This document shows, piece by piece, positions 1-64,000 of a DNA stretch of 64,000 nt (its first letter is position 1; every line of letters begins with the position of its first letter). The position numbers were made by a program, and so were the translations under genes. This DNA is from Rubrivivax sp. (GTDB lineage: Bacteria > Pseudomonadota > Gammaproteobacteria > Burkholderiales > Burkholderiaceae_C), in the NCBI GenBank assembly GCA_027484825.1, contig JAIXSE010000021.1:248001-312000 (forward strand), written 5' to 3'. The notes under the pieces are model-generated. The model was not told the DNA's origin. It saw only the letters and a program-made list of their open reading frames with translations, and ran no database searches.

Positions 1-62
1 TGCTTTGATTCGACGCTACAGACATCAGGTCAAATGCACTGACACAGGGAGGGCGGCAAGCA

Positions 63-311
63 ATGAACATCAAAGGTAATTTCGCACTGTTGGTTTTCAT
101 GCTCATTGGATGGGGTGTGTTGATCCTGCTTTTTTGGTACTTGAGCAAAGCAAAGCCAAAAGGGCCGGCAGCGGCCATTCTGTTGGGCCCCATTTATTTC
201 GTGTTGAAACGGCAGGACTGGAAGTTCTCAAAGCGAGAGATCCAGGGGTGGGGGCTGGTCTTTGTTTTCATGCTCATTGCCCCGTTCCTTTCGCTTTGGC
301 TTGAGCGTTGA
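63..311 (+). CDS. Small two-helix membrane protein, unknown function
   Basis: Encodes 82 residues with two clear hydrophobic segments, roughly residues 7-27 and 62-80, joined by a basic loop (KAKPKG, LKRQDWKFSKRE). This suggests a small inner-membrane hairpin protein with the loop on the cytoplasmic side. A strong ribosome binding site (AGGGAGG) sits about 9 nt before the ATG. It lies 26 nt before a small open reading frame and about 150 nt before the Sel1-repeat lipoprotein gene on the same strand, so the three may be co-transcribed. I do not recognise the family and assign no function. Confidence 0.7.
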   Translation: MNIKGNFALLVFMLIGWGVLILLFWYLSKAKPKGPAAAILLGPIYFVLKRQDWKFSKREIQGWGLVFVFMLIAPFLSLWLER

Positions 312-337
312 CAACGATGGCATTGGCACAATAAGCC

Positions 338-463
338 ATGAACCAAGACGGTCCGGGGAACGAGATGGGTATTGCATTGATGCGCCGTGCCATCGATGCC
401 TACCTCGGACCGACCCTATTAAGGCACTGTTCAACTATGGTTGACCTTGCACCCATCAGATGA
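338..463 (+). CDS. Possible 41-residue leader or gene remnant coupled to the Sel1 gene
   Basis: A 41-codon open reading frame (MNQDGPGNEMGIALMRR at its start) fills most of the gap between the first gene and the Sel1-repeat gene. Its stop codon overlaps the next start in an ATGA, the arrangement used at most real gene junctions in this window. It could be a small translationally coupled gene, or the tail of a gene whose front has been lost. No good ribosome binding site is seen and I recognise no family. Confidence 0.3.
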   Translation: MNQDGPGNEMGIALMRRAIDAYLGPTLLRHCSTMVDLAPIR

Positions 464-1671
464 AACCGTTGAAGCCGCTGCTTTCTCTGATGCTCTTGGC
501 GCTGGCGCTGTTCGGTTGCGGCGCTTTGCCAGGCTTTGCCGCGTTAGCCCGGGCCAAAGTGGACCCAGCTGATAACGTGGATCCCGCTCAGGCGTGTGAG
601 CGAGGCAATAGGGATGATCGCTTGTTGCAGTGCGAGAAGGCTGCTCAGGCTGGGGACGGTCACGCGGCGCATGTGATCGCAAGAATCCACCGGTTCGGGT
701 TGTATGGTCAGCCGGTCAATCAGGCAGAGGCCACGAGGTGGTATCGCGTGGCGGCCGAGATGGAAGGGGGGCAGGCATACACGCAGTTGGGCATTCGGTC
801 GTTGTGCGGAATCGGCACGCTCAAAGACGAAAAGGCGGCACGCCGCTGGTTTGCGAAAGGCGTCGATGCTGGTGTCGTGAGCGCCACCTCGTGGCACGCC
901 TTGATGTTGCTGGATGGCAGAGGTGGCAAGCAAGACCTTGCTAGCGCGCGCCGGCAGTATCTTGAAGCCTCCGAGCAGGGCGACATCTCTGCCCTGATCA
1001 GGGTGGGCGTAGACCTTGCGCGTACAGGATCCAGTGAGGATGCCAGACGCGCACGCGATTTGTTCCGGCAGGCAGAGGCGAAAGCTCTAGAGTCGTCCGT
1101 ACTCGGGACGGGAGTCTATTCGTCGCTGGGACATGTCGCCGCGTTCGCACATTTCCAAGCCAGCGTTGAGCGGGAGAATCAAGTCTCTCAGCAGTTGGAA
1201 GCGCAAGCCGGGCCAGATCAACCGGATGCTGCCTTCGAACTGGGCCAGCGCTATCTGATGGGATTGACACCTACTGGAATTGATAAGTCAAAGGCCTTTC
1301 ACTGGTTCCGAGTCGCTGCGCTGGAGGGCCACACCGCGGCTCAGTTCGACTTGGCGCAACTGTGGATGCGAGGGTGGGGGACGACCAAAGACATGGCAGC
1401 GGGCGTAACCTGGCTCGAACGCGCATCCATTCGCGGGGACGCGCGAGCAATGTTTGCACTCGGTTGGCTTAAGTTGAAAGGCATGAGCATCACTCGTGAC
1501 GAGCCTGGCGGCATCGCCTTGCTGAAAGCGTCTGGCGATCTTGGCTGGTCAGACGCGGAAGTTTTGCTGGCGCTGGTGCATGCCCAAGGCTTGGGTACTC
1601 CAATCGATCTTAATGAAAGCGAGCGTTGGTGGCGCCGCCAAGTTGAGTGCTCACCCAATCAGGACCGCTGA
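460..1671 (+). CDS. Sel1-repeat lipoprotein
   Basis: The 403-residue product begins with a lipoprotein signal (hydrophobic stretch ending LALALFGC, with the lipobox cysteine near residue 20). The mature part is built of Sel1-like tetratricopeptide repeats, about 36 residues each. Typical repeat cores include AEATRWYRVAAEMEGGQAY, KAFHWFRVAALEGHTAAQF and MAAGVTWLERASIRGDARA. Such proteins are periplasmic or outer-membrane alpha-solenoid scaffolds that mediate protein contacts. The specific partner cannot be told from sequence. The start is supported by the ATGA overlap with the small upstream reading frame. Confidence 0.85.
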   Translation: MKPLKPLLSLMLLALALFGCGALPGFAALARAKVDPADNVDPAQACERGNRDDRLLQCEKAAQAGDGHAAHVIARIHRFGLYGQPVNQAEATRWYRVAAEMEGGQAYTQLGIRSLCGIGTLKDEKAARRWFAKGVDAGVVSATSWHALMLLDGRGGKQDLASARRQYLEASEQGDISALIRVGVDLARTGSSEDARRARDLFRQAEAKALESSVLGTGVYSSLGHVAAFAHFQASVERENQVSQQLEAQAGPDQPDAAFELGQRYLMGLTPTGIDKSKAFHWFRVAALEGHTAAQFDLAQLWMRGWGTTKDMAAGVTWLERASIRGDARAMFALGWLKLKGMSITRDEPGGIALLKASGDLGWSDAEVLLALVHAQGLGTPIDLNESERWWRRQVECSPNQDR

Positions 1672-1857
1672 CGGAAGCGTCACCTGAACCGCACCTCGAC
1701 CCCGAAAACGTTGCGAACCCCCTATGCAATGCCCCGGCGGTTGCGGACCGCACACGTCTCGCTGTGCCGACCGCAGATGCCAGACGTGTGGCAATCGATT
1801 TTCCAGGTCCGACTACTGAGCCGACTCGCTCGTACTACTCCATGGCCGTGCCGTAAT
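1672..1857. other. Intergenic gap with no supported gene
   Basis: The stretch separates the Sel1-repeat gene (plus strand) from the convergent small cysteine-rich gene (minus strand). Open frames here have no ribosome binding site and no coding character. I see no hairpin with a T-run. Confidence 0.5.
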
Positions 1858-2088
1858 TCAGCGACACTCACAGACGCTATTCGCCTCTTTGTAGACGTCC
1901 CTGGATGTGGCTGGGCCCTTGTATACAAGTTCACCGCGCTTGTTCAGAACCGCACACTTTTGCGCGCAGGCTTCATGTGGCGACGGCAGGCCGCTGGTGA
2001 CATACCCAACAATCAAGGGCACAGCAACAAAACCAGCAAATACCAAAGAGACCACCACTCCTCGGGATAGCTTCATAAGCTTCTTCAT
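1858..2088 (-). CDS. Small exported or membrane-anchored cysteine-rich protein
   Basis: Read from the ATG at 2088 the product has 76 residues: a basic start (MKKLMKLSRG), one hydrophobic segment (about residues 10-32) and a short tail with four cysteines (CAQKC and CEC). That pattern fits a small protein anchored in or exported through the inner membrane, with disulfides or metal binding in the tail. An upstream extension to 2202 is open but runs through AT-rich, non-coding-like sequence, so the internal ATG is preferred. Function unknown. Confidence 0.5.
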   Translation of the reverse strand: MKKLMKLSRGVVVSLVFAGFVAVPLIVGYVTSGLPSPHEACAQKCAVLNKRGELVYKGPATSRDVYKEANSVCECR

Positions 2089-2266
2089 CCCGTAGGTTTC
2101 CCCAGGGGCGACGGGTGTGTTGAAATGTGCAGCAACGGTCAATACGCTCAGAGCACAAGTAGTCCAAAATTTGAGAATCCAGAATCCCCAAATTATCCCC
2201 ACAGCAGAAAAGGCAGCCCAAGTGACTTCTCTGCACTTTGTGGCTTATTAAAAGGAAGATAGTTGG

Positions 2267-2554
2267 ATGGGTAATAATAATATTTGGACAAAACTGCTGA
2301 GATTATTCGCTGCACTACTGTGCATTTCTGTGGCAATATTCCTCTCAGTTCCAAGAGATTTGGTGATAAAAAAAGCTTTGGCTACAACGTCTGCATTTTT
2401 GGCAGTCATTTGCATTATTCTGGCAAAATTGGCGAGGAAATTCGAGGCCGAAAATGAAATTCAACTTGTAAATCAAGATATTAGACGACATCCAATTGAT
2501 GCCGCCCATCCTGATGAACATATTGACTTCAGTCATGATGTCCACGCACATTGA
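2267..2554 (+). CDS. Hypothetical two-helix membrane protein, low GC
   Basis: A 95-residue protein preceded by a strong ribosome binding site (AAGGAAG, 7 nt before ATG). Two hydrophobic segments (about residues 9-27 and 37-53) are followed by a charged, histidine-rich tail ending in HAH. Base composition is far more AT-rich than the flanking chromosome, which suggests a foreign origin. Its 3' end overlaps the next gene. I recognise no family. Confidence 0.55.
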   Translation: MGNNNIWTKLLRLFAALLCISVAIFLSVPRDLVIKKALATTSAFLAVICIILAKLARKFEAENEIQLVNQDIRRHPIDAAHPDEHIDFSHDVHAH

Positions 2555-2978
2555 CGAGAGGTGCCAGGGCAGCCTTTATAATTGTTTGCTGGCAATATTG
2601 ATATTTTTTTCCGGCTGTTCCAGATCGATCAATAGCGAAGCTCCAAGCACTCTGGCGACAGGCGTCACGGTAGTGAACTCCGATGTTTGTAATGCGAGTG
2701 ACCTGGATAGCAATCTGAAGATAGCAAAGAAGGACGGACTCTACATCGTCGACTTGTCAGCCGAGCTGGGATGTGAAGTCAACTCGTTGCGGCCGTTTGT
2801 CTCCCCTCTCATCGACCATAAGGCAACCTTGGTGCTATCGTCTGGCGGCGTGAGCGGATCGTCCGGGTGCGAATGCTCTCGAAAAGTCCAGATATCCATA
2901 AAAGATCGATTGGACGCCGGAGACACGCTGTATGTTTTAAACGGCGATGTGGTAATCGGCCATGTAACAGTCCCCTAG
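2535..2978 (+). CDS. Putative lipoprotein of unknown function, low GC
   Basis: Starting at one of two adjacent ATGs (2535/2538), the product is about 147 residues. A hydrophobic stretch ends in FFSGCSRS, a plausible lipobox. The mature part has a CECSRK motif and ends in a short strand-rich segment (GDTLYVLNGDVVIGHVTVP). The n-region is acidic (HIDERCQ), atypical for a signal peptide, so a downstream TTG start closer to the hydrophobic core is possible. It overlaps the preceding gene by about 20 nt, suggesting coupled translation. Function unknown. Confidence 0.45.
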   Translation: MMSTHIDERCQGSLYNCLLAILIFFSGCSRSINSEAPSTLATGVTVVNSDVCNASDLDSNLKIAKKDGLYIVDLSAELGCEVNSLRPFVSPLIDHKATLVLSSGGVSGSSGCECSRKVQISIKDRLDAGDTLYVLNGDVVIGHVTVP

Positions 2979-3024
2979 TGCGAAGCACATGAACGCTGTG
3001 CCGGGTTTTGGTGGTTGTAGAGCA

Positions 3025-3582
3025 ATGAAAATTTCCAGATTAAAAGCAGGTCGGATTTTAATCGTCCTCATCGCTTCAGTAATTCTGAATTCTGCTAAGG
3101 CAGATGCACCTGGCTTGCCCCCGGCTACCATACGCGTAAAAAGTTCGGATGGCCGCATTAGTGTGGTATCAATTCCAGGGCGCAACACTATTGCCTACAG
3201 CGTTGATGGGAAGCGTCTGTGGATTGTGCCAGGATGGCACGAGCAATTTTTGGTTCCAAACAATGGGATCGATCTAATTGTTCTATACGGTGGCCTAAAT
3301 TTAATACCAAAGAATTATTCAGAGAATTTGGTTTTAATGACGGTTTGGCGGAGGGGTAGGATATTCCGTCGCTTTCGACTTCGCGAAATTGTTGCTGAAC
3401 CATCTACCTTGACTGAAACTGCGTCGCACTATTTTTGGGGTAATGTGCTAACCTTGCGGAATAATAAAGATATTATTATCAACCGGTCTGATGGAAAGCA
3501 AATTTCTTTAAATTATGAAAACGGGCGTATTGAAATTGTTGGCAATTGGATGCCCATTGATGCTGGCGCTCGGTTTCAGTAA
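3025..3582 (+). CDS. Hypothetical exported protein, low GC
   Basis: The 185-residue product has a classic signal peptide: basic start (MKISRLKAGR), hydrophobic core, and probable cleavage after AKA (SAKA/DAPG). The mature part is rich in beta-strand segments and basic residues (VWRRGRIFRRFRLRE). An upstream ATG at 2989 would add 12 residues with no signal-like character, so 3025 is preferred. It belongs to the same AT-richer patch as the two genes before it. I recognise no family. Confidence 0.5.
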   Translation: MKISRLKAGRILIVLIASVILNSAKADAPGLPPATIRVKSSDGRISVVSIPGRNTIAYSVDGKRLWIVPGWHEQFLVPNNGIDLIVLYGGLNLIPKNYSENLVLMTVWRRGRIFRRFRLREIVAEPSTLTETASHYFWGNVLTLRNNKDIIINRSDGKQISLNYENGRIEIVGNWMPIDAGARFQ

Positions 3583-3654
3583 AAAGTTCATGCCCTTAAG
3601 TCTGGGGCGCAATTTCTGCGAGTTATTGATTGCCTCGCGTGAGTGAACCGCTCC

Positions 3655-3677
3655 GGCCTTCGCGGAGGCCTTTCGGT
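3655..3677 (+). terminator. Probable intrinsic terminator
   Basis: GGCCT and AGGCC flank a 6-nt loop, followed by TTTCGGTTTA. It lies 70 nt beyond the stop of the exported-protein gene and before the convergent 3712-4902 gene. The stem is only 5 bp and the T-run is interrupted, so this is a moderate call. Confidence 0.4.
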
Positions 3678-3711
3678 TTAAGTCCGACGGTCGCGGTCTG
3701 ACCACTGACGC

Positions 3712-4902
3712 TCAATCAGACCCAGACGCCTGCCCCTCATCCCCAGGAAGCGGCTGCCCCCCGGTCAACGCCATTGCTTGCCAGTCCTGCCTCCCCGGAT
3801 CGATATCCCGAAACGTCCGCGCCAGCGCCCACTGCGCCTGCTGCCGCACCGACGGATCCGTAATCCGATGCACCAAATCCACCGCCTCCCGCGGTGACTG
3901 CCTTGCCAGTTCATCCTGAGTCGCATGCTGCACGATGGACGCATCCAGCGCGGGGGTGGCGCCCTGTGCGCGTATCCATTCCCGAGCCGCAAGCCCGTCA
4001 AGCGCCAACCAACGATTGAGCGATTCAGTCAGCAGCGGCCGGCCGATCGACGGGGGCAGGGTGCTGGCAAACACGGTGGCGGACCGGGCGTCCTGATGGG
4101 CCCATCGGTCGTTGACCACGGCCAGCAGGTCTGCACCGCCAGCGCCGGGTCGAGCGCCGTCGGCAGGGCCTGCGGCATTTCCTGACGCAGCGCCTGCCGC
4201 AGTCCAATGTGCAGCCCCATAGGCCGCCCGATGGGCTTCCCAATTCGCCGCCCAGTTAGCCGCCTGCGTGGGCGCCGTCTCAGTCCACCGCACGAGCGTC
4301 GCATCCATCCAGGCGCTGCGCAGCGCAAGCTCCAGGCCCGTTGCCTGATCCAGCCCCTGAAGCATCACATCGAACATCCGGCGCTGCCAAAGTGGCTCCA
4401 GCAGCGGATCCACCAGCGCCTGCGCCCAGTCCGGCCGCTCTGACGCCCATTGCAAGGCCAGGCGCCAAGCCCCTGACGGGTCCTTGGCGAGCATCGACAT
4501 CAACATCGCCTGGCACTGCGCCAGGGACAAGGCCGCTGTGCGGCCCGCCGAGAGCGGCGCGTCGTCCGCCTGCGCGGTGGCCGTCGCCAGCTGCTGCCAG
4601 GGGTCCTGGTAGGCGCTGCCAGTCGCCGGGCTGTTGGACGCGGAGGCATCCTCATCCGCGCCTCCCCACATCCACACAAGGGCGGACACACTCACCATCA
4701 CCACCGCCGCAACGCGCCATCCCATCCGCTGCCACCCCGGGCCGTTTTGCGCGGACTCATCCGTCGTGGGCAGGAAGAAACTGCGGCTTGGTCGGCTGTG
4801 CGGCCGCCCTGACCGTTGGGGCTGAGCAGTCTTGCCGCTCTGACCCAAGCTGCCGAGAGGCGGCTGCTGTTCGAGGCGATCCAGGTTGAAGCGTTCGCTC
4901 AT
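3712..4902 (-). CDS. Single-pass membrane protein with Ala/Trp-rich helical region, unknown
   Basis: Read from the ATG at 4902 (AGGA 4 nt upstream) the product has 396 residues. An N-terminal region of about 55 polar residues is followed by one transmembrane helix (GWRVAAVVMVSVSALVWMW, roughly residues 60-80), then a low-complexity linker and a long helical domain. The centre is unusually rich in Ala and Trp (AANWAANWEAHRAAYGAAHW), suggesting degenerate helical repeats. The topology is that of a bitopic inner-membrane protein with a periplasmic alpha-solenoid. An ATG at 4926 would add 8 residues but lacks a ribosome binding site. Function unknown. Confidence 0.55.
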   Translation of the reverse strand: MSERFNLDRLEQQPPLGSLGQSGKTAQPQRSGRPHSRPSRSFFLPTTDESAQNGPGWQRMGWRVAAVVMVSVSALVWMWGGADEDASASNSPATGSAYQDPWQQLATATAQADDAPLSAGRTAALSLAQCQAMLMSMLAKDPSGAWRLALQWASERPDWAQALVDPLLEPLWQRRMFDVMLQGLDQATGLELALRSAWMDATLVRWTETAPTQAANWAANWEAHRAAYGAAHWTAAGAASGNAAGPADGARPGAGGADLLAVVNDRWAHQDARSATVFASTLPPSIGRPLLTESLNRWLALDGLAAREWIRAQGATPALDASIVQHATQDELARQSPREAVDLVHRITDPSVRQQAQWALARTFRDIDPGRQDWQAMALTGGQPLPGDEGQASGSD

Positions 4903-5079
4903 GATGTCCTGACGGTCCTGGCGCATGGGAGGGAAAAGGACGCGGTCGCCGATCCCCAGTAAGCGATCAGCGATCCGCGATCCGCGCGATCAACGTCCAG
5001 CAAGAACGACCCCAGCTGTTGCCCATGCAATCCAGCCAGGGCCCTTCCAGCTACAGGCGCAGCCGACGGCTGCCGCCCG

Positions 5080-5925
5080 TCACTTCAGAACGCAGGACCG
5101 CGCAATGTTGCTGCTGCTCGTGTCCTTGCCGGGTTCATTGCCCTTGCCGGTGCCCACATAGGCGATGCACTTGGGCTTGGAGCCCGAATACACCAGGTCG
5201 GAAATGGTGGCCACGTCGTACTGCCCGGCGATGCCAGACTTGCTGTCATAGCTGCTGTTCACGCCCACCCCGCCTGCGCTCACCGTGCCCAGCCGCACAC
5301 CGGACACCGTCACCTTGCGGGCATATTGCGTGGAGCAGTTGCCGCAGGAGCGGTACAGCTTGCCCACGTTGTCCACGTAGAAGTCGGAGATGATCACCGT
5401 GCCGTCCCCGTTGTGCTGGAACACCTTGTCGGCGGCCTTGAAGGCGGCGCCGCCGGAGATGGTCAGCTTGCTGGTGACGCCGCTGAGCTTGATGGCGGTG
5501 GCGGCGTCTTCGCCCACGTCGGCCCAGTAGACATTGGTGATGTTGCACTGACCGTAGCAATGCACCCCGTCCGCGCCGCCAGCGGCCAGATTGGTCCCAC
5601 TGCCCAGCGACCCGTCGCCAATGACGACGTTTTTCACCGTGGCGCCGTTGTTCAGCTTGAACATCGGAATCTGGCTCTCGCTCTGGGTGCCCTTCATGTT
5701 GGAGGCGGTGCCCACCAGACAGACCCACTTGCCGTAGACGGCCGTGCCGTCCCAGGTGGCGCCAGCCGCCACCTCGATGGTGCTGCTGATGTTGACCTTG
5801 GTACAGCTGGGCACCGTTCTCACGCCGGGGGCGGCATGGGCCTGTGAGGCCAGGAACAGTGCCACCAGGGCGAACACGGCATGCAGCAGCGCGCCGAACG
5901 ACACTCGTTCAATCAATCGGTTCAT
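5080..5925 (-). CDS. Secreted pectate lyase, polysaccharide lyase family 3
   Basis: The 281-residue product has a signal peptide (basic start, hydrophobic core, cleavage near SQAHA/APG) and then a complete PL3 right-handed beta-helix. Characteristic stretches are VKNVVIGDGSLG, ADGVHCYG, WADVGEDAA, AAFKAADKVFQHNGDG and DNVGKLYRSCGNC. These hold the acidic calcium-binding residues, the catalytic-region lysine and the conserved arginine. Family 3 enzymes cleave polygalacturonate by calcium-dependent beta-elimination, and the same fold forms the C-terminus of the plant-pathogen harpin HrpW. This copy has no harpin extension, so it is a plain secreted enzyme. AAGG 8 nt upstream supports the start. 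It implies contact with plant material. Confidence 0.88.
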   Translation of the reverse strand: MNRLIERVSFGALLHAVFALVALFLASQAHAAPGVRTVPSCTKVNISSTIEVAAGATWDGTAVYGKWVCLVGTASNMKGTQSESQIPMFKLNNGATVKNVVIGDGSLGSGTNLAAGGADGVHCYGQCNITNVYWADVGEDAATAIKLSGVTSKLTISGGAAFKAADKVFQHNGDGTVIISDFYVDNVGKLYRSCGNCSTQYARKVTVSGVRLGTVSAGGVGVNSSYDSKSGIAGQYDVATISDLVYSGSKPKCIAYVGTGKGNEPGKDTSSSNIARSCVLK

Positions 5926-6320
5926 TTGATTACCTTCCAGTGATGATGAAGAAGATCACCCGGGGAGCGTGGCTGGAGCCTCCCGCCGTGGCGGGATCTC
6001 TTGGCGTGAATCGCGGGTGGCCGTCAGGACCAACCTGTCCGATTGAAGGAGCGGGGTGCCGCTGCATCGACCCGCGCAGGGGGGCGAGCAGGGAATTGAC
6101 GAAGTGACGATGGCAGACCGTGGTGCGGCCCGCCTGCCCATGTTGTCAGTGTTTTGTCTGGCGATGTCTCCCTGGGCAGGCCCATTGTGGGGATACCGGT
6201 ACCGGCGGGGTACTGTAAGAGCTTGCAGTTAGGGAAAGGCCGGTGGGGGCAGGACGGGTCCGTGGTTTGCCAGGAGCTCTGACCCATCCAGTCCGGATGG
6301 CCTCTTTGGAGTCCGCCCGC
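5926..6320. other. Divergent intergenic region between pectate lyase and ku
   Basis: About 395 nt between two divergently read genes, so it should hold promoters for both. I see a perfect 10-bp palindrome, CCGGTACCGG, at 6196-6205, inside a run of CGG/GGTA motifs. I see no convincing -35/-10 pair and no coding frame. Confidence 0.4.
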
Positions 6321-7313
6321 ATGCCCACCTCCGCCCCCCGATCGGCCGCTCGGTCGTCCAAAACCGGCGGCTCGAAGTCCTCCGCTTCCTCGCGGGCCAG
6401 TGCCGCAAAGCGTGCAGGGCGGCCAGGGACGTCGAGCCGCAAAGGCGCCGCCGCGGCCGTGGCCCGCACTGGTACCACCGCCGATGCCGCACCCGCTCCG
6501 CGCCGGGCCATCTGGAAGGGCGCCATCAGCTTCGGCCTGGTCCACGTGCCGGTGGCCCTGTATCCCGCCACCCGGGACGAAGAGGTGGACTTCGACTGGC
6601 TGGACAAACGCACCCTGGACCCGGTCGGCTACAAGCGCATCAACAAGCGCACTGGGCGGGAGATCGACAAGGCGCAGATCGTCAAAGGGGTGAAGCAGGA
6701 CAACGGCGACTATGTGGTGCTCAGCGAAGACGAGATCCGCCAGGCCTATCCCGCCACCACCCAGACGATCAACATCGAGACCTTCGTGCCGGCCGAGCAG
6801 ATCTCCTTCGTCTACCTGGAGCGCCCCTACTACCTGGCGCCGGTGGGCAAGACCGCCAAGGTGTATGCGTTGCTGCGCGAAGCCATGGCGCAGGCGGGGC
6901 TGATCGCGGTGGCGCGTCTGGTCATCCACAGCAAGGAGCATCTGGCTGCGCTGCTGCCGGCCGGGCCGGCGCTGATGATCGGGCTGATGCGCTGGGCCAA
7001 CGAGATCCGTCCGGCCCACGACCTGGATCTTCCCGACGAGGGCGTCAGCGCCCACGGCATCAAGCCGGCCGAGCTGAAAATGGCCCAGCAACTGATCCAA
7101 GAGATGACCGCCGACTGGCGCCCGCAGGACTATCAGGACGAGTTCACCGTGGCCATCCGCAAGCTGATCGACCGCAAGGTCAAGGCCGGCGAGGCGCAGA
7201 CGGTCGAGCCGCTGGAAGAGGTGCCCACGCAGGATCAGGGCAATGTGGTGGACCTCACCGAGCTGCTCAAGCGCAGTCTGGGCGGGGGCAAGAAGCCAGC
7301 GAAGCGGGCCTGA
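6321..7313 (+). CDS. ku: Ku protein, non-homologous end joining
   Basis: Bacterial Ku forms a homodimeric ring that binds DNA double-strand ends and recruits LigD. From residue about 63 the protein matches the Ku core (AIWKGAISFGLVHVPVALYP, FVPAEQISFVYLERPYYLAP, LMRWANEIRP). It ends in a short basic tail (GGGKKPAKRA), a feature of the Ku C-terminus that contacts DNA. The first 60 residues are Ser/Ala/Lys/Arg-rich low complexity, longer than usual. The ATG at 6321 has GGAG 9 nt upstream; earlier in-frame starts at 6297 and 6243 are less well supported. ligD follows 136 nt downstream. Confidence 0.93.
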   Translation: MPTSAPRSAARSSKTGGSKSSASSRASAAKRAGRPGTSSRKGAAAAVARTGTTADAAPAPRRAIWKGAISFGLVHVPVALYPATRDEEVDFDWLDKRTLDPVGYKRINKRTGREIDKAQIVKGVKQDNGDYVVLSEDEIRQAYPATTQTINIETFVPAEQISFVYLERPYYLAPVGKTAKVYALLREAMAQAGLIAVARLVIHSKEHLAALLPAGPALMIGLMRWANEIRPAHDLDLPDEGVSAHGIKPAELKMAQQLIQEMTADWRPQDYQDEFTVAIRKLIDRKVKAGEAQTVEPLEEVPTQDQGNVVDLTELLKRSLGGGKKPAKRA

Positions 7314-7449
7314 GGCCGGCACACCGGAGGCCTCCTGGGGAAGGTCATCCGCAGGCGCCCAAGGTCCGGGCTGTGCCGCCTCTACGGTCGCGGCGCCTCC
7401 ACGGGCGCGCCATTTGCTGGGAGACCGCACTCCCACGACGGACCTGACC

Positions 7450-10242
7450 ATGCCTTCACGCGCCCAGACGTCGGCCGAAGCGCCCCTCAGCCGCTACATC
7501 GCCAAACGCAACTTCGAGGGCACCACCGAGCCCAAAGGCCGCGTCCAGCGTCGCCGCGCCAAGGAAGCGCTGAGTTTTGTCATCCAGAAGCACTGGGCCA
7601 GCCACCTGCACTACGACTTCCGTCTGGAGCTGGACGGCGTGCTGCTGAGCTGGGCTGTGCCCAAGGGGCCGTCCCTGGACCCGCGCCAGCGCCGCATGGC
7701 CGTCCATGTGGAAGACCACCCGGTGGACTACGGCAGCTTCGAGGGCACCATCCCGCCGAAACATTACGGCGCCGGGGAGGTCATCGTCTGGGACAACGGC
7801 ACTTGGGAGCCGGTCGGCGACGCGAAGGCGGGCCTGCGGGACGGGAAGCTGGTTTTTCGGTTGCATGGCCAAAAGCTGGCCGGGCTGTGGCAACTGGTGC
7901 GCACGTCCAAGGGGGAGGCCAAGCGGGAGCAATGGCTGCTCATCAAGAAGCATGACCCCTGGGAGCGGCCGCACGACGAGTACGACGTGACGACGGAGCT
8001 GCCGGACAGCGTGGTGGCCAAGCCGCTGGGACGGGTCGAAGACCGGGAGCTGCGAGAGGGGCCAGCTACGCAACAGGCGCCCAGATCCGCATCCGGAGAC
8101 CCAACACCCGCGCCCGGAGACACCGCGCCCCCGGATCTCTCCCTGGCTCGCAAGGCCCGTCAGCCGGCCGCGTTATCCCCGCAGTTGGCCACGCTGGTGT
8201 CCAGCACGCCCCCTGGCGAGTGGATCAGCGAGGCCAAGCTGGACGGATACCGTCTGATGACCCGCATCACCAAGGGCCGCGTCCAGCTCATCACCCGCGG
8301 CGGCAACGACTGGACCGACCGCATGCCGACCCTGGCCCAGGCCCTGGAAGCGCTCAATCTGGAGACCGCCTGGCTGGACGGAGAAGTGGTGGTGCTCGGG
8401 CCCGGAGGTGCGCCCGCGTTCAATCTCTTGCAGAACGCCATCGGCCGAAGTGGCCGGGCCGGGCGTGGCGCGAGTCGTGGGTCTGGCGTGCAGGGCGGGC
8501 CTGGCGGGAGTGACGGGCCTGGCGGGGAGCGCGGGGAGCGCAGAGAGAGCGGGGCGAGCGGGGCGAGCGGCAAGAACGGTCCCGGCGAGCAGAACGTCGT
8601 CTACTTCCTGTTCGACATCCCCTATCTGCAGGGCCACGACCTGCGCGAAGTCCCGCTGCGCGAGCGGCGCCGCGTCCTGCAGGCCTTGCTGGCGGATCAG
8701 CCGCACGATGCCCTGCGTTTCAGTGCCGCCCTGGAAGCGCCGCCGGACGAGATGTTGGCCGCAGCCTGCCAGATGCGGATGGAAGGGCTGATCCTGAAGC
8801 GGCCGGACGCGCCGTATGTATCCGCCCGCAGCGACACCTGGGTGAAGCTCAAGTGCCAGCTCCGGCAGGAATTCGTCGTGGTGGGATTCACCCCCCGCAG
8901 CGACGCGCCCAAGGGGCTGGGCAGCCTGCTGCTGGCCGTGCGGGACGCGCAGGGGGCGGATCGCGCCGACACCAGCGGTTGGCGTTACGCCGGCCGGGTG
9001 GGCACCGGATGGTCGCTGACGGAGGGCGCGGCACTGCGCCGGCAACTGGAAGCGCTGAGCGTTGACACGCCGCATTTCAGTGGCGAGGACATCAAGCGCA
9101 GCCACTGGGCCCGTCGGCCGGTCGCGGACGAGCATTGGGTGCGTCTAGAAATGGTGGTGGAAGTGGCGTTTGCGGAATGGACCCCTGACGGGCACATTCG
9201 CCATGCGGCGTTCCAGGGCGTACGGGAGGACAAACCTGCCGGGGAGATCGGGATGGAAGCAGCGAAGAGCCCGGACGATGTGTCCAAGGCACCCAAGGCA
9301 CCCAAGGCACCCAAAGCATCCAAGGTTCAAAGCACCAAGGCCACTGCCAGGAGCTCTGCCAAAACCGCGGCCAAAGCCCCTCCCAAGCCCGCTGGCACAG
9401 TCTCCCCCAACAGCCAACTGCGCATCACCCACCCCGACCGCGTCATCGACGAAGCCTCCGGCGCCACCAAGATCCAGCTGGTGCGCTACTACGAAAGCGT
9501 GGCCGACTGGCTGCTGCCCCACCTGGCCCAGCGACCCCTGGCCCTGGTCCGCGCCCCCGAAGGCGTCGGCGGCCAGCTGTTCTTCCAGAAGCATGTGGAC
9601 GGCGACGACCTGATCGTCGTCCAGAACATGGCCCAGGTACTGGCCTTCACCCAGCTCAACACCGTGGAATTCCACACCTGGAACAGCCGCGCCGACAAGC
9701 TGGACAAGCCCGACCGCCTCGTCTTCGACCTGGACCCCGGGGAGGGGGTCCGCTTTGCGCAGGTGCGGGAGGGCGCCCAACTGGTCCGCGCGCTGCTCGA
9801 GGAACTCGGCCTCAAAGCCTGGCTCAAGACCAGTGGCGGCAAGGGGCTGCATGTGGTGGTGCCGCTCACCCGCCGGGCCGACCACGACACCTGCAAGGCC
9901 TTCAGCCGCGCCGTGGTGGCGCACCTGGCCGCCACGCTGCCCAAGCGCTTCTCCGCCAAGAGCGGGCCGCGCAACCGGGTCGGCAAGATCTTTGTGGACT
10001 ACCTGCGCAACGGGGAAGGGCAGACCACGGCGGCGGCGTTTTCGGTGCGGGCGCGTCCGGGGATGGGCGTGTCGATGCCGGTGGACTGGGATCAGCTCCC
10101 CGAGCTCAAGGGCGGCGACCACTGGACCTTGAAGGACGCACGGGACCACCTGAGCTTCGTCAAGCAGGACCCCTGGCAGCACTACTGGACCTGTCGGCAG
10201 ACCCTGACCGCCGCATCGCGGATGCTGCAAGACCCGGCGTGA
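7450..10242 (+). CDS. ligD: Multifunctional DNA ligase D (phosphoesterase-ligase-polymerase)
   Basis: LigD trims, fills and seals Ku-bound ends. Domain order in the 930-residue product is 3'-phosphoesterase (about residues 10-190, with HYDFRLELDG), ATP-dependent ligase (about 240-600, adenylated lysine K263 in EAKLDGYR) and primase-polymerase (about 655-920, with FDLDPGEG and SGGKGLHVVVPL). This is the Pseudomonas-type order. Two low-complexity insertions stand out: a Gly/Ser/Arg-rich stretch at about 331-380 inside the ligase domain, and a PKA/SK-rich linker at about 610-650 before the polymerase. ORF extension upstream overlaps ku and lacks homology, so the ATG at 7450 is chosen. Confidence 0.94.
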   Translation: MPSRAQTSAEAPLSRYIAKRNFEGTTEPKGRVQRRRAKEALSFVIQKHWASHLHYDFRLELDGVLLSWAVPKGPSLDPRQRRMAVHVEDHPVDYGSFEGTIPPKHYGAGEVIVWDNGTWEPVGDAKAGLRDGKLVFRLHGQKLAGLWQLVRTSKGEAKREQWLLIKKHDPWERPHDEYDVTTELPDSVVAKPLGRVEDRELREGPATQQAPRSASGDPTPAPGDTAPPDLSLARKARQPAALSPQLATLVSSTPPGEWISEAKLDGYRLMTRITKGRVQLITRGGNDWTDRMPTLAQALEALNLETAWLDGEVVVLGPGGAPAFNLLQNAIGRSGRAGRGASRGSGVQGGPGGSDGPGGERGERRESGASGASGKNGPGEQNVVYFLFDIPYLQGHDLREVPLRERRRVLQALLADQPHDALRFSAALEAPPDEMLAAACQMRMEGLILKRPDAPYVSARSDTWVKLKCQLRQEFVVVGFTPRSDAPKGLGSLLLAVRDAQGADRADTSGWRYAGRVGTGWSLTEGAALRRQLEALSVDTPHFSGEDIKRSHWARRPVADEHWVRLEMVVEVAFAEWTPDGHIRHAAFQGVREDKPAGEIGMEAAKSPDDVSKAPKAPKAPKASKVQSTKATARSSAKTAAKAPPKPAGTVSPNSQLRITHPDRVIDEASGATKIQLVRYYESVADWLLPHLAQRPLALVRAPEGVGGQLFFQKHVDGDDLIVVQNMAQVLAFTQLNTVEFHTWNSRADKLDKPDRLVFDLDPGEGVRFAQVREGAQLVRALLEELGLKAWLKTSGGKGLHVVVPLTRRADHDTCKAFSRAVVAHLAATLPKRFSAKSGPRNRVGKIFVDYLRNGEGQTTAAAFSVRARPGMGVSMPVDWDQLPELKGGDHWTLKDARDHLSFVKQDPWQHYWTCRQTLTAASRMLQDPA

Positions 10243-10249
10243 GCCGCCT

Positions 10250-13200
10250 CTACGACAAACCCGCAATCGTCCGCAGCAACGTGTCCGGATCCGCCGGTTT
10301 GACCACATGGGCATCAAACCCCGCCTGCAGCGCTTCCTCCCGGTCCTCCTGCCGGCCATACCCGGTCAATGCGATCAGCCGAAGCTCAGCCCACGCCGGC
10401 TGTGACCGGATCTGCTGCGCCAGCTCATAGCCGCTCATGCCCGGCAGTCCGATATCCAGCAGCGCCAGGTCTGGCAGGGTCTGGCCCAGGGACTTCAGCG
10501 CGTCCGCGCCGCTGTGCACCTGCTCGACCTGATGGCCCTCCATGGCCAGGATCATGGCCAGTGAAGCCGCGGCATCCGCGTTGTCATCCACCACCAGAAT
10601 GCGCCGCGGGGCCGCCGTGGAGGCTGCTACCGGAGGCGCATCACCGATCTCGTCGGCCAGCAGCGGCAGGCGCAGCTCGAAGCGCGCGCCGCATCCCGGC
10701 CCGTCGCTGAAGGCCGCCACCGTGCCTTGATGCATGTCCACCAGACGCCGCACCAGGGACAGGCCGATGCCCAGCCCGCCCTGCGACCGGTCCAGCGCCC
10801 GTTCCCCCTGCACAAAGAGGTCGAAGATCTGCGGCCTCAGCTCGGGCGCGATGCCGATGCCGTTGTCCGTCACCGTGATCACCGCCTGCTGGCGCTCCAG
10901 ATCCTCGTCCATGCTCAACTGGATCTGACCTTCCGGGTCGGTGTACTTGGCGGCATTGGTCAGCAGATTGGCCACGCATTGCACCAGACGGGCCTGGTCG
11001 CCCCGCACCCGCAGCGGCCGTCCGCTGGTCATCGACAACTGATGACGGCGCTCGCGCATCAGCGGCTCCACGGTTTCCACGGCCTGGGCCAGCACCTCCA
11101 CCAGCGCCACAGGGCTCAGGCGCAACTGCACCCGGCCTTGCGTGATGCGGGAGATATCCAGCAGATCGTCCACCAGCCGGGTCAGGGTGCCCACCTGCCG
11201 CTGGATGATGCCGACCATGCGACGCGCCCGCGCATCCGGCAGGTCCAACCGCACCAGCACGTCGCTGGCGCTGCGGATCGGTGCCATCGGGTTGCGCAGC
11301 TCATGGGCCAGCATGGCCAGGAACTGGTCCTTCTGCCGGTCGGCAGCCTCCAGATGCTGGCGGGCCTGCACATGCGAGGAGATCTCCCGGAAGTAGCACA
11401 CCACCCCGAGCCCGCCTTCGGCCAGCGGAATGCGGTGGGTCTGCCAGTCATAGGCTTCCAGCCGATCGCGGTCGCTGCGCCGGGCAATGAATTCCGGGGC
11501 GTGGAAGCTGTTGCCGGTGTGCAGGGTGGACCAGAAACTGTGGAGGATCTCCCCAGCCAGGGACGGGCCCCACTGGCGGATCAGCATGGCTTCGAAGTCC
11601 ACCGGCGTGCCGTCCTCCATGGCGGCGAAGGTCGCCTGTGCGGCCGGGTTGGCATCGCGCAGGGTCAGGCGGCCCTGGACTTCATGCACGAGGAACACCC
11701 CGATCGGCGCGGCATTGAGCAGGGTCTCGAACTGGGCATGGCGTCGCTGGGTGGCCGCTTCGGCGGCGCGGCGCATGTGACGCAGCTCCAGCAGGGCGCC
11801 CAGACGCGCCAATAACTCCCGCGCCGAGAACGGCTTGATCAGGTAGTCATCCGCCCCCGCATCCAGGCCTTCAATCCGGGCTTCCTCCCCGGCCCGCGCC
11901 GACAGCAGCACCACCGGCGTCGGACGCAGCGCTGCGTCGGCCCGGATGGCGGCCAGCAGGCCCATGCCGTCCAGGCGCGGCATCATCACATCGCTCAGGA
12001 TCACGTCCGGTGGATGCCGCCGGGCAGCTTCGAGCGCCGCCTGGCCGTCGGGCACGGCTTCCACCTGGTAGTAGGGGGCCAGCAGGTCGCGCAGGTAGCC
12101 TCGCATGTCGGCGTTGTCGTCGGCCAGCAGGATGCGGGCGCCGAAGGTGGGCGCAAAACGCTGGTCGCTCGGGGGGAGCGATTCCGCCGCCAGCAGGGAG
12201 AGCTGGGTGGGCGGGGGCAGGGCGTCCTTGCGCGATGGGCGTGCGGCGTCCGTGGACCGGGTCTGCAGGGCGGTCGGCGCATCCGGTGCGAGACCCTGCG
12301 AGTCGTCCGTGGAGACCGGCACAGGCGCGTCCTCGGGAATCCAGCGCATCGCCTCGTCCACAAAGGCGCGAGCCGCCGAGGTGCGGGCGCCCCGGCCCGG
12401 CGCTCGCGGCCGCTGCTGATCCTTGGGCACATGCTCCTGCCCCAAGGGGAGGGTCAGCCGGAAGGTGGTGCCCTGGCCGGGCGCACTCGTGGCGGTGATG
12501 GTGCCGCCATGCAGATGAACGAGCTCCTGCACCAGTGCCAATCCAATGCCCGAGCCTTCATGGGTCCGTCCTTCAACGCCGGCGATGCGGTGAAAGCGCT
12601 CGAACAGCCGCGGCAACTCGTCGGCGCTGATGCCCACGCCGGTATCGGACACCGTCATCCAGACCTGCGACCGGTCCTGCCCCATGCGCAGCGTCACGCC
12701 GCCTTGCAAGGTGAACTTGAAGGCGTTGGACAGCAGGTTCAGAACCATCTTCTCCCACAGGTCCCGGTCCACCATCACCGGCTCCGTCAGGGGCGGACAG
12801 TCCACCTCGAACTGCAGCCCGGCGCGCTCCATGGCGGAGCGGAAGGTGCTGGCGATGTCCCGGGTGAGCGCGGCCAGATCCTCCGGCTCGAAATAGGCCT
12901 GCGCCCGACCGGCCTCCAGCCGCGAAAAATCCAGCAGCGCGTTGACCAGCCGCTGCAGCCGAGCCGCGTTGCGAAGAATGAGCGCCAGCCGCTGGCGCTG
13001 TCCGTCGTTCAGCTCATCACCGACCGCCAGCTCTTCCAGCGGACCCAGCATCAGGGTCAGCGGGGTACGGAACTCATGGCTGACGTTGGAGAAGAAGGCC
13101 GTCTTGGCCCGGTCGAGCTGCGCCAGCGCTTCGGCGCGCCGCCGCTCCTCTTCATAGGCCTGGGCGTCCGTCAGGGCGGCGGACAGTTGCCCGGCCACCA

Positions 13201-14221
13201 GGTTCAGGAAGCTCCGGTAGGACTCGTCCAGTGGACGACGAGGGCTGTAGCCCACCAGCAAAAATCCGGTGAGCTCATGACCCGACCCCTTCAGCGGCAG
13301 CAGCAGACCGGTGCGCACCGGCTCGGTCCAATCCTCCACCGTGAGGTGCAGCGACAGGGCTTGCAGCGACGGCAGTTCCTGGGCGCTCTGCTCACCGTAC
13401 AGGGGGCTGATCGGCCAGCCGCTGGGCGGGTCGTCCAGCGACAGCCGCTGCGGCAATTGCGCGGCTTGCACCTCGTCGGTGGACCACTCCAGCCGCGCGA
13501 CCCGCTCCTGGGGCTGCGTCAGGTAGATCGCCGCAAAGGGGACATCCCGCGGAAAGTCCCTGAGTACCTTGCAGGCGTGGCGACAGCACTGGCGGATGTC
13601 CTCCGCGCCGGTGGCCCGGGCCGCCAGGTCGCGCAGCACCCGCAGGCGCCGCTCATCCAGCACGCGCTCGGTCACCTCGGTGACCACGCACAGCATGCCG
13701 GCGACCTGATCGTTGTCATCGAAGGCCGGGCTGTACGAAAAGGTGTGATACGTCTCTTCCTTGAAGCCGCTGCGCTCCAGATAGAGCAGCAGGGCTTCGT
13801 CCCATGTCGCCTCTGCCTGGGTCAGCACATGCTCGATGCGGGGGCCGATATCCGGCCAGATCTCCTCCCAGACCTTGTCCGCACGTTCCCCAAGGGCCCA
13901 GTCCCGCTTCAGGCCCAGCGTGGGCAGGTAGGCGTCATTGAAGAAGAAGCGCAGGTCGCAGGACCAGGCCATCCACATGGCGTAGCGGGAGTCGAGCATG
14001 ATGCGCACCAGCGTGCGCAGGGACTGCGGCCAGGTGTCCGGCGGGCCCAGCGGAGAGTCCGCCCACGGGTGGGCCCGCATGCGGGCGCCCATTTCGCCGC
14101 CGCCGCGCAGGAATGGGGGCGCGACGGGCGGATCGGCCGTGGCGGTCGTGGCGCTGACCGTGCTGTTCGTTGCGGGTCCGGCAGTGCCGGTATGGCCCGT
14201 GTCGCCAGTCGTTGGAGGCAT
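10250..14221 (-). CDS. Hybrid sensor histidine kinase with two kinase cores and two receivers
   Basis: From the ATG at 14221 the product has 1323 residues. Order: PAS-like sensor (about 40-190), GAF-like region (about 190-360), first kinase core with H382 in NVSHEFRTPL and an ATPase domain, receiver 1 (D744 in VILSDVMMPRLDG), PAS domain, second kinase core with H973 in AHELRNPMAP and an ATPase domain, receiver 2 (D1256 in LALLDIGLPGMSG). No transmembrane helix is seen, so it is probably cytoplasmic. No HPt or DNA-binding domain is present, so the output must pass to another protein. It is divergent from a sixA-type gene 162 bp away. Frame extension to 14512 would overlap sixA and is rejected. 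Confidence 0.9.
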   Translation of the reverse strand: MPPTTGDTGHTGTAGPATNSTVSATTATADPPVAPPFLRGGGEMGARMRAHPWADSPLGPPDTWPQSLRTLVRIMLDSRYAMWMAWSCDLRFFFNDAYLPTLGLKRDWALGERADKVWEEIWPDIGPRIEHVLTQAEATWDEALLLYLERSGFKEETYHTFSYSPAFDDNDQVAGMLCVVTEVTERVLDERRLRVLRDLAARATGAEDIRQCCRHACKVLRDFPRDVPFAAIYLTQPQERVARLEWSTDEVQAAQLPQRLSLDDPPSGWPISPLYGEQSAQELPSLQALSLHLTVEDWTEPVRTGLLLPLKGSGHELTGFLLVGYSPRRPLDESYRSFLNLVAGQLSAALTDAQAYEEERRRAEALAQLDRAKTAFFSNVSHEFRTPLTLMLGPLEELAVGDELNDGQRQRLALILRNAARLQRLVNALLDFSRLEAGRAQAYFEPEDLAALTRDIASTFRSAMERAGLQFEVDCPPLTEPVMVDRDLWEKMVLNLLSNAFKFTLQGGVTLRMGQDRSQVWMTVSDTGVGISADELPRLFERFHRIAGVEGRTHEGSGIGLALVQELVHLHGGTITATSAPGQGTTFRLTLPLGQEHVPKDQQRPRAPGRGARTSAARAFVDEAMRWIPEDAPVPVSTDDSQGLAPDAPTALQTRSTDAARPSRKDALPPPTQLSLLAAESLPPSDQRFAPTFGARILLADDNADMRGYLRDLLAPYYQVEAVPDGQAALEAARRHPPDVILSDVMMPRLDGMGLLAAIRADAALRPTPVVLLSARAGEEARIEGLDAGADDYLIKPFSARELLARLGALLELRHMRRAAEAATQRRHAQFETLLNAAPIGVFLVHEVQGRLTLRDANPAAQATFAAMEDGTPVDFEAMLIRQWGPSLAGEILHSFWSTLHTGNSFHAPEFIARRSDRDRLEAYDWQTHRIPLAEGGLGVVCYFREISSHVQARQHLEAADRQKDQFLAMLAHELRNPMAPIRSASDVLVRLDLPDARARRMVGIIQRQVGTLTRLVDDLLDISRITQGRVQLRLSPVALVEVLAQAVETVEPLMRERRHQLSMTSGRPLRVRGDQARLVQCVANLLTNAAKYTDPEGQIQLSMDEDLERQQAVITVTDNGIGIAPELRPQIFDLFVQGERALDRSQGGLGIGLSLVRRLVDMHQGTVAAFSDGPGCGARFELRLPLLADEIGDAPPVAASTAAPRRILVVDDNADAAASLAMILAMEGHQVEQVHSGADALKSLGQTLPDLALLDIGLPGMSGYELAQQIRSQPAWAELRLIALTGYGRQEDREEALQAGFDAHVVKPADPDTLLRTIAGLS

Positions 14222-14383
14222 GCGGTCAGGCTCCCTATCCAGATCGCGAAGCGGCCAGTCTACAAGCGGGGCTGCGCCTGGGAAGGGGGTTGTGGTGCTT
14301 GTGCGTTGGGTGCACGCGCATCGGTGAATCGGCGAGGCCGGGCGCGTCGTTTGCCGGGAGCGACCCAGCAGCAAAGGTGTTTC

Positions 14384-14860
14384 ATGGATCTGATCTTGTG
14401 GCGGCATGCGGAGGCCGTCGAACCCGGTCCCGGCATGGACGACATGTCCCGGGTGCTGACCACCCAGGGGGAGCGCGATGCGGGTCGCATGGCGGAGTGG
14501 CTGGATCGCCACCTCCCGCAGGACTGTCGTGTGCTGGTGAGTCCAGCCCTACGCACCCGGCAGACGGTGCAGGACCTGCGCCGCCCCACCCGTGTGGTCG
14601 AAGACCTGGCCCCTCGCAAAGGCGCGCAGGCCCTGCTGGACGTCTCGGGATGGCCGCATGCGGGCCACTCGGTGGTGGTGGTCGGACACCAGCCGACGCT
14701 GGGCATGGTGCTGGCGCATGTGGTGGGCGGCGTGCCCTTGGCGCAGGCCATTCCCTGGCGACTGCCCAAGGCCGGGCTGTGGTGGATCCGCTGCGAGCAT
14801 CCCCGACACGACCGGCCCGGTGTGGTGGTCATGGCGGTTCGCACGCCTGACCTGCGCTGA
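14384..14860 (+). CDS. sixA: SixA-type phosphohistidine phosphatase, histidine phosphatase superfamily
   Basis: The 158-residue product begins with the RHG signature (LILWRHAEA) and carries LVSPALRTRQT and VVVGHQPTLG, the second catalytic histidine motif. SixA proteins remove phosphate from phosphohistidine in phosphorelay or PTS partners. The position, divergent from a large hybrid histidine kinase, suggests but does not prove that the kinase is a substrate. The long in-frame upstream extension lies opposite the kinase gene and is a shadow, so the start is the ATG at 14384. Confidence 0.82.
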   Translation: MDLILWRHAEAVEPGPGMDDMSRVLTTQGERDAGRMAEWLDRHLPQDCRVLVSPALRTRQTVQDLRRPTRVVEDLAPRKGAQALLDVSGWPHAGHSVVVVGHQPTLGMVLAHVVGGVPLAQAIPWRLPKAGLWWIRCEHPRHDRPGVVVMAVRTPDLR

Positions 14861-14950
14861 GGGGTCCCGGCCGCTGGCTCACCTCAATGAGGCATGCCAC
14901 GCCTGGAGCGGCCCGCTACACTGGCGGTTGTTCATGCTCCGAAAGCTGCC

Positions 14951-16264
14951 TTGAGTTCCAGCCTCCTGTTGATCTTCGTCCTGATTGCCGCCAGCGCGTT
15001 TTTTTCGATGGCGGAACTGTCACTGGCCGCCTCCCGTCGCTTGCGGCTGCGCCAACTGGCGGATGAAGGAGACAGCCGGGCATCCCAGGTGCTGAAAGTC
15101 CAGGAGCAGCCGGGCTACTACTTCACCGTCGTGCAGATCGGTGTGAACACCTTGGCCATCCTGGCCGGTGTGGTGGGCGAGGGCGCCTTGACGCCGCACT
15201 TCGAGACCGTGCTGCGCCCCATCATGGAAATCGACAATGCGCAGCGGCTGGCGTTTGCCCTGTCCTTCGGCTGCGTCACCATGATGTTCGTGGTGCTGGC
15301 CGACCTGCTGCCCAAACGCCTGTCCATGAACGAGCCGGAGCGGGTGGCGATGTTGCTGGTCGGCCCGATGCTCTTCCTCACGCTGGTGCTGCGCCCGGTG
15401 GCCTGGGCCTTGAACGCGCTGACCGACCTGTTGATCCGGGTCATGGGCCGCCCGGTGAAGCCGGACAACACCATCACCCATGCCGACATCCTGGCCCTGG
15501 CTGAAGCCGGGCACCAGGCCGGTGTGGTGGCCGACGCCGAACAGCAGGTCATCGAGAACATCTTCGAGCTGGACACCCGCACCGTTGAGTCGGCCATGAC
15601 CTCGCGCGAGCGCATCGTCTACTTTGCGATGGATGACGACGAAGCCCTGGTCCGCACCCGCATTGCGGACTCCCCGCACTCCACCTACCTCGTCTGCGAG
15701 CAGGACATCGACCAGGTGGTCGGTTATGTGGATGCCACCGACCTGTTCCAGCGGGTGCTGCTCGGGGACCCGATCAACCTGCGGGCCGAACCGGCGCTGG
15801 TCAAGAAGGTGCTGATCGTGCCGGACCGGCTGACCCTGGCCGAGGTGCTCACCCAGTTCCGGCAGGCGCATGAGGACTTTGCGGTCATCGTCAATGAATA
15901 CAGCCTGGTGGTGGGGGTGATCACCCTCAACGATGTGATGTCCACCGTCATGGGCAGCCTGGTGCGTACCGATGAGGAAGAGCAGCAGATCATCCGCCGC
16001 GATGACGGCAGCTTCCTGGCAGACGGCATCACGCCGATTCCGGATGTCCAGCGCTCGCTGGGCCTGGACGAGTTCCCGCATCCGGGCCAGTACGACACCC
16101 TGGCCGGCTTCCTGATGGTGATGCTGCGCCGGATTCCCAAACGCACCGATGTGGTGGAGTGGGAAGGCTGGCGCTTCGAGGTGGTGGACGTGGACAGTCA
16201 CCGGGTCGACCAGGTGATGATCGCCCGGGTGCAGCCGCCGTCCAAGGACGCGGCGCAAGCCTGA
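14951..16264 (+). CDS. paeA: PaeA/YtfL-type CNNM transporter with DUF21, CBS pair and CorC domain
   Basis: The 437-residue product has an N-terminal DUF21 membrane domain (about 1-190, with SAFFSMAELSLAASRRLRL), a CBS pair (about 205-330, AMTSRERIVYF and LVCEQDIDQVVGYVD) and a CorC/HlyC domain (about 345-430, IPKRTDVVEWEG). It closely resembles E. coli YtfL, renamed PaeA for its role in exporting cadaverine and putrescine. Alignment from memory with the YtfL N-terminus favours the TTG at 14951 over an ATG at 14894, whose extra residues look non-coding. Substrate here is inferred from the family. Confidence 0.82.
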   Translation: MSSSLLLIFVLIAASAFFSMAELSLAASRRLRLRQLADEGDSRASQVLKVQEQPGYYFTVVQIGVNTLAILAGVVGEGALTPHFETVLRPIMEIDNAQRLAFALSFGCVTMMFVVLADLLPKRLSMNEPERVAMLLVGPMLFLTLVLRPVAWALNALTDLLIRVMGRPVKPDNTITHADILALAEAGHQAGVVADAEQQVIENIFELDTRTVESAMTSRERIVYFAMDDDEALVRTRIADSPHSTYLVCEQDIDQVVGYVDATDLFQRVLLGDPINLRAEPALVKKVLIVPDRLTLAEVLTQFRQAHEDFAVIVNEYSLVVGVITLNDVMSTVMGSLVRTDEEEQQIIRRDDGSFLADGITPIPDVQRSLGLDEFPHPGQYDTLAGFLMVMLRRIPKRTDVVEWEGWRFEVVDVDSHRVDQVMIARVQPPSKDAAQA

Positions 16265-16286
16265 GGGTGGCGCCGCGGGTCCACCC
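16265..16286. terminator. Hairpin between convergent genes
   Basis: GGGTGG and CCACCC flank a 10-nt GC-rich loop immediately after the paeA-type stop and just before the convergent HerA-like stop. No T-run follows on either strand, so termination activity is uncertain. Confidence 0.25.
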
Positions 16287-16295
16287 ATCAAGCCA

Positions 16296-18248
16296 TCAAC
16301 TCATCAGCAAGGTCTTGCCGTCATATCGGTTGGCCTGCACCGGAATCGGATAGCGGTGTGAGGCGGTCAGTGCCCGCATGAAGCCGGGCGTGCGGGTGCG
16401 CATCAGGTCTTCCTCCAGCCCACGGAACGCATACTGCACCGTGCTGAGCATGGCGGCTTCCTGCTGGCTGGAGAGATGGCCGATGAAGAAGTTCTCGGTC
16501 TGCGCCAGCAGGTCATGGTTGATGGTGGACGGGGACTGCGTGGAATAGACGATGCCGATGTTGAACTTCGCGCCTTCCTTGGCAAACCGCGAATAGACGT
16601 CAATCACGTTGCCGGCATTGGGCGGGAAGATCATGTGCGCTTCCTCGAAGTAGATCTGCACATACCGTCCCTGCATCTCGTTGCGGACGAACTTGCGTTC
16701 CTGATGCAGGAATACCGCGACGGACAGCGTCTTGGCGAAGTAGCGAATGATGCGTTCATTGGCGCTGCCCAGGTCCACGATGACGGTGTCCCCCTGGTCC
16801 ACCGTGGCCAGCACTTCGGTGATGAAGTTGTCCACCCGGGGCGAGTGGAAAGGCACGGCGGGGCGCAGCACATAGGGCCCGGCGCCTTCCTGCGGATAGA
16901 TGAAGCGGGCCATGATCTCCTCGTCGGCATCGAAGAGAAAACTGCCTTGTTTGCGCAGCGTCGGGTCGTTGGGATAACTCAGGCTGAAGCGCAGCATCAG
17001 CGAGACCTCCGCGACCATGTCAGCAAAGCAGCGGGGCAGCGGCGGCGGGCTGGCGCCATTGACCGCCTGGTAGGCGGAGAGCCGCAGAGGCTGGCTGAAA
17101 CCCGGGTTGAACGGCTGGTGGTAACCCAGTTGCTGCAGCAGGGCCGCCAGACGGCCCTCGTCATGCTCGAAGCCGGCGTGATAGAGCACCGTCCAGAACA
17201 CCATCAACTTGCGCATCCGCCGCAGGGCCATCTCCGGCACTTCATCCGCCTTGAAATCCAGGCCGGGAAGCCGGCAACTGAGCAAGGGGCGCACATAGTC
17301 GGACTCCGACACGTCAGCGGGCAGCAACTCGCGCAGGGTGTTCATCGCTTCTTCCGGTCGCTCATGGAAGTTGAAGCGCAGCAGCTTGCTGTTGGGGCCA
17401 CCGGCCTTGCCCTCGGACAGGTAGTAGAGCGTGCAGCGGTCGGCATAGACGGTGCCAATGTTGTCGGCGCCATCCTGCGGATTGCTGTTGGCATATTCCC
17501 CGTTCACGTCAAAGATCAATTGCCCGACGTTGCGCCGCTCGGCCGTCACATCCAGCATGCCCTGGACCAGCAGCTTCACCACATTGGACTTGCCCAGCCG
17601 GGTCTTGCCGAACATGGCGGTACGGCGGCCCCGGATGTCCAGCATCGACAGGCAACTGGTGACGTGGTTGTGCCGGTAGACCAGGGATTCGTCGTGGCGC
17701 AGCAGACCGAAGCGGATGCGCTGCTCCGGCAGCACGGTGCCGTTGATGAGCAGGTCCTGCACGCGCGGGGTGGGGGCGAAGATCCCATATCGGTCGGCAT
17801 GCAGCAGATGACCGGGCTCGCCGGAGAAACGGGGGGGGCCAGCCTGTGCGCCGGAAGACGGGTCGAGGTCCAGGCAATAGCAGCCCAGCACCGAGAAGCG
17901 CACCAGCATCACCGCGCTCTGCGCAGCGCCGCCTGGGGCCTGACCCTGCATCAGCGTGTCGATGCGCTCCCGCTCGCCGGTGCCGGCGGCCGGCCAGGCG
18001 GGGAAGTCCAGCAGCCGCAGCAGCACCAGGCGGTCCGATCGGATGTCCGCATGGGCGGGCGGTTGATGCAGGCCCATGGGGGTGTGCCGGTGGGTGCTTT
18101 CCACCATGACGCAGAAGGCGCCGCGCCCCAGGGTGGACTGGTCGTCCCATTGGCTGCGGTCCACCAATAGCACCGCATGTTGATAGCAGAGGGTCACGAG
18201 AGGGCCCAGCCAGAGCTGGGGCTGCATGTCTTCAGGATGAACGAGCAT
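16296..18248 (-). CDS. HerA-like (DUF87/FtsK-HerA superfamily) ATPase, last gene of pilus operon
   Basis: From the ATG at 18248 the product has 650 residues. A Walker A motif (GKTRLGKSN, K220) is followed by a HerA-type NTPase body with LIFDVNGEY, TVIVDLGSANERIIRYFAK and a Walker B-like VQIYFEEAHMIFPP, then the Q-rich sensor SVIYSTQSP-type segment (IVYSTQSPSTI). HerA-superfamily ATPases are hexameric motors that move DNA or proteins. The start lies 5 nt beyond the lytic transglycosylase stop, so it is the terminal gene of the type IVb pilus operon. A motor of this class is not part of the R64 pil set. Its role here is unknown; DNA handling or conflict functions are alternatives. Confidence 0.78.
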   Translation of the reverse strand: MLVHPEDMQPQLWLGPLVTLCYQHAVLLVDRSQWDDQSTLGRGAFCVMVESTHRHTPMGLHQPPAHADIRSDRLVLLRLLDFPAWPAAGTGERERIDTLMQGQAPGGAAQSAVMLVRFSVLGCYCLDLDPSSGAQAGPPRFSGEPGHLLHADRYGIFAPTPRVQDLLINGTVLPEQRIRFGLLRHDESLVYRHNHVTSCLSMLDIRGRRTAMFGKTRLGKSNVVKLLVQGMLDVTAERRNVGQLIFDVNGEYANSNPQDGADNIGTVYADRCTLYYLSEGKAGGPNSKLLRFNFHERPEEAMNTLRELLPADVSESDYVRPLLSCRLPGLDFKADEVPEMALRRMRKLMVFWTVLYHAGFEHDEGRLAALLQQLGYHQPFNPGFSQPLRLSAYQAVNGASPPPLPRCFADMVAEVSLMLRFSLSYPNDPTLRKQGSFLFDADEEIMARFIYPQEGAGPYVLRPAVPFHSPRVDNFITEVLATVDQGDTVIVDLGSANERIIRYFAKTLSVAVFLHQERKFVRNEMQGRYVQIYFEEAHMIFPPNAGNVIDVYSRFAKEGAKFNIGIVYSTQSPSTINHDLLAQTENFFIGHLSSQQEAAMLSTVQYAFRGLEEDLMRTRTPGFMRALTASHRYPIPVQANRYDGKTLLMS

Positions 18249-18253
18249 GAAAG

Positions 18254-19189
18254 TTAACGGGATACAAGGTGAGGGCCGGCAGGCGGAAGTCCTGCGGCCG
18301 GAGGGGGAGAGACGCGATGCGGCGGGGGCGTGGTCAGCCGGTGCAAACGCTCCAGTACACGCCGTGCATAGGCCTCGCGCTTGACCGGATCTCGGGCGTT
18401 GTAGGCCCCAAGCGCCGCCACCGTCGGGCCCATGCGGACCAGGTTGTCGCCCAGGATCCAGGCCCCCACCAAAATGTTGGTGCAGGGGTCCCAGAGGTCG
18501 GAGGGGCGGATGCCGTAGCGCGCCAGCGTCGGCGCCCAGCTGGAATTGATCTGCATCAGTCCGATGTCCTGCGATCCGTTGGCGTTGCGATTGACCGCAC
18601 GGGGGTTCAGTCCGGACTCCTGCAGCGCGATGGCGTAGAGCAGATGGGACGACATGCCGAATCGGTGCGACGCCCAGTCGAAGCATTGGGCCATGGCTGG
18701 GGTGAGCGTATTGATGGGCGGATGGGGGGGCGAGGGCTTGCGGGGGGCAGCGGCAGTGGTGCTCTCGGGGGTGCCCGTGGTGGTGCTCCTGGTGGCGCTC
18801 TTAAGAGTGCTCTTGACGGTGCTCCTCGGGGCCAGGTCTGCGGTGAGCCGGGCGCCGCCGTTGGCGCTGGGCGCGCGCGCAGGCAAGGGGGCGTTCGTGG
18901 CTGATAAGGTCGCGATGGCAGATGGGGGGGCTGTGGCAGATGGAGCGGCGGAGACGATGCCAGCTTGAGCGGCGGAGGCGATGCCGATGGGGCGGCCCCA
19001 GGCGACAGGCATCGCCAGCGAGGCTGATAGAGAGGCCGCCAGGAAGGTCGCCAGGCGCAGTGCCGAAGACGGTGCGAGCCGTCGCACCGAACCATTTGCC
19101 AGAGTGCGGGCCCGGCCCGGGACCGCGGAGGGCGCCACCGGCGTGGTGTGGGCGGCGAGTCGCCGCCGCCCGGTCACCCGGCGCATCAT
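18254..19189 (-). CDS. Lytic transglycosylase, PilT(R64)/IagB-like
   Basis: The 311-residue product has a hydrophobic export segment (about 43-66), a long Ala/Ser/Pro/Thr linker and a C-terminal SLT domain (about 165-280): catalytic E191 in IALQESGLNPRAVN, then IGLMQINSSWAPTLARYG and NILVGAWILG. IagB/PilT-type enzymes open peptidoglycan locally for secretion or pilus machines. The start overlaps the stop of the platform-protein gene in ATGA, fixing it at 19189. Note that R64 PilT is this enzyme, not the retraction ATPase that carries the same name in type IVa systems. Confidence 0.85.
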   Translation of the reverse strand: MMRRVTGRRRLAAHTTPVAPSAVPGRARTLANGSVRRLAPSSALRLATFLAASLSASLAMPVAWGRPIGIASAAQAGIVSAAPSATAPPSAIATLSATNAPLPARAPSANGGARLTADLAPRSTVKSTLKSATRSTTTGTPESTTAAAPRKPSPPHPPINTLTPAMAQCFDWASHRFGMSSHLLYAIALQESGLNPRAVNRNANGSQDIGLMQINSSWAPTLARYGIRPSDLWDPCTNILVGAWILGDNLVRMGPTVAALGAYNARDPVKREAYARRVLERLHRLTTPPPHRVSPPPAAGLPPAGPHLVSR

Positions 19190-20268
19190 GGCGTCTGCAC
19201 GGTGGGAGCTGCCTGAATGCCGCTTTGCATCTCGAAGGCCGTGGCGAAGAAACCGACCATCATGGCGGCCAGCGTGAAACCGGCCACGCCAATCAGCAGG
19301 CTGTTGATTCGGCTGGCGGCTTGCTGGATGCTGCGTTCGATGCGGTCGATCGAGCCCACACCGATCTTGACGAAGGCGGCGATGGGGTCGCGTCGTTCCG
19401 AGGCATCCTGGACCCGATCTTCCAGTGGCCCGTTCAGCACACCCGTGGTGAAGGCCTGACCGAACTGGGTGGACTGCTCGGAGGACAGTCGGGACAGAAT
19501 TTCTCGCAAATGCCAACGCATCCAGGGGGAACTGAACCGCGCGGCCCGCTCCAGGGCCGAGCGCAGCGACACGCCCGCCCGCATCAGCGATGCGATCGAG
19601 ACGATGAGCATCGCGCCGGAGAAGTCCCGGTAGAGGCTGTAGGGCGCCCATCGATCCAGACGCCGCCGAAGCGGACCCTGCCAGCGGGGCAGGGACATGC
19701 CGAAGGCCACCATCAGCGCCACAAACCCCAGCCCCAACAGCAGGCCGTAGTGGCTGACGACATAGGACATGGCGTAGAGCACCTGGCCCATCGCCGGCCA
19801 CCGCTGCGGGGGCAGCAGCTCGGCCAGGATGGGCACCGCAAACAGCGAAAACCCGGCCAGCAGGCCGGCAAACAGCACCATCAGGATGATGGGGTAGGTC
19901 ACTGCGCGGCGGACGGTGGAAAACATGCGGTCCACCTTCTCCACGGTTTCCGACAGAAAGTACAGACCTCGCGCCAGTCCGGCATCGCCGCTGCCCTGAA
20001 TGGCGTCGATGAGGATCAGTTCGGTGGTGGGCACCACGCCGATCAAGGATTGCGACAGCGACCCGCCCATGGCCTCGCGCAGCATGTGCCGATAGAGCAG
20101 GGCGTCTCCGCGGGAGCGGGTACGTCCACGGGCTTCGTACTTGCGAAGAATGGTGAACAGGGGCACCTTGTCTTCCAGGGCGCTGGCCACGTCGTAATAG
20201 AAGTCCGCGCGGCGCTGTTTGAGTCGATGGGCGGCGGCGCGGAACAAAATCCGGTCGATGATCTGCAT
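19186..20268 (-). CDS. Type II secretion F-family inner-membrane platform, R64 PilR-like
   Basis: The 360-residue product carries two GspF-like halves, each with helical cytoplasmic sections and membrane segments (FAGLLAGFSLFAVPILAELL, YGLLLGLGFVALMVAFGM and a C-terminal LIGVAGFTLAAMMVGFFAT). It would anchor the assembly ATPase at the inner membrane. It follows the ATPase gene by 15 nt and overlaps the transglycosylase gene. Size and context match PilR of R64 thin pili and TcpE/BfpE rather than type IVa PilC. Confidence 0.86.
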   Translation of the reverse strand: MQIIDRILFRAAAHRLKQRRADFYYDVASALEDKVPLFTILRKYEARGRTRSRGDALLYRHMLREAMGGSLSQSLIGVVPTTELILIDAIQGSGDAGLARGLYFLSETVEKVDRMFSTVRRAVTYPIILMVLFAGLLAGFSLFAVPILAELLPPQRWPAMGQVLYAMSYVVSHYGLLLGLGFVALMVAFGMSLPRWQGPLRRRLDRWAPYSLYRDFSGAMLIVSIASLMRAGVSLRSALERAARFSSPWMRWHLREILSRLSSEQSTQFGQAFTTGVLNGPLEDRVQDASERRDPIAAFVKIGVGSIDRIERSIQQAASRINSLLIGVAGFTLAAMMVGFFATAFEMQSGIQAAPTVQTP

Positions 20269-20283
20269 GGGGACGAAGGGGGC

Positions 20284-22050
20284 TTAGAGCAGGGACTGGG
20301 CGAGTAGTGAAGCCCGGCCAAAAGTGCGTTCGAAGTAGAAGGGGTCTACACGGCCCTGAGACAGGTCATACAGCACATGCCCCCAAGCTTCCTTGCCATC
20401 CATGTCCGGATCGGTGAAGGGCGACTTCTGTCGGCTGCGCCAGTAGCGCCGGGCTTCCAGGTCGCGACGTTCGAGCAGCAATTCCAGCAGGCGGAGGTCG
20501 GGCACGATCACTTCCGCGCCCACCTTCAGCCCATGCGTGCCATTGCGCTCCCCGGTGCTGTAGTCGATGAGCGGCTTGCGGCAATGGGGACAACCGCGGT
20601 CGCTGGCGCAGAAAATCGTGTCGGCCTGCAGGCCAAAGCCTTTGACATAGATGTCCAGGGCTTCGGGCGACATCACTTGTCGGGCGGGCACCTTGCAGTG
20701 GTCGCAGTTGAGCGGGATCAACACCTGATAGACCAGGGCGGACATGAACTCCGGGCTGCACAGGTCGTCGCGCTGCAAACCGACAATGTGGGAGTTCAGC
20801 CGACTGACCACGCCCAGTGCCGAGGTGGCGTGCACCGTGGACAGAATCTTGTGGCCGGTCTGGATGGCCACCTGCGCCATGTTGGCGGACAGGGCATCCC
20901 GGATCTCGCCGAACAGCCCGACGTCCGGATCCATGCGAAGGAAGGACAGCATCGCGCCGTGGAACGGGTTGCTGCCGGGGGCGGATTCCAGCGCGCCACG
21001 CTGGATGGAGAGGTGGGACGCGCCGGCGAGCTCATATTCGACCGGGTCTTCAATCGTGATCAGCTTGCGAGTGCCCTCCTGCGCCAGATAGGCCAGCATG
21101 GTGTTGAGGGTGGTGGTCTTGCCGGAGCCGGTGATGCCCGCCACGAAAATCCCGCCCCAGGCCGAGCTGAGGGCATCGTGCAGCCGATCGACCTGCCAGG
21201 GCGTGAAACCCAGCTTGTCCAGCGTCAACTGCTGGATGCGGGAGGCGCTGTTGGAGCGCAGGATCCGCATCACGACGTCCATGCCGCCCACCGCCGGATG
21301 ACTCTGGTAGCGCAGGGTCAGGCGCATGTCCGGCAGGTCCAGCGGGATCATGGCGGCCTGCGGGACACCGCCGTTGAAAGCCACCTCGCTGCGAGAGTTC
21401 TCCTCCGCCAGCACGGTGTAGGCGGCGGAGACGCCGTCCAGCACGATGCGGGCCGGGAAGCTGCCCAGGGTGCGCATCAGGCCATCGAGTCGCACCCGGG
21501 CCCGGCCGATCTCCCCGCGCAGCTCCAGGTGCAGGTCACTGGCGCCGGCCAGAACGCAGCGGTGGACCACTGTGCGGAACCATTCCAGCGGCGACGAGTT
21601 GGCCACCATGGTTTCGATGGCGCGAGCGCTTTCGCCCTCGCTGTCGCCGTCGTGGCGCTGGCTGCGATAGGCGATCAGCTCAAAGATGTCGGGCGAGGCG
21701 GTGTAGAAACCCTGGAAGTCGTAGCCCAGCCGTTTGCCGGCCTGCACGACGTGATACCAGTCCGGGCTGCGCAGTTCGTCCTCGGTGGACAGGACGAGGA
21801 AGCGATGCGCCGGCAGGGCCAGGGCCATCAGCTTGTTTTCTTTGTCGCGGGACACGCGCACCTGCCGCTCGTCGCGTCCGGCCATGACGTTGTCCGACAC
21901 CACGGACAGCACGCGGTCGAAGGGGGGCAACTGCGCGTAGTCGGTGAGGTGACGGGACGAGGACGGACCGGCGGTGGAGGTGCCGTGCGGGACGCCAGTC
22001 GGGTCGGCTGCGGGGGGCGCAGCGGGCAGGGGCGGTGCGTCGATGCTCAT
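20284..22050 (-). CDS. Type IVb pilus assembly ATPase, GspE/VirB11 superfamily (R64 PilQ-like)
   Basis: The 588-residue product carries Walker A ([16 protein letters not shown]311), an Asp box (ITIEDPVEYELAGASHLSIQ), Walker B (DVGLFGEIRDA) and a His box (GHKILSTVHATSAL). A C-terminal zinc motif uses CDHCK and CPHCRK. It energises pilin polymerisation on the inner membrane. It sits between pilP and the platform gene as in R64. The N-terminal 130 residues are divergent and probably bind the platform or PilO2. Confidence 0.88.
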   Translation of the reverse strand: MSIDAPPLPAAPPAADPTGVPHGTSTAGPSSSRHLTDYAQLPPFDRVLSVVSDNVMAGRDERQVRVSRDKENKLMALALPAHRFLVLSTEDELRSPDWYHVVQAGKRLGYDFQGFYTASPDIFELIAYRSQRHDGDSEGESARAIETMVANSSPLEWFRTVVHRCVLAGASDLHLELRGEIGRARVRLDGLMRTLGSFPARIVLDGVSAAYTVLAEENSRSEVAFNGGVPQAAMIPLDLPDMRLTLRYQSHPAVGGMDVVMRILRSNSASRIQQLTLDKLGFTPWQVDRLHDALSSAWGGIFVAGITGSGKTTTLNTMLAYLAQEGTRKLITIEDPVEYELAGASHLSIQRGALESAPGSNPFHGAMLSFLRMDPDVGLFGEIRDALSANMAQVAIQTGHKILSTVHATSALGVVSRLNSHIVGLQRDDLCSPEFMSALVYQVLIPLNCDHCKVPARQVMSPEALDIYVKGFGLQADTIFCASDRGCPHCRKPLIDYSTGERNGTHGLKVGAEVIVPDLRLLELLLERRDLEARRYWRSRQKSPFTDPDMDGKEAWGHVLYDLSQGRVDPFYFERTFGRASLLAQSLL

Positions 22051-22051
22051 G

Positions 22052-22801
22052 TCAGCGGGCTTGCGGAATGGTGGCCATGGCCGTTTGACCTTCCCGCGGC
22101 AACTGGCTGGCGCGCAGGGCCGAGGGGGGCAGGGACATGGGGTTCAGCGCGGAGAGAGGCAAGGGGTCTGCCCCTGCGATCGGCAGGCCCACCACGCCGG
22201 CTGCGCCAGGCTGGAAGGCGTAGCCGGCCATGGTGCTGCCGCGAGAGGGGGCGGGCAGCAGATGGGCGAGCTTCGCCTTGCGGCCGCCAGCCGCCGGGCT
22301 GTGCAGCGAGACGGTGACGCCATTGGGGCTGATCGCCTCGATGCGCCAGGGGCCGACCAGGGGAAGGCTTGTGCGGGAGGCGGTGGTGTCAGGGACGGAG
22401 ATTCGATGGATGCGACCCTCATAGAGCAGTTCTGTGTCCAGCCGTCGGCCCACGCCGGTCAAGGACCACACACGCGGGAGCTCCACGGTTTTGGGGGGAG
22501 CGGGCGGTGAGACCGCGGGTGCCGGGGGGGCGTCGGAGACGGCCGGCGGGGCATCGGTGCCGAGCAGGCGCCGCGCAGCGGCCTCCAGTTCCTGGGCCTT
22601 TTTGCGACGGGCCGCTTCGATGACCTGCTGCATGGAGGCCGACGAGGCCGTGCGGCTGTCATCCGCAGTTGCTGCCTCGGCGCTGAACCACAAGGTCTGG
22701 CCGGCGCATGCGCTCAGCAACGCCGCCAGCAGAGGCCGGGCCGCCCGCAGGCGGGGAGGCCGACGGGAGTGGGCAACATCAGAAGGGTTTGCCTTTTGCA
22801 T
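22052..22801 (-). CDS. pilP: Type IV pilus biogenesis protein PilP (type IVb)
   Basis: A 249-residue protein with an N-terminal hydrophobic segment (about 15-35) followed by a QQVIEAARRKKAQELEAAAR helix and a compact strand-rich region (VWSLTGVGRRLDTELLYEG, WRIEAISPNGVTV) like the PilP/GspC-type periplasmic domain. PilP links the inner-membrane PilO2/ATPase complex to the secretin. The start lies 23 nt inside the pilO2 end, and the stop is 1 nt from the ATPase start. Confidence 0.72.
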   Translation of the reverse strand: MQKANPSDVAHSRRPPRLRAARPLLAALLSACAGQTLWFSAEAATADDSRTASSASMQQVIEAARRKKAQELEAAARRLLGTDAPPAVSDAPPAPAVSPPAPPKTVELPRVWSLTGVGRRLDTELLYEGRIHRISVPDTTASRTSLPLVGPWRIEAISPNGVTVSLHSPAAGGRKAKLAHLLPAPSRGSTMAGYAFQPGAAGVVGLPIAGADPLPLSALNPMSLPPSALRASQLPREGQTAMATIPQAR

Positions 22802-24185
22802 AGACTTGTCCTGTGAGGGTGTAGGTGACCTGGCCCGGGCTCAATTGCACAGTGAGGCTTTCCGGGACCGCGGAGGGCGGCAGATTGATGGACGGTAGAG
22901 ACCACAGTCCGTCCGTCACTTGCCAGGACAGGCTGACCACCGGGCGGTGAAGCGCTGTGAGCTGGGTGACGGAGGGCGGGCCGAAGAGTCGTGCGGGCTT
23001 CAGGGACGCGGCCTGGTTGTTGCCCGCCACCAGCGCCAGGTCTTGCAGACGGCTGCCCCAGCTTTGGGTCACCCCGTCCGCCAGCGGGAGCTGGTCCCGC
23101 ACCAGGGGAGAGGGCGGGAGCTTGGCCGACAGGTCGTCCCAGGTGTAGTGAGTGGTGATGGTGGCGCCGAGCAGGTCGCTGTTGCCGTCGGGCGTGACTT
23201 CCGGTGCAGCGCTGCCGGCGGTGGGCAGAGGGCCGTCGGTGAGAAAGTCCTGGAAGTTGCCGAAGTTGCGGGTCCAGGTGGCTTGGCAGTCCCGGCTGGT
23301 CTGGCTGCAACTGAAACGTTGCAGGGCCCAGCCTTCCCGGGTCAGCGGAACGCGGCTGAGCAAGATGCGCCACCGGTCCAGCACCGCGTTGCCCGGATGG
23401 CCGGCGCCCGCGATCAGGGCGTCGATGGCGCGCTCGTACAGTCGGTTCGGGTCGTTTTCCTGAGCCAGACGTGCGGCTTCTTCGGCGGCCTTGCGTTGCT
23501 GATACTGGTTCCAGAGTATGTAGCCGATGCTGGAGCCCCCCAGCAAGGCCCCGGCCGCGACGACGACCACCGTGCGCCGAAGTGCCCGATTGATCAGCGG
23601 GCGTACGAGGGAGGTCGCCTCCGGCATCTCGAAGATCGACTGCACCTGCAGCGACTCGGCATTGGGAATGACGTCCCGCAGGTCGGTGGCGACGCGCACG
23701 TCCTGGTCGATGTGGATGTCCCGGAATTCCTTCAGCAGCGCAAGCGCGGCTTCCAGCCCGTTGAGCAGCCGGTCGAAGCCGGGGACCGGGCGGCGGTCCA
23801 TCAGGCCGATGAAGGCGATCCGGTTGCCGGCCGCCAGCAGGACAGCCTCGGCGCCGCCGGATGCGAATCGCTCGATCAGCATGACGACGGCGGAATGGGG
23901 CCGACCCGAGCCCGCCTGCAGACCGCGCGTCAGGCCGATCAGGCTTTTGTCCGGCAGCATCGTGCCGAAGCTGTAGCCCAGCTTGCGAGCCCGCTGGAAT
24001 TCGGCGGCCGGGTTGCCACGGTCCTGAGTGGGACTCCATTCAAGCTCGAAGATCACGCGGGTGCCAGCCAGCACGGCGCTTTTGGCGATGGCCCCCGAGC
24101 CCGCAGCGTTGGAGCTGCCTGTCAGGCCGAGTAGGTCGCCGGCGCCCGTGTTGCCTTGGCCGCTGGCGCCAGGGTTGTATGCCAT
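22779..24185 (-). CDS. pilO2: Type 4b pilus protein PilO2
   Basis: The 468-residue product shows a PilO2 pattern: a soluble N-terminal domain (about 40-205, with ARKLGYSFGTMLPDKSLIGL), one transmembrane helix (about 208-228, VVVVAAGALLGGSSIGYILW), a coiled coil (NQYQQRKAAEEAARLAQEND) and a periplasmic domain. It is the bitopic inner-membrane scaffold of R64-type pili. It lies between pilN (11 nt upstream) and pilP (overlapping). Confidence 0.8.
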   Translation of the reverse strand: MAYNPGASGQGNTGAGDLLGLTGSSNAAGSGAIAKSAVLAGTRVIFELEWSPTQDRGNPAAEFQRARKLGYSFGTMLPDKSLIGLTRGLQAGSGRPHSAVVMLIERFASGGAEAVLLAAGNRIAFIGLMDRRPVPGFDRLLNGLEAALALLKEFRDIHIDQDVRVATDLRDVIPNAESLQVQSIFEMPEATSLVRPLINRALRRTVVVVAAGALLGGSSIGYILWNQYQQRKAAEEAARLAQENDPNRLYERAIDALIAGAGHPGNAVLDRWRILLSRVPLTREGWALQRFSCSQTSRDCQATWTRNFGNFQDFLTDGPLPTAGSAAPEVTPDGNSDLLGATITTHYTWDDLSAKLPPSPLVRDQLPLADGVTQSWGSRLQDLALVAGNNQAASLKPARLFGPPSVTQLTALHRPVVSLSWQVTDGLWSLPSINLPPSAVPESLTVQLSPGQVTYTLTGQVYAKGKPF

Positions 24186-24196
24186 GAGTGCTCCCT

Positions 24197-25993
24197 TCAG
24201 CGGTCGGTCAGACGCGGCGTGATCAGGATGACGGTGCCCTGCTTGCTGCGGCCCCCCCGTTTGGAAACGGGCAGGAAGCCGCGGACCACGTCGGTGTCAT
24301 CCGCTTGGGCCTGCTCGCGCTCGTAGCCCACCAGTACCAGGGTCTGGCCGGCGGGGACGCTGATGCGCTGCAGCGACGAGAAGCTGACGGTGTTGGGCAA
24401 CTGGATGGACTGTGCGGAAGAGCCGCTGCCGCTGGTGAAGGCCTTGATCTCCCGCAGCTCGCTCACCTGCATCACGGTCTGGAGCAGGATGCGGTTGGAG
24501 TCCAGGATGACGGGAAGGATCATCAGGCCCAGGCCGGTGGAGATGGAGCCCGGCACCAGCGAGCCAGCCGTGGTGACGCCGGTAGTGCCATTCACCACCG
24601 GGGCGGTGGTCTGCTTCACGTAGGACTGGGTCTGCAGCGAGCCCACGGGCACTGGCATGCGGTTGGTGGTGGTCACCACGCTGGAATAGGCGGTGGACAC
24701 CTTGCCGTATTCCTGCAGCGAATCCGCCACCAGGCGGCTGGGAGAACCGCGGGACGAAGACGGGGCCAGCAGGAAGGACAGCGAGCCGGGCGTGTTGCCC
24801 GACAGCGCGCCTGGGCCTTGCGGGCCGGTCAGCGTGAGCTGGTTGCCGGTGGCTTTGCCCAGGACGGCCTGCCAGTTGATGCCGTTGCTGTATTGGTCGG
24901 TCAGGTCGACCTGCAGGACTTCCACTTCCAGCACCACCTGGCGCAGCAGGGCGGTGTTGATCTCTTGCAGGTAGGCCTCCACCCGTTCGACATTGCCCAG
25001 GGCGTCGGTGACGGTCACGAGGCCGGAGCGTGGATCGACCTGCAGATGGGCGCGGGCTGAGAGCATGCCCTTGAGCGACTCTGCCAGTCCGCCCCAGTAA
25101 TCACTTTCCGTCTGGAAGTCGACGGTGAGCGTGCCGGCGTTGGAACTGCTGCCGCCGCCTGAGCCGCCACCGCTGCCGCTGTCCTTGGAGCCGCCGAAAA
25201 TGTCAAAGGAGCCGTTGGTCTTGAGGCCGTTGGGCAACGCCTTCACCAGGATGGACCGGGTGACCAGGCGGCTGAAGACGATCTTGCCGCCGTTGTATTC
25301 CCACTGGAGACCGGCCCGGGTGGCGACCAGATCGAGCAGACCGGCCAAGGGGCCGGAGTAGTCCAGCTCGAGCGTGTTTTGCAACTCCCGGGGTTGCAGG
25401 CTGAGCGTGAGCGCACCGGCGGCTTCCGCCTGCTGGACCACGGCCTCGGGATCGGTGACCGCTGGTCCGCCGGAGGATGCGCCCCGCGCCGCCGCGCCGG
25501 TTTGGGCGGCGGCGCCTTCGGCGCTGGTCCGGGTACCGGTGGCGTAGTCCGACGCACTGGCGAGTGCGTCAGGGGTCATGATGACCGGGATGTCGATCAA
25601 TCGGGAAATCACTTCCGCGACTGTGGACAGCGAATGCCGACCGGGGTAGCGCAAGGTCACCTGGCCGATGTGAGTGGGGAGCGTGGAGGCCCGTTGCACG
25701 GGAATCGAGTGGCGCGCAAAGCGCGGCAGGGTGTCGGCCTGCACGAGGTTGGGCATGCGCTGGGGTTCGCGGGCCTGGGTCTGGAACTCAGCCATGCGAG
25801 TTTTGTCCCGGGTGTAGTCCTGCTGGGCCAGATGGGTGGACTGCACGGCACAACCCGTGGACAGCACGCACCCCAGCGCCAAAGCCAGGCGGCCGGGCAG
25901 TGGGGGCAGATCAGCCCACCGGCGGGGCCGATGGATCAGCACGGTGGCCGGGGCCGACAGGCCCCCAGTCATAACGTGGGAAAGTCGGATCAA
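24197..25993 (-). CDS. pilN: PilN-family outer-membrane secretin of a type IVb pilus
   Basis: A 598-residue lipoprotein: signal with lipobox LSTGC (about residue 48), an STN-like N domain (HSLSTVAEVISRLIDIPVIM), a Ser/Gly-rich loop (SKDSGSGGGSGGGSSS) and a C-terminal secretin barrel ending GTVILITPRL. It forms the outer-membrane pore for the pilus. A TTG at 25993 overlaps the previous stop (TTGA) and has GGAGAA 5 nt upstream; an ATG at 25972 has no ribosome binding site, so TTG is preferred. Confidence 0.88.
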   Translation of the reverse strand: MIRLSHVMTGGLSAPATVLIHRPRRWADLPPLPGRLALALGCVLSTGCAVQSTHLAQQDYTRDKTRMAEFQTQAREPQRMPNLVQADTLPRFARHSIPVQRASTLPTHIGQVTLRYPGRHSLSTVAEVISRLIDIPVIMTPDALASASDYATGTRTSAEGAAAQTGAAARGASSGGPAVTDPEAVVQQAEAAGALTLSLQPRELQNTLELDYSGPLAGLLDLVATRAGLQWEYNGGKIVFSRLVTRSILVKALPNGLKTNGSFDIFGGSKDSGSGGGSGGGSSSNAGTLTVDFQTESDYWGGLAESLKGMLSARAHLQVDPRSGLVTVTDALGNVERVEAYLQEINTALLRQVVLEVEVLQVDLTDQYSNGINWQAVLGKATGNQLTLTGPQGPGALSGNTPGSLSFLLAPSSSRGSPSRLVADSLQEYGKVSTAYSSVVTTTNRMPVPVGSLQTQSYVKQTTAPVVNGTTGVTTAGSLVPGSISTGLGLMILPVILDSNRILLQTVMQVSELREIKAFTSGSGSSAQSIQLPNTVSFSSLQRISVPAGQTLVLVGYEREQAQADDTDVVRGFLPVSKRGGRSKQGTVILITPRLTDR

Positions 25994-26781
25994 CGCCGTT
26001 CTCCATCAAGCATGTAACGCACCACGCGCACGACGCGGGTGTCGGGATTGATGCGGGCCTGCACCGGGTAGTCGGTGTCCCGCAGGGATGTCATGGCCTG
26101 GTTCAGCGCATCCAGAAAGTTCCCATTGAGGGTGACCTGAGCGTCGATGGCGAAGTCCCGGTCCACTTCCCAGACCAGTTGCCAGTTCGCGATACGTGTC
26201 CAGCGCAGGAGCGTTTGTCGGAAGGTGCGGTCCGACAGTTCGACGGTCCATTCCGAAGATGCCTCCTGACGCAGACCGTCCAATGCGCTGTCCTGTGCGG
26301 TGCCGTCCGTCCGGTTCCCTTGTGCGTGCGGTCGTGGTGTGCGAATCCATTCCACCTCGGCATAGCCCGGGAGCGCTGAGACGTCTGCGGCGGCGCTGGC
26401 CCCTTCACGGGCGCTGTTGGGTGCGCTGTCGTGTGTCCGGATTGGGGCCCTAACTGATGCGCCAACTGATGCGCCAACTGAGGCGCCAACTGAGGCGTTC
26501 TCTGGGGTGCCGTTTCGTGCGCGACCTTGAACACCTTCTTGCTCGGCCTTGGCAACCGGAGTGGTCCGGGGCGCAGCCATGGCGCTGCTCATGGGGCGAG
26601 TCGGGGCCGTGGGCCCCGACTTGTCAGCCGAGGTCACCGCGGCGACGGCGCCGGGGGAGGCCGGTGGAGCGGAAGGGCGGGACGTGCTGGGCTGGGACGC
26701 TGCGGGCGCAGCCTGCACACCAGTGAGCAGGCCCAGGACGAACAGCGGAAGCAGCCTGAGAGGTTTCATCGGGGAGTTCAT
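25990..26781 (-). CDS. TcpQ/PilL-like periplasmic protein of the type IVb pilus
   Basis: From the ATG at 26781 the product is 263 residues: a signal peptide (LRLLPLFVLGLLTGVQA, cleavage near AAP), a long low-complexity middle with GASV repeats, and a C-terminal TcpQ-type domain (about 185-263, with WTVELSDRTFRQTLLRWTR and VTLNGNFLDALNQAMTSL). TcpQ/PilL proteins help stabilise and place the secretin. The gene lies between the pilin and pilN genes. A second ATG at 26769 is equally possible, and a TTG at 26805 less so. Confidence 0.75.
   Translation of the reverse strand: MNSPMKPLRLLPLFVLGLLTGVQAAPAASQPSTSRPSAPPASPGAVAAVTSADKSGPTAPTRPMSSAMAAPRTTPVAKAEQEGVQGRARNGTPENASVGASVGASVGASVRAPIRTHDSAPNSAREGASAAADVSALPGYAEVEWIRTPRPHAQGNRTDGTAQDSALDGLRQEASSEWTVELSDRTFRQTLLRWTRIANWQLVWEVDRDFAIDAQVTLNGNFLDALNQAMTSLRDTDYPVQARINPDTRVVRVVRYMLDGERR
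26452..26499. repeat. Four 12-bp in-frame tandem repeats in the TcpQ/PilL-like gene
   Basis: Unit AACTGATGCGCC, with the last copies as AACTGAGGCGCC. On the minus strand each unit encodes four residues (GASV). Copy changes would lengthen or shorten the linker without a frameshift. Confidence 0.85.
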
Positions 26782-26845
26782 GGGGAGCCGTTCAGGACGA
26801 GCCAAAGGTCCGGGCCTGCAACAGCAGGCCCGGACGGACGGAGAT

Positions 26846-27505
26846 TTACAGGGGGATGAACGCGTTGATCACGCGGTTGTTGGAAGTGCCAGTGCGGCAC
26901 TTGTCAGCCAGCTTGGTGATGTCAACGGCGGACGTGGCATCCGGGCCCTTGATCATGTCTGCAGCGGCCGGCTCCTTGGTCAGCGCGGTGTCATAGGCGG
27001 TCGGGGTGACGGAGGTGGTGGGGGCATCCACCCACAGCACTTGCGCCAGGGGGGCCAGGCCGTTGACCACGGTGGCGCACATTTCGTTCGGGATGCCGGT
27101 GGCGACCACGATGTAGCCACGGTCCTTGCCACCGATGCCGTCCATGTTGGAGTCGTTGCCCTGGATGTACAGCGAGCCGCCAAATGCGTTGGTCACGGTG
27201 GGCGTGTCGCCGTTCCACTTCACGGTGTTGGGCGAGAACGCGCCCAGGGCGGCGGCTCGCTTGGTCGTGATGTCAGCGAAGTTGCTGCTGTTCGCCGCTG
27301 CGCCCACCAGCGCTGCATTGATGCGCGGCACTTCCGCCAGCAGGTTGTTGGCGCGGTTGTTGGCCAGGATGCGTTGCACGCCGATCAGCGAGCCGACGAT
27401 GATGACCGAGACAATGGCCAGCGCGATCGACAGTTCGATCAGCGTGTAGCCCTGCTGCCGTGCAGCCTGTTTGGAAAACTTGGGACGGAAAGGATGACGA
27501 TTCAT
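26846..27505 (-). CDS. Type IVb major pilin, PilS-like prepilin
   Basis: From the ATG at 27505 (AGGA 6-7 nt upstream) the product has 219 residues. A leader of about 18 residues ends in QQG, followed by the mature start YTLIELSIALAIVSVIIVGSL. That gives the glycine cleavage site and glutamate +5 of type IV pilins. The 150-residue head ends with two conserved cysteines (MCATVV and KCRTG), the D-region disulfide of type IVb pilins. A prepilin peptidase is required but none is encoded in the operon. It is the first gene, whereas in R64 pilS lies near the end. Confidence 0.85.
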   Translation of the reverse strand: MNRHPFRPKFSKQAARQQGYTLIELSIALAIVSVIIVGSLIGVQRILANNRANNLLAEVPRINAALVGAAANSSNFADITTKRAAALGAFSPNTVKWNGDTPTVTNAFGGSLYIQGNDSNMDGIGGKDRGYIVVATGIPNEMCATVVNGLAPLAQVLWVDAPTTSVTPTAYDTALTKEPAAADMIKGPDATSAVDITKLADKCRTGTSNNRVINAFIPL

Positions 27506-29860
<2,355 letters not shown>

Positions 29861-29878
29861 CTTCGCACCCGCCAACGG

Positions 29879-29947
29879 GCTGACGGTGCATCAGCCGACC
29901 AGCTGACGGTGCACCAGCCGACCGGCTGACCGTGCACCTGTCGGCGG
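29879..29947. repeat. Three 23-bp direct repeats between ligA and the EamA gene
   Basis: Unit GCTGACGGTGCACCAGCCGA plus three bases. Two near-perfect copies (29879-29901, 29902-29924) are followed by a degenerate third. Each contains the self-complementary GGTGCACC or a near match. It occupies the convergent gap, so it may act as a folded terminator or be a remnant repeat. Confidence 0.7.
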
Positions 29948-29968
29948 GCGTGCCCCAGCCCGGCGGAC

Positions 29969-30862
29969 TCACTTCGCCGGTCGCGTCACCGGCGGCATGG
30001 GCAGTCGCAGCACGCCCACGGCCAGCCCGGTCCCAAGCAACACGACCAGGCAGCCCACGGCCATGCTGGCGGTCAGGGTTTCGTGCAGGAACAGGAAGCC
30101 CCAGATCAGCGCAAAGACCGGGATCAGGAAGGTCACGGCGATGGTGTTGGTCGGGCCCACCCGCTTCATTAGGCGGAAGAAGAGGATGTAGGCCACGCTG
30201 GTGCACAGCAGGGCCAGCAGGGCTACCGCCCCCCACGCCTTCAGCGAGGGCATCTGCGCCGGCTGCTGCAGCAGGGCCGGCACCGCCAGCAGCAGCGCCG
30301 CGGCAAACTGGCTGCCGCTGGCCACGGCCAGCGGTGAGGCCTGGCTCAGGAAGCGCTTCGTGCCATTGGCCGCCACCCCGTAGCTCAGGGTGGCCAGCAG
30401 CACCGCCACAATCGCAAAGCCGCCGCCGCCGGGCTTGAAGGACGCCTTGTCCCAGGCCAGGATCACCACCCCCGCAAACCCCAGCGCCAGGCCCATGAGT
30501 CGCGAGCCATCCAGGCGCTGTCCAAACCAGACCCAGGCCACCAGCGCGCCCCACATCGGCGTCGTGGCATTCAGGATGCTGGACAGACCGGCATTGATGG
30601 ACAAGGCGGCGAAGCTGAACAGCGCAAAGGGCAGGGCGCCATTGAGCAGCCCCACCAGCAGCAGGCCGGGCCAGTGGCGGCGCAGGTCCTGAAAGCCTTC
30701 CCGCACGAACAGCAGCGGCATCAACAGCAAGGACGCACCGGCCACCCGCACAAAGGCGGTGGCCACCGGCCCGAATTCGGGGGCGGCGATGCGCATGAAG
30801 AGGAAGGAGGCGCCCCAGATGGCCGCCAGAAGGGTCAATTCGACCAGGTCGCGTTGCTTCAA
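29969..30862 (-). CDS. EamA/DMT-family inner-membrane transporter
   Basis: The 297-residue product has about ten hydrophobic helices in two EamA halves (LLAAIWGASFLFMRIA, GWVAL-type repeat LLALLCTSVAYILFFRLM). Members export amino acids, nucleotides or metabolites; the substrate is not readable. The start is a TTG that overlaps the ogt stop (TTGA), so it is coupled to the alkylation-repair operon. No ATG close by gives a full first helix. Confidence 0.85.
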   Translation of the reverse strand: MKQRDLVELTLLAAIWGASFLFMRIAAPEFGPVATAFVRVAGASLLLMPLLFVREGFQDLRRHWPGLLLVGLLNGALPFALFSFAALSINAGLSSILNATTPMWGALVAWVWFGQRLDGSRLMGLALGFAGVVILAWDKASFKPGGGGFAIVAVLLATLSYGVAANGTKRFLSQASPLAVASGSQFAAALLLAVPALLQQPAQMPSLKAWGAVALLALLCTSVAYILFFRLMKRVGPTNTIAVTFLIPVFALIWGFLFLHETLTASMAVGCLVVLLGTGLAVGVLRLPMPPVTRPAK

Positions 30863-31449
30863 GCGCCTGCTCCTTGCAATGGGTGGGGGAAGGTCGGCCC
30901 GCTGCTGCGGGGGGAGGTGGAGAACGGGGGGAGCCGTGGGAACAGTGAGGCGGGAGCTTTGGCCTCCAACGCCAGCAACGCCCGCTTGCGGTCCAGGCCG
31001 CCGGCATAGCCGGTCAATTGACCCTGGCTGCCAACCACGCGATGACAGGGCACCAGCACCGAGACCGGATTGCGCCCCACGGCCGCCGCAACGGCCCGCA
31101 CGGCTTCCCGGCGTCCCAGGCGAGCCGCCAACTCACCATAACTGAGGGTTTCGCCAGCGGGGATGTGGAGCAGCGCGTGCCAGACCGCCTGCTGGAAGTC
31201 GGTGCCGCGCAAGGACAAGGGGGGCATCGACACCCCCGCAGGCTCATCCCCCGCGAAGTAGGCCAGCAGCCATTCGACCGCCTGTTTCAGCAGCGGGTCC
31301 GCATCGTCACGGGGAACCGGCACGGCGCCGGGATGGTACTTCTGCCCTTCGAACCACACGCCGCAGAGGCCTTGTGCATCCCGCGCGAGGAGGATGTGAC
31401 CCAGTGGGGTGACTGTGTCGGTGTGCGCAATCATCGGATGCGGGTTCAT
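30859..31449 (-). CDS. ogt: Methylated-DNA--protein-cysteine methyltransferase
   Basis: The 196-residue product transfers methyl groups from O6-methylguanine to its own cysteine. The active site is C135 in VLVPCHRVVG, with the recognition helix region LGRREAVRAVAAAVGRNP just before. Upstream extension would run through the next gene, so the start is the ATG at 31449. That ATG overlaps the Ada-AlkA stop (ATGA) and has AAGGA about 9 nt upstream. The last 25 residues after ALLALEAKA are Pro/Ser-rich and unusual for Ogt. Confidence 0.93.
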   Translation of the reverse strand: MNPHPMIAHTDTVTPLGHILLARDAQGLCGVWFEGQKYHPGAVPVPRDDADPLLKQAVEWLLAYFAGDEPAGVSMPPLSLRGTDFQQAVWHALLHIPAGETLSYGELAARLGRREAVRAVAAAVGRNPVSVLVPCHRVVGSQGQLTGYAGGLDRKRALLALEAKAPASLFPRLPPFSTSPRSSGPTFPHPLQGAGA

Positions 31450-33101
31450 GACTGAGGTCCTTCCTGAATCGACAGGGAACGAGCGGGACGGCGGGAACGA
31501 CTGGGGCGGTGCGGATCGGCGCCACCGGGCGGGTGAGCGGGAGGGGCAGTCGCCGCCCCGGTTCTCGCGGCCTGCGCAGGCTTGGCCAGCGCGCTCGCTT
31601 CCCGCCACAACTGCAGCACCGCATAACTTCGATAGGGTGCAAAGACCTGCGCCGCCTGCGCGAGTGCGGAGGGACGCATCGGCAAACCCGCGCGGCTTTC
31701 CAGCCGCTGCCGCAGCACCACATCGCCAGGCAGGAAGGCATCCGGCCAGCTCCAGCCTCGCATCAGCATGTAGTGGGCGGTCCAGGGGCCCAGCCCAGGC
31801 AGCGCGGCCAGTTCGGCGATGGCGGCCTCGACCGGGCCACGGCCTTGCGCAAACGCCAGCCTGGGCCATTCGCTGGCCAGGTGGATCAGGGCCTGTGCCC
31901 GTCGCCCGGGCATGCCCAGCGCGGCAACCTCATCCAGCGAGGCGCTGGCCAGTCGGGCGGCGGAAGGGAAGGCATGGGTGACCGGTGACGGGGCGTCCAG
32001 CTCGGTGGGCAGCGGCTCGGCGAAAGCAGCCACCAGGCGCGTGGCCAGGGTCCGGGCCGCGGCCACGGTGACCTGCTGGCCCAGCACGGCTCGCACGGCC
32101 AGCTCAAACCGGTCCAGTGTGCCCGGCAGCCGCAAACCCAAAGCGGACGGCCCCAGTTCCTCACCCAAGGCGGACGCAATGGCATGCGGGTCTGCGTCCA
32201 GGTCCAGCCAGCGGCGTAGCTTGGGCATCAAGGCCGCGACGTGGGGCCAGAGCGATGCACTCATCCCCACCCGGACCTGCGGGCGCTCTTCGCCCTCGGG
32301 CGGAAACGTCACCGTCACCCATCCCAGCACATCCGCCTGACCGGTCTGCGCAAGACGCACGCTCCGCACCACGCGCCGCTCCTGCACGTCCACATGCTCC
32401 ACCCCCGGCACCGCGCGCGCCGCCAGGAACTGGAGCAAGGCGGTGGTCAGCAGCGGGGGGCGCAGGTCCAGGCGCAGTTCCGGCGCTTGCTCGTCCGCAG
32501 TCAGTCGTCGACGGGCGCTCCCATCCCGCAAGCCCGTGGGACTGAGCCGGTAGTGCTCGGCGAACGCCGCATTGAACCGACGCAGACTGGAAAACCCTGC
32601 GGCCAAGGCCACCTGGGCCACCGGCAACCGGGTGTCGGTCAGCAACTGCTTGGCCAGCAGCAGGCGACGCGTCTGCAGATATTGAAGCGGCGCCACTCCA
32701 TGCACGGCGCTGAAGACGCGCCGCACATGCCGCTCGCTCACCCCCAGATGGGCGGCCAGCGCCGGCAGGCTGGCCTGGTCCGGGGCGCACTCATCCAGCC
32801 AGCGCGCGGCTTCCCGGGCCAGCACCTCGTTGGCGTCCATGGTGCTCCATGGGCGGGCAGTGGGCGCCAATTCAGGGCGGCACTTGAGACAGGGGCGAAA
32901 GCGCGCGGCCTCGGCCTGGCTGGCCGTCGGGAAGAACAGGCAGTTCTCCATCCGGGGCGTCCGCACCCGGCAAATCGGCCGACAGTAGATGCCGGTGGTC
33001 TTCACCGCCACGAACCACTGGCCATCAAAGCGCGCATCCCGGGCCAGCAGGGCCGGGTAGCAGTGGTGGGGGTCGAGCGAGGAAGCCATGGGAGGCATCA
33101 T
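31446..33101 (-). CDS. alkA: Ada-type regulator fused to AlkA DNA-3-methyladenine glycosylase
   Basis: The 551-residue product has an Ada zinc domain (about 10-80, cysteines in YCRPICR and PCLKCRPE), an AraC-type helix-turn-helix (about 95-180, LPALAAHLGVSERHVRRVFS) and an AlkA glycosylase domain (about 200-490) with HhH motif LPGLGPWTAHYMLMRG and catalytic aspartate D460 in LPGDVVLRQ. In this fusion class the Ada cysteine can accept methyl from phosphotriesters and turn the protein into a transcription activator, while AlkA excises alkylated bases. Starts at 33101 (AGG 9 nt upstream), 33098 and 33089 are all possible. Confidence 0.9.
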   Translation of the reverse strand: MMPPMASSLDPHHCYPALLARDARFDGQWFVAVKTTGIYCRPICRVRTPRMENCLFFPTASQAEAARFRPCLKCRPELAPTARPWSTMDANEVLAREAARWLDECAPDQASLPALAAHLGVSERHVRRVFSAVHGVAPLQYLQTRRLLLAKQLLTDTRLPVAQVALAAGFSSLRRFNAAFAEHYRLSPTGLRDGSARRRLTADEQAPELRLDLRPPLLTTALLQFLAARAVPGVEHVDVQERRVVRSVRLAQTGQADVLGWVTVTFPPEGEERPQVRVGMSASLWPHVAALMPKLRRWLDLDADPHAIASALGEELGPSALGLRLPGTLDRFELAVRAVLGQQVTVAAARTLATRLVAAFAEPLPTELDAPSPVTHAFPSAARLASASLDEVAALGMPGRRAQALIHLASEWPRLAFAQGRGPVEAAIAELAALPGLGPWTAHYMLMRGWSWPDAFLPGDVVLRQRLESRAGLPMRPSALAQAAQVFAPYRSYAVLQLWREASALAKPAQAARTGAATAPPAHPPGGADPHRPSRSRRPARSLSIQEGPQS

Positions 33102-33355
33102 AGGCAGCGCCTGTGACCGGCGCTGGCCGTTTTCGGACCTGTCACTGACAAGGCATGACAGCTGAGGCGACCCGAGGCGCCGACACCTCCCGGTGCGGGC
33201 AGGTCCGTTTCTTGCCCTTCCTGCCACCGGGTTGTGCCCAACGGGTTTTGCCCGGAGACGCGATTCATCACCCGGGGTTACACGGGACCGTCGTTTCTAC
33301 TGCCTACAATCCGCCCCAGTTTTCGTTACTTGATCACATTTGCACAGGGACGCTC

Positions 33356-34744
33356 ATGCAAGTTCATGCTTCCATTTTCAAGGCCTATGACATTCGCGGT
33401 GTTGTGGGTCAGACCCTGAACGAAGAGCTGGCCGAGCATCTCGGCCGTGCCTTCGGGACCGAGGCCAAGCTGGCCGGCGAAACGGCGGTGGCCGTGGGCC
33501 GTGACGGCCGCCTGTCGGGCCCGGGCCTGGTGGAAGCGCTGATCCGCGGTCTGACTTCGACCGGTCTGGATGTGGTGGATATCGGTGCGGTCACCACCCC
33601 GATGCTCTATTACGTGGCCGCCACGCGAGGCAAGCATGGCTGCCATTCCGGCATCCAGGTCACCGGCAGCCACAACCCCAAGGACTACAACGGTTTCAAG
33701 ATGGTGCTCAAGGGCGCCGCCGTGTATGGGGAGCAGATCCAGGGCCTGAAGCGCCGGATCGAAGCCGAGGACTATGCCAGCGGCAAGGGCCGCGTCGGCC
33801 AGATGGACATCGTCCCCGAATACACCCACCGCATCGTGACCGACGCCAAGCTGTCGCGCCCGATGAAGATCGTGGTGGACAGTGGCAACGGCATTCCTGG
33901 CGCCACCGCCCCGGCCATCCTGCGCGCCCTGGGCTGCGAAGTGGTGGACATCTTCTCCAAGGTGGATGGTGACTTCCCCAACCATCATCCGGACCCGTCG
34001 CGTCCGGAAAACCTGGAAGACCTCAAGCGCATCGTGCACGCCACCGATGCGGAACTGGGCCTGGCCTTTGACGGCGACGGCGACCGCCTGGGCATCGTCA
34101 CCAAGGACGGCACGATGATCATGCCGGACCGCCAGATCATGCTGCTGGCCGCCGACATCCTCAAGCGCAAGCCCGGCTCGGAGATCATCTTCGACGTCAA
34201 GTGCTCGCAGCGCCTGGGTCCGTGGATTGAGGAGCACGGCGGCAAGCCTCTGATGTGGATGACCGGCCACTCGCTGGCCAAGGCCAAGCTGAAGGAAACC
34301 GGTGCACCGCTGGCCGGTGAGTTGTCCGGCCACATCTTCTTCGCCGAGCGCTGGTATGGCTTCGACGACGCCATGTACACCGCCGCCCGCATGCTGGAAA
34401 TCCTCTCGCGCAGCGACGACCCCAGCAAGGTGCTGAACGATCTGCCCAACAGCATCAACACGCCGGAGCTGAATGTGCCGTGCGCCGAAGGCGAGCATCA
34501 CGAGGTGGTGGCCAAGCTGAAGGAGATCGCCGAATTCCCGAATGCCAAGGACGTGATCACCATCGACGGCATCCGCGTGGAATATGACGACGGCTTCGGC
34601 CTGGTGCGGGCCTCCAACACCACGCCGGTGCTGGTGCTGCGTTTCGAGGGGCATACCCAGGAAGCGCTGGAGCGCATCCAGAAGGAAGTGCTGGCCCAGC
34701 TCAAGCGGGTGAAGCCGGACATCACCTTCACCGCCGGTCACTGA
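33356..34744 (+). CDS. Phosphomannomutase/phosphoglucomutase (alpha-D-phosphohexomutase)
   Basis: The 462-residue product interconverts mannose-6-P/1-P and glucose-6-P/1-P for surface polysaccharide and LPS precursors. Catalytic S105 lies in VTGSHNPKDYNG; the Mg2+ loop is FDGDGDRLG (from D239); the sugar-binding loop GELSGHIFF and C-terminal phosphate-binding RASNTTPVLVLRFEG are present. The N-terminal FKAYDIRG marks the AlgC type. The ATG at 33356 has AGGGA 5 nt upstream; frame extension to 33155 is non-coding. It precedes waaA on the same strand, consistent with envelope biogenesis. Confidence 0.93.
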   Translation: MQVHASIFKAYDIRGVVGQTLNEELAEHLGRAFGTEAKLAGETAVAVGRDGRLSGPGLVEALIRGLTSTGLDVVDIGAVTTPMLYYVAATRGKHGCHSGIQVTGSHNPKDYNGFKMVLKGAAVYGEQIQGLKRRIEAEDYASGKGRVGQMDIVPEYTHRIVTDAKLSRPMKIVVDSGNGIPGATAPAILRALGCEVVDIFSKVDGDFPNHHPDPSRPENLEDLKRIVHATDAELGLAFDGDGDRLGIVTKDGTMIMPDRQIMLLAADILKRKPGSEIIFDVKCSQRLGPWIEEHGGKPLMWMTGHSLAKAKLKETGAPLAGELSGHIFFAERWYGFDDAMYTAARMLEILSRSDDPSKVLNDLPNSINTPELNVPCAEGEHHEVVAKLKEIAEFPNAKDVITIDGIRVEYDDGFGLVRASNTTPVLVLRFEGHTQEALERIQKEVLAQLKRVKPDITFTAGH

Positions 34745-34811
34745 GCCGACGCGGCGCATGGCGCTGTGCCTTGCAGCGCCGCTCCGCGCCCCCGCCGGGC
34801 TGCGCCGCACT

Positions 34812-34874
34812 CTGCTGCTGGGGCGTCCCGCAGCAGACCTGCGAACCCACCCCGCGGGACCCCGTTCCGCGGGG
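34812..34874 (+). other. Two strong GC hairpins between phosphohexomutase gene and waaA
   Basis: The 178-nt gap holds CTGCTG/CAGCAG (34812-34836) and then an 8-bp perfect stem CCCCGCGG/CCGCGGGG (34850-34874, 9-nt loop). Neither is followed by a T-run. They could reduce read-through into waaA or stabilise RNA ends. Confidence 0.4.
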
Positions 34875-34922
34875 GCGTGACCTCTTGATTCGAGACCGCC
34901 TTGCCTGATAAAGCTGCCCTTC

Positions 34923-36254
34923 ATGACTCCGCCCTCCGGTGATTCCTGGCGTGAGCGGCTGGCTCGCGGTTTTTTCAGCACGGTGCTGCGGCTGGGCACG
35001 CCGCTGTACCTGCTGCGCCTGATGCGCCGCGGGCGGGCCGAGCCTCTGTACCGAGCTCATCTGCCGGAGCGGTTTGGTTTTGGCCTGGAAGTGGCGCCCG
35101 GTTCGATCTGGGTGCATGCGGTCTCGCTGGGTGAGACCCGGGCTGCTGCGCCGCTGATCGAGCGGCTGCGGCAGGAGCGGCCCGACATGCGGCTGCTGCT
35201 GACCCACACCACGGCCACCGGCCGGGAGACCGGACAGAGTCTGCTTCGTCCGGGGGATGTGCAGCGCTGGCTGCCCTTTGACACCCCCGGCGCGGTGCGT
35301 CGCTTCCTGCTGGCCACCCGACCAGCCGTGGGGGTGCTGATGGAAACCGAGATCTGGCCCAACCTGCAGCACGCCGCCGCGCAAGCCGGGGTGCCGATGG
35401 TGCTGGCCAATGCACGTCTGTCGGCGCGTAGCCTGCGCCGCGGCGCCCGCTTCAAGTGGCTGCTGGCGCCGGCCGCCCGCACGCTGCGCCTGGCGCTCGC
35501 CCAGACCGGGGAGGATGCACAGCGGCTGACCCAGGCCGGCGTGCCGGAGGTGCAGGTCTGCGGCAACCTCAAGTTCGATCTGCAGCCGGATGAAACGCTG
35601 CTGGCGCAAGGTCGGGCCTGGCGGGCGCGCCTTGGCCGGCCGGTGGTGATGCTGGCGGTGTCCCGCGAAGGGGAAGAGGCGGCCCTGCTGGCGCTGTGGG
35701 CGGCGCTGTCGGCGGAGTTCGGGGCGGCGCAGGGTCAGCGTAGCGACCCGGTCCGTCCACTGCTGCTGATCGTGCCCCGGCATCCCCAACGCTTCGACGA
35801 CATCGCCGAGCTGGTGCGCCAGTCCGGGCTGCGTCTGGCGCGTCGCAGTGCATTCGCCGCAGACGGCCCCAGCGACGCGGACGCGACCGTCGACGTCTGG
35901 CTGGGCGATTCCATGCGCGAGATGGCGCTCTACTACGGCCTGTCCGATGTGGCGCTGCTGGGCGGCAGCTTCGAGCCGCTGGGCGGGCAGAACCTCATCG
36001 AGGCTGCCGCTTGTGGCGTGCCGCTGCTGATGGGCCCCCACACCTTCAACTTCGCCGAGGCGGCGACGCTGTCGCTGGAGGCCGGTGCGGCCCGGCGGGT
36101 AGAGTCAATGGACCAGGCGGTGACGCAGGCACTGACGCTGCTGTCAGATCCGGCCGCACGGACCGGGATGGCTGCCGCTGCGACCGCGTTCGCCGCCACG
36201 CACCGGGGTGCTGCGCAGCGGATGGCGACGCGGATTCTCGCGTTGATGCGTTGA
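34923..36254 (+). CDS. waaA: 3-deoxy-D-manno-octulosonic acid (Kdo) transferase
   Basis: The 443-residue product adds Kdo from CMP-Kdo to lipid A at the cytoplasmic face of the inner membrane. An N-terminal anchor (FFSTVLRLGTPLYLLRLM) is followed by the GT30 N domain (IWVHAVSLGETRAAAPLIE, LLLTHTTATGRETG, METEIWPNL) and C domain (VSREGEEAALLALW, VWLGDSMREMALYYGLSDVA, GGSFEPLGGQNLIEAAA). All family hallmarks are present. Its last residues are encoded by the octamer repeat described separately. Confidence 0.95.
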   Translation: MTPPSGDSWRERLARGFFSTVLRLGTPLYLLRLMRRGRAEPLYRAHLPERFGFGLEVAPGSIWVHAVSLGETRAAAPLIERLRQERPDMRLLLTHTTATGRETGQSLLRPGDVQRWLPFDTPGAVRRFLLATRPAVGVLMETEIWPNLQHAAAQAGVPMVLANARLSARSLRRGARFKWLLAPAARTLRLALAQTGEDAQRLTQAGVPEVQVCGNLKFDLQPDETLLAQGRAWRARLGRPVVMLAVSREGEEAALLALWAALSAEFGAAQGQRSDPVRPLLLIVPRHPQRFDDIAELVRQSGLRLARRSAFAADGPSDADATVDVWLGDSMREMALYYGLSDVALLGGSFEPLGGQNLIEAAACGVPLLMGPHTFNFAEAATLSLEAGAARRVESMDQAVTQALTLLSDPAARTGMAAAATAFAATHRGAAQRMATRILALMR

Positions 36255-36288
36255 TACGTTGATGCGTTGATGCGTTGACGCTTTGATA
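36241..36288. repeat. Six 8-bp tandem repeats spanning the end of waaA
   Basis: Units CGTTGATG, CGTTGATA, CGTTGATG, CGTTGATG, CGTTGACG, CTTTGATA follow each other without gaps. The waaA stop codon (36252-36254) lies inside the second unit. Because 8 is not a multiple of 3, changes in copy number upstream of the stop would change the last residues of WaaA. Confidence 0.8.
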
Positions 36289-36321
36289 CGGCGCCGGACG
36301 CTCGCCGCCCGGCCCCTCCCG

Positions 36322-38910
36322 CTACTGATTGCTCGTCGCCCGCACTTCCCCCAGCGTGGTCACGCCCTGCAGCACCTTGGCAATGCCGTCCTGACGCAGT
36401 GTCCGCATGCCTTCGGCCATGCCCTGATGCATCAGTTCCTCGGCACGTGACCCGGTCTGGATCAGCCGGCGCAGCGTACGCGAGACCACCAGCAGCTCAT
36501 GCAGGCCCGCGCGGCCCTTGAAGCCGGTGTTGTCGCACTTCGCGCAGCCCGGGCTGTGATAGTGCAGCAGCCCTTGCGGCCCAGAGGCGGCCTGCCACTG
36601 CGCGAGCACGGATTCCCGGGTCGGCCGGTTCTCCGCGGAGAACACATGCAGATAGTCGTCCAGCAACTCCTGCAGCTTCTCATCGGGCATCGGCTCGGAC
36701 TGGCGGCAGGACGTGCACAAACGCCGCACCAGACGCTGGGCCAGCACGGCCAGCAGCGAGTCGGCGAAGTTGAAGGGGTCCATGCCCATGTCCAGCAGAC
36801 GGGTGACCGTCTCCGGGGCACTGTTGGTGTGCAGCGTGGACAGCACCAGGTGGCCGGTCAGCGAGGCTTCCACCGCGATCTCGGCGGTCTCCTCATCCCG
36901 GATTTCACCGACCATGATCACATCCGGGTCGGCCCGCAGGAAGGCCCGCAAGGCCTTGGCGAAGGTCCAGTCGATTTTCGGATTGACCTGCACCTGCCGC
37001 AGCCCGGCCTGGGTGATTTCCACCGGATCTTCCGCCGTCCAGACTTTGCGGTCCGGCGTGTTGATCTGGGCCAGCACCGAGTGCAGCGTGGTGGTCTTGC
37101 CGGAGCCGGTCGGCCCGACGCACAGCACCATGCCGTAGGGCCGGGCCGAGGCGATCTTGAGCTGCTCGAAGTTGTAGGCGGACAGGCCCAGCTTCTCCAT
37201 GGGGATCGGCTTGGCCGAGGCCAGGATCCGCATCACCACATCTTCTAGGCTGTTGTTGGTCGGGATGGTGGCGACCCGCAGCTCGATCGGATGCTGTGAC
37301 GAGAAACGCGCGAAGTTGATCTTGCCGTCCTGCGGCTTGCGACGCTCGGAGATGTCCAGGTCGCACATGATCTTGATCCGGGCGATCAGGGCGCTGCGGT
37401 AGGTGTGCGGCAGTTCCAGGTGGGGCTGGAGCACGCCGTCCTTGCGGAAGCGGATGCGGACCTTCTCCTTGCCGGGATAGGTCTCGATGTGGATGTCCGA
37501 CACATGCTGGTTGTAGGCATCGATGATCATGGTGTTGATCAGCCGCACCAGCGAGTTGTCGCTCTGCTCGATCGGGCGTTCTTCCTCCCGCGCCGCTTCC
37601 CGCGCGACCTGTTCCTGGCCTTCGCGCTCCAGGGTTTCGATCAGCTTGTCGGAGCTGTCGAGTTCAAAGTCGATGCCCAGGGTGGGCAGGCCGGTGTCGC
37701 GGCTGGAGGCGGGCTGATTGCCATAGCGCTCATAGGCCGAGGGCAGGGCGAACTGCAGCGACCCCACCCGCGCCAGCGCCGGCACCACCTTGAGCTGGGT
37801 GATGAATTCCACCTCGTCGATGCAGTCTCGCCGCGTCGGGTCTTCCATCGCCACGATGAGACGACCGTCCCGCACCACCAGCGGCAGCACTTCCAGGCGC
37901 CGCGCAACCGACACCGGCAGCTTCAGCACGGCTTCCGGCTCGATGGCGAAGTGATCCACATCCACCAGGGGGTAGCCCATCTTGCGGGCCAGGGCCGACT
38001 GCAACTGCGCCCGGGTGACCACGCCCTTGCGCACCAGCAACTCGCCCAGCGGGACCGAGCGGTCGTTCTTCTGCTGCGCCAGGGCTTCGTCCAGCTGCGC
38101 CTGGCTGACCAGGTCCAGCGCCAGCAAGGCTTCACCGATGCGCACCATCGGCATGCGGGCCTGCTGCTCGATGGCCTGCATCAGCTGCTCGCTGCTGACG
38201 ATGTGCTGGGCCACCAGGATGTCGCCCACGCGGCGGTCGCGTAGGTCCTTCTGTTCCTGCACCGCTTCCTCCACCTGCAAGGGGGTGGCTGCCTGCTCGC
38301 GCACCAGCAGGTCGCCGATGCGGTCGCCGACCTCGTAACTGGTCAGCACTTCGCGCGGCACGAACATGCAGCGCACCCAGTCGCTGGTGTCGCTGACCGG
38401 TGGGAACAGGAAGAGGCCGATGTCGGATTCGACATGGCCGATGGTGGTGCCCTTGAATTCTTCGCCGCCCTGGTAGACCAGGCGGAACTCGTCGCGGGGG
38501 CGCTGGTCCAGGGAGGTCGGGTCGTCGGCGGTGGCCGGGTCGCGGGGCGGCACTTCGATGGCGTGCAGCAGCTTCAGCGCCCGGAACTGGGAGAACTTCA
38601 GCGGCATGGCATTGCGCGCCGGTGGCACCAGCACCTGCGCCAGCCGCTCCTGCGGCACCATCATGATGACCTTGCCGACGGTGCGGCTACCGTTCAGGCC
38701 GAGGATTTCGCAGGCCAGCGGGTCACGCTGCGGCTTGGGCCGGGGGTAGGCGGCAAAGGGCGGGGTGGGCCATTCGAAGTCACCGTCCGCATTGCGGCGC
38801 GCGGCTGTCCTGGCCACCGGAGCAGCACCCAGCGACGCGGGCCTGGACGGCTCGGCCAGCCCTCCAGGCGCGGTTTGAGGCCATTGCAGCGGCACGGACG
38901 GGTCGGACAT
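36322..38910 (-). CDS. GspE/PulE-family ATPase with N-terminal MshEN-like repeats
   Basis: The 862-residue product ends in a full GspE/PilB ATPase: Walker [14 protein letters not shown] (K605), Asp box [11 protein letters not shown], Walker [15 protein letters not shown], His box [15 protein letters not shown], and a four-cysteine motif (CTSC, CAKC). The N-terminal 195 residues are unrecognised. Residues about 195-310 hold four repeats ([28 protein letters not shown]), each followed by a helix, as in MshEN domains that can bind cyclic di-GMP. It stands alone, with no platform or pilin gene beside it, so its machine (type II secretion or type IV pilus) is not defined here. Confidence 0.85.
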
Positions 38911-39030
38911 GTAGCGGTCTCCGCGGTGATTCTCTTGACGGCAAAGGGACGCCGTAGGCCTAAGCCTAACGCGTTTGTCGATCTTGCATCACAAGGAAAA
39001 GCAGGGGAGAGGCCCGCTAGACTCGGTTCC

Positions 39031-39669
39031 GTGAAGAACATCCTGATCACGGGCTTCGAGCCCTTTGGCGGCGAGTCGGTCAATCCGTCCTGGGAACTGG
39101 CCCATGCACTCGGTGGCGAGATCATTGCGGACCGGCGGGTCGTGGCGGTCCAACTGCCTTGTGTGTTCGGTGCCGCACTGACCCGGCTCGATGAGGCGCT
39201 GGCGCACGTGCAGCCCGCGTTGGTGCTGGCGGTGGGGCAGGCGGGCGGACGCTGTGACCTGTCCCTGGAGCGGGTGGCCATCAATGTGGACGACGCGCGC
39301 ATTCCGGACAACGCCGGGGCGCAGCCGGTGGACGAGCCAGTCGTGCCCGAGGGGCCCGCGGCCTACTTCAGCAGCCTGCCGATCAAGGCGATGGTGGCGG
39401 CGCTGAGGGCGGCCGGGTATCCGGCGTCGGTGTCGCAGACGGCCGGCACCTTTGTCTGCAACCACGTCTTCTATGGCTTGCAGCACCGGCTGGCGGAGCA
39501 GGACGTGCCCAGCGGCTTCATGCACATTCCCTATCTGCCGCAGCAGGCGGCCCAGCATCCCGGCGCGGCCAGCCTGCCGCTGGAGACCCTGGTGGCCGCC
39601 ACCCGGCTGGCGCTGCACACGGCGCTCACCCAGACCGAAATCCGGATGGGCGCCGGGCAACTGGACTGA
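39031..39669 (+). CDS. pcp: Pyroglutamyl-peptidase I (pyrrolidone-carboxylate peptidase)
   Basis: The 212-residue cysteine peptidase removes N-terminal pyroglutamate. It begins [18 protein letters not shown] and carries C143 in [14 protein letters not shown] and H165 in [10 protein letters not shown]; the glutamate lies in the [17 protein letters not shown] region. Together these form the Glu-Cys-His triad. The start is the GTG at 39031; upstream frame is opposite the GspE-like gene and is a shadow. No clear ribosome binding site precedes it. Confidence 0.92.
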
Positions 39670-39683
39670 GGGCTGCTGAGGGT

Positions 39684-40595
39684 TTATTCCCTCGGCCGGA
39701 AGACCAGCGTCATCACGCGGGGCACGGAGCCGTCGGTGTCGCGGGGCAGCATCTCGGTCTTGTCCAGCGCGCGCAGTACGGCGGCATCGAAGTCGGGCAG
39801 GCCGCTGGACTTGATGATGCGCCGGGCGATGATGGTGCCGTCGGGGCTGCAGCGCACTTCCACTTCCGCCTCCGGATTGGCCGCGCCGCCCGGGTCCTGA
39901 TAGACGATGTTGGGCTTGACCCGCGCCTTGATGCGGCCCGCGTAATTGGCGGACGGGCCCGCGCTCTTTTGCGCTGTGCCGGTGGCGTTGGGGGCGCCGG
40001 TGGCGCCGGCCATGCCCATGATGCGCTTGAGATTGTCCTGGCGCGCCTGCTCGGCCTTGGCTTCAGCGTCCTTGCGGGCTTTCTCGGCCTTGGCCTTGTC
40101 CGCCTGCTCCGCCTTGTCCTTCTTGGCCTTTTCGTCCTTGTCCTTGCGCTCGCGCTCCTGCTTCTCGGCCTCGTCCTTCTTCTGCTGCTCGAGCTTGCGC
40201 TTTTTCTCGTCCGCCTCGCGCTGCTCCTGCTCTTCCTTGAGCTTGCGCTCCTTGGCCTTGGCGATGGCGATGTCGGCATCACGCTGGGCCTGCACTTCCT
40301 GCGGCGTCGGCTTGGGCGGCTCGGGCTTGGGTTCGGGCTTGGGCTCCGGCCGGGGCGGCGGGGTCTCTTCAGGCGGCAACTGCTCCTTGGGCGCCGCGGC
40401 CACCGGGATGGAGGCCCACAGCTCAGCCTCGGCCGCCGGAATCGGGGCCGACCGCCAGCTCACGCCGAAGCTCAGCGCCAGCACCAGCAGCACATGGGCC
40501 ACGGCGGCCAGGGCCATGCCGCGGCCCAGGCCCGGGGCGGGCGGCGGCCGCAGCGGGTCGCGGTCCATGGGGAAACGGGAAACAAGACTGCTCAT
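39684..40595 (-). CDS. tolA: TolA envelope protein
   Basis: The 303-residue product has one N-terminal transmembrane helix (MALAAVAHVLLVLALSFGV), a proline stretch (PPRPEPKPEPKPEPPKP), a long Lys/Glu/Ala coiled helix (about 85-200) and a C-terminal TonB/TolA-like domain (VRCSPDGTIIARRIIKSSG). It bridges TolQR in the inner membrane to the outer membrane for envelope constriction. It is 6 nt downstream of tolR. tolB and pal do not follow. Confidence 0.92.
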   Translation of the reverse strand: MSSLVSRFPMDRDPLRPPPAPGLGRGMALAAVAHVLLVLALSFGVSWRSAPIPAAEAELWASIPVAAAPKEQLPPEETPPPRPEPKPEPKPEPPKPTPQEVQAQRDADIAIAKAKERKLKEEQEQREADEKKRKLEQQKKDEAEKQERERKDKDEKAKKDKAEQADKAKAEKARKDAEAKAEQARQDNLKRIMGMAGATGAPNATGTAQKSAGPSANYAGRIKARVKPNIVYQDPGGAANPEAEVEVRCSPDGTIIARRIIKSSGLPDFDAAVLRALDKTEMLPRDTDGSVPRVMTLVFRPRE

Positions 40596-40601
40596 GGGCG
40601 A

Positions 40602-41039
40602 TCAGGTGTCCGACGGACCGTTCTTGACCGACAGGCCCACCCGCTGAATGCCGGCCCGCTGCAGCACGTCCATGGTCTTGACCACGGCTTCGTACTTCAC
40701 ATTGCGGTCGGCGGAGATCACGACCGGGGTGTTGGCGTCCCCGGCCTGGGCGTCCTTGACGCGGGCGGCCAGGGCTTTGAGGGGGACCGGCTGGGGATCC
40801 TGGTCGCCGTCCAGCTTGATCTTGAGCTGCTCATCCTTGCCCACCACCACCTGGATGACGTGGGTCGGTTGCTGCTTGCTGGTGCCGACGCTGGGCAGGT
40901 CCACCACGCCGGTGGTGATCAGCGGGGCGCTCACCATGAAGATGATGAGCAGGACCAGCATCACGTCGATGAAGGGCACCATGTTGATTTCATTCATGGT
41001 GCGGCGGCGGGAGCCGCTGCGGGAGGACATCGCGGGCAT
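40602..41039 (-). CDS. tolR: TolR, ExbD-family proton-channel component
   Basis: The 145-residue product has a single N-terminal helix with the key aspartate (NMVPFIDVMLVLLIIFMV) and a periplasmic domain (VVISADRNVKYEAVVKTMD). With TolQ it uses the proton gradient to drive TolA. It lies 24 nt downstream of tolQ. Confidence 0.95.
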   Translation of the reverse strand: MPAMSSRSGSRRRTMNEINMVPFIDVMLVLLIIFMVSAPLITTGVVDLPSVGTSKQQPTHVIQVVVGKDEQLKIKLDGDQDPQPVPLKALAARVKDAQAGDANTPVVISADRNVKYEAVVKTMDVLQRAGIQRVGLSVKNGPSDT

Positions 41040-41063
41040 GGCGGTGCGGTTCCGGTGTCGGCT

Positions 41064-41756
41064 TCAGCGGGCGGCGGCAGGTGCCGGCTGGCCGGCATTG
41101 CGCTGCAGGATGTTGGAGAACTCTTCGATGAAGCTCTCCAGCGTGATGGCGTTGCGGTCGATCTGACGGGCAAAGCGGTTGTAGGCCAGCACTGCCGGGA
41201 TGGCGGCGAACAGGCCGATGGCGGTGGCCACCAGCGCTTCGGCAATGCCGGGGGCGACGGTGGCCAGGGTCACCTGGGTGAGGTTGGACAGGCCCACGAA
41301 CGCATGCATGATCCCCCAGATGGTGCCGAACAGGCCCACGTAGGGCGAGACCGAACCGACCGAAGCCAGGAAGGACAGGTGGGATTCCATCGCGTCCAGC
41401 TCGCGCTGGAAGCTGGCCCGCATGGCGCGGCGGGCGCCGTCCAGCAGGGCATTGGGTTCGGAGACGCGGCGCTCGCGCAGCTTCAGGAATTCCCGCATGC
41501 CGGAGGCGAAGATGCGCTCCAGCGGCGCACCGTCCTGATGATTGGAGACGCTGTTGTAGAGGTCGTTGAGGTTCTTGCCGGACCAGAACTCCTGCTCGAA
41601 ATGCTCGTTGCGGGCCTTCACGCGGGACAGCGAAATCAGCTTGCTGAAGATCACGCTCCAGCTGGCCAGCGACACCAGCAGCAGCGCTGCAATGACCAGC
41701 TGCACCGTCAGGCTGGCATGCATGATCAGGGAGATGATGGAAAGGTCTTGGTTCAT
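41064..41756 (-). CDS. tolQ: TolQ, MotA/ExbB-family proton-channel component
   Basis: The 230-residue product has three membrane helices (LTVQLVIAALLLVSLASWSV; SVGSVSPYVGLFGTIWGIM; ATAIGLFAAIPAVLAYNRFA), with the conserved YVGLFGTVWGI-type motif. Together with TolR it forms the motor of the Tol-Pal system at the division site. Confidence 0.95.
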   Translation of the reverse strand: MNQDLSIISLIMHASLTVQLVIAALLLVSLASWSVIFSKLISLSRVKARNEHFEQEFWSGKNLNDLYNSVSNHQDGAPLERIFASGMREFLKLRERRVSEPNALLDGARRAMRASFQRELDAMESHLSFLASVGSVSPYVGLFGTIWGIMHAFVGLSNLTQVTLATVAPGIAEALVATAIGLFAAIPAVLAYNRFARQIDRNAITLESFIEEFSNILQRNAGQPAPAAAR

Positions 41757-41818
41757 GAAGTCAGCGGGAGGTCAACAAGGGGCCGACGCCGGGTCGGCGC
41801 TGGAGGTCTGTCTGCAAA

Positions 41819-41847
41819 CCGGTCATTTTTGCTCGAAATACGACCGG
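41819..41847 (-). terminator. Hairpin between ybgC and tolQ
   Basis: A CCGGTC/GACCGG stem with a partly paired AT-rich interior (TATTT against AAAAA) lies in the 120-nt gap after ybgC and is followed by TTT on the minus strand. It could act as an attenuator or RNA-processing site between ybgC and tolQRA. Confidence 0.35.
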
Positions 41848-41876
41848 CTCTGTGTCCGGATGTTGGCTGAACGGTT

Positions 41877-42353
41877 TCAGCGCTGCAGGCATTGCAGGAT
41901 GCGTGCCGGGATGCGGGAGGGTTTGAGGCTGGCGGCGTCGACGCAGCCGATGCGAATGCGGCCTTCGGTCAGCAGCGTCTCGCCGCGCCAGACCTGCTGG
42001 TCGATGGTGAGGCTGACGCGGCCAATCTCGGTCGGGTTCACCGTGACCCGCAGCCAGTCGTCCAGGCGGGCGGGGCTGAGGTAGCGCAGGGCGGTGTCGC
42101 TGACCACGAACATCAGGCCTTCTTCCCGCCGCATCACTTCCTGTTCAAAGCCCAGGCCGCGCAGCCATTCGGTGCGGGCGCGTTCCATGAACTTGAGATA
42201 GTTGGCATAGAAGACGACGCCGCCGGCGTCAGTGTCTTCCCAGTAGATGCGCAGTTCATGCTGGAAGGCGGGCTGGCCGGCCTTGGTGGCCGATGCTGCT
42301 GCGACTGCGCCTGCCGCAGGCGCATTGGGATCGAGGAGGGCGGTACTGGTCAT
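41877..42353 (-). CDS. ybgC: YbgC-type acyl-CoA thioesterase, Tol-Pal associated
   Basis: The 158-residue hot-dog-fold thioesterase carries the catalytic motif IYWEDTDAGGVVFYANYLKF, with the aspartate of the 4HBT family. YbgC enzymes hydrolyse acyl-CoA or acyl-ACP and are linked to phospholipid metabolism; the gene commonly precedes tolQ, as here. The first 28 residues are an Ala-rich extension before the conserved fold. The start overlaps the aminotransferase stop in ATGA. Confidence 0.93.
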   Translation of the reverse strand: MTSTALLDPNAPAAGAVAAASATKAGQPAFQHELRIYWEDTDAGGVVFYANYLKFMERARTEWLRGLGFEQEVMRREEGLMFVVSDTALRYLSPARLDDWLRVTVNPTEIGRVSLTIDQQVWRGETLLTEGRIRIGCVDAASLKPSRIPARILQCLQR

Positions 42354-43558
42354 GACGATTGAAGTTGGGCCACACGCACGCGCATCCGGTTCAGGGCTTC
42401 GCGCAGGTCGTCCATGCTGCTGGCAAACGACAGGCGCAGGAAGCGTTCGCCCAGCGCGGGGCCGAAGTCCCGGCCGGGCGTGAGGGCGACCTGCGCATGC
42501 TGCATCAGGTCCATGCAGAGGTCCCAGCTGCTCAGGCCGGTGCTGGACGCATCGGCCCAGGCATAAAACGCGCCGTCCGGCACCACCGGGACCGGCAGGC
42601 CCATGGCGTTCAGGGCCGGCACGACGAGGTCGCGTCGGCGGCGCAGCTCTTCGCGGCGGCGCTCGAATTCCGCCAGGGACTCCGGCTCAAAATTCGCCAG
42701 CGCGGCCTTCTGGGCGATGGTGGACGGGCAGATGTAGAGGTTCTGCGCGAGCTTCTCCACCGGATAGACCAGGGACTCGGGCAGCACCAGCCAGCCCAGT
42801 CGCCAGCCAGTCATGCCGAAGTATTTGGAGAAGCTGTTGATGGAGATGATGTCGTCGCCCAGCGCCAGGGCGCTGCGACGGTAGCGGTCGTCATAGCTGA
42901 GGGCCTGGTAGATCTCATCCACCACCATGACACCGCCGCGCTCCCGCACGAAGCTGTGGATGCGGGCCAGTTCCTCCGGCGCGACCGAGGTGCCGGTGGG
43001 GTTGCTGGGCGAAGCCAGCAGCACGCCGCGGCTGCGGCTGGTCCAGTGGTGTCGCACCAGGCCTTCGGTGAGCTGGAAGCGCTGCTCAGGGCCGGCGGGC
43101 AGCAGCACGGGCGTGGCGTCCACCGCAGCCACGAAGTGGCGGTTGCAGGGGTAGCTGGGGTCCGGCATGAGCACGTCGTCGCCCTGCTCGAACAGGGCCA
43201 GGCAGGCCAGTTGCAGTGCGGCCGAGGCGCCGGCCGTGATGACGATGCGCTCCGGGGCGATGCTCAGGTTCTGGGTGTTGCGATACCAGTCGGACAGGCG
43301 CTGGCGCAGCGCGACGAGGCCGGTGGCCTGGGTGTAGGGCACCTGGCCGGCGGCAGTGAAGCGGGAGGCCGCTTCGCGCACCGCGGCGCTCGCGCCGAAA
43401 TCCGGTTCGCCAATGTTCAGATAGATCATGTGCCGACCGCCCTGGGCCGGGTCGCACACGGCCGAGCGCGCAATCTCGTCGGCGCGTTTGGCGCATTCCA
43501 TGACGTAGAAGGGCTGGATGCGATCTACGCGTTGGGCAAGCCTGATGTCGTGCGGCAT
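42350..43558 (-). CDS. Class I/II pyridoxal-phosphate aminotransferase
   Basis: The 402-residue product is a fold-type I aminotransferase: glycine-rich cofactor contact (TAGASAALQLACLALF), SPSNPTGTSVAPEE, the aspartate-tyrosine pair VVDEIYQALSY and lysine in SINSFSKYFGMTGWRLGW. The C-terminal substrate arginine sits in RFLRLSFASS. The amino-acid substrate is not evident. The ATG at 43558 is used; a GTG at 43585 is possible. It lies 61 nt downstream of the bpX6-like gene and overlaps ybgC. Confidence 0.88.
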   Translation of the reverse strand: MPHDIRLAQRVDRIQPFYVMECAKRADEIARSAVCDPAQGGRHMIYLNIGEPDFGASAAVREAASRFTAAGQVPYTQATGLVALRQRLSDWYRNTQNLSIAPERIVITAGASAALQLACLALFEQGDDVLMPDPSYPCNRHFVAAVDATPVLLPAGPEQRFQLTEGLVRHHWTSRSRGVLLASPSNPTGTSVAPEELARIHSFVRERGGVMVVDEIYQALSYDDRYRRSALALGDDIISINSFSKYFGMTGWRLGWLVLPESLVYPVEKLAQNLYICPSTIAQKAALANFEPESLAEFERRREELRRRRDLVVPALNAMGLPVPVVPDGAFYAWADASSTGLSSWDLCMDLMQHAQVALTPGRDFGPALGERFLRLSFASSMDDLREALNRMRVRVAQLQSS

Positions 43559-43619
43559 GGGGAAGGGCGCGTGCAAGGCGGTCACTGGCGTGGCCCCGAT
43601 GATAAGACCTCCAACGCCC

Positions 43620-46583
43620 CTAGCAGCACCGCGCGGTCTGCGCCCCCGTCTGCATATCGACCGTCGCGATGCGGCCTTGCGAATCGAACACCAGCCACTG
43701 CTGGCCCTGGGCGCGCACCCGCAAACGGGCATCCGCGGGCCAGTGCCAGGTCATTTTGCAGGGGCCGTTGATCTGGTGCAGCCGGATCAGACGGCGCGGT
43801 GCGCCGTTTTCCTCCACCGGGGCGCCCAGGCTGGCCATGAGCAGCCACTGGCCATCGGCCTTGAGCACCTGCATGCCCGATCGGTCGAAGCTGCCCAGCC
43901 GCATCGGGTGGCCCGCCAGTGTGCACAGCCAGGACTCGCTGCTGCCGGGCGACGCCGGCCGGAACTCCAGCACGCCGCGTCCCCCCGCGAGCAGTCGCGG
44001 TGAGCCTTCGGTTTCCGCCGTTCGAAGCTGCTCGGCGTTCAAGGGCGGCAGCTCGTCGCGCGATTGCAGGCGTCGCTGGGGGAGCGTGTAGCTCCACTGC
44101 TGGGCGTTGGGGCTCGGCTGCATCACCCAGGTTTCCTGCTGCATCCCGCGCGCGATGTGCAGCACCGGGCCCGGCAGGTCGGCCACCTGCCAAAGTACCT
44201 CGCGCAGACCTGGCGCCTGCACATCCAGCACCTGCACCCGGGTGCCCACCGCCACCGTCCAGCCGCCGCCATCGAAGCGGTCGGCAAAGGCGTCCAGTCG
44301 GTGCAGGCCCAGATCCATCGCGCGGCGATGCATCAGGTCCAGGCGCGTCACCCGCCAGACCGCATCCCGCCTGGCCAAGGCCAGCGCGCTGCAACCATCT
44401 TCCGCCACCACCAGGACCTCGGCCGGCACCGGGAAGTGGTCGAGACGGCGACCGACGGCGTCCAGGCGGACAGCACCGGCCTCACCCAGGGCCACCAGCA
44501 GTTCATCGTGGGCCATGCACACGGCGTCCAGCACCGGATGCAGGCCCGGCTCAGGCACCCAGCCGGTCAGCGGGCGTGTCTGCTGCGCCAGCGGGGGCAG
44601 GGCCGGGGCGAGCGCATGGAAGCTGGCGCTCGGGAGGTCCGCCTTCAATGCGGCGTCCTGCGTCAGGGCCACCAGTTGGCCCAGTCGCTGCGCCGACAGC
44701 GACGGGCCGCTGACGGACTGGTCCGCCAGGGTCGGGCCGGCCAGCATCAGCGCCAGCCGTCGCACGGCGGGCGTGGGCTCGCCGGGCAGACGCAGCAGTT
44801 CGTCCACCAGGGCCGCGCGGGCGCGCTGGGCGGACGGATCGCAGTGCAGGGCGGTGATCTCCGGCACACGTGCATCGAGCGTGTCCGGCCAGCCCAGTGC
44901 GCGCCAAGCCAGGGCACGGGTGCTGACCAGCCCGCCGACCTGCTCGGCCGACTCGATCCAGGACTGCACCGTCTCGCGTGCATCGGTGCACAGCCACAGC
45001 ACCCGCGCCGCATCCAGACAGCGGCCTTGGTCGGCCAGGGTCTCGGCCCAGCGCTGCCGCAGGCGTCGTCCGGCCTCGGGCCAGCGAGACTCCAGCAGGG
45101 TGACCGCCTCTTCCCAGGCACCGTCGCGACGTGCGACGCGTTCGGCGCGTTGCCAGTCTCCCGCCAGGGCATAGAGCCGGATGATGGCGGCGGCGGGCAT
45201 GTCCCAGCCGAAGGCCAGCTCAGCGGCCTGCTGGAAGCGCTGGTGACGCTCCAGCAGTTCCAGCGCATGGGCCCGGTCGTGCAACAGCTCGGCATGCACG
45301 AACACCGCTTCGTCGATCCGGCCCTTGGCTTCCAGGTCCTGGGCGGTGCGCCGGTACAGCTCGCGCAGGTGCTGCTCGAGGTCCGGGGACAGGTGGATGC
45401 TGGCGGATGGGCCAGTGCCATTCGCGCTCAGATGCAGGTCCTGGCGACGACCCGGAGCGCCGAAGGCCTGCCCGAGCGATCCGGTTTGGCCGCCCAGGGG
45501 AAGCGCGTGGCGCAAGGCCTCATTCAGGTCGCCGTCGTCGAACATGCGCAGCATCTTGCGCAGGTAGGCGGACTGTCTCATGCTCAACGCATGGCTGAGG
45601 CCGGAGGCCAGCGCCGCGCGGGCCAACCAGTTGCGCCACTGCTCCGGAAGGATGGGAGCGCGCTTCAGGCGTTCGCGCAGACCGTCGCCGGGTCTCTGGC
45701 CGGCGGATCCTGTTCCGGAGGGGGCGGCGCTTTGCCCGGCGGACCCGCTCGATCGGGACTGCCCAGCCCGGCGGGCGATGCCCCCAAAGCCTCCCAACAA
45801 GCCAAGCAGACCGCCAACGGCGGCCGCACTCAGGCTCAAGGGCGCGGCGGCGGAGGCAGCACCGGCGATCAGCGCCGCCACGACCAAGCCCCCGGCCGTC
45901 ACTGCGGCCGCAGCCGCCGTGCCGGAGAGCAGTCGGCGATGGCGGTCGCCGATGGCCGCGGTCGGGGTTCGGGCGCCATCCTTCCCCCGCCGCCGCTGTG
46001 CTGCCTGCTGGAGCGTTTCCAACAAGGCGCGTGTCTCTGGGGCCATCGACTGCGGCACCGACGGCCCGAGGACCTTCGCCAAGGGCCGGGCTTCGTCCAT
46101 CACCAGGATGCGCTCCGGCTCCGGCTGACGCAGGTCCAGCGGTTCGATCCGGGGCAGGTCCACGGCCAGCCAGCGGGACACGTCCTCGACCTGGGCGGCG
46201 GACAGATGCAGGGCGTGCGCCTGCCCCGCCACCACCAGCCAGGCGTCCGCCAGCGGCAGCGTCGCCAAGCGTTCCGAGCTGACGTCGGCGCTGCAAAGCA
46301 CGCCGGACAGACGTTGCAGCGGCCAGGCGGTGAGGCCGGCGCAGTCTAGGGTCACCGGCGCGGGCAGGCGCAGGAGCAGGCCGTCGCTGAAGCGATGGGC
46401 GGTCGCGCCCGGGGTCCAGTGACGCAGCACGTCACGTCGCTCGGCCAGCGGCGACAGCCAGCCCGCAGGCCACCACAAGGCGGACACCGGACGACGTCCT
46501 GCCAGCAGTGGACGTGGGAAGGGCGAGGCGCTTGCGTGCATGTCGCGGCTCACTGCAAGCGAATCGGGCAGGGCGGCGGTCAT
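43620..46583 (-). CDS. bpX6-like protein of a MoxR-vWA-beta-propeller ternary system
   Basis: A 987-residue multidomain protein. Residues about 25-165 (VSALWWPAGWLSPLAERRDV, SDGLLLRLPAPV) resemble the bpX6 N-terminal domain as I recall it. Residues about 220-275 form one or two membrane-like Ala/Gly-rich segments (AGGLVVAALIAGAASAAAPL; VGGLLGLLGGFGGIARRAG). About 300-600 is helical repeats (RRTAQDLEAKGRIDEAVFVH), and about 640-987 is strand-rich with propeller-like blades (WTVAVGTRVQVLD, WLLMASLGAP). It is the last gene of the four-gene operon, overlapping its neighbour by 4 nt. Enzyme motifs are not seen. It probably acts as the sensor or membrane-linked scaffold. Confidence 0.68.
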   Translation of the reverse strand: MTAALPDSLAVSRDMHASASPFPRPLLAGRRPVSALWWPAGWLSPLAERRDVLRHWTPGATAHRFSDGLLLRLPAPVTLDCAGLTAWPLQRLSGVLCSADVSSERLATLPLADAWLVVAGQAHALHLSAAQVEDVSRWLAVDLPRIEPLDLRQPEPERILVMDEARPLAKVLGPSVPQSMAPETRALLETLQQAAQRRRGKDGARTPTAAIGDRHRRLLSGTAAAAAVTAGGLVVAALIAGAASAAAPLSLSAAAVGGLLGLLGGFGGIARRAGQSRSSGSAGQSAAPSGTGSAGQRPGDGLRERLKRAPILPEQWRNWLARAALASGLSHALSMRQSAYLRKMLRMFDDGDLNEALRHALPLGGQTGSLGQAFGAPGRRQDLHLSANGTGPSASIHLSPDLEQHLRELYRRTAQDLEAKGRIDEAVFVHAELLHDRAHALELLERHQRFQQAAELAFGWDMPAAAIIRLYALAGDWQRAERVARRDGAWEEAVTLLESRWPEAGRRLRQRWAETLADQGRCLDAARVLWLCTDARETVQSWIESAEQVGGLVSTRALAWRALGWPDTLDARVPEITALHCDPSAQRARAALVDELLRLPGEPTPAVRRLALMLAGPTLADQSVSGPSLSAQRLGQLVALTQDAALKADLPSASFHALAPALPPLAQQTRPLTGWVPEPGLHPVLDAVCMAHDELLVALGEAGAVRLDAVGRRLDHFPVPAEVLVVAEDGCSALALARRDAVWRVTRLDLMHRRAMDLGLHRLDAFADRFDGGGWTVAVGTRVQVLDVQAPGLREVLWQVADLPGPVLHIARGMQQETWVMQPSPNAQQWSYTLPQRRLQSRDELPPLNAEQLRTAETEGSPRLLAGGRGVLEFRPASPGSSESWLCTLAGHPMRLGSFDRSGMQVLKADGQWLLMASLGAPVEENGAPRRLIRLHQINGPCKMTWHWPADARLRVRAQGQQWLVFDSQGRIATVDMQTGAQTARCC

Positions 46584-48598
46584 GACGGCATCTCCGGCGT
46601 CAGTGAGAGCGCCCCCTGAGCGGGTCCTGGGGGTGCATCGTGTTGCGAGTTGTCCTGGTCTGGCGCCTCTTCATACGTCAGTCGGGCGACGACATCGCCG
46701 CTGCTGCCTTCGATGAAATGCAGCGACCGATCTTCGGTGATGATCGCCACGCGCCCGCGCCCCGGGCACACGACGGCCTGCGCAATGCTGGTGGGGGTAT
46801 TGAAGACCGGCGTGCGGCTGCCGGCCGAAGCCAGGCTCAGGGTCTTGCGGTCGGTGCTCATCACCAGCAGTCCAGCCTGACGCTCTTCATTGCGACCCCT
46901 GCACACCAGCCCGACCGCCCGCTGGCCGGCCGACAATTCGACCTCCATGCGCCGGCGCGACGCGGGGCCCGCCGTTGACATCAAGCCTTGCGGCCCGAAG
47001 TCCGATTCGACGATCCAGGTCTGGCCTTGTCCGGACTGGCGGGTTTGCGCGGCATACGCCGTCGGCACCACGCCGATGTGGCCCGGCTGCAGACTGAAAA
47101 ACAGCGGCGTCAGGCCGGAGGCCAGCGGTGTCACCGAAAGCAGATGCACAGCCTCGGGCAATGGGACCAACGCCTGACCGTCCCATTTCAGCTGCTGGAG
47201 CCACAGGGCACCCTCCATCAGATAGACGTAGAACAGGGTGCCGTTGCTGCCAGGCACTGCCGCCATGACGCGCTCGGCGACCTGTGCGGGCCCGACCGAC
47301 TTGTGGCCGCCTTTGTGCCAGGCCAGGAGCCGTTTTCGCTCATCGACCACCAGCACGCAATGCGGTCCTTTGCGGCCGCCCTCCAGCACCAGCAGGGGCA
47401 TGGCGGCGGCCGTGGCGATGGCCATGGACATCGCGTCCGAGGACGGTTTGCCGGTCGTGAGCCAGCCGGCGACCTGCCAGAAGTGCAGGGATGACTCATC
47501 CACCAGCAAGCCTTGCACCACCCGGTTGTTCAACTGAGCGGCGATCAGGGCGCGGCCAGCGGCCCACTGTTGTTCGTGGACATGGAGCCGGCCGCCACCG
47601 CCTGGCGCGGTGCCAGCGCTGCGTTTTTTGGGCGTCATGAGCAGCACGGCCCGGTCCTCCAGCGGGAAGGCGGCGACCTGGTTGCCGTCGGCGCTGATCA
47701 GGGGCCGCCGCGTCAGCGACAACTGACGGTGCGTGATGGCGAGCGCTGGCGCGCCCTGGGTCGACTCGGCCAGCTTCGGCGCCGCCTTGGCAAACTGACC
47801 TCGCAACAAAGCGCCCAGATGAATGTCTGCCGGCAGGGGCAGGTCGCATTGGCGGCTGCTGCGGGGCGTCACCAAGGTGGCATGAAGCATCGGGCCGGAC
47901 CATGCCGGGCGCAGCTCAAGACGCCGTTCGTTGGGCAGAGGGGCGTCCGCCTGAGGGCCCGGCGCGGCGCCGATCCACCAGCATTCTGGAGCGGAGGTGG
48001 GGGGCGGCGCCGGGTGCTCGGCCGCCAGGGCGTCCCGCCAGAGGGCGATGGCGGTTGCGTCGCCCGGCTTCAGCGCGCGGCCTTTGAGCAGCTTTTTGAG
48101 TGACTGGGCGCCATTCATGGTGTGAAGCTGCCCGGGCTGTTGCAGCAAGCCCCAGCGCAGCGTCCCGCCCAACTGCTCAGCCCGGCGGGCGAGCAGGATC
48201 AGCACCGCCAGATGGGCCACCCGAGGGGCTCCCAGCTGATGCGGGCCGGCGTCAAAAATGGCCACCATGTGCCGCTCGGACGGCGTCGCCCGCAGGCTGG
48301 GCGCGAGGAACAGATGCTCGGACGAGGCGGCACGGCGCAGGAACTCCAGCGGCATCTCGTCGGCCAGCAGCCATTCGCTCATCAGCAGGCGCTCGTAGCG
48401 ACCTTGGGTGCGCAAATCTCCCAGCCCGTCCGGTTCGGACTGCTGGCGACCCGTCGAGGCCGGAGCCGGCCCCGCCAGTTGGGCGAGGCGTCGCACCACA
48501 TCCCCCAGCGCTTCGGCCAGTTCGGCATCAAACCAGCCGAGCCAGGTGTTCCAGGGTTGCAGCGCGGCCGGGAGGCGGGATTGGGGCGGGCGACTCAT
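46580..48598 (-). CDS. vWA-like and beta-propeller protein of the MoxR ternary system
   Basis: The 672-residue product begins with a region (about 60-200) like a degenerate von Willebrand A domain: LLMSEWLLADEMPLEFLRR, then VAIFDAGPHQLGAPRVAHLAVLILLARRAE where an active vWA would have DxSxS. The rest is strand-rich propeller-like repeats with recurring WLTTGKPSSDAMSMAIATAAA-type and RVAIITEDRSLHFIEG motifs. Such proteins partner MoxR ATPases. ATGA overlaps on both sides (48598 with the upstream gene, 46580 with the downstream gene) show tight coupling. The loss of the metal-site serines suggests scaffold use. Confidence 0.65.
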   Translation of the reverse strand: MSRPPQSRLPAALQPWNTWLGWFDAELAEALGDVVRRLAQLAGPAPASTGRQQSEPDGLGDLRTQGRYERLLMSEWLLADEMPLEFLRRAASSEHLFLAPSLRATPSERHMVAIFDAGPHQLGAPRVAHLAVLILLARRAEQLGGTLRWGLLQQPGQLHTMNGAQSLKKLLKGRALKPGDATAIALWRDALAAEHPAPPPTSAPECWWIGAAPGPQADAPLPNERRLELRPAWSGPMLHATLVTPRSSRQCDLPLPADIHLGALLRGQFAKAAPKLAESTQGAPALAITHRQLSLTRRPLISADGNQVAAFPLEDRAVLLMTPKKRSAGTAPGGGGRLHVHEQQWAAGRALIAAQLNNRVVQGLLVDESSLHFWQVAGWLTTGKPSSDAMSMAIATAAAMPLLVLEGGRKGPHCVLVVDERKRLLAWHKGGHKSVGPAQVAERVMAAVPGSNGTLFYVYLMEGALWLQQLKWDGQALVPLPEAVHLLSVTPLASGLTPLFFSLQPGHIGVVPTAYAAQTRQSGQGQTWIVESDFGPQGLMSTAGPASRRRMEVELSAGQRAVGLVCRGRNEERQAGLLVMSTDRKTLSLASAGSRTPVFNTPTSIAQAVVCPGRGRVAIITEDRSLHFIEGSSGDVVARLTYEEAPDQDNSQHDAPPGPAQGALSLTPEMPS

Positions 48599-49086
48599 CC
48601 GGCCGTCTCCACGGGCAGTGCGGGCCGTGGGGGAAGGCGAAGCTGCTGGCGTGCGCTTGCCAGGACCGCATCAGTGGCCGGCTGTGCGCCCGCCAGCGGC
48701 ATCACCGCCTCGGGCTTCGGCCACAGCAGCAGCGGACCGGCCCCCATGGCCTGCGCCAGGGCTTGGGCGATCAGGTCCTGCGGCAGATCGGGGTGGCGGT
48801 GCGTTGGCAGCCACAGGGACGGGGCGACCGCACTGGGGGCGCCATACCGCACGCCATCGACCCAGGGTAGGTCCGCGGACGCACCCAGCACGATCAGCCA
48901 GCCGGCCGCCGCCACGATGCTCAGCCGTTCCCGCTGGGCGTCGGGCAAGGCCTGCAGGCGAGTCAGCAGGGCATGCACGGTGGAATCCCCGTGGGCCACA
49001 ACCGCTTGCGGCGGGGGCGCTTCCGGTGTCGGCAGCCAGGACCATCGCAGGGGCGCGATGCTGGCCTCGCCCTCCGTGGTGCTCAT
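48595..49086 (-). CDS. bpX5-like small protein of the MoxR ternary system
   Basis: A 163-residue soluble protein. Features include IVAAAGWLIVLGASADLPWVDGVRYG, with an LPWVDG core, and APSLWLPTHRHPDLPQDLIAQAL, which match my recollection of the bpX5 domain seen only next to MoxR genes. No catalytic motif or membrane segment is visible. It overlaps the MoxR gene stop (ATGA) and the vWA-like gene start. Function unknown; it may be an adaptor between ATPase and propeller proteins. Confidence 0.6.
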   Translation of the reverse strand: MSTTEGEASIAPLRWSWLPTPEAPPPQAVVAHGDSTVHALLTRLQALPDAQRERLSIVAAAGWLIVLGASADLPWVDGVRYGAPSAVAPSLWLPTHRHPDLPQDLIAQALAQAMGAGPLLLWPKPEAVMPLAGAQPATDAVLASARQQLRLPPRPALPVETAG

Positions 49087-50276
49087 GCCAGTTGGGCGGG
49101 TTGTGGCTGGCTTTCCGCGCCGCGCAGGCGCATGCGCAACTGGGCGCGGGCTTCGGCCAGTTCGTCCGGCAATTCGTCCGGCGCAAAGTTGGCGTCGATC
49201 TCGCGCAGCACGGCTTCAATGCGGGGCGCTGTGGCGCTGGCGTTGGGCGCAGCACCGTCCTGCGTCGGGGAGCCAGCCTCCGTGGACGACAGGTCCGCCA
49301 GGCAGCTCCGCGCCGCGTCCAGCAAACGCGCGATGCGTGAGCGGGGCTGCAGGGTCGCCGCTTCAACGGCATAACGCAGGTGCGGATGCTCGGCCAGCGC
49401 GAAGAGGTCCTTCAGCGCGTCCCGGGCCTGCTGTTGTGCGGCCTGGTTGGGCAGCACGTAGAGTAGGGGCCACAGGTCTGCGGCCCGGGCCTCCAGGCGT
49501 CCGCCCAGCACCGTGGCGGCAGCGACCAGACGCTGCGCCTTCACGATCCGCCGGTCGGACAGGGCCAGGCCAGCAGCGCGTAATTGACGCACCGCATCCG
49601 CCAGGGCGGGACGGACGGTGTCCATCTTGACCTGGGGCAGATGCTGGGACAGCAGATCCAGCTGTGCGAGGGCGCCGCCGTCTTCGGTCGGCGCAAAGTC
49701 CGACTGCCAGCCGCCCTTGAGCAGGGTTTCGAGCTGATCGTCTGGCACCGGCTCCACAAAGGCATGCAGCAGGAAACGATCGGCAAAAGCTGCCAGCGAT
49801 TCTTCCTCCGGCAAGCCGTTGGCCGCCGCGACACAGACCCTCAGCGGACAGGCCAGCAGGGTGTGACCGCGCCGGAAGCGCCGCTCGTTCAGCACGCCCA
49901 GCAAGGTGTTGAGCACGGCGGTGGAGCCGAGGAAGACTTCGTCAAGAAACGCGACTTCCGCCTCCGGCAGCATGCCGGTGACATCCGTCTCAACCGTGCC
50001 TTCCCGCAGCTTGCGCAGGTCCACCGGACCAAACAGCTCGGACGGCTCGGTGAAGCGGCCCAGCAGGTATTCGAAGTAACGTCCGCCCAGGGCCTGGGCC
50101 ACGCGCCGCACGACCGCGCTTTTGCCGGTGCCGGGAGGCCCGACCACCAGCAGGTGTTCCTGAGCCACCGCGGCCAGCACGATCAGCTCGGCAAGCGGTT
50201 CACGGCCGATCAGGCCCGTGGTGGAGGCATGGATGGCGGCGCGCAGCTGGCGCGCAGCGTCGGCGAGAGCGGACAT
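49083..50276 (-). CDS. MoxR-family AAA+ ATPase
   Basis: From the ATG at 50276 the 397-residue product has Walker A GPPGTGKSAVVRR (K52), the RavA/MoxR stretch YFEYLLGRFTEPSELFGPVD, Walker B AEVAFLDEVFLGS, sensor-1 VCVAAANGLPEEE and arginine finger region AFADRFLLHAFVEP. MoxR ATPases are chaperone-like motors that usually work with vWA proteins to assemble or activate targets. It leads the four-gene operon. Extension to 50336 has no similarity. Confidence 0.9.
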   Translation of the reverse strand: MSALADAARQLRAAIHASTTGLIGREPLAELIVLAAVAQEHLLVVGPPGTGKSAVVRRVAQALGGRYFEYLLGRFTEPSELFGPVDLRKLREGTVETDVTGMLPEAEVAFLDEVFLGSTAVLNTLLGVLNERRFRRGHTLLACPLRVCVAAANGLPEEESLAAFADRFLLHAFVEPVPDDQLETLLKGGWQSDFAPTEDGGALAQLDLLSQHLPQVKMDTVRPALADAVRQLRAAGLALSDRRIVKAQRLVAAATVLGGRLEARAADLWPLLYVLPNQAAQQQARDALKDLFALAEHPHLRYAVEAATLQPRSRIARLLDAARSCLADLSSTEAGSPTQDGAAPNASATAPRIEAVLREIDANFAPDELPDELAEARAQLRMRLRGAESQPQPAQLA

Positions 50277-50472
50277 GCGGTGAAGGGGGCCTGATGGGTC
50301 CCGTGTAGTTGTGAAGCGGCTCCGGCACGCCCGCACCGAGGCGTGTCCTCCCAGATCTCGTCTGGATTATGGAGCCGTCCTACACCGCGACGCGCCGACT
50401 CCCCCAATAGCGGGAGCGGAGTTCGAGACAGAAGTCCCGTGGAGCCCTTGGTGGAAGCCGCTGGTCTTCCGG

Positions 50473-50514
50473 TTCAGCTGGCAACCTTCAGCTGGCAACC
50501 TTCAGCTGGCAACC
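50473..50514. repeat. Three perfect 14-bp tandem repeats next to the nusB stop
   Basis: Unit TTCAGCTGGCAACC occurs three times without gaps, ending 1 nt before the nusB stop codon (minus strand). It lies in the 239-nt gap between nusB and the moxR operon. CAGCTG at its core is palindromic. It may mark a recent duplication or a folded RNA end. Confidence 0.9.
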
Positions 50515-50515
50515 T

Positions 50516-51043
50516 TTAGCCGCGGGCGGCCTTGACTTCCACCGGACGCAGGTCTTCCGCAGCGCGGTCCAGCACGCCGTTGACGTACTTGTGCCCGTCG
50601 GTGCCGCCAAAGGACTTGGCCAGCTCCACCGCTTCGTTGATGGCGACCTTGTAGGGGATGTCGATGCAGTGCTTGAGCTCGTAGGCGCCCAGCATCAGGA
50701 TGGCATGCTCGATGGGCGACAGCTCGGTCGTCTTGCGGTCCGCGTGGCGGGCCAGCACTTCGTCCAGTGAGGCGGCATCTTCGACAGCGCCGGCGAACAG
50801 CTTGTCGTAGTGGCCGCGGTCGCTCTTGTCGAAGCCTTCCTGCTCACGGGTGTGGGCATCGATGACGCCCAGGTCGTCGCCGGTCAGCAGCCATTGATAG
50901 ACGCTCTGCAGGGCGTGCTCACGGGCGCGGCGGCGGGCCGACTTGACGGCCGGGCGCTTGGCCGCAGGCTTGCCGCCGGCTTTGCCACCGGATGACGGGC
51001 CGGACGGGGCGCCGGTGGAGGGGAGGTTGTCCTTGGAGGTCAC
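50516..51043 (-). CDS. nusB: Transcription antitermination factor NusB
   Basis: The 175-residue product binds BoxA RNA with NusE/S10 in rRNA antitermination. After an N-terminal low-complexity basic tail of about 35 residues, the all-helical fold is clear: [61 protein letters not shown]-type ending and [10 protein letters not shown]. The start is GTG, overlapping the ribH stop as GTGA, fitting the usual ribH-nusB pair. Confidence 0.95.
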
Positions 51044-51504
51044 TGGAGTTCTTTCAGCAGCAGGGCCATTTCGACCGCGACGGTACCGGCATCCCGGCCC
51101 TTTTCTTCGGCACGGGCCCAGGCCTGCGCGTCGTTTTCGACGGTCAGGATGGCATTGGCAATGGGCAGAGCATGGTCGAGCGTCAGGCGGGTGACGCCGG
51201 CGCCACTTTCGTTGGCCACCAGCTCGAAGTGGTAGGTCTCGCCCCGGATGATGCAGCCCAGGGCCACCAGCGCGTCGAAGCGACCGCTGCGGGCCATGGC
51301 CTGCAGGGCCACTGGCACTTCCAGTGCGCCGGGCACGGTGACGTGGCGGATGTCCGCCTGGGCCACACCGTGCTGATGCAACGAGGCCAGGCAGGCATTG
51401 GCCAGGGCGGTGGTGAGCTTCTCGTTGAAGCGCGCCTGCACGATGCCCACGCGCAGGCCTTGGCCGTTCAGGGGGGCCGAATGACCCTTGTCAGATCCTT
51501 GCAT
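51040..51504 (-). CDS. ribH: 6,7-dimethyl-8-ribityllumazine synthase
   Basis: The 154-residue enzyme condenses the RibA-pathway pyrimidine with 3,4-dihydroxy-2-butanone 4-phosphate. Visible are the N-terminal [14 protein letters not shown], the [12 protein letters not shown] loop, and the active-site region [18 protein letters not shown] with catalytic histidine. Downstream of ribBA by 12 nt and overlapping nusB by 4 nt. Confidence 0.96.
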
Positions 51505-51516
51505 GCAGCCCTCGTC

Positions 51517-52611
51517 TCAGCAGGTTTGAGCGGCCTGGAAGCCAGTGACTTCCAGCCCGTAGCCGGTCATGCTGGGCATGCGGCGCGGGCTGCCCAGCAG
51601 CTTCATGCGCTGAACGCCCAGCTCGCGCAAGATCTGCGCACCCACGCCATAGGTGCGCAGGTCCACCGCGGGGCGGACCTCTTCACCGACGCTTGCCTGC
51701 AGCCGGCCCAGCAGGCCGTCCGGCGCTTCGCCGCAATTCAGCAGGACAGCGACACCGCTGCCCTGGGACTGGATGGCGGCTAGCGCTTCGGGCAGCGGCC
51801 AGGAGTGGCCGCAGCGACCGGCTTCAAGCAGGTCCAGCGCGGAGAAGGGCTCGTGCACCCGCACCAGCACTTCGTCTTCGGGCTTCCACTGGCCCAGCTT
51901 CAGGGCCATGTGCACGCCGCCGGTACGGTCACGGAAGACGTGGCAGTCGAACTCGCCTTGACGGGTTTCCAGCGGACGCTGGGTGACGCGTTGCACCAGC
52001 GACTCGTTGCGGCTGCGGTATTCGATCAGGTCGGCAATGGTGCCGATCTTCAGGCCGTGTTCCTCAGCGAAGACTTCCAGGTCCGGCAGGCGGGCCATGG
52101 TGCCGTCGTCGTTCATCACCTCGCAGATGACGCTGGCGGGCGTGAGGCCGGCCATGCGCGAGAGGTCGCAACCGGCTTCGGTATGGCCGGCGCGCATCAG
52201 CACGCCACCGTCCTGGGCCTGCAGCGGGAAGATGTGGCCAGGCTGGACCAGGTCGGTCGCCACCGCATTGCGGGCGACGGCGGCCTGCACGGTGCGGGCG
52301 CGGTCGGCGGCGGAGATGCCGGTGCTGACGCCGGTGGCCGCTTCGATCGACACGGTGAAGGCGGTGCCGTGCTTGGTGCCGTTGCGGGTGGCCATGGGGG
52401 GCAGCTGGAGCTGCTCGCAGCGCTCACGGGTGAGCGTGAGGCAGATCAGGCCGCGGCCGTACTTGGCCATGAAATTGATGGCTTCGGGCGTGACATGGTC
52501 GGCCGCGATGACAAGGTCACCCTCGTTTTCGCGGTCTTCCTCATCGACCAGGATGACCATACGGCCGGCAGCCAGTTCGGCCACCAGCTCAGGAATCGGA
52601 GAAATAGGCAT
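51517..52611 (-). CDS. ribBA: 3,4-dihydroxy-2-butanone-4-phosphate synthase with degenerate GTP cyclohydrolase II domain
   Basis: The first 205 residues of 364 form RibB: acidic loop VDEEDRENEGDLVIAA, GRGLICLTLT, TAFTVSIEAATGVSTGISA and GHTEAGCDLSRMAGL. The rest has the fold of GTP cyclohydrolase II but not its zinc cysteines: where active enzymes have C-x10-C-x-C after RVHSE, this protein has RVHEPFSALDLLEAGRCGHS. The second activity is therefore probably absent, and a separate RibA is expected elsewhere. It is 45 nt downstream of ribD. Confidence 0.93.
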   Translation of the reverse strand: MPISPIPELVAELAAGRMVILVDEEDRENEGDLVIAADHVTPEAINFMAKYGRGLICLTLTRERCEQLQLPPMATRNGTKHGTAFTVSIEAATGVSTGISAADRARTVQAAVARNAVATDLVQPGHIFPLQAQDGGVLMRAGHTEAGCDLSRMAGLTPASVICEVMNDDGTMARLPDLEVFAEEHGLKIGTIADLIEYRSRNESLVQRVTQRPLETRQGEFDCHVFRDRTGGVHMALKLGQWKPEDEVLVRVHEPFSALDLLEAGRCGHSWPLPEALAAIQSQGSGVAVLLNCGEAPDGLLGRLQASVGEEVRPAVDLRTYGVGAQILRELGVQRMKLLGSPRRMPSMTGYGLEVTGFQAAQTC

Positions 52612-52656
52612 GGGCGTGATTGTAGGCGGGCGGGGCGAGGCTGCGGGGCGGTGGGG

Positions 52657-53844
52657 CTACCGGGCCTCGTTGGGGGGAGGGGTGGGGGACGTGGAACCGG
52701 CCGGCGCGGGACGCAGCCGCAGGCGGATGTCCGTCCCGATCGGGCGCATATCGACCACTTCGTAGCGCGGGGCCTGGGCCAGCGCGGTCAGGCTGCCCAG
52801 GTCCACCATGCCGCGGCCGTCGCCCATGAGCATCGGGGCGAGGTAGACCAGCAATTCGTCGACCAGTCCGGTGCGCAGCAAGGAACCGTTGAGCTTGTTG
52901 CCGGCTTCCAGGTGGAGCTCATTGATGCCGCGGCGACCCAGGTCCTGGATCATCGCGGTCAGGTCGACCTTGCCGTTGGGGTCGGGCAGCGAGATGAGTT
53001 CCGCGCCGCGGGCGGTCAGGGCCTCACCCAGGGCGCCGCCATCGGGTTGCGCGTGGTAGACCCAGAGGGTGCCGGGCGGGTCCAGCAGACGGGCTTCGGG
53101 GAACAGGGTCAGTCGGGAATCGACCAGCACCCGCTGCGGCTGCCGGGCCGTGGGGACTTCCCGGACATCCATGCGGGGGTTGTCTTCCTTGGCGGTGCCG
53201 ATGCCGGTCAGCACTGCACCGGCGCGTCGGCGCCAGGCGTGACCGTCGGCCCGCGCCTGTGGACCGGTGATCCATTGACTCACGCCGTTGTGAAGGGCGG
53301 TGCGTCCGTCCAGGGATGCGGCAATCTTCATCCGCACAAACGGACGCCCGCGCTCCATGCGGGAGAGAAAACCGATGTTGAGCTCGCGGGCGGCGACCGC
53401 CTGCGGATGGTCGGCGGGGAGCAGATGCGTCTCGACGCCTGCGGCACGCAGGCGCGCCAGGCCGTGACCGCCAACCAGCGGGTTGGGGTCCCCCAGCGCG
53501 ACCACCACGCGCGCGATGCCGGCGGCGATCAGTGCATCGCAGCAAGGGGGCGTGCGGCCATGGTGGGCGCAGGGCTCCAGCGTGACATAAGCGGTGGCGC
53601 CCCGGGCGTCATGGCCACGCGTGGCCACGTCCCGCAGGGCCATCACTTCGGCATGGGCCTGTCCGGCCGGCTGGGTGTGGCCGCTGCCCAGGACGTCGCC
53701 CCGGGCCGTGGTGATGATGCAGCCGACGCGCGGATTCGGATCGGTCAGGCCAATGGCCTGCTCGGCCAGCGCCAGGGCGGCCGCAAGGTGGTCATGGTCC
53801 TGCGGGGACAGCGGCATGCTGGAAGGGGAGGAATCGGAATGCAT
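52657..53844 (-). CDS. ribD: Bifunctional diaminohydroxyphosphoribosylaminopyrimidine deaminase/reductase
   Basis: The 395-residue product carries out the deaminase and reductase steps of riboflavin synthesis. The deaminase half has the zinc motif GQAHAEVMAL with TLEPCAHHGRTPPCCDALI. The reductase half (from about residue 155) has FVRMKIAASLDGRTAL, GIGTAKEDNPRMDV and LHLEAGNKLNGSLLR. No ribE follows, unlike in many related species. The start is 10 nt beyond the pilV-like stop, so ribD may be read from the pilin operon. Confidence 0.96.
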   Translation of the reverse strand: MHSDSSPSSMPLSPQDHDHLAAALALAEQAIGLTDPNPRVGCIITTARGDVLGSGHTQPAGQAHAEVMALRDVATRGHDARGATAYVTLEPCAHHGRTPPCCDALIAAGIARVVVALGDPNPLVGGHGLARLRAAGVETHLLPADHPQAVAARELNIGFLSRMERGRPFVRMKIAASLDGRTALHNGVSQWITGPQARADGHAWRRRAGAVLTGIGTAKEDNPRMDVREVPTARQPQRVLVDSRLTLFPEARLLDPPGTLWVYHAQPDGGALGEALTARGAELISLPDPNGKVDLTAMIQDLGRRGINELHLEAGNKLNGSLLRTGLVDELLVYLAPMLMGDGRGMVDLGSLTALAQAPRYEVVDMRPIGTDIRLRLRPAPAGSTSPTPPPNEAR

Positions 53845-53854
53845 GGGTCGAAGT

Positions 53855-54400
53855 CTAGCCGTCGGCCCGGGTGAGCCAGGCAGTCAGGGAGCGGTTGGCG
53901 GACGGCACCAGGGTGTGCAGATCCAGACGTTGCGGCTGGCCGTGGCGGTCGGTCCAGGAGACGTGGACGCTGAGGGCGCGCACCGGGAAAGGGTCCTTCA
54001 GTGGGGGCGGCGCGGAGGTCGTTGCGGGTGGGGAAGGTGGGGAGAGAGGCAGGCCGTCGGGCGTGATGTCCTGGGCGTCGCCTTGCAGCTCAAAGGTGGC
54101 CGTGCGACCGATCCAGCGCAAGGCCGTGATTTGCAGCGAGTCTCGCGCCTGCTCCAGCGCCTGCTGGGCCAGCCACAGCGCTTCTCCTTGATGACGGACT
54201 TCATCACCGGCCCACGCCAGCCGGGCCTGCAAACGGATCAGCCCGGCTGCGCCAGCGGCGAGGAGCGCGGCGGCCACCAGGGCTTCGAGCAGGGCCAGGC
54301 CTGCGGTCGCAAGCCGCCTGACCCTGGGGGGCGGGCGTCTCCTTGGCCCGCCCCTGGCGTCAGTGGGCCGTTGCTGGCGGGAGCAAGTGATCGTGGTCAT
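53855..54400 (-). CDS. pilV: PilV-type minor prepilin
   Basis: A 181-residue protein with a long basic leader (about 33 residues) and a prepilin start, cleavage predicted at AG/LALLEALVAAALLAAG with glutamate at +5. The head is short and Pro/Ser-rich in the middle. Minor pilins prime type IVa pilus assembly. The ATG at 54400 overlaps the pilX-like stop (ATGA). Upstream frame to 54481 is non-coding-like. Confidence 0.75.
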   Translation of the reverse strand: MTTITCSRQQRPTDARGGPRRRPPPRVRRLATAGLALLEALVAAALLAAGAAGLIRLQARLAWAGDEVRHQGEALWLAQQALEQARDSLQITALRWIGRTATFELQGDAQDITPDGLPLSPPSPPATTSAPPPLKDPFPVRALSVHVSWTDRHGQPQRLDLHTLVPSANRSLTAWLTRADG

Positions 54401-55479
54401 GGACTGTTGCTCCACCCGCCGGGCACGGGAAGATAGCTGCCCATGCCTAACTGGATGCGCCGCAGCAGGGTCTCGTCCCAATCCAGTTGGAGGGCGTCCG
54501 CATCGCCGACGCGGATGAGGCGGCCGTCCGTGACCAGCGCGCCGCGCACCACCGAGCTGCCGCCCGTGCCTACGGCCCAGCGGATGCCGCTGCGGGCATA
54601 GATCAGCCCGGAGAAGGTCTGCGCGGTCTCGACATCCAGCTGGCCATCCACCAGCAGCACCAGCGGCTGCCCGTCGGCCGGGGTTGGCAGGGCTTCACGC
54701 AAGGTGACGTTGCCGTCGATCCAGATCAGTCGCCGCCCCCGTGACAAGGCTTGCCGCAGCTCGGGGCCGCACCGGTCCCCGCAGGCCAGACGGGTGAGCG
54801 CCGGTTGCAGCCGATACTGCTGGGATGGGAAGCCGAAGACCCGCACAAAGGCCGGACTGGGCGGGCTGCCTTCTACCAACCCAGTACCTGGCGGGCGGCG
54901 CAAAGCGCTGAGCAAGGCCAGGTGCTGTGTGTGTTCCGCCAGGCCGGTGCCGTCGGGAGGGGGCAGGTCGCTGACTGCGCAGGTGGGTGGGGCGCCGCTG
55001 CAGCCACGGGCTTGGAGGATGAACTGACCGGCGACGTCTGCGTCCGTGATGCGGATGGCGAAGGTGCTCTCCAGGTCGGGGAATGCAGTGGCGGACGCAG
55101 GGCTGGGCAATTGCCCGTCGCAGCGGCAGTTCCATCGCAGCGATCCGTTGTGGGTGCAGACGGCCATCCAGGTGGTGGGGGTGCGGGCCAGCGGTTGTCC
55201 GGACGGGCCCAGCTGCAGGACGCGCGAGCGGAAATCCAGTCCGGCGTCGAAGGAGGGGCGGCAGGTGTCATCCACCCGGCCTGTGTTCAGCATGGCCGTC
55301 GCCCAGGCCAGGCCGGCGTCGGCGGCTTGCACGGCGGCGGCCGAGCGGTGGTCGTTGGCGGCGATGCGCTGCGCGGCGGCCAGGGGGCGTGCGGTCCACA
55401 GGACAGCCAGGGCCATGACCATCAGCAGCAGGCCGCACATCAGCAAAGTGGCGCCGCCGCGCTGGAGGCGGGGCCTCAT
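54397..55479 (-). CDS. pilX: PilX-type pilus assembly protein
   Basis: The 360-residue product starts with RGGATLLMCGLLLMVMALAVLWTARPLAA, a PilX-type N-terminal helix lacking the canonical G/F site but with the pattern of pilus PilX proteins, then HRSAAAVQAADAGLAWATAM. Several cysteines (CTHNG, NCRCD, CGDRCG) suggest disulfides in the periplasmic head. It overlaps both pilW and pilV genes by 4 nt. Confidence 0.68.
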   Translation of the reverse strand: MRPRLQRGGATLLMCGLLLMVMALAVLWTARPLAAAQRIAANDHRSAAAVQAADAGLAWATAMLNTGRVDDTCRPSFDAGLDFRSRVLQLGPSGQPLARTPTTWMAVCTHNGSLRWNCRCDGQLPSPASATAFPDLESTFAIRITDADVAGQFILQARGCSGAPPTCAVSDLPPPDGTGLAEHTQHLALLSALRRPPGTGLVEGSPPSPAFVRVFGFPSQQYRLQPALTRLACGDRCGPELRQALSRGRRLIWIDGNVTLREALPTPADGQPLVLLVDGQLDVETAQTFSGLIYARSGIRWAVGTGGSSVVRGALVTDGRLIRVGDADALQLDWDETLLRRIQLGMGSYLPVPGGWSNSP

Positions 55480-56327
55480 GGGCAGCCTCCGGCGACCCGG
55501 TCATTGCGCACGTGGACTGACCAGGACGCCGATGTGGCCAAGGCCACGTCCTGCGTGGGGTGCGCCTGAATCTGGAGCTGGACGGTGCGGGACAGGACGG
55601 TGTCCGCGCAGGCGCGGTCCCCGAGGTGGGCGGTCGATTGGATCTCGGCCTTGAACGCCTGAAGCTGCATCAGGGCCGGGTCGGTCATGGGCTGGAAGCG
55701 CCCGCCGACCGTCTGGTCCAGGCGTCCGTCGATCCAGCGGAAGGTCACCTCCGTGCTGGCGTCAGGCAGGACTACATTGGGGTCGATCGCGCGGCTCAGA
55801 CGCAGTGTGGTGCCGGCGTCGGTCACGCCCAGGGTGGTGAACGGATTGGAGGCCGCACCCGCACCCGCACCTGTGCCTGTGCCTGTGCCTGTGCCTGTGG
55901 CTGTGGCTGACGCTGCGCCAGTGCCCGCAGAAGCGCCAGGCTGCCACACCAGTTGGGACGGACGCCCATAGGCGCCTGCACGGCGAATCTCCATCTGCAA
56001 GGGCTGGGCGATGGCTCGCAAGTCCTGTTGGACCTGCCAGGCGCGGTGCTGTCGCACCATCGAGCCCAAGGTCTGCCCCACCCATGCAAGCGCAGCGGAG
56101 ACAACGCTCAGGCCCACGGCCAGACCCACCAGCAACTCCATCAGCGTGAAGCCGCCGGTTCGGGCGATTCGTGGTGCGCGGCTGCGATGAAGTGCGGCGC
56201 GGTCAATCACCGGGTGCGGAGCGCAGGCTTGGGCGGCTGGGCGGTCCCCGTCACCGCGGACGGACCCGCCGGTGACGCCGTTCGGGCTCAAAGAGGCGTT
56301 CATGACTGGATGCCCCTTCGCGCTCAT
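55476..56327 (-). CDS. pilW: PilW-type minor prepilin
   Basis: The 283-residue product has an unusually long leader (about 58 residues from the ATG at 56327; about 50 from 56303) and a prepilin start G/FTLMELLVGLAVGLSVVSA with glutamate +5. RGQDLRAIAQPLQMEIRRAG-type helix follows (PilW family). The 56327 ATG overlaps the pilE-like stop (ATGA), and is preferred. A Gly-Thr/Ala repeat in the head is encoded by the hexamer repeat at 55857-55904. Confidence 0.78.
   Translation of the reverse strand: MSAKGHPVMNASLSPNGVTGGSVRGDGDRPAAQACAPHPVIDRAALHRSRAPRIARTGGFTLMELLVGLAVGLSVVSAALAWVGQTLGSMVRQHRAWQVQQDLRAIAQPLQMEIRRAGAYGRPSQLVWQPGASAGTGAASATATGTGTGTGTGAGAGAASNPFTTLGVTDAGTTLRLSRAIDPNVVLPDASTEVTFRWIDGRLDQTVGGRFQPMTDPALMQLQAFKAEIQSTAHLGDRACADTVLSRTVQLQIQAHPTQDVALATSASWSVHVRNDRVAGGCP
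55857..55904. repeat. Hexanucleotide tandem repeat in pilW
   Basis: Eight 6-bp units (ACCCGC, ACCCGC, ACCTGT, four GCCTGT, GGCTGT). On the minus strand they encode alternating Thr/Ala-Gly pairs. Changes would keep frame and alter linker length in the minor pilin. Confidence 0.85.
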
Positions 56328-56779
56328 TGCGGCCAGCAGCCGGCGGTCGCCGTCTGGCCTGCGGCGAAGCTGAACAGGCTGACTTGGCCCTGGGTGAGCA
56401 CCAGTCGCAGACGCTGGCAGCGGTCGTCCCGGGCCTGGTCTCCTTGCGCCTGGGCTTCCAGCGTGAAGCCGTCAGGAGTGGCTTGCACCACGCTCAATCG
56501 GAATCGACCGTGGGGGGATTGGTCCGGCATGGCCAGTTCCGTCAGGCTCTGGGCGTAACGGGTCTGGCGGCTCCGGTAGGTTTCCTGCGCCAACTGGAGT
56601 GCGGTCAGGGCCTGCACGCCCTCCGACCGATGAGCGGCCCGCCACTGGGACCGGAAACTGGGTAAGGCAAGGCTCACCAGTACGCTCAACAGCATCAGGG
56701 TCACCAGCATTTCGACCAGCGTGAAGCCACGATGAGCTGATGGGCTCGATGGGCTCGATGAGCTCGATGAGCTTGGCAT
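56324..56779 (-). CDS. pilE: PilE-type minor prepilin
   Basis: The 151-residue product begins with a serine tract, then the prepilin start RG/FTLVEMLVTLMLLSVLVSLALP with glutamate +5 and a helix reading SQWRAAHRSEGVQALTALQ. The head ends in a cysteine pair (DDRCQRL, AGCWPQ), the D-loop of type IVa pilins. The ATG at 56779 overlaps the fimT stop by 1 nt (TGATG). Confidence 0.82.
   Translation of the reverse strand: MPSSSSSSSPSSPSAHRGFTLVEMLVTLMLLSVLVSLALPSFRSQWRAAHRSEGVQALTALQLAQETYRSRQTRYAQSLTELAMPDQSPHGRFRLSVVQATPDGFTLEAQAQGDQARDDRCQRLRLVLTQGQVSLFSFAAGQTATAGCWPQ
56739..56774. repeat. Four 9-bp tandem repeats at the start of the pilE-type gene
   Basis: Units GATGGGCTC, GATGGGCTC, GATGAGCTC, GATGAGCTT encode the Ser/Pro run of the leader peptide on the minus strand. 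In-frame copy changes would alter leader length. Confidence 0.8.
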
Positions 56780-57396
56780 CACGACACTCCTTCGCAGGTC
56801 GGCCAGCGCATGAAGCTGCGATCGACCGAGCAACTCCGCACGCGACCCGTGATGCCCACGATATGCCGCACCTCGCCCACGCCGTCCGTGCTCAGACGAA
56901 AGGTGGCAGCCAGGGCCACCGTCCCCAGGCGGCTGCTGAACAGCATCGAAGAAATATTGCTGCTGAGCATCGGAAAGCCGTCGCGCTGCGGGGCTTGGTA
57001 GGTCCTGTAGGCCTGGCTGCCCGGCTGGCATGTCGAGGGGCCTTCGGTTCCGCACTGGCAACTGTTCTGCGGACCGCTGTAAATGACGTAGCAGCTACCG
57101 GACGGCGTCGAGACAAAACGCAGCAGCACATTGCGACTGCCGTGCAGCGCTTCACTGCGGGCGAAGTACAGGTCTGCCATCACCGTTTCCGCCGCATGCC
57201 AGAGCCGCTGACGCTGCAGCCACCGCTGACCCGCCGGCAGTGCAAAGGCCAGCAGCAGGCTCATCAGCAACAGGGCCACCAAGGCTTCCAGCAGCGTGAA
57301 GCCACGCCGTTGCACGGTGCGATGCCGCAAGAGGGCCATGCGATGGCGGGTGGTGCGCAGCCAGGGCTGCGAAGGAGACAGACGCGGAGGAGTCAT
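56779..57396 (-). CDS. fimT: FimT/GspH-type minor prepilin
   Basis: The 205-residue product shows the prepilin start RG/FTLLEALVALLLMSLLLAFALP and a FimT/GspH-type head with four cysteines (SCQCGTEGPSTC, CEGVS end). It leads the minor-pilin operon. The ATG at 57396 has AAGGA 7-8 nt upstream; a TTG one codon earlier is not needed. Confidence 0.8.
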   Translation of the reverse strand: MTPPRLSPSQPWLRTTRHRMALLRHRTVQRRGFTLLEALVALLLMSLLLAFALPAGQRWLQRQRLWHAAETVMADLYFARSEALHGSRNVLLRFVSTPSGSCYVIYSGPQNSCQCGTEGPSTCQPGSQAYRTYQAPQRDGFPMLSSNISSMLFSSRLGTVALAATFRLSTDGVGEVRHIVGITGRVRSCSVDRSFMRWPTCEGVS

Positions 57397-57524
57397 CAAC
57401 CAGTCCTTCCCGGAATTGGGGCTGGCAGAGGGTGGACATGGGGGCTGTCAGCGCCGCTGCCGGCATGGACATGACTCTAGGAATTTGCGCCTGCCGGCGC
57501 TTCGCCCTCACTGTGGGAAACAGA

Positions 57525-57542
57525 CCCCCTTTCAGGAGGGGG
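57525..57542. other. Perfect hairpin in the gap between fimT and the orphan gene
   Basis: CCCCCT and AGGGGG flank a 6-nt loop, in the 242-nt divergent gap. It is about 100 nt from either start and could lie in a 5' leader or be an operator. No clear promoter motifs are seen beside it. Confidence 0.4.
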
Positions 57543-57638
57543 CAGGTCCCTCTGCGGCGTGATCGCTCAAGACCCGCCGACGTTGGCCGATAGATGGATA
57601 GGCGGTCTGCTTACCGAGCAGCAACAGGGAGAGAAAAA

Positions 57639-58334
57639 ATGAACATCACAACATCAAGCCTGACTACGCAACCCTCCGCCTACGCTGGCAGATCCACACA
57701 GCCCGCGAGGGCGGCAGAGGGCGGGGCCCAGTCGATCCGCTACTTGAACTCGGCCACCACAGTCACCTTGACCGAAGCGTCCCATGACTCCGAAGCCTGG
57801 CTACAGGAGTACGACCGCATCAGTAAGACCAGGTCGGGGCCTTCACTCGCTGCCGACAATTCCATCAAAACCATTGAAGAGCGACTGGCCGTCTTCGGCA
57901 AAAACCTGTCGTTGGCTCGACCGGACCTGGCAAAGGTGGACTGGGACGTGACGGTGAAAGATGGCCGCTTGAAGGTGACGGGGAACGTCTCCGCTGAAGA
58001 CAAGCTCTACATGGAGGCTCGCCTCAACAAGGACCAGAGCTTGGTGGGCGCAGTCGGCGCCTACATGGACGCAGCCAAGTCCTACCTTGAGACGACCGAC
58101 CTCAACAAAGCATTCACGGGTCAGAATGGGTATACCGGAGCGACCATGACCTACAACTTCAAGGACGTCAGTGCTCAGTTGGAAGGCAAGCTTGGCTTTC
58201 GAGAGCTGATTGCAGCTTCATGGAGCGCCTACGACAATCCCAGCGGTGGCGAAAGGACTGACCCCGGCAACTTCCGAGGAGGCACGTCCCTTGAGGTTCT
58301 CGCGTCGCGGTTGACGTCGTTGCCGCTGGAGTGA
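57639..58334 (+). CDS. Orphan protein of unknown function
   Basis: A 231-residue protein from the ATG at 57639, with a strong ribosome binding site (GGGAGAG 6 nt upstream). The first 35 residues are Ser/Thr/Ala-rich and unstructured-looking; the remainder is soluble and mixed (SLARPDLAKVDWDVTVKDGR, AEDKLYMEARLNKDQSLVGA). No signal peptide or membrane segment. The N-terminus has the composition of type III secretion signals, but no secretion gene or effector motif supports that. It is convergent with nrdR (13 nt apart). I do not recognise it. Confidence 0.7.
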   Translation: MNITTSSLTTQPSAYAGRSTQPARAAEGGAQSIRYLNSATTVTLTEASHDSEAWLQEYDRISKTRSGPSLAADNSIKTIEERLAVFGKNLSLARPDLAKVDWDVTVKDGRLKVTGNVSAEDKLYMEARLNKDQSLVGAVGAYMDAAKSYLETTDLNKAFTGQNGYTGATMTYNFKDVSAQLEGKLGFRELIAASWSAYDNPSGGERTDPGNFRGGTSLEVLASRLTSLPLE

Positions 58335-58347
58335 TGGGGTTGAGCGC

Positions 58348-58791
58348 TCAGATATCCCGGATCAACTGCCGGAACTCATCCACGTCTTCAAAGCTGCGAT
58401 ACACCGAAGCAAACCGCACGTAAGCGACCTTGTCGATGCGCTTGAGCTCGCGCATCACATGCTCCCCCAGCTTGGTCGACGCCACTTCCCGTGCGCCGCT
58501 GGTCAAGAGCTTTTCCTGGATGCGCTCCAGGGCGGCGTCCACCTGCTCAATGCTCACCGGCCGCTTGCGCAGCGCCAGCCCCATCGAGGCGCGCAGCTTG
58601 GCCGGATCAAAGTCCGCCCGCGTGCCGTCCTTCTTCACCACCATGGGCAGCGCAATGTCTGCCCGTTCGTAGGTGGTGAAGCGTTTGTCGCAGGACTGGC
58701 ACCGGCGGCGCCGGCGCACCACGTCGCCTTCATCGGACTCACGGGTTTCCGACACCTGGGTGTCGCCATGGCCGCAAAACGGGCAACGCAT
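58348..58791 (-). CDS. nrdR: Transcriptional repressor NrdR
   Basis: The 147-residue regulator of ribonucleotide reductase genes. It has an N-terminal zinc ribbon (CPFCG and CQSCDKRF) and an ATP-cone domain ([20 protein letters not shown]). Located 13 nt downstream of glyA, so the two are probably co-transcribed. Confidence 0.96.
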
Positions 58792-58804
58792 GCGCGCCGT
58801 CCTT

Positions 58805-60055
58805 TCAGCGGTAGACCGGGAACCGGCGGGCCAGTTCGGCCACTTGCTCGCGCACCTTGGCCAGGTTGGCTTCGTCGTGCGGGTTGTCCAGCACGTCGGC
58901 GATCAGGTGGGCGGTCTGGCGGGCCTGCTCTTCCTTGAAGCCACGCGTGGTCATGGCCGGCGTGCCCAGTCGGATGCCGCTGGTGACCATCGGTTTTTGC
59001 GGGTCGTTCGGGATGCCGTTCTTGTTGCAGGTCATGTGAGCGGCGCCCAGGATGGCTTCCGCTTCCTTGCCGGTCAGGCCCTTGGGCCGCAGGTCCACCA
59101 GCATCACATGGCTCTCGGTGCGGCCGGAGACGATGCGCACGCCACGCTCGATCAGGGTTTCAGCCAGCACCTTGGCATTGGCCACCACTTGCTGCTGGTA
59201 GGCCTTGAATTCAGGGGTCAGCGCTTCCTTGAAAGCCACCGCCTTGCCAGCGATGACATGCATCAGCGGGCCGCCCTGGATGCCGGGGAAGATGGCCGAG
59301 TTGATCTTCTTGGCGATCGCCTCGTCGTTCATCAGGATGATGCCGCCGCGCGGGCCGCGCAAGCTCTTGTGCGTGGTGGAGGTGACCACGTCGGCAAAGG
59401 GCAGGGGATTGGGATAGACACCGGCGGCGATCAGGCCGGCGTAGTGGGCCATGTCTACCATGAAGTAGGCGCCGATCTCCTTGGCCACGCGGGAGAAGCG
59501 TTCGAAGTCGATGCGCAGGGCGTAGGCGGAGGCGCCGGCGATGATCAGCTTGGGCTTCTTCTCGCGGGCCAGGGCTTCCATGGCGTCATAGTCGATCTCT
59601 TCCTTGTCGTTGAGACCGTAGCTGATGACGTTGAACCACTTGCCGCTCATGTTCAGCGGCATGCCGTGGGTCAGGTGGCCGCCTTCGGACAGGCTCATGC
59701 CCATGATGGTGTCACCGGGCTGCAGCAGTGCGAAGAACACGCCCTGGTTGGCCTGGGAGCCGGAATTGGGTTGCACGTTGGCGTACTCGGCGCCGAACAG
59801 CTGCTTGAGGCGGTCGATCGCCAGCTGTTCCACCACGTCCACATATTCGCAGCCGCCGTAGTAACGCTTGCCGGGATAGCCTTCTGCGTACTTGTTGGTC
59901 AGCTGGCTGCCCTGGGCCTGCATGACGGCCGGGGAGGTGTAGTTCTCGGAAGCGATCAGCTCAATGTGATCTTCCTGGCGCTGGGTTTCCTGCTGGATCG
60001 CGGCAAAGACTTCCGCGTCCACGTTGGCGAGGGTGTGTTGATTGCGGTCAAACAT
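58805..60055 (-). CDS. glyA: Serine hydroxymethyltransferase
   Basis: The 416-residue PLP enzyme converts serine and tetrahydrofolate to glycine and methylene-THF. Hallmarks: [45 protein letters not shown] and the lysine motif [19 protein letters not shown]. Length is normal for the family. It provides one-carbon units and is grouped with nrdR, linking to nucleotide synthesis. Confidence 0.98.
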
Positions 60056-60241
60056 GATGGTGTCGGCTCAAGGGTTGGCGCCGCCCGGCGGTGGCTGCGG
60101 GTGTGCCCTGGCAATACGGGGCTCCCAGCATCCACAGCGAGTGGCGGCCCAGGCGAACGGCACGGACAACGAGGCCAAGATGAGAGCGGTTGATCGCCCC
60201 TTGAACCCCGTCGCTCGCGCTCCCCGGTGGTGACCCACCTT

Positions 60242-60263
60242 GGCCGGACCAGACAGTCCGACC
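60242..60263 (-). other. Strong hairpin upstream of glyA
   Basis: GGTCGGAC and GTCCGGCC (minus strand) form an 8-bp stem with a 6-nt loop, in the 274-nt gap after the transglycosylase gene and 187 nt before glyA. No T-run follows. It may be a weak terminator or part of a structured glyA leader. Confidence 0.4.
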
Positions 60264-60329
60264 TCATCGCCAGTTGCGCGAGCGCCCAGTGTACCTCCGC
60301 CGCGTCAGCGGGGAGGCAACATGGATGTG

Positions 60330-61193
60330 TCAGTTGGGGGTGTGGCTGACCATGGCGACCTGCTCGCCAGTCGGCGTGCTGGGCGCGGGGGCAGAAGACG
60401 GTTCACGCGCAGGGCGCGCGGCATTCGGCGAAACATTGCGGCCCGCCACCACCATCTTCAGCAGGTCCTGCTCGGCCAGCACACGCACGGCATAACCCGC
60501 GTCGTCGGGCAGATTGGCGGCGCCCACATAGCGGCGCAGGCCTTCTTCGACGCTGCCGGCACGCTGGATGCATTCCTTCAGCACCTGCACACCCACCCGC
60601 AGGTTGGTGATCGGATCAAACGCCGCCAGGTTGCCGCCGAAGGCTTCGTACTTGTCGTCATGCACGCGCGTCAGCACCTGCATCAGACCCTGGGCGCCGA
60701 CGGAGCTCTGGGCGAACGGGTTGAAGCCCGATTCGATGGCCATGATGGACAGGATGAGCGTGGGATCCACCCGTGCCCGTTGACCCACGTCGTAGGCTTC
60801 CTTGACCAGACGGCTGACCGGCTCCGGTGCGACCCGGTAACGACGGGCCAGATACTGCGCCACGGCCGCCTGCTCACGGTTGAGCTGCTTGGGGTCCACT
60901 GCGGTGGCGCGGCTGATCGCGTCGGGCTCCACCATCAGGGCGAGCACGTCGCCGGAGGCTTCCACCCGGGCTTCATGGCGGGCATTGAGCCAGCCCAGCA
61001 CCTTGCTTTCGGTGTCCTGCCGCAGATCCGCCTGGCTGGCGAACACGATGCCGACGGCGAGGACTGCAAAACCGAGCAGAGCGAGCGTGTTGTGACTGAC
61101 GACCAGCAGACCCTGGCCGATATCCTTGATGAAAAGAACCAGGGCGGAACGCGCCTGGAGCGAGAGGGAAAGAACATGTGAACGCGCTGTCAT
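60330..61193 (-). CDS. Membrane-anchored lytic transglycosylase
   Basis: From the ATG at 61193 (AAAGGAG 4 nt upstream) the product has 287 residues. A hydrophobic anchor (about 28-52, LLVVSHNTLALLGFAVLAVG) precedes a helical segment and an SLT domain (about 130-255) with catalytic E154 in IMAIESGFNPFAQSSVGAQG and a LRVGVQVLKECIQ helix. The C-terminus is Pro/Ala-rich. It cleaves peptidoglycan with anhydro-muropeptide formation. A candidate promoter lies about 200 nt upstream. Confidence 0.86.
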   Translation of the reverse strand: MTARSHVLSLSLQARSALVLFIKDIGQGLLVVSHNTLALLGFAVLAVGIVFASQADLRQDTESKVLGWLNARHEARVEASGDVLALMVEPDAISRATAVDPKQLNREQAAVAQYLARRYRVAPEPVSRLVKEAYDVGQRARVDPTLILSIMAIESGFNPFAQSSVGAQGLMQVLTRVHDDKYEAFGGNLAAFDPITNLRVGVQVLKECIQRAGSVEEGLRRYVGAANLPDDAGYAVRVLAEQDLLKMVVAGRNVSPNAARPAREPSSAPAPSTPTGEQVAMVSHTPN

Positions 61194-61399
61194 GCGACTC
61201 CTTTCTCCGACATCCCGGGCAGCAACCTCTCTCAGAGGGCGGCTACCTGGGCTGGCGATAATGGGCCGGATCTGACCTGCACCTGAAGCATCGAAGACGA
61301 CGCGCCAGGCATCAGGACTTCCGGCGTCCATTGGCAGCGGGCCGGTCCTGCTGTCCCAAAGCAAAGACCGGGATTACCCTGAAGTCAGGGCAGGGCGCG

Positions 61400-61427
61400 A
61401 TTCTATGGACCAAAAATAACCCGTCAA
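61400..61427 (-). promoter_or_regulatory. Candidate sigma70-type promoter for the transglycosylase gene
   Basis: Minus strand TTGACG (61422-61427), 16-nt spacer, TAGAAT (61400-61405). It points toward the transglycosylase start at 61193, giving a leader of about 200 nt that holds a CCCTGA/TCAGGG hairpin just downstream. Confidence 0.45.
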
Positions 61428-61460
61428 GCTGATGGGGGCTCTTCTAAATTTCTTTTAGTT

Positions 61461-63014
61461 ATGAAGTATCGGGATTTGCGTGACTTTATCGGCGCTCTGG
61501 AGGGCATGGGGGAGTTGCGCCGTGTCGCCGAGCCGGTGTCCCCAGTGCTGGAAATGACGGCCCTGAGTGACATGGTGTTGAAGGCGAAAGGGCCTGCGTT
61601 GCTGTTCGAACAACCGAGCGGCTATCGCACACCTGTCCTGGCCAATCTCTTCGGCACCCCACGGCGGGTGGCCTTGGGCATGGGCGCGGAGTCGACCGCT
61701 CAATTGAGGGAGGTCGGACAACTCTTGGCCAGCCTGAAGGAGCCAGAACCGCCCCGGGGACTCAAGGATGTGGGTCGACTGGCGCAAATGGCCAAGGCCT
61801 TGTGGGACATGAAGCCGTCCGTGGTCCGTCGTCCGCCTTGCCAGGAGCAGGTGATCGAGGGAGACGATGTGGATCTCAAGCGTCTACCCATCCAGACCTG
61901 CTGGCCCGGTGACATCGGCCCGCTGCTGACCTGGGGCCTGGTGGTCACCCGGGGGCCGCAGACCATTGCACAGCCCAGACTTCGCCAGAATCTGGGCATC
62001 TACCGCCAGCAGTTGATCGGCCGTCGCCAACTGATCATGCGCTGGCTGGCCCACCGGGGTGGTGCCCTGGATTTCCGGGACTTTGCCCTTGCGAATCCGG
62101 GACAGCCGTTCCCCATCGTCGTGGCGCTCGGCGCCGACCCAGCCACGATTCTTGGCGCGGTCACCCCCGTGCCGGACACGCTCTCTGAATACCAGTTTGC
62201 CGGCCTGCTGCGCGGCTCCCGGACCGAACTGGCGGACACGCAGGCGGGCGAGGCTGGCCGGATGCTGCAGGTGCCGGCCAGTGCCGAATTTGTGCTGGAG
62301 GGCTGCATTCCCCCGGCCGCCCCCGGCTTCACCGGCCATAGTGACGACGGCGTGCCGCTCAAGGAGAAAAACGGCTATTTGCACGCGCTGGAAGGTCCCT
62401 TCGGCGACCACACCGGCTATTACAACGAGCAGGACTGGTTCCCCGTGTTCGAGGTGAACCGCATCACCCAGCGCGACGGTGCCATCTACCACTCCACCTA
62501 CACCGGCAAGCCGCCCGATGAGCCGGCGGTGCTGGGCGTGGCCCTGAATGAGGTGTTCGTTCCCATCCTGCAGAAGCAGTTCCCGGAAATCGTGGACTTC
62601 TATCTACCACCGGAAGGGTGCAGCTACCGCATGGCGGTCATCTCCATCCGCAAGGCTTACCCAGGCCATGCCAAGCGCTTGATGTTCGGCCTGTGGAGCT
62701 ACCTGCGGCAGTTCATGTATACGAAGTTCATCGTCATCGTGGACGAGGACGTGAACATCCGCAGCTGGCAGGACGTCATCTGGGCCATCACCACCCGGAT
62801 GGATCCGGCGCGGGACACGACCCTGGTGGAGAACACCCCGATCGACTACCTAGACTTTGCCAGCCCGGTTAGCGGCCTGGGCGGCAAGATGGGGCTGGAT
62901 GCGACCAACAAGTGGCCGGGCGAGACCTCGCGGGAGTGGGGTCGGGTGATTGAGATGCCGGCCGAGCAGACAGCGCGGGCGAAGGCGCTTTATCAGCGTT
63001 TGTTCGGGGGCTGA
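61461..63014 (+). CDS. ubiD: UbiD-family 4-hydroxy-3-polyprenylbenzoate decarboxylase
   Basis: The 517-residue prenylated-FMN-dependent decarboxylase acts in ubiquinone synthesis. Conserved stretches: [77 protein letters not shown] and [20 protein letters not shown]. Length matches E. coli UbiD. No Shine-Dalgarno sequence is seen before the ATG, which follows an AT-rich stretch, so the leader may be very short. UbiX is not in the window. Confidence 0.95.
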
Positions 63015-63167
63015 TTTGAGGGGTGGGCCGATTTGGCACCTTGAAACTGCCGGCGCGCCCACCTAAGCTTCATAGGCCTTTCGAGGCATTCCCTCTGGCG
63101 CAGTCACTGCGCGCCAGGAGCCCTGTGGCAGATGGCCACGGAGCCCCAAAGGCGGCTGGTCCGCCCA

Positions 63168-63210
63168 CCCCTTCCCAGTCCGGGTCAACCGGTTGGGGAG
63201 GGGTTTCTCT
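63168..63210 (+). terminator. Intrinsic terminator of ubiD
   Basis: CCCCTTCCCA and TGGGGAGGGG pair over 10 bp (one G-T), enclosing CCGG-type inner pairing, and are followed by TTTCTCTTT. It lies 150 nt after the ubiD stop and directly before the convergent YdcF gene's stop. Confidence 0.75.
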
Positions 63211-63978
63211 TTAGTGGCCGGCCATCCAGCCCAGCCATTCATAACCCAGGTAGCGTGCTCGGGTGATGCCTTCCGCCGAGGGCAGGGCGTCGCGCCATTC
63301 CCATCCTTCGCCGCTCAGGCCGATGGGGGCGGGCACCAGTTCCACGTCCGCAGGCAGTGCGGCCCGGAAGGCCCGCAGGGCGCGGCGCATGTGCAGGTCA
63401 TGGGTGACCAGGATGACCCGGCGCACGCCGGTCCCACGCAGCATCTCCGCGCTGTAGAGCGCATTCTCCCGGGTGTCGAAGGCACGGTCCTCCAGCCAGC
63501 GGGGCTCAAATCCGAACTGTTCCCGGGCCAGATGATCGGCCAGGGCCGCCTCGCTGGGCTGCCCCGGCTTGGCCGCGCGTCCGGCGCCGCCGGTGAACAG
63601 CAAGGGGCAGTTGCAGCGTCGTGCGAGCCAGATGCCGTAGCGCAGGCGCTCAATCGACAAGGTCTTGAGCTGCGCAATTTGATATTCCGGCACCATGAGC
63701 CGTCCGCCAGCCCCGAGCACCACGATGGCGGTCTGCTCCGCGGGCCCTTGCTGCAGCTGCTCAAGCGCCAGCGGCTCGTAACGCCCCATCAGCCGGTCTT
63801 GCAGCCATTGCGCGCCGAGGTCGCTGCTGCCCAACCACAAGGCCAGCAGGGAGACCGCAAACAGGCCGTTGGCCAGCCGGGCATGGCGCACGCGCCAGAA
63901 CCAGGCCAGCAGCAGGAGGGGAACCGCCCCCATCGGCGGCAGCAGCCAGGCGGCCACGCTGTGGATGATGTCGTTCAT
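63211..63978 (-). CDS. YdcF-family (DUF218) membrane protein
   Basis: The 255-residue product has two N-terminal membrane segments (WLLPPMGAVPLLLLAWFW; NGLFAVSLLALWLGSS) and a DUF218 domain with IVVLGAGGRLMVPEY, LLFTGGAG, DTRENALYSAEMLRG and VILVTHDLHMRRALRAFRA. Relatives include SanA and ElyC, implicated in envelope integrity and peptidoglycan or cyclic ECA metabolism. The enzymatic role here is not established. The gene is complete within the window. Confidence 0.86.
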   Translation of the reverse strand: MNDIIHSVAAWLLPPMGAVPLLLLAWFWRVRHARLANGLFAVSLLALWLGSSDLGAQWLQDRLMGRYEPLALEQLQQGPAEQTAIVVLGAGGRLMVPEYQIAQLKTLSIERLRYGIWLARRCNCPLLFTGGAGRAAKPGQPSEAALADHLAREQFGFEPRWLEDRAFDTRENALYSAEMLRGTGVRRVILVTHDLHMRRALRAFRAALPADVELVPAPIGLSGEGWEWRDALPSAEGITRARYLGYEWLGWMAGH

Positions 63979-64000
63979 CAGTGTCAGGTGTTGAGCGCGC

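Follow-up and report, generated by a model that had tools for sequence, protein, structure and literature searches.

The window, that is, the whole 64,000-nucleotide stretch of DNA analyzed, carries four intact genes on the minus strand, spanning 43620-50276. They are joined by consecutive 4-nt start/stop overlaps at 49083-49086, 48595-48598, and 46580-46583, and these coordinates confirm the arrangement described in the original prediction. The predicted extent also held for the four genes, while the segment lacking from congeners is slightly larger, approximately 43612-50517 (Table 1). Besides the four genes it contains a leader of roughly 240 bp, and it is bordered by an aminotransferase leader on one side and the nusB stop codon on the other. 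The promoter and tRNA scans found none, and the terminator scan found one terminator-like site against 2.6 expected.

Table 1. Features of the four-gene locus, in window coordinates
Feature	Position	Strand	Basis
MoxR AAA+ ATPase, RavA-like bpMoxR type, 397 aa	49083..50276	-	Pfam, RavA structure match, motifs
bpX5 protein, 163 aa	48595..49086	-	Pfam bpX5, conserved core
Putative vWA-like adaptor with predicted C-terminal beta-propeller, 672 aa	46580..48598	-	Predicted topology, operon position
bpX6 protein with predicted solenoid and propeller, 987 aa	43620..46583	-	Pfam bpX6
Whole segment missing from close congeners	43612..50517	.	Comparison with congener G003
14-bp repeat, 3.4 copies, right edge of segment	50473..50520	.	

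The profile search assigned three of the four proteins to Pfam families: bpMoxR (PF20030; E 3.4e-87, 291 bits against a cut-off of 27), bpX5 (E 2.2e-43), and bpX6 (E 1.6e-44). MoxR, bpX5, and bpX6 had been named in the original prediction, and all were matched far above the curated cut-offs; the third protein was left without a family. The first gene is the intact MoxR AAA+ ATPase that had been claimed, with a bpMoxR match and preserved Walker A (GPPGTGKS) and Walker B (FLDEVF) motifs. RavA was its nearest solved structure (E 6.7e-37), and the NCBIfam RavA cut-off was not reached. At the P-loop, TAKS was present in 72 of 76 aligned MoxR proteins, a set that includes the window protein. In the PHROGs search, ATPase and other families were matched by MoxR only, and the PADLOC models gave weak ATPase-type matches for MoxR alone (best 21.5 bits); at E up to 1, its three partner proteins matched none of them. 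The bpX5 protein shows the conserved core LPWVDGVxY...LWLPT (consensus of 74 sequences). A relationship between the bpX5 and bpX6 domains was ruled out (hhalign probability 0.8%).

Gene order, rarity, and insertion sites

Using the third gene alone as query, we retrieved 80 related loci, in which genes were called with our own codon-usage script. The complete four-gene order was found in 70 of them. The ten partial loci comprise three actinobacterial ones (L087, L090, and L092) without bpX5 above threshold, five on contigs of at most 5 kb, and two at a contig edge. Because three of the four proteins have strong curated family matches and the order recurs so often, we conclude that the set is not a chance assembly. 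The order is conserved well outside Burkholderiales, and we saw neither partners hitting unrelated families nor a failure of the genes to be conserved together. Some relatives lie on contigs titled Actinomycetota, Acidobacteriota, Armatimonadota, and Eremiobacterota, some of which are bins possibly with stray contigs. In as many as four of the 80 loci (L041, L055, L072, and L088), split matches suggested that a frame is broken. The branching of the system tree tracks bacterial families, with 14 changes against a minimum of 13 and six of 57 rows outside any group.

The system is rare. bpX5 was found in two of 16 genomes of the genus, the genome of the window included, and was not found in the other 14. 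Three other carrier genomes appeared among 399 in the order sample, and three among 369 in the class sample. A further candidate carrier, G288, was rejected, since its bpX6 match was weak (22 bits, below the cut-off) and our script found none of the four genes in the region. The window copy and that of congener G008 are compact inserts at different sites. In congener G003, the flanking genes are approximately 160 bp apart, and homology stops at 43611 and restarts at 50518. In congener G005, the slot of the G008 copy is occupied by a different cassette of four ORFs, one of them encoding an AAA-type ATPase. With four-gene units this compact, and empty sites this clean, the system can be removed or transferred in its entirety as a single block.

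The adaptor profile detected no relative among viral contigs, and the bpX6 protein, run against 50,697 phage records, likewise gave none. In plasmids, the adaptor as query gave one match, on an Embleya plasmid of 5.7 Mb, and this match covered 20% of the adaptor. Spread mainly through phages, viral contigs, or plasmids is therefore not supported.

Architecture of the adaptor and bpX6 proteins

We examined both proteins in two single-chain AlphaFold models and in two alignments, A4 for the adaptor (62 rows) and A5 for the bpX6 protein (59 rows). Left out of both are short alignments, near-copies, L072 and L088 with their split frames, the array from Massilia rubra, the L041 fragment, and L038, which shares its contig with L015. 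A5 further excludes six partly aligned proteins (L079, L087, L089, L090, L092, and L096).

The adaptor is predicted to consist of a helical N-terminal part (~11-91), an alpha/beta domain (~97-265), and a beta-propeller (~285-642). The propeller was anticipated in the original prediction and is backed by structural matches to the model, although the vWA label attached to the same protein found no support in sequence. No Pfam or NCBIfam match was found at E up to 1, and a vWA family match was absent from all 62 alignment rows, the window row included. Against the CoxE and VWA_2 profiles, the hhalign probability was below 1%, compared with 97% for the positive control. The core profile searched against solved structures gave a best E of 0.75. 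Fold searches with full models (Foldseek, VIA) returned lists filled by propellers, which barely probed the vWA-like, bpX6, and solenoid parts.

The MIDAS (DxSxS plus distal Asp) is absent from the adaptor. At its expected place lies the motif D116-x-G118-P119-x-Q121-L-G123-x-x-R126, thus D-x-G-P-x-Q instead. In the model, the topology is alpha/beta, and D116 would end the strand where the MIDAS Asp would sit. Among 80 rows, of which six are gapped, D, G, P, and Q are conserved in 71, 73, 70, and 73, respectively, and in the strand that we assign to the distal Asp, 75 of the 80 rows have a Trp. The 'vWA-like' label for the third protein thus rests on predicted topology and operon position.

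The bpX6 protein is predicted to contain the bpX6 alpha/beta domain (24-188), a hydrophobic stretch (~218-270), an alpha-solenoid (~315-650), and a second beta-propeller (~672-986), which likewise has structural matches. Its bpX6 profile matched none of the solved structures, and detectable homology by profile between the two propellers was ruled out (3.8%). With a 19-aa window and KD>1.6, a hydrophobic linker segment was found in 42 of the 59 bpX6 proteins; with a looser cut-off, 46 of 59 had a segment, 30 had two, and 13 had none. The linker flanks carry mean charges of +0.73 and +2.83, against -0.57 for the loop, which fits the expectation that both ends are cytoplasmic.

Divergence of the propellers and possible modes of action

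The bpX6 domain was kept in all 59 aligned proteins, with a mean pairwise identity of 0.37, figures that cover the bpX5/bpX6 subtype with the six partly aligned proteins left out. Mean identity was 0.33 for the C-terminal propeller of the bpX6 protein and 0.25 for the adaptor propeller. The linker, at 0.19, was the least conserved stretch of the bpX6 proteins, below either propeller. Median dN/dS, from 14 close pairs (13 for the vWA-like core) of the MoxR, adaptor, and bpX6 genes, rose from 0.043 in MoxR through 0.10 in the solenoid, 0.125 in the vWA-like core, 0.146 in bpX6, and 0.17 in the C-terminal propeller to 0.21 in the adaptor propeller; every value that could be computed, whatever the pair or region, was below 0.5. 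Judged from these sequence comparisons, the propellers, not the bpX6 domain, diverge most among the folded parts, and the membrane linker diverges still more.

Massilia rubra carries a tandem array of five adaptor-like genes. Genes 4 and 5 are 81-82% identical in the core and 34-35% in the propellers; the array comes from one assembly with a coverage of 6 per its title, and its gene 2 has no alignable core. An ordinary locus pair, L041-L045, lies nearly as far from the core/propeller trend (z -3.1 versus -3.4). The wheel-shaped propellers, rather than the membrane end, may be the recognizing part, but their faster change can reflect weaker constraint instead of recognition.

With three family matches and a predicted propeller, the four genes almost certainly belong to the beta-propeller-containing MoxR-vWA ternary systems, as had been claimed. 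We tentatively propose a membrane-anchored AAA+ remodelling machine, a mechanism that, taken as a whole, falls a little short of an even chance. The hydrophobic stretch would anchor the fourth protein in the inner membrane with both soluble ends cytoplasmic, and the MoxR hexamer would grip the adaptor at its conserved helical/vWA-like core. Driven by ATP hydrolysis, the adaptor would then be turned or pulled and so remodel the solenoid-propeller protein, with the adaptor propeller as putative recognition end and the bpX6/membrane end as output. The trigger is probably conditional; a conflict (anti-invader) trigger would be somewhat likelier than any other single role, and a conflict role is plausible. 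We counted in favor of the mechanism the families, co-inheritance, architecture, hydrophobic linker segment, constraint gradient, Massilia array, NorQ/NorD and RavA-ViaA analogues, and rare, insert-like distribution, and against it the 13 bpX6 proteins without a linker segment, the lack of sequence support for vWA, the propeller change that weaker constraint could explain, a linker more divergent than the propellers, the single low-coverage assembly behind the Massilia pair, and the lack of an excess of defence matches. A more elaborate picture, which we find quite doubtful, is a MIDAS-free MoxR sensor machine: an exchangeable adaptor propeller, diversified in one Massilia as a tandem adaptor array, would recognize, a nearly invariant new site (D116, G118, P119, Q121, G123, R126, and W207) would supplant metal-dependent binding, and the bpX6/membrane end would be the output.

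The proposal put forward in 2020 (available excerpts of PMC7159879) is a conflict system, in which the bpX6 N-terminal domain and membrane span form a variable effector deployed by the MoxR-vWA switch on sensing an invader, and the propellers merely hold proteins together. It is unlikely here. The patchy distribution in the genus, the compact inserts at two sites, the other cassette in the G005 slot, and the poorly conserved linker with its membrane span fit it. But the N-terminal globular domain is not hypervariable in the bpX5/bpX6 subtype, the tree follows bacterial families, and the viral and phage searches were empty. Nor does the neighborhood help. PADLOC families, counted as families and not proteins, numbered 66 among 144 adjacent proteins (56 loci) and 77 among 144 outer proteins (53 of the same loci), a comparison with outer genes within ~10 kb that is blind to a very large island. 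The adjacent set covered 56 of the 80 loci and took proteins of no more than 700 aa, from at most two genes upstream and one downstream as called by our script, a few of them some kb away. Of 146 proteins listed for the outer set, 144 were used, and one protein was common to both sets. Matches to defence models were not more numerous beside the system than among the outer genes, and a defence-island setting is not supported.

A role as accessory chaperone for the envelope or for an enzyme, on the model of RavA-ViaA or NorQ-NorD, seems rather unlikely; the system would then mature or rearrange a host membrane complex under particular conditions, outside any conflict. Such a role would agree with the closeness of MoxR to RavA among solved proteins, the predicted membrane anchoring, the purifying selection in the three genes tested (MoxR, adaptor, and bpX6), inheritance mostly within families, and the ordinary chromosomal neighbors among the 25 commonest Pfam families listed. 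Yet no constant neighbor offers itself as a client: the most widespread flanking cluster, which by reading we take to be a LysR-like regulator family, occurs in 17 of 80 loci, and the next ones in nine and eight. The rarity in the genus, order, and class samples and the two propeller-bearing partners, both unlike ViaA or NorD, also count against it. Passenger DNA, a cassette spreading and decaying without host benefit, is very improbable; the possible broken frames and the 14 genomes in which bpX5 was not found would suit it, but it is disfavored by dN/dS well below 1 in the MoxR, adaptor, and bpX6 genes, and the segment is filled by four intact, overlapping genes.

Comparison with known systems

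Beta-propeller-containing MoxR-vWA ternary systems were predicted in 2020 by Kaur et al. as subsystem 4 and, in the excerpts available, called enigmatic, a conventional effector module not having been found (PMC7159879). A row of ravA, bpX5, an unnamed gene, and bpX6 was listed in 2022 for Pseudomonas syringae clade 2b-a (PMC9677677). The claim of an undescribed system was therefore too strong: the kind is described in the first source, and the second lists these four genes in an identical order; there, the part available places them in one region of genomic plasticity and names them only as clade-specific genes. Among the literature matches listed, there was no experiment on propeller-class MoxR ternary systems.

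As in subsystem 4 of PMC7159879, the window has a MoxR, an adaptor with a predicted C-terminal propeller, and a linked extra gene. The third component described there is likewise recognizable in the predicted N-terminal globular domain, membrane span, helical repeats, and propeller of the bpX6 protein, and a subset there lacks one or both MIDAS aspartates. Set against the accessible portions of that paper, the predicted adaptor propeller here spans ~360 residues, where roughly four blades are given there; hypervariability is not seen in the bpX6 globular domain of this subtype; the P-loop is GPPGTGKS where GxxxTAKS is the frequent, non-defining form; and some relatives reach phyla outside those named. 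The linker, which belongs to the stretch described as variable in 2020, is variable here as well.

With RavA-ViaA, which acts at the inner membrane according to the part available (PMC9489729), the system shares a RavA-type MoxR AAA+ core. It differs in that the RavA model scored 141.3 bits against a cut-off of 681. ViaA is not known to have a propeller or a solenoid partner. NorQ-NorD, for which available passages present a twisting model (PMC13036017), is comparable in that a MoxR ring drives an adaptor with a vWA domain, acting on a membrane target; NorD has a MIDAS (DxSxS-T-D), which is replaced in the window adaptor. For VMAP ternary systems, the accessible text proposes that the vWA protein senses through its C-terminal part, a role proposed here for the propeller, whereas there C-type lectin domains are diversified by retroelements (PMC10907252). 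Since our reading places the putative recognition end in a different part than the 2020 proposal, the sensor-or-effector question is directly testable by propeller exchange between the two congeneric copies. Taken together, the system kind itself was already known, and what is new here is the co-inheritance count, the insert sites, the MIDAS replacement, and the propeller divergence.

Composition and conservation of the four-gene row

As originally described, four minus-strand genes joined throughout by consecutive 4-nt overlaps lie at 43620-50276, and the proposed families MoxR, bpX5 and bpX6 were confirmed by Pfam search. For MoxR, we obtained sub-threshold NCBIfam matches only, with RavA as the best, and weak ATPase-type matches only among the PADLOC models. 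NCBIfam added nothing for the bpX5, adaptor and bpX6 proteins, and no PADLOC model matched them. The adaptor comprises an N-part, a vWA-like core and a predicted C-terminal propeller; in the bpX6 protein, the bpX6 domain is followed by a linker with a predicted membrane segment, a predicted solenoid and a second predicted propeller.

Genes of the row, with window positions
Gene product	Position	Strand	Pfam match
MoxR	49083-50276	minus	bpMoxR, E 3.4e-87
163-aa protein	48595-49086	minus	bpX5, E 2.2e-43
672-aa protein (adaptor)	46580-48598	minus	none
987-aa protein	43620-46583	minus	bpX6, E 1.6e-44

A search with only the third protein yielded at least 89 confirmed loci, of which 80, from named genomes, were kept. 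The order MoxR-bpX5-vWA-bpX6 is complete in 70 of the 80 and partial, with the order unchanged, in the other ten. Of these ten, five lie on contigs no longer than 5 kb, two are cut at a contig edge, and three are actinobacterial loci in which bpX5 was not above threshold. All four genes also co-occur in each of the four earliest-found copies (genomes G008, G283, G269 and G313, the last on the contig of locus L038). By contig title, the 80 loci are mostly from Pseudomonadota and Myxococcota, with several from Actinomycetota and one or two contigs each from Acidobacteriota, Armatimonadota and Eremiobacterota. In L041 (Pseudomonas cedrina), L055 (Pseudomonas sp. TH15), L072 (Pseudomonas sp. KNUC1026) and L088 (Xanthomonas phaseoli), matches of at least one gene are split between frames, which suggests broken copies or sequencing errors.

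The system is rare. Among the 60 genomes covered by the relatives search, bpX5 was found in two, G008 and the genome of the window, both from the genus (16 genomes). Counting the window's own genome each time, the bpX6 family exceeded its cut-off in 4 genomes out of 300 from the order. The adaptor-core profile found 4 carriers among 399 genomes of the order and 4 among 369 of the class, each with a single copy.

Sites of the system within the genus

The distance between nusB and the aminotransferase gene is about 7 kb in the window and about 160 bp in the close congener G003, whose aminotransferase is 97% identical. Homology to G003 stops at 43611 and restarts at 50518; therefore, a stretch of about 6.9 kb, in which the four genes and their leader lie, was either gained in the window or lost in G003. 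A 14-bp unit repeated 3.4 times (97% match, 50473-50520) lies at the right edge of this segment, where nusB ends. Elsewhere in the window, 2001-4000 has a GC content of 0.49, against about 0.67 around it, and contains small ORFs.

nusB was present in a short fetched stretch upstream of the aminotransferase gene in 7 of the 16 genomes of the genus. Eight others have different genes at this slot, in longer stretches; four of the encoded proteins were scanned and matched a permease, a histidine kinase, a pullulanase and a GH15-type hydrolase. The longer stretch from G004 showed no nusB at the slot. The slot of G011 (L186:9028-10954) holds, beside a permease, what we take to be transposase-like ORFs, and thus appears to accept insertions.

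The G008 copy occupies a different site. Its flanks are about 340 bp apart in G009, 130 bp in G002 and 106 bp in G015. Matching is less direct in the remaining congeners: the flanks are separated by about 0.9 kb in G004, by 2.2 kb in G014 and by 7.5 kb in G005, a piece is inverted in G006, G010 and G013, and the flanks lie on separate contigs or at a large distance from each other in G000, G001, G003, G011 and G012. In G007, one flank had no usable match. In G005 (contig C11; L184:3640-9678), the slot is occupied by a four-ORF cassette encoding a weakly alpha/beta-hydrolase-like protein, a small protein with hydrophobic segments, an AAA_16-like ATPase and a 759-aa protein of no known family, none matching PADLOC better than E 0.04. 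Near the G008 copy (L012, about 1016-1074 and 2090-2144) are dispersed repeats of about 50-60 bp, presumably resembling REP or MITE elements, which recur many times in several congeneric genomes.

Divergence of the protein parts

Mean pairwise identities (59 or 62 rows) in the bpX6 protein were 0.48 for the solenoid, 0.37 for the bpX6 domain, 0.33 for the C-propeller and 0.19, from fewer pairs, for the linker with its hydrophobic helices; in the adaptor, they were 0.55 for the N-part, 0.44 for the vWA-like part and 0.25 for the propeller. Binned by MoxR identity, the propellers stayed below bpX6 and the linker was lowest. Across 14 close pairs, median dN/dS ranged from 0.043 for MoxR to 0.21 for the adaptor propeller, with bpX6 at 0.146; the parts covered, from the MoxR, adaptor and bpX6 genes, three of the four, are under purifying selection.

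An effector of the kind proposed in 2020 might be expected to be hypervariable. Judged from its sequence identity and median dN/dS, the globular bpX6 domain is not hypervariable within this subtype. The linker following it is, which is more simply explained by relaxed constraint in disordered sequence.

Massilia rubra (L073:7141-15371) has a tandem array of five adaptor-like genes; gene 1 has a distant core, and in gene 2 no core could be aligned. Genes 4 and 5 are 81-82% identical in the core and 34-35% in the propeller, identity dropping near the core end. This case is a single array, the title of its assembly gives a coverage of 6, and an ordinary pair of loci deviates almost as strongly from the trend.

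Possible role and comparison with known systems

We weakly favour a role in biological conflict. Rarity, the insert-like units and the different cassette that occupies the G008 slot in G005, a single case, point this way, whereas the neighbours do not: at a threshold of 1e-5, the 144 adjacent proteins (56 of the 80 loci) hit 66 PADLOC families and the 144 outer proteins (53 of those 56 loci) hit 77. Each family of the adjacent proteins had at most two members among the matches listed; their commonest Pfam families (best 25 of 148) were transporters, cell-wall enzymes and regulators, and no flanking cluster was common to most loci, the widest occurring in 17 of 80.

Also against a conflict role, the tree is bound to bacterial families. 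Its 57 rows group by family with 14 changes against a minimum of 13; six rows are ungrouped, and some of the groups combine named families with group codes. This grouping suggests that the system has moved mainly inside families and has often been lost. Searches of viral contigs with the adaptor profile and of phage records with the bpX6 protein gave no relatives; the plasmid search gave one partial match, on a very large plasmid.

Mechanistically, the MoxR ring would act on the adaptor and the adaptor on the predicted membrane protein bpX6, with the adaptor propeller as the putative recognition end. A physical model comes from the work on NorQ-NorD (PMC13036017), where the ring is proposed to twist its vWA adaptor; the related pair RavA-ViaA acts at the inner membrane (PMC9489729), and for the VMAP class the C-terminal part of the vWA protein has been proposed as a sensor (PMC10907252).

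According to the tables of PMC9677677, a single plastic region of Pseudomonas syringae carries ravA, bpX5, an unnamed gene and bpX6. None of the open-access papers listed in our searches reports experiments on a system of this type; such work may exist elsewhere. Of the original claim of an undescribed system, what stands is a real system, apparently without experiments; its kind has been known since 2020 (PMC7159879). The window system is thus a member of a known, apparently untested kind, whose open questions are sharpened by the missing MIDAS (a D-x-G-P-x-Q motif instead), the rapid divergence of the propellers and the clean, insert-like form of the units. The main text of PMC7159879 (Kaur et al. 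2020) lacks the name bpX, which is Pfam's. It describes MoxR-vWA systems in which a beta-propeller ends the vWA protein and a third protein carries TPRs and a propeller in addition to a membrane span and an N-terminal globular domain. This description fits the window system, in which the vWA-like core is the candidate vWA part.
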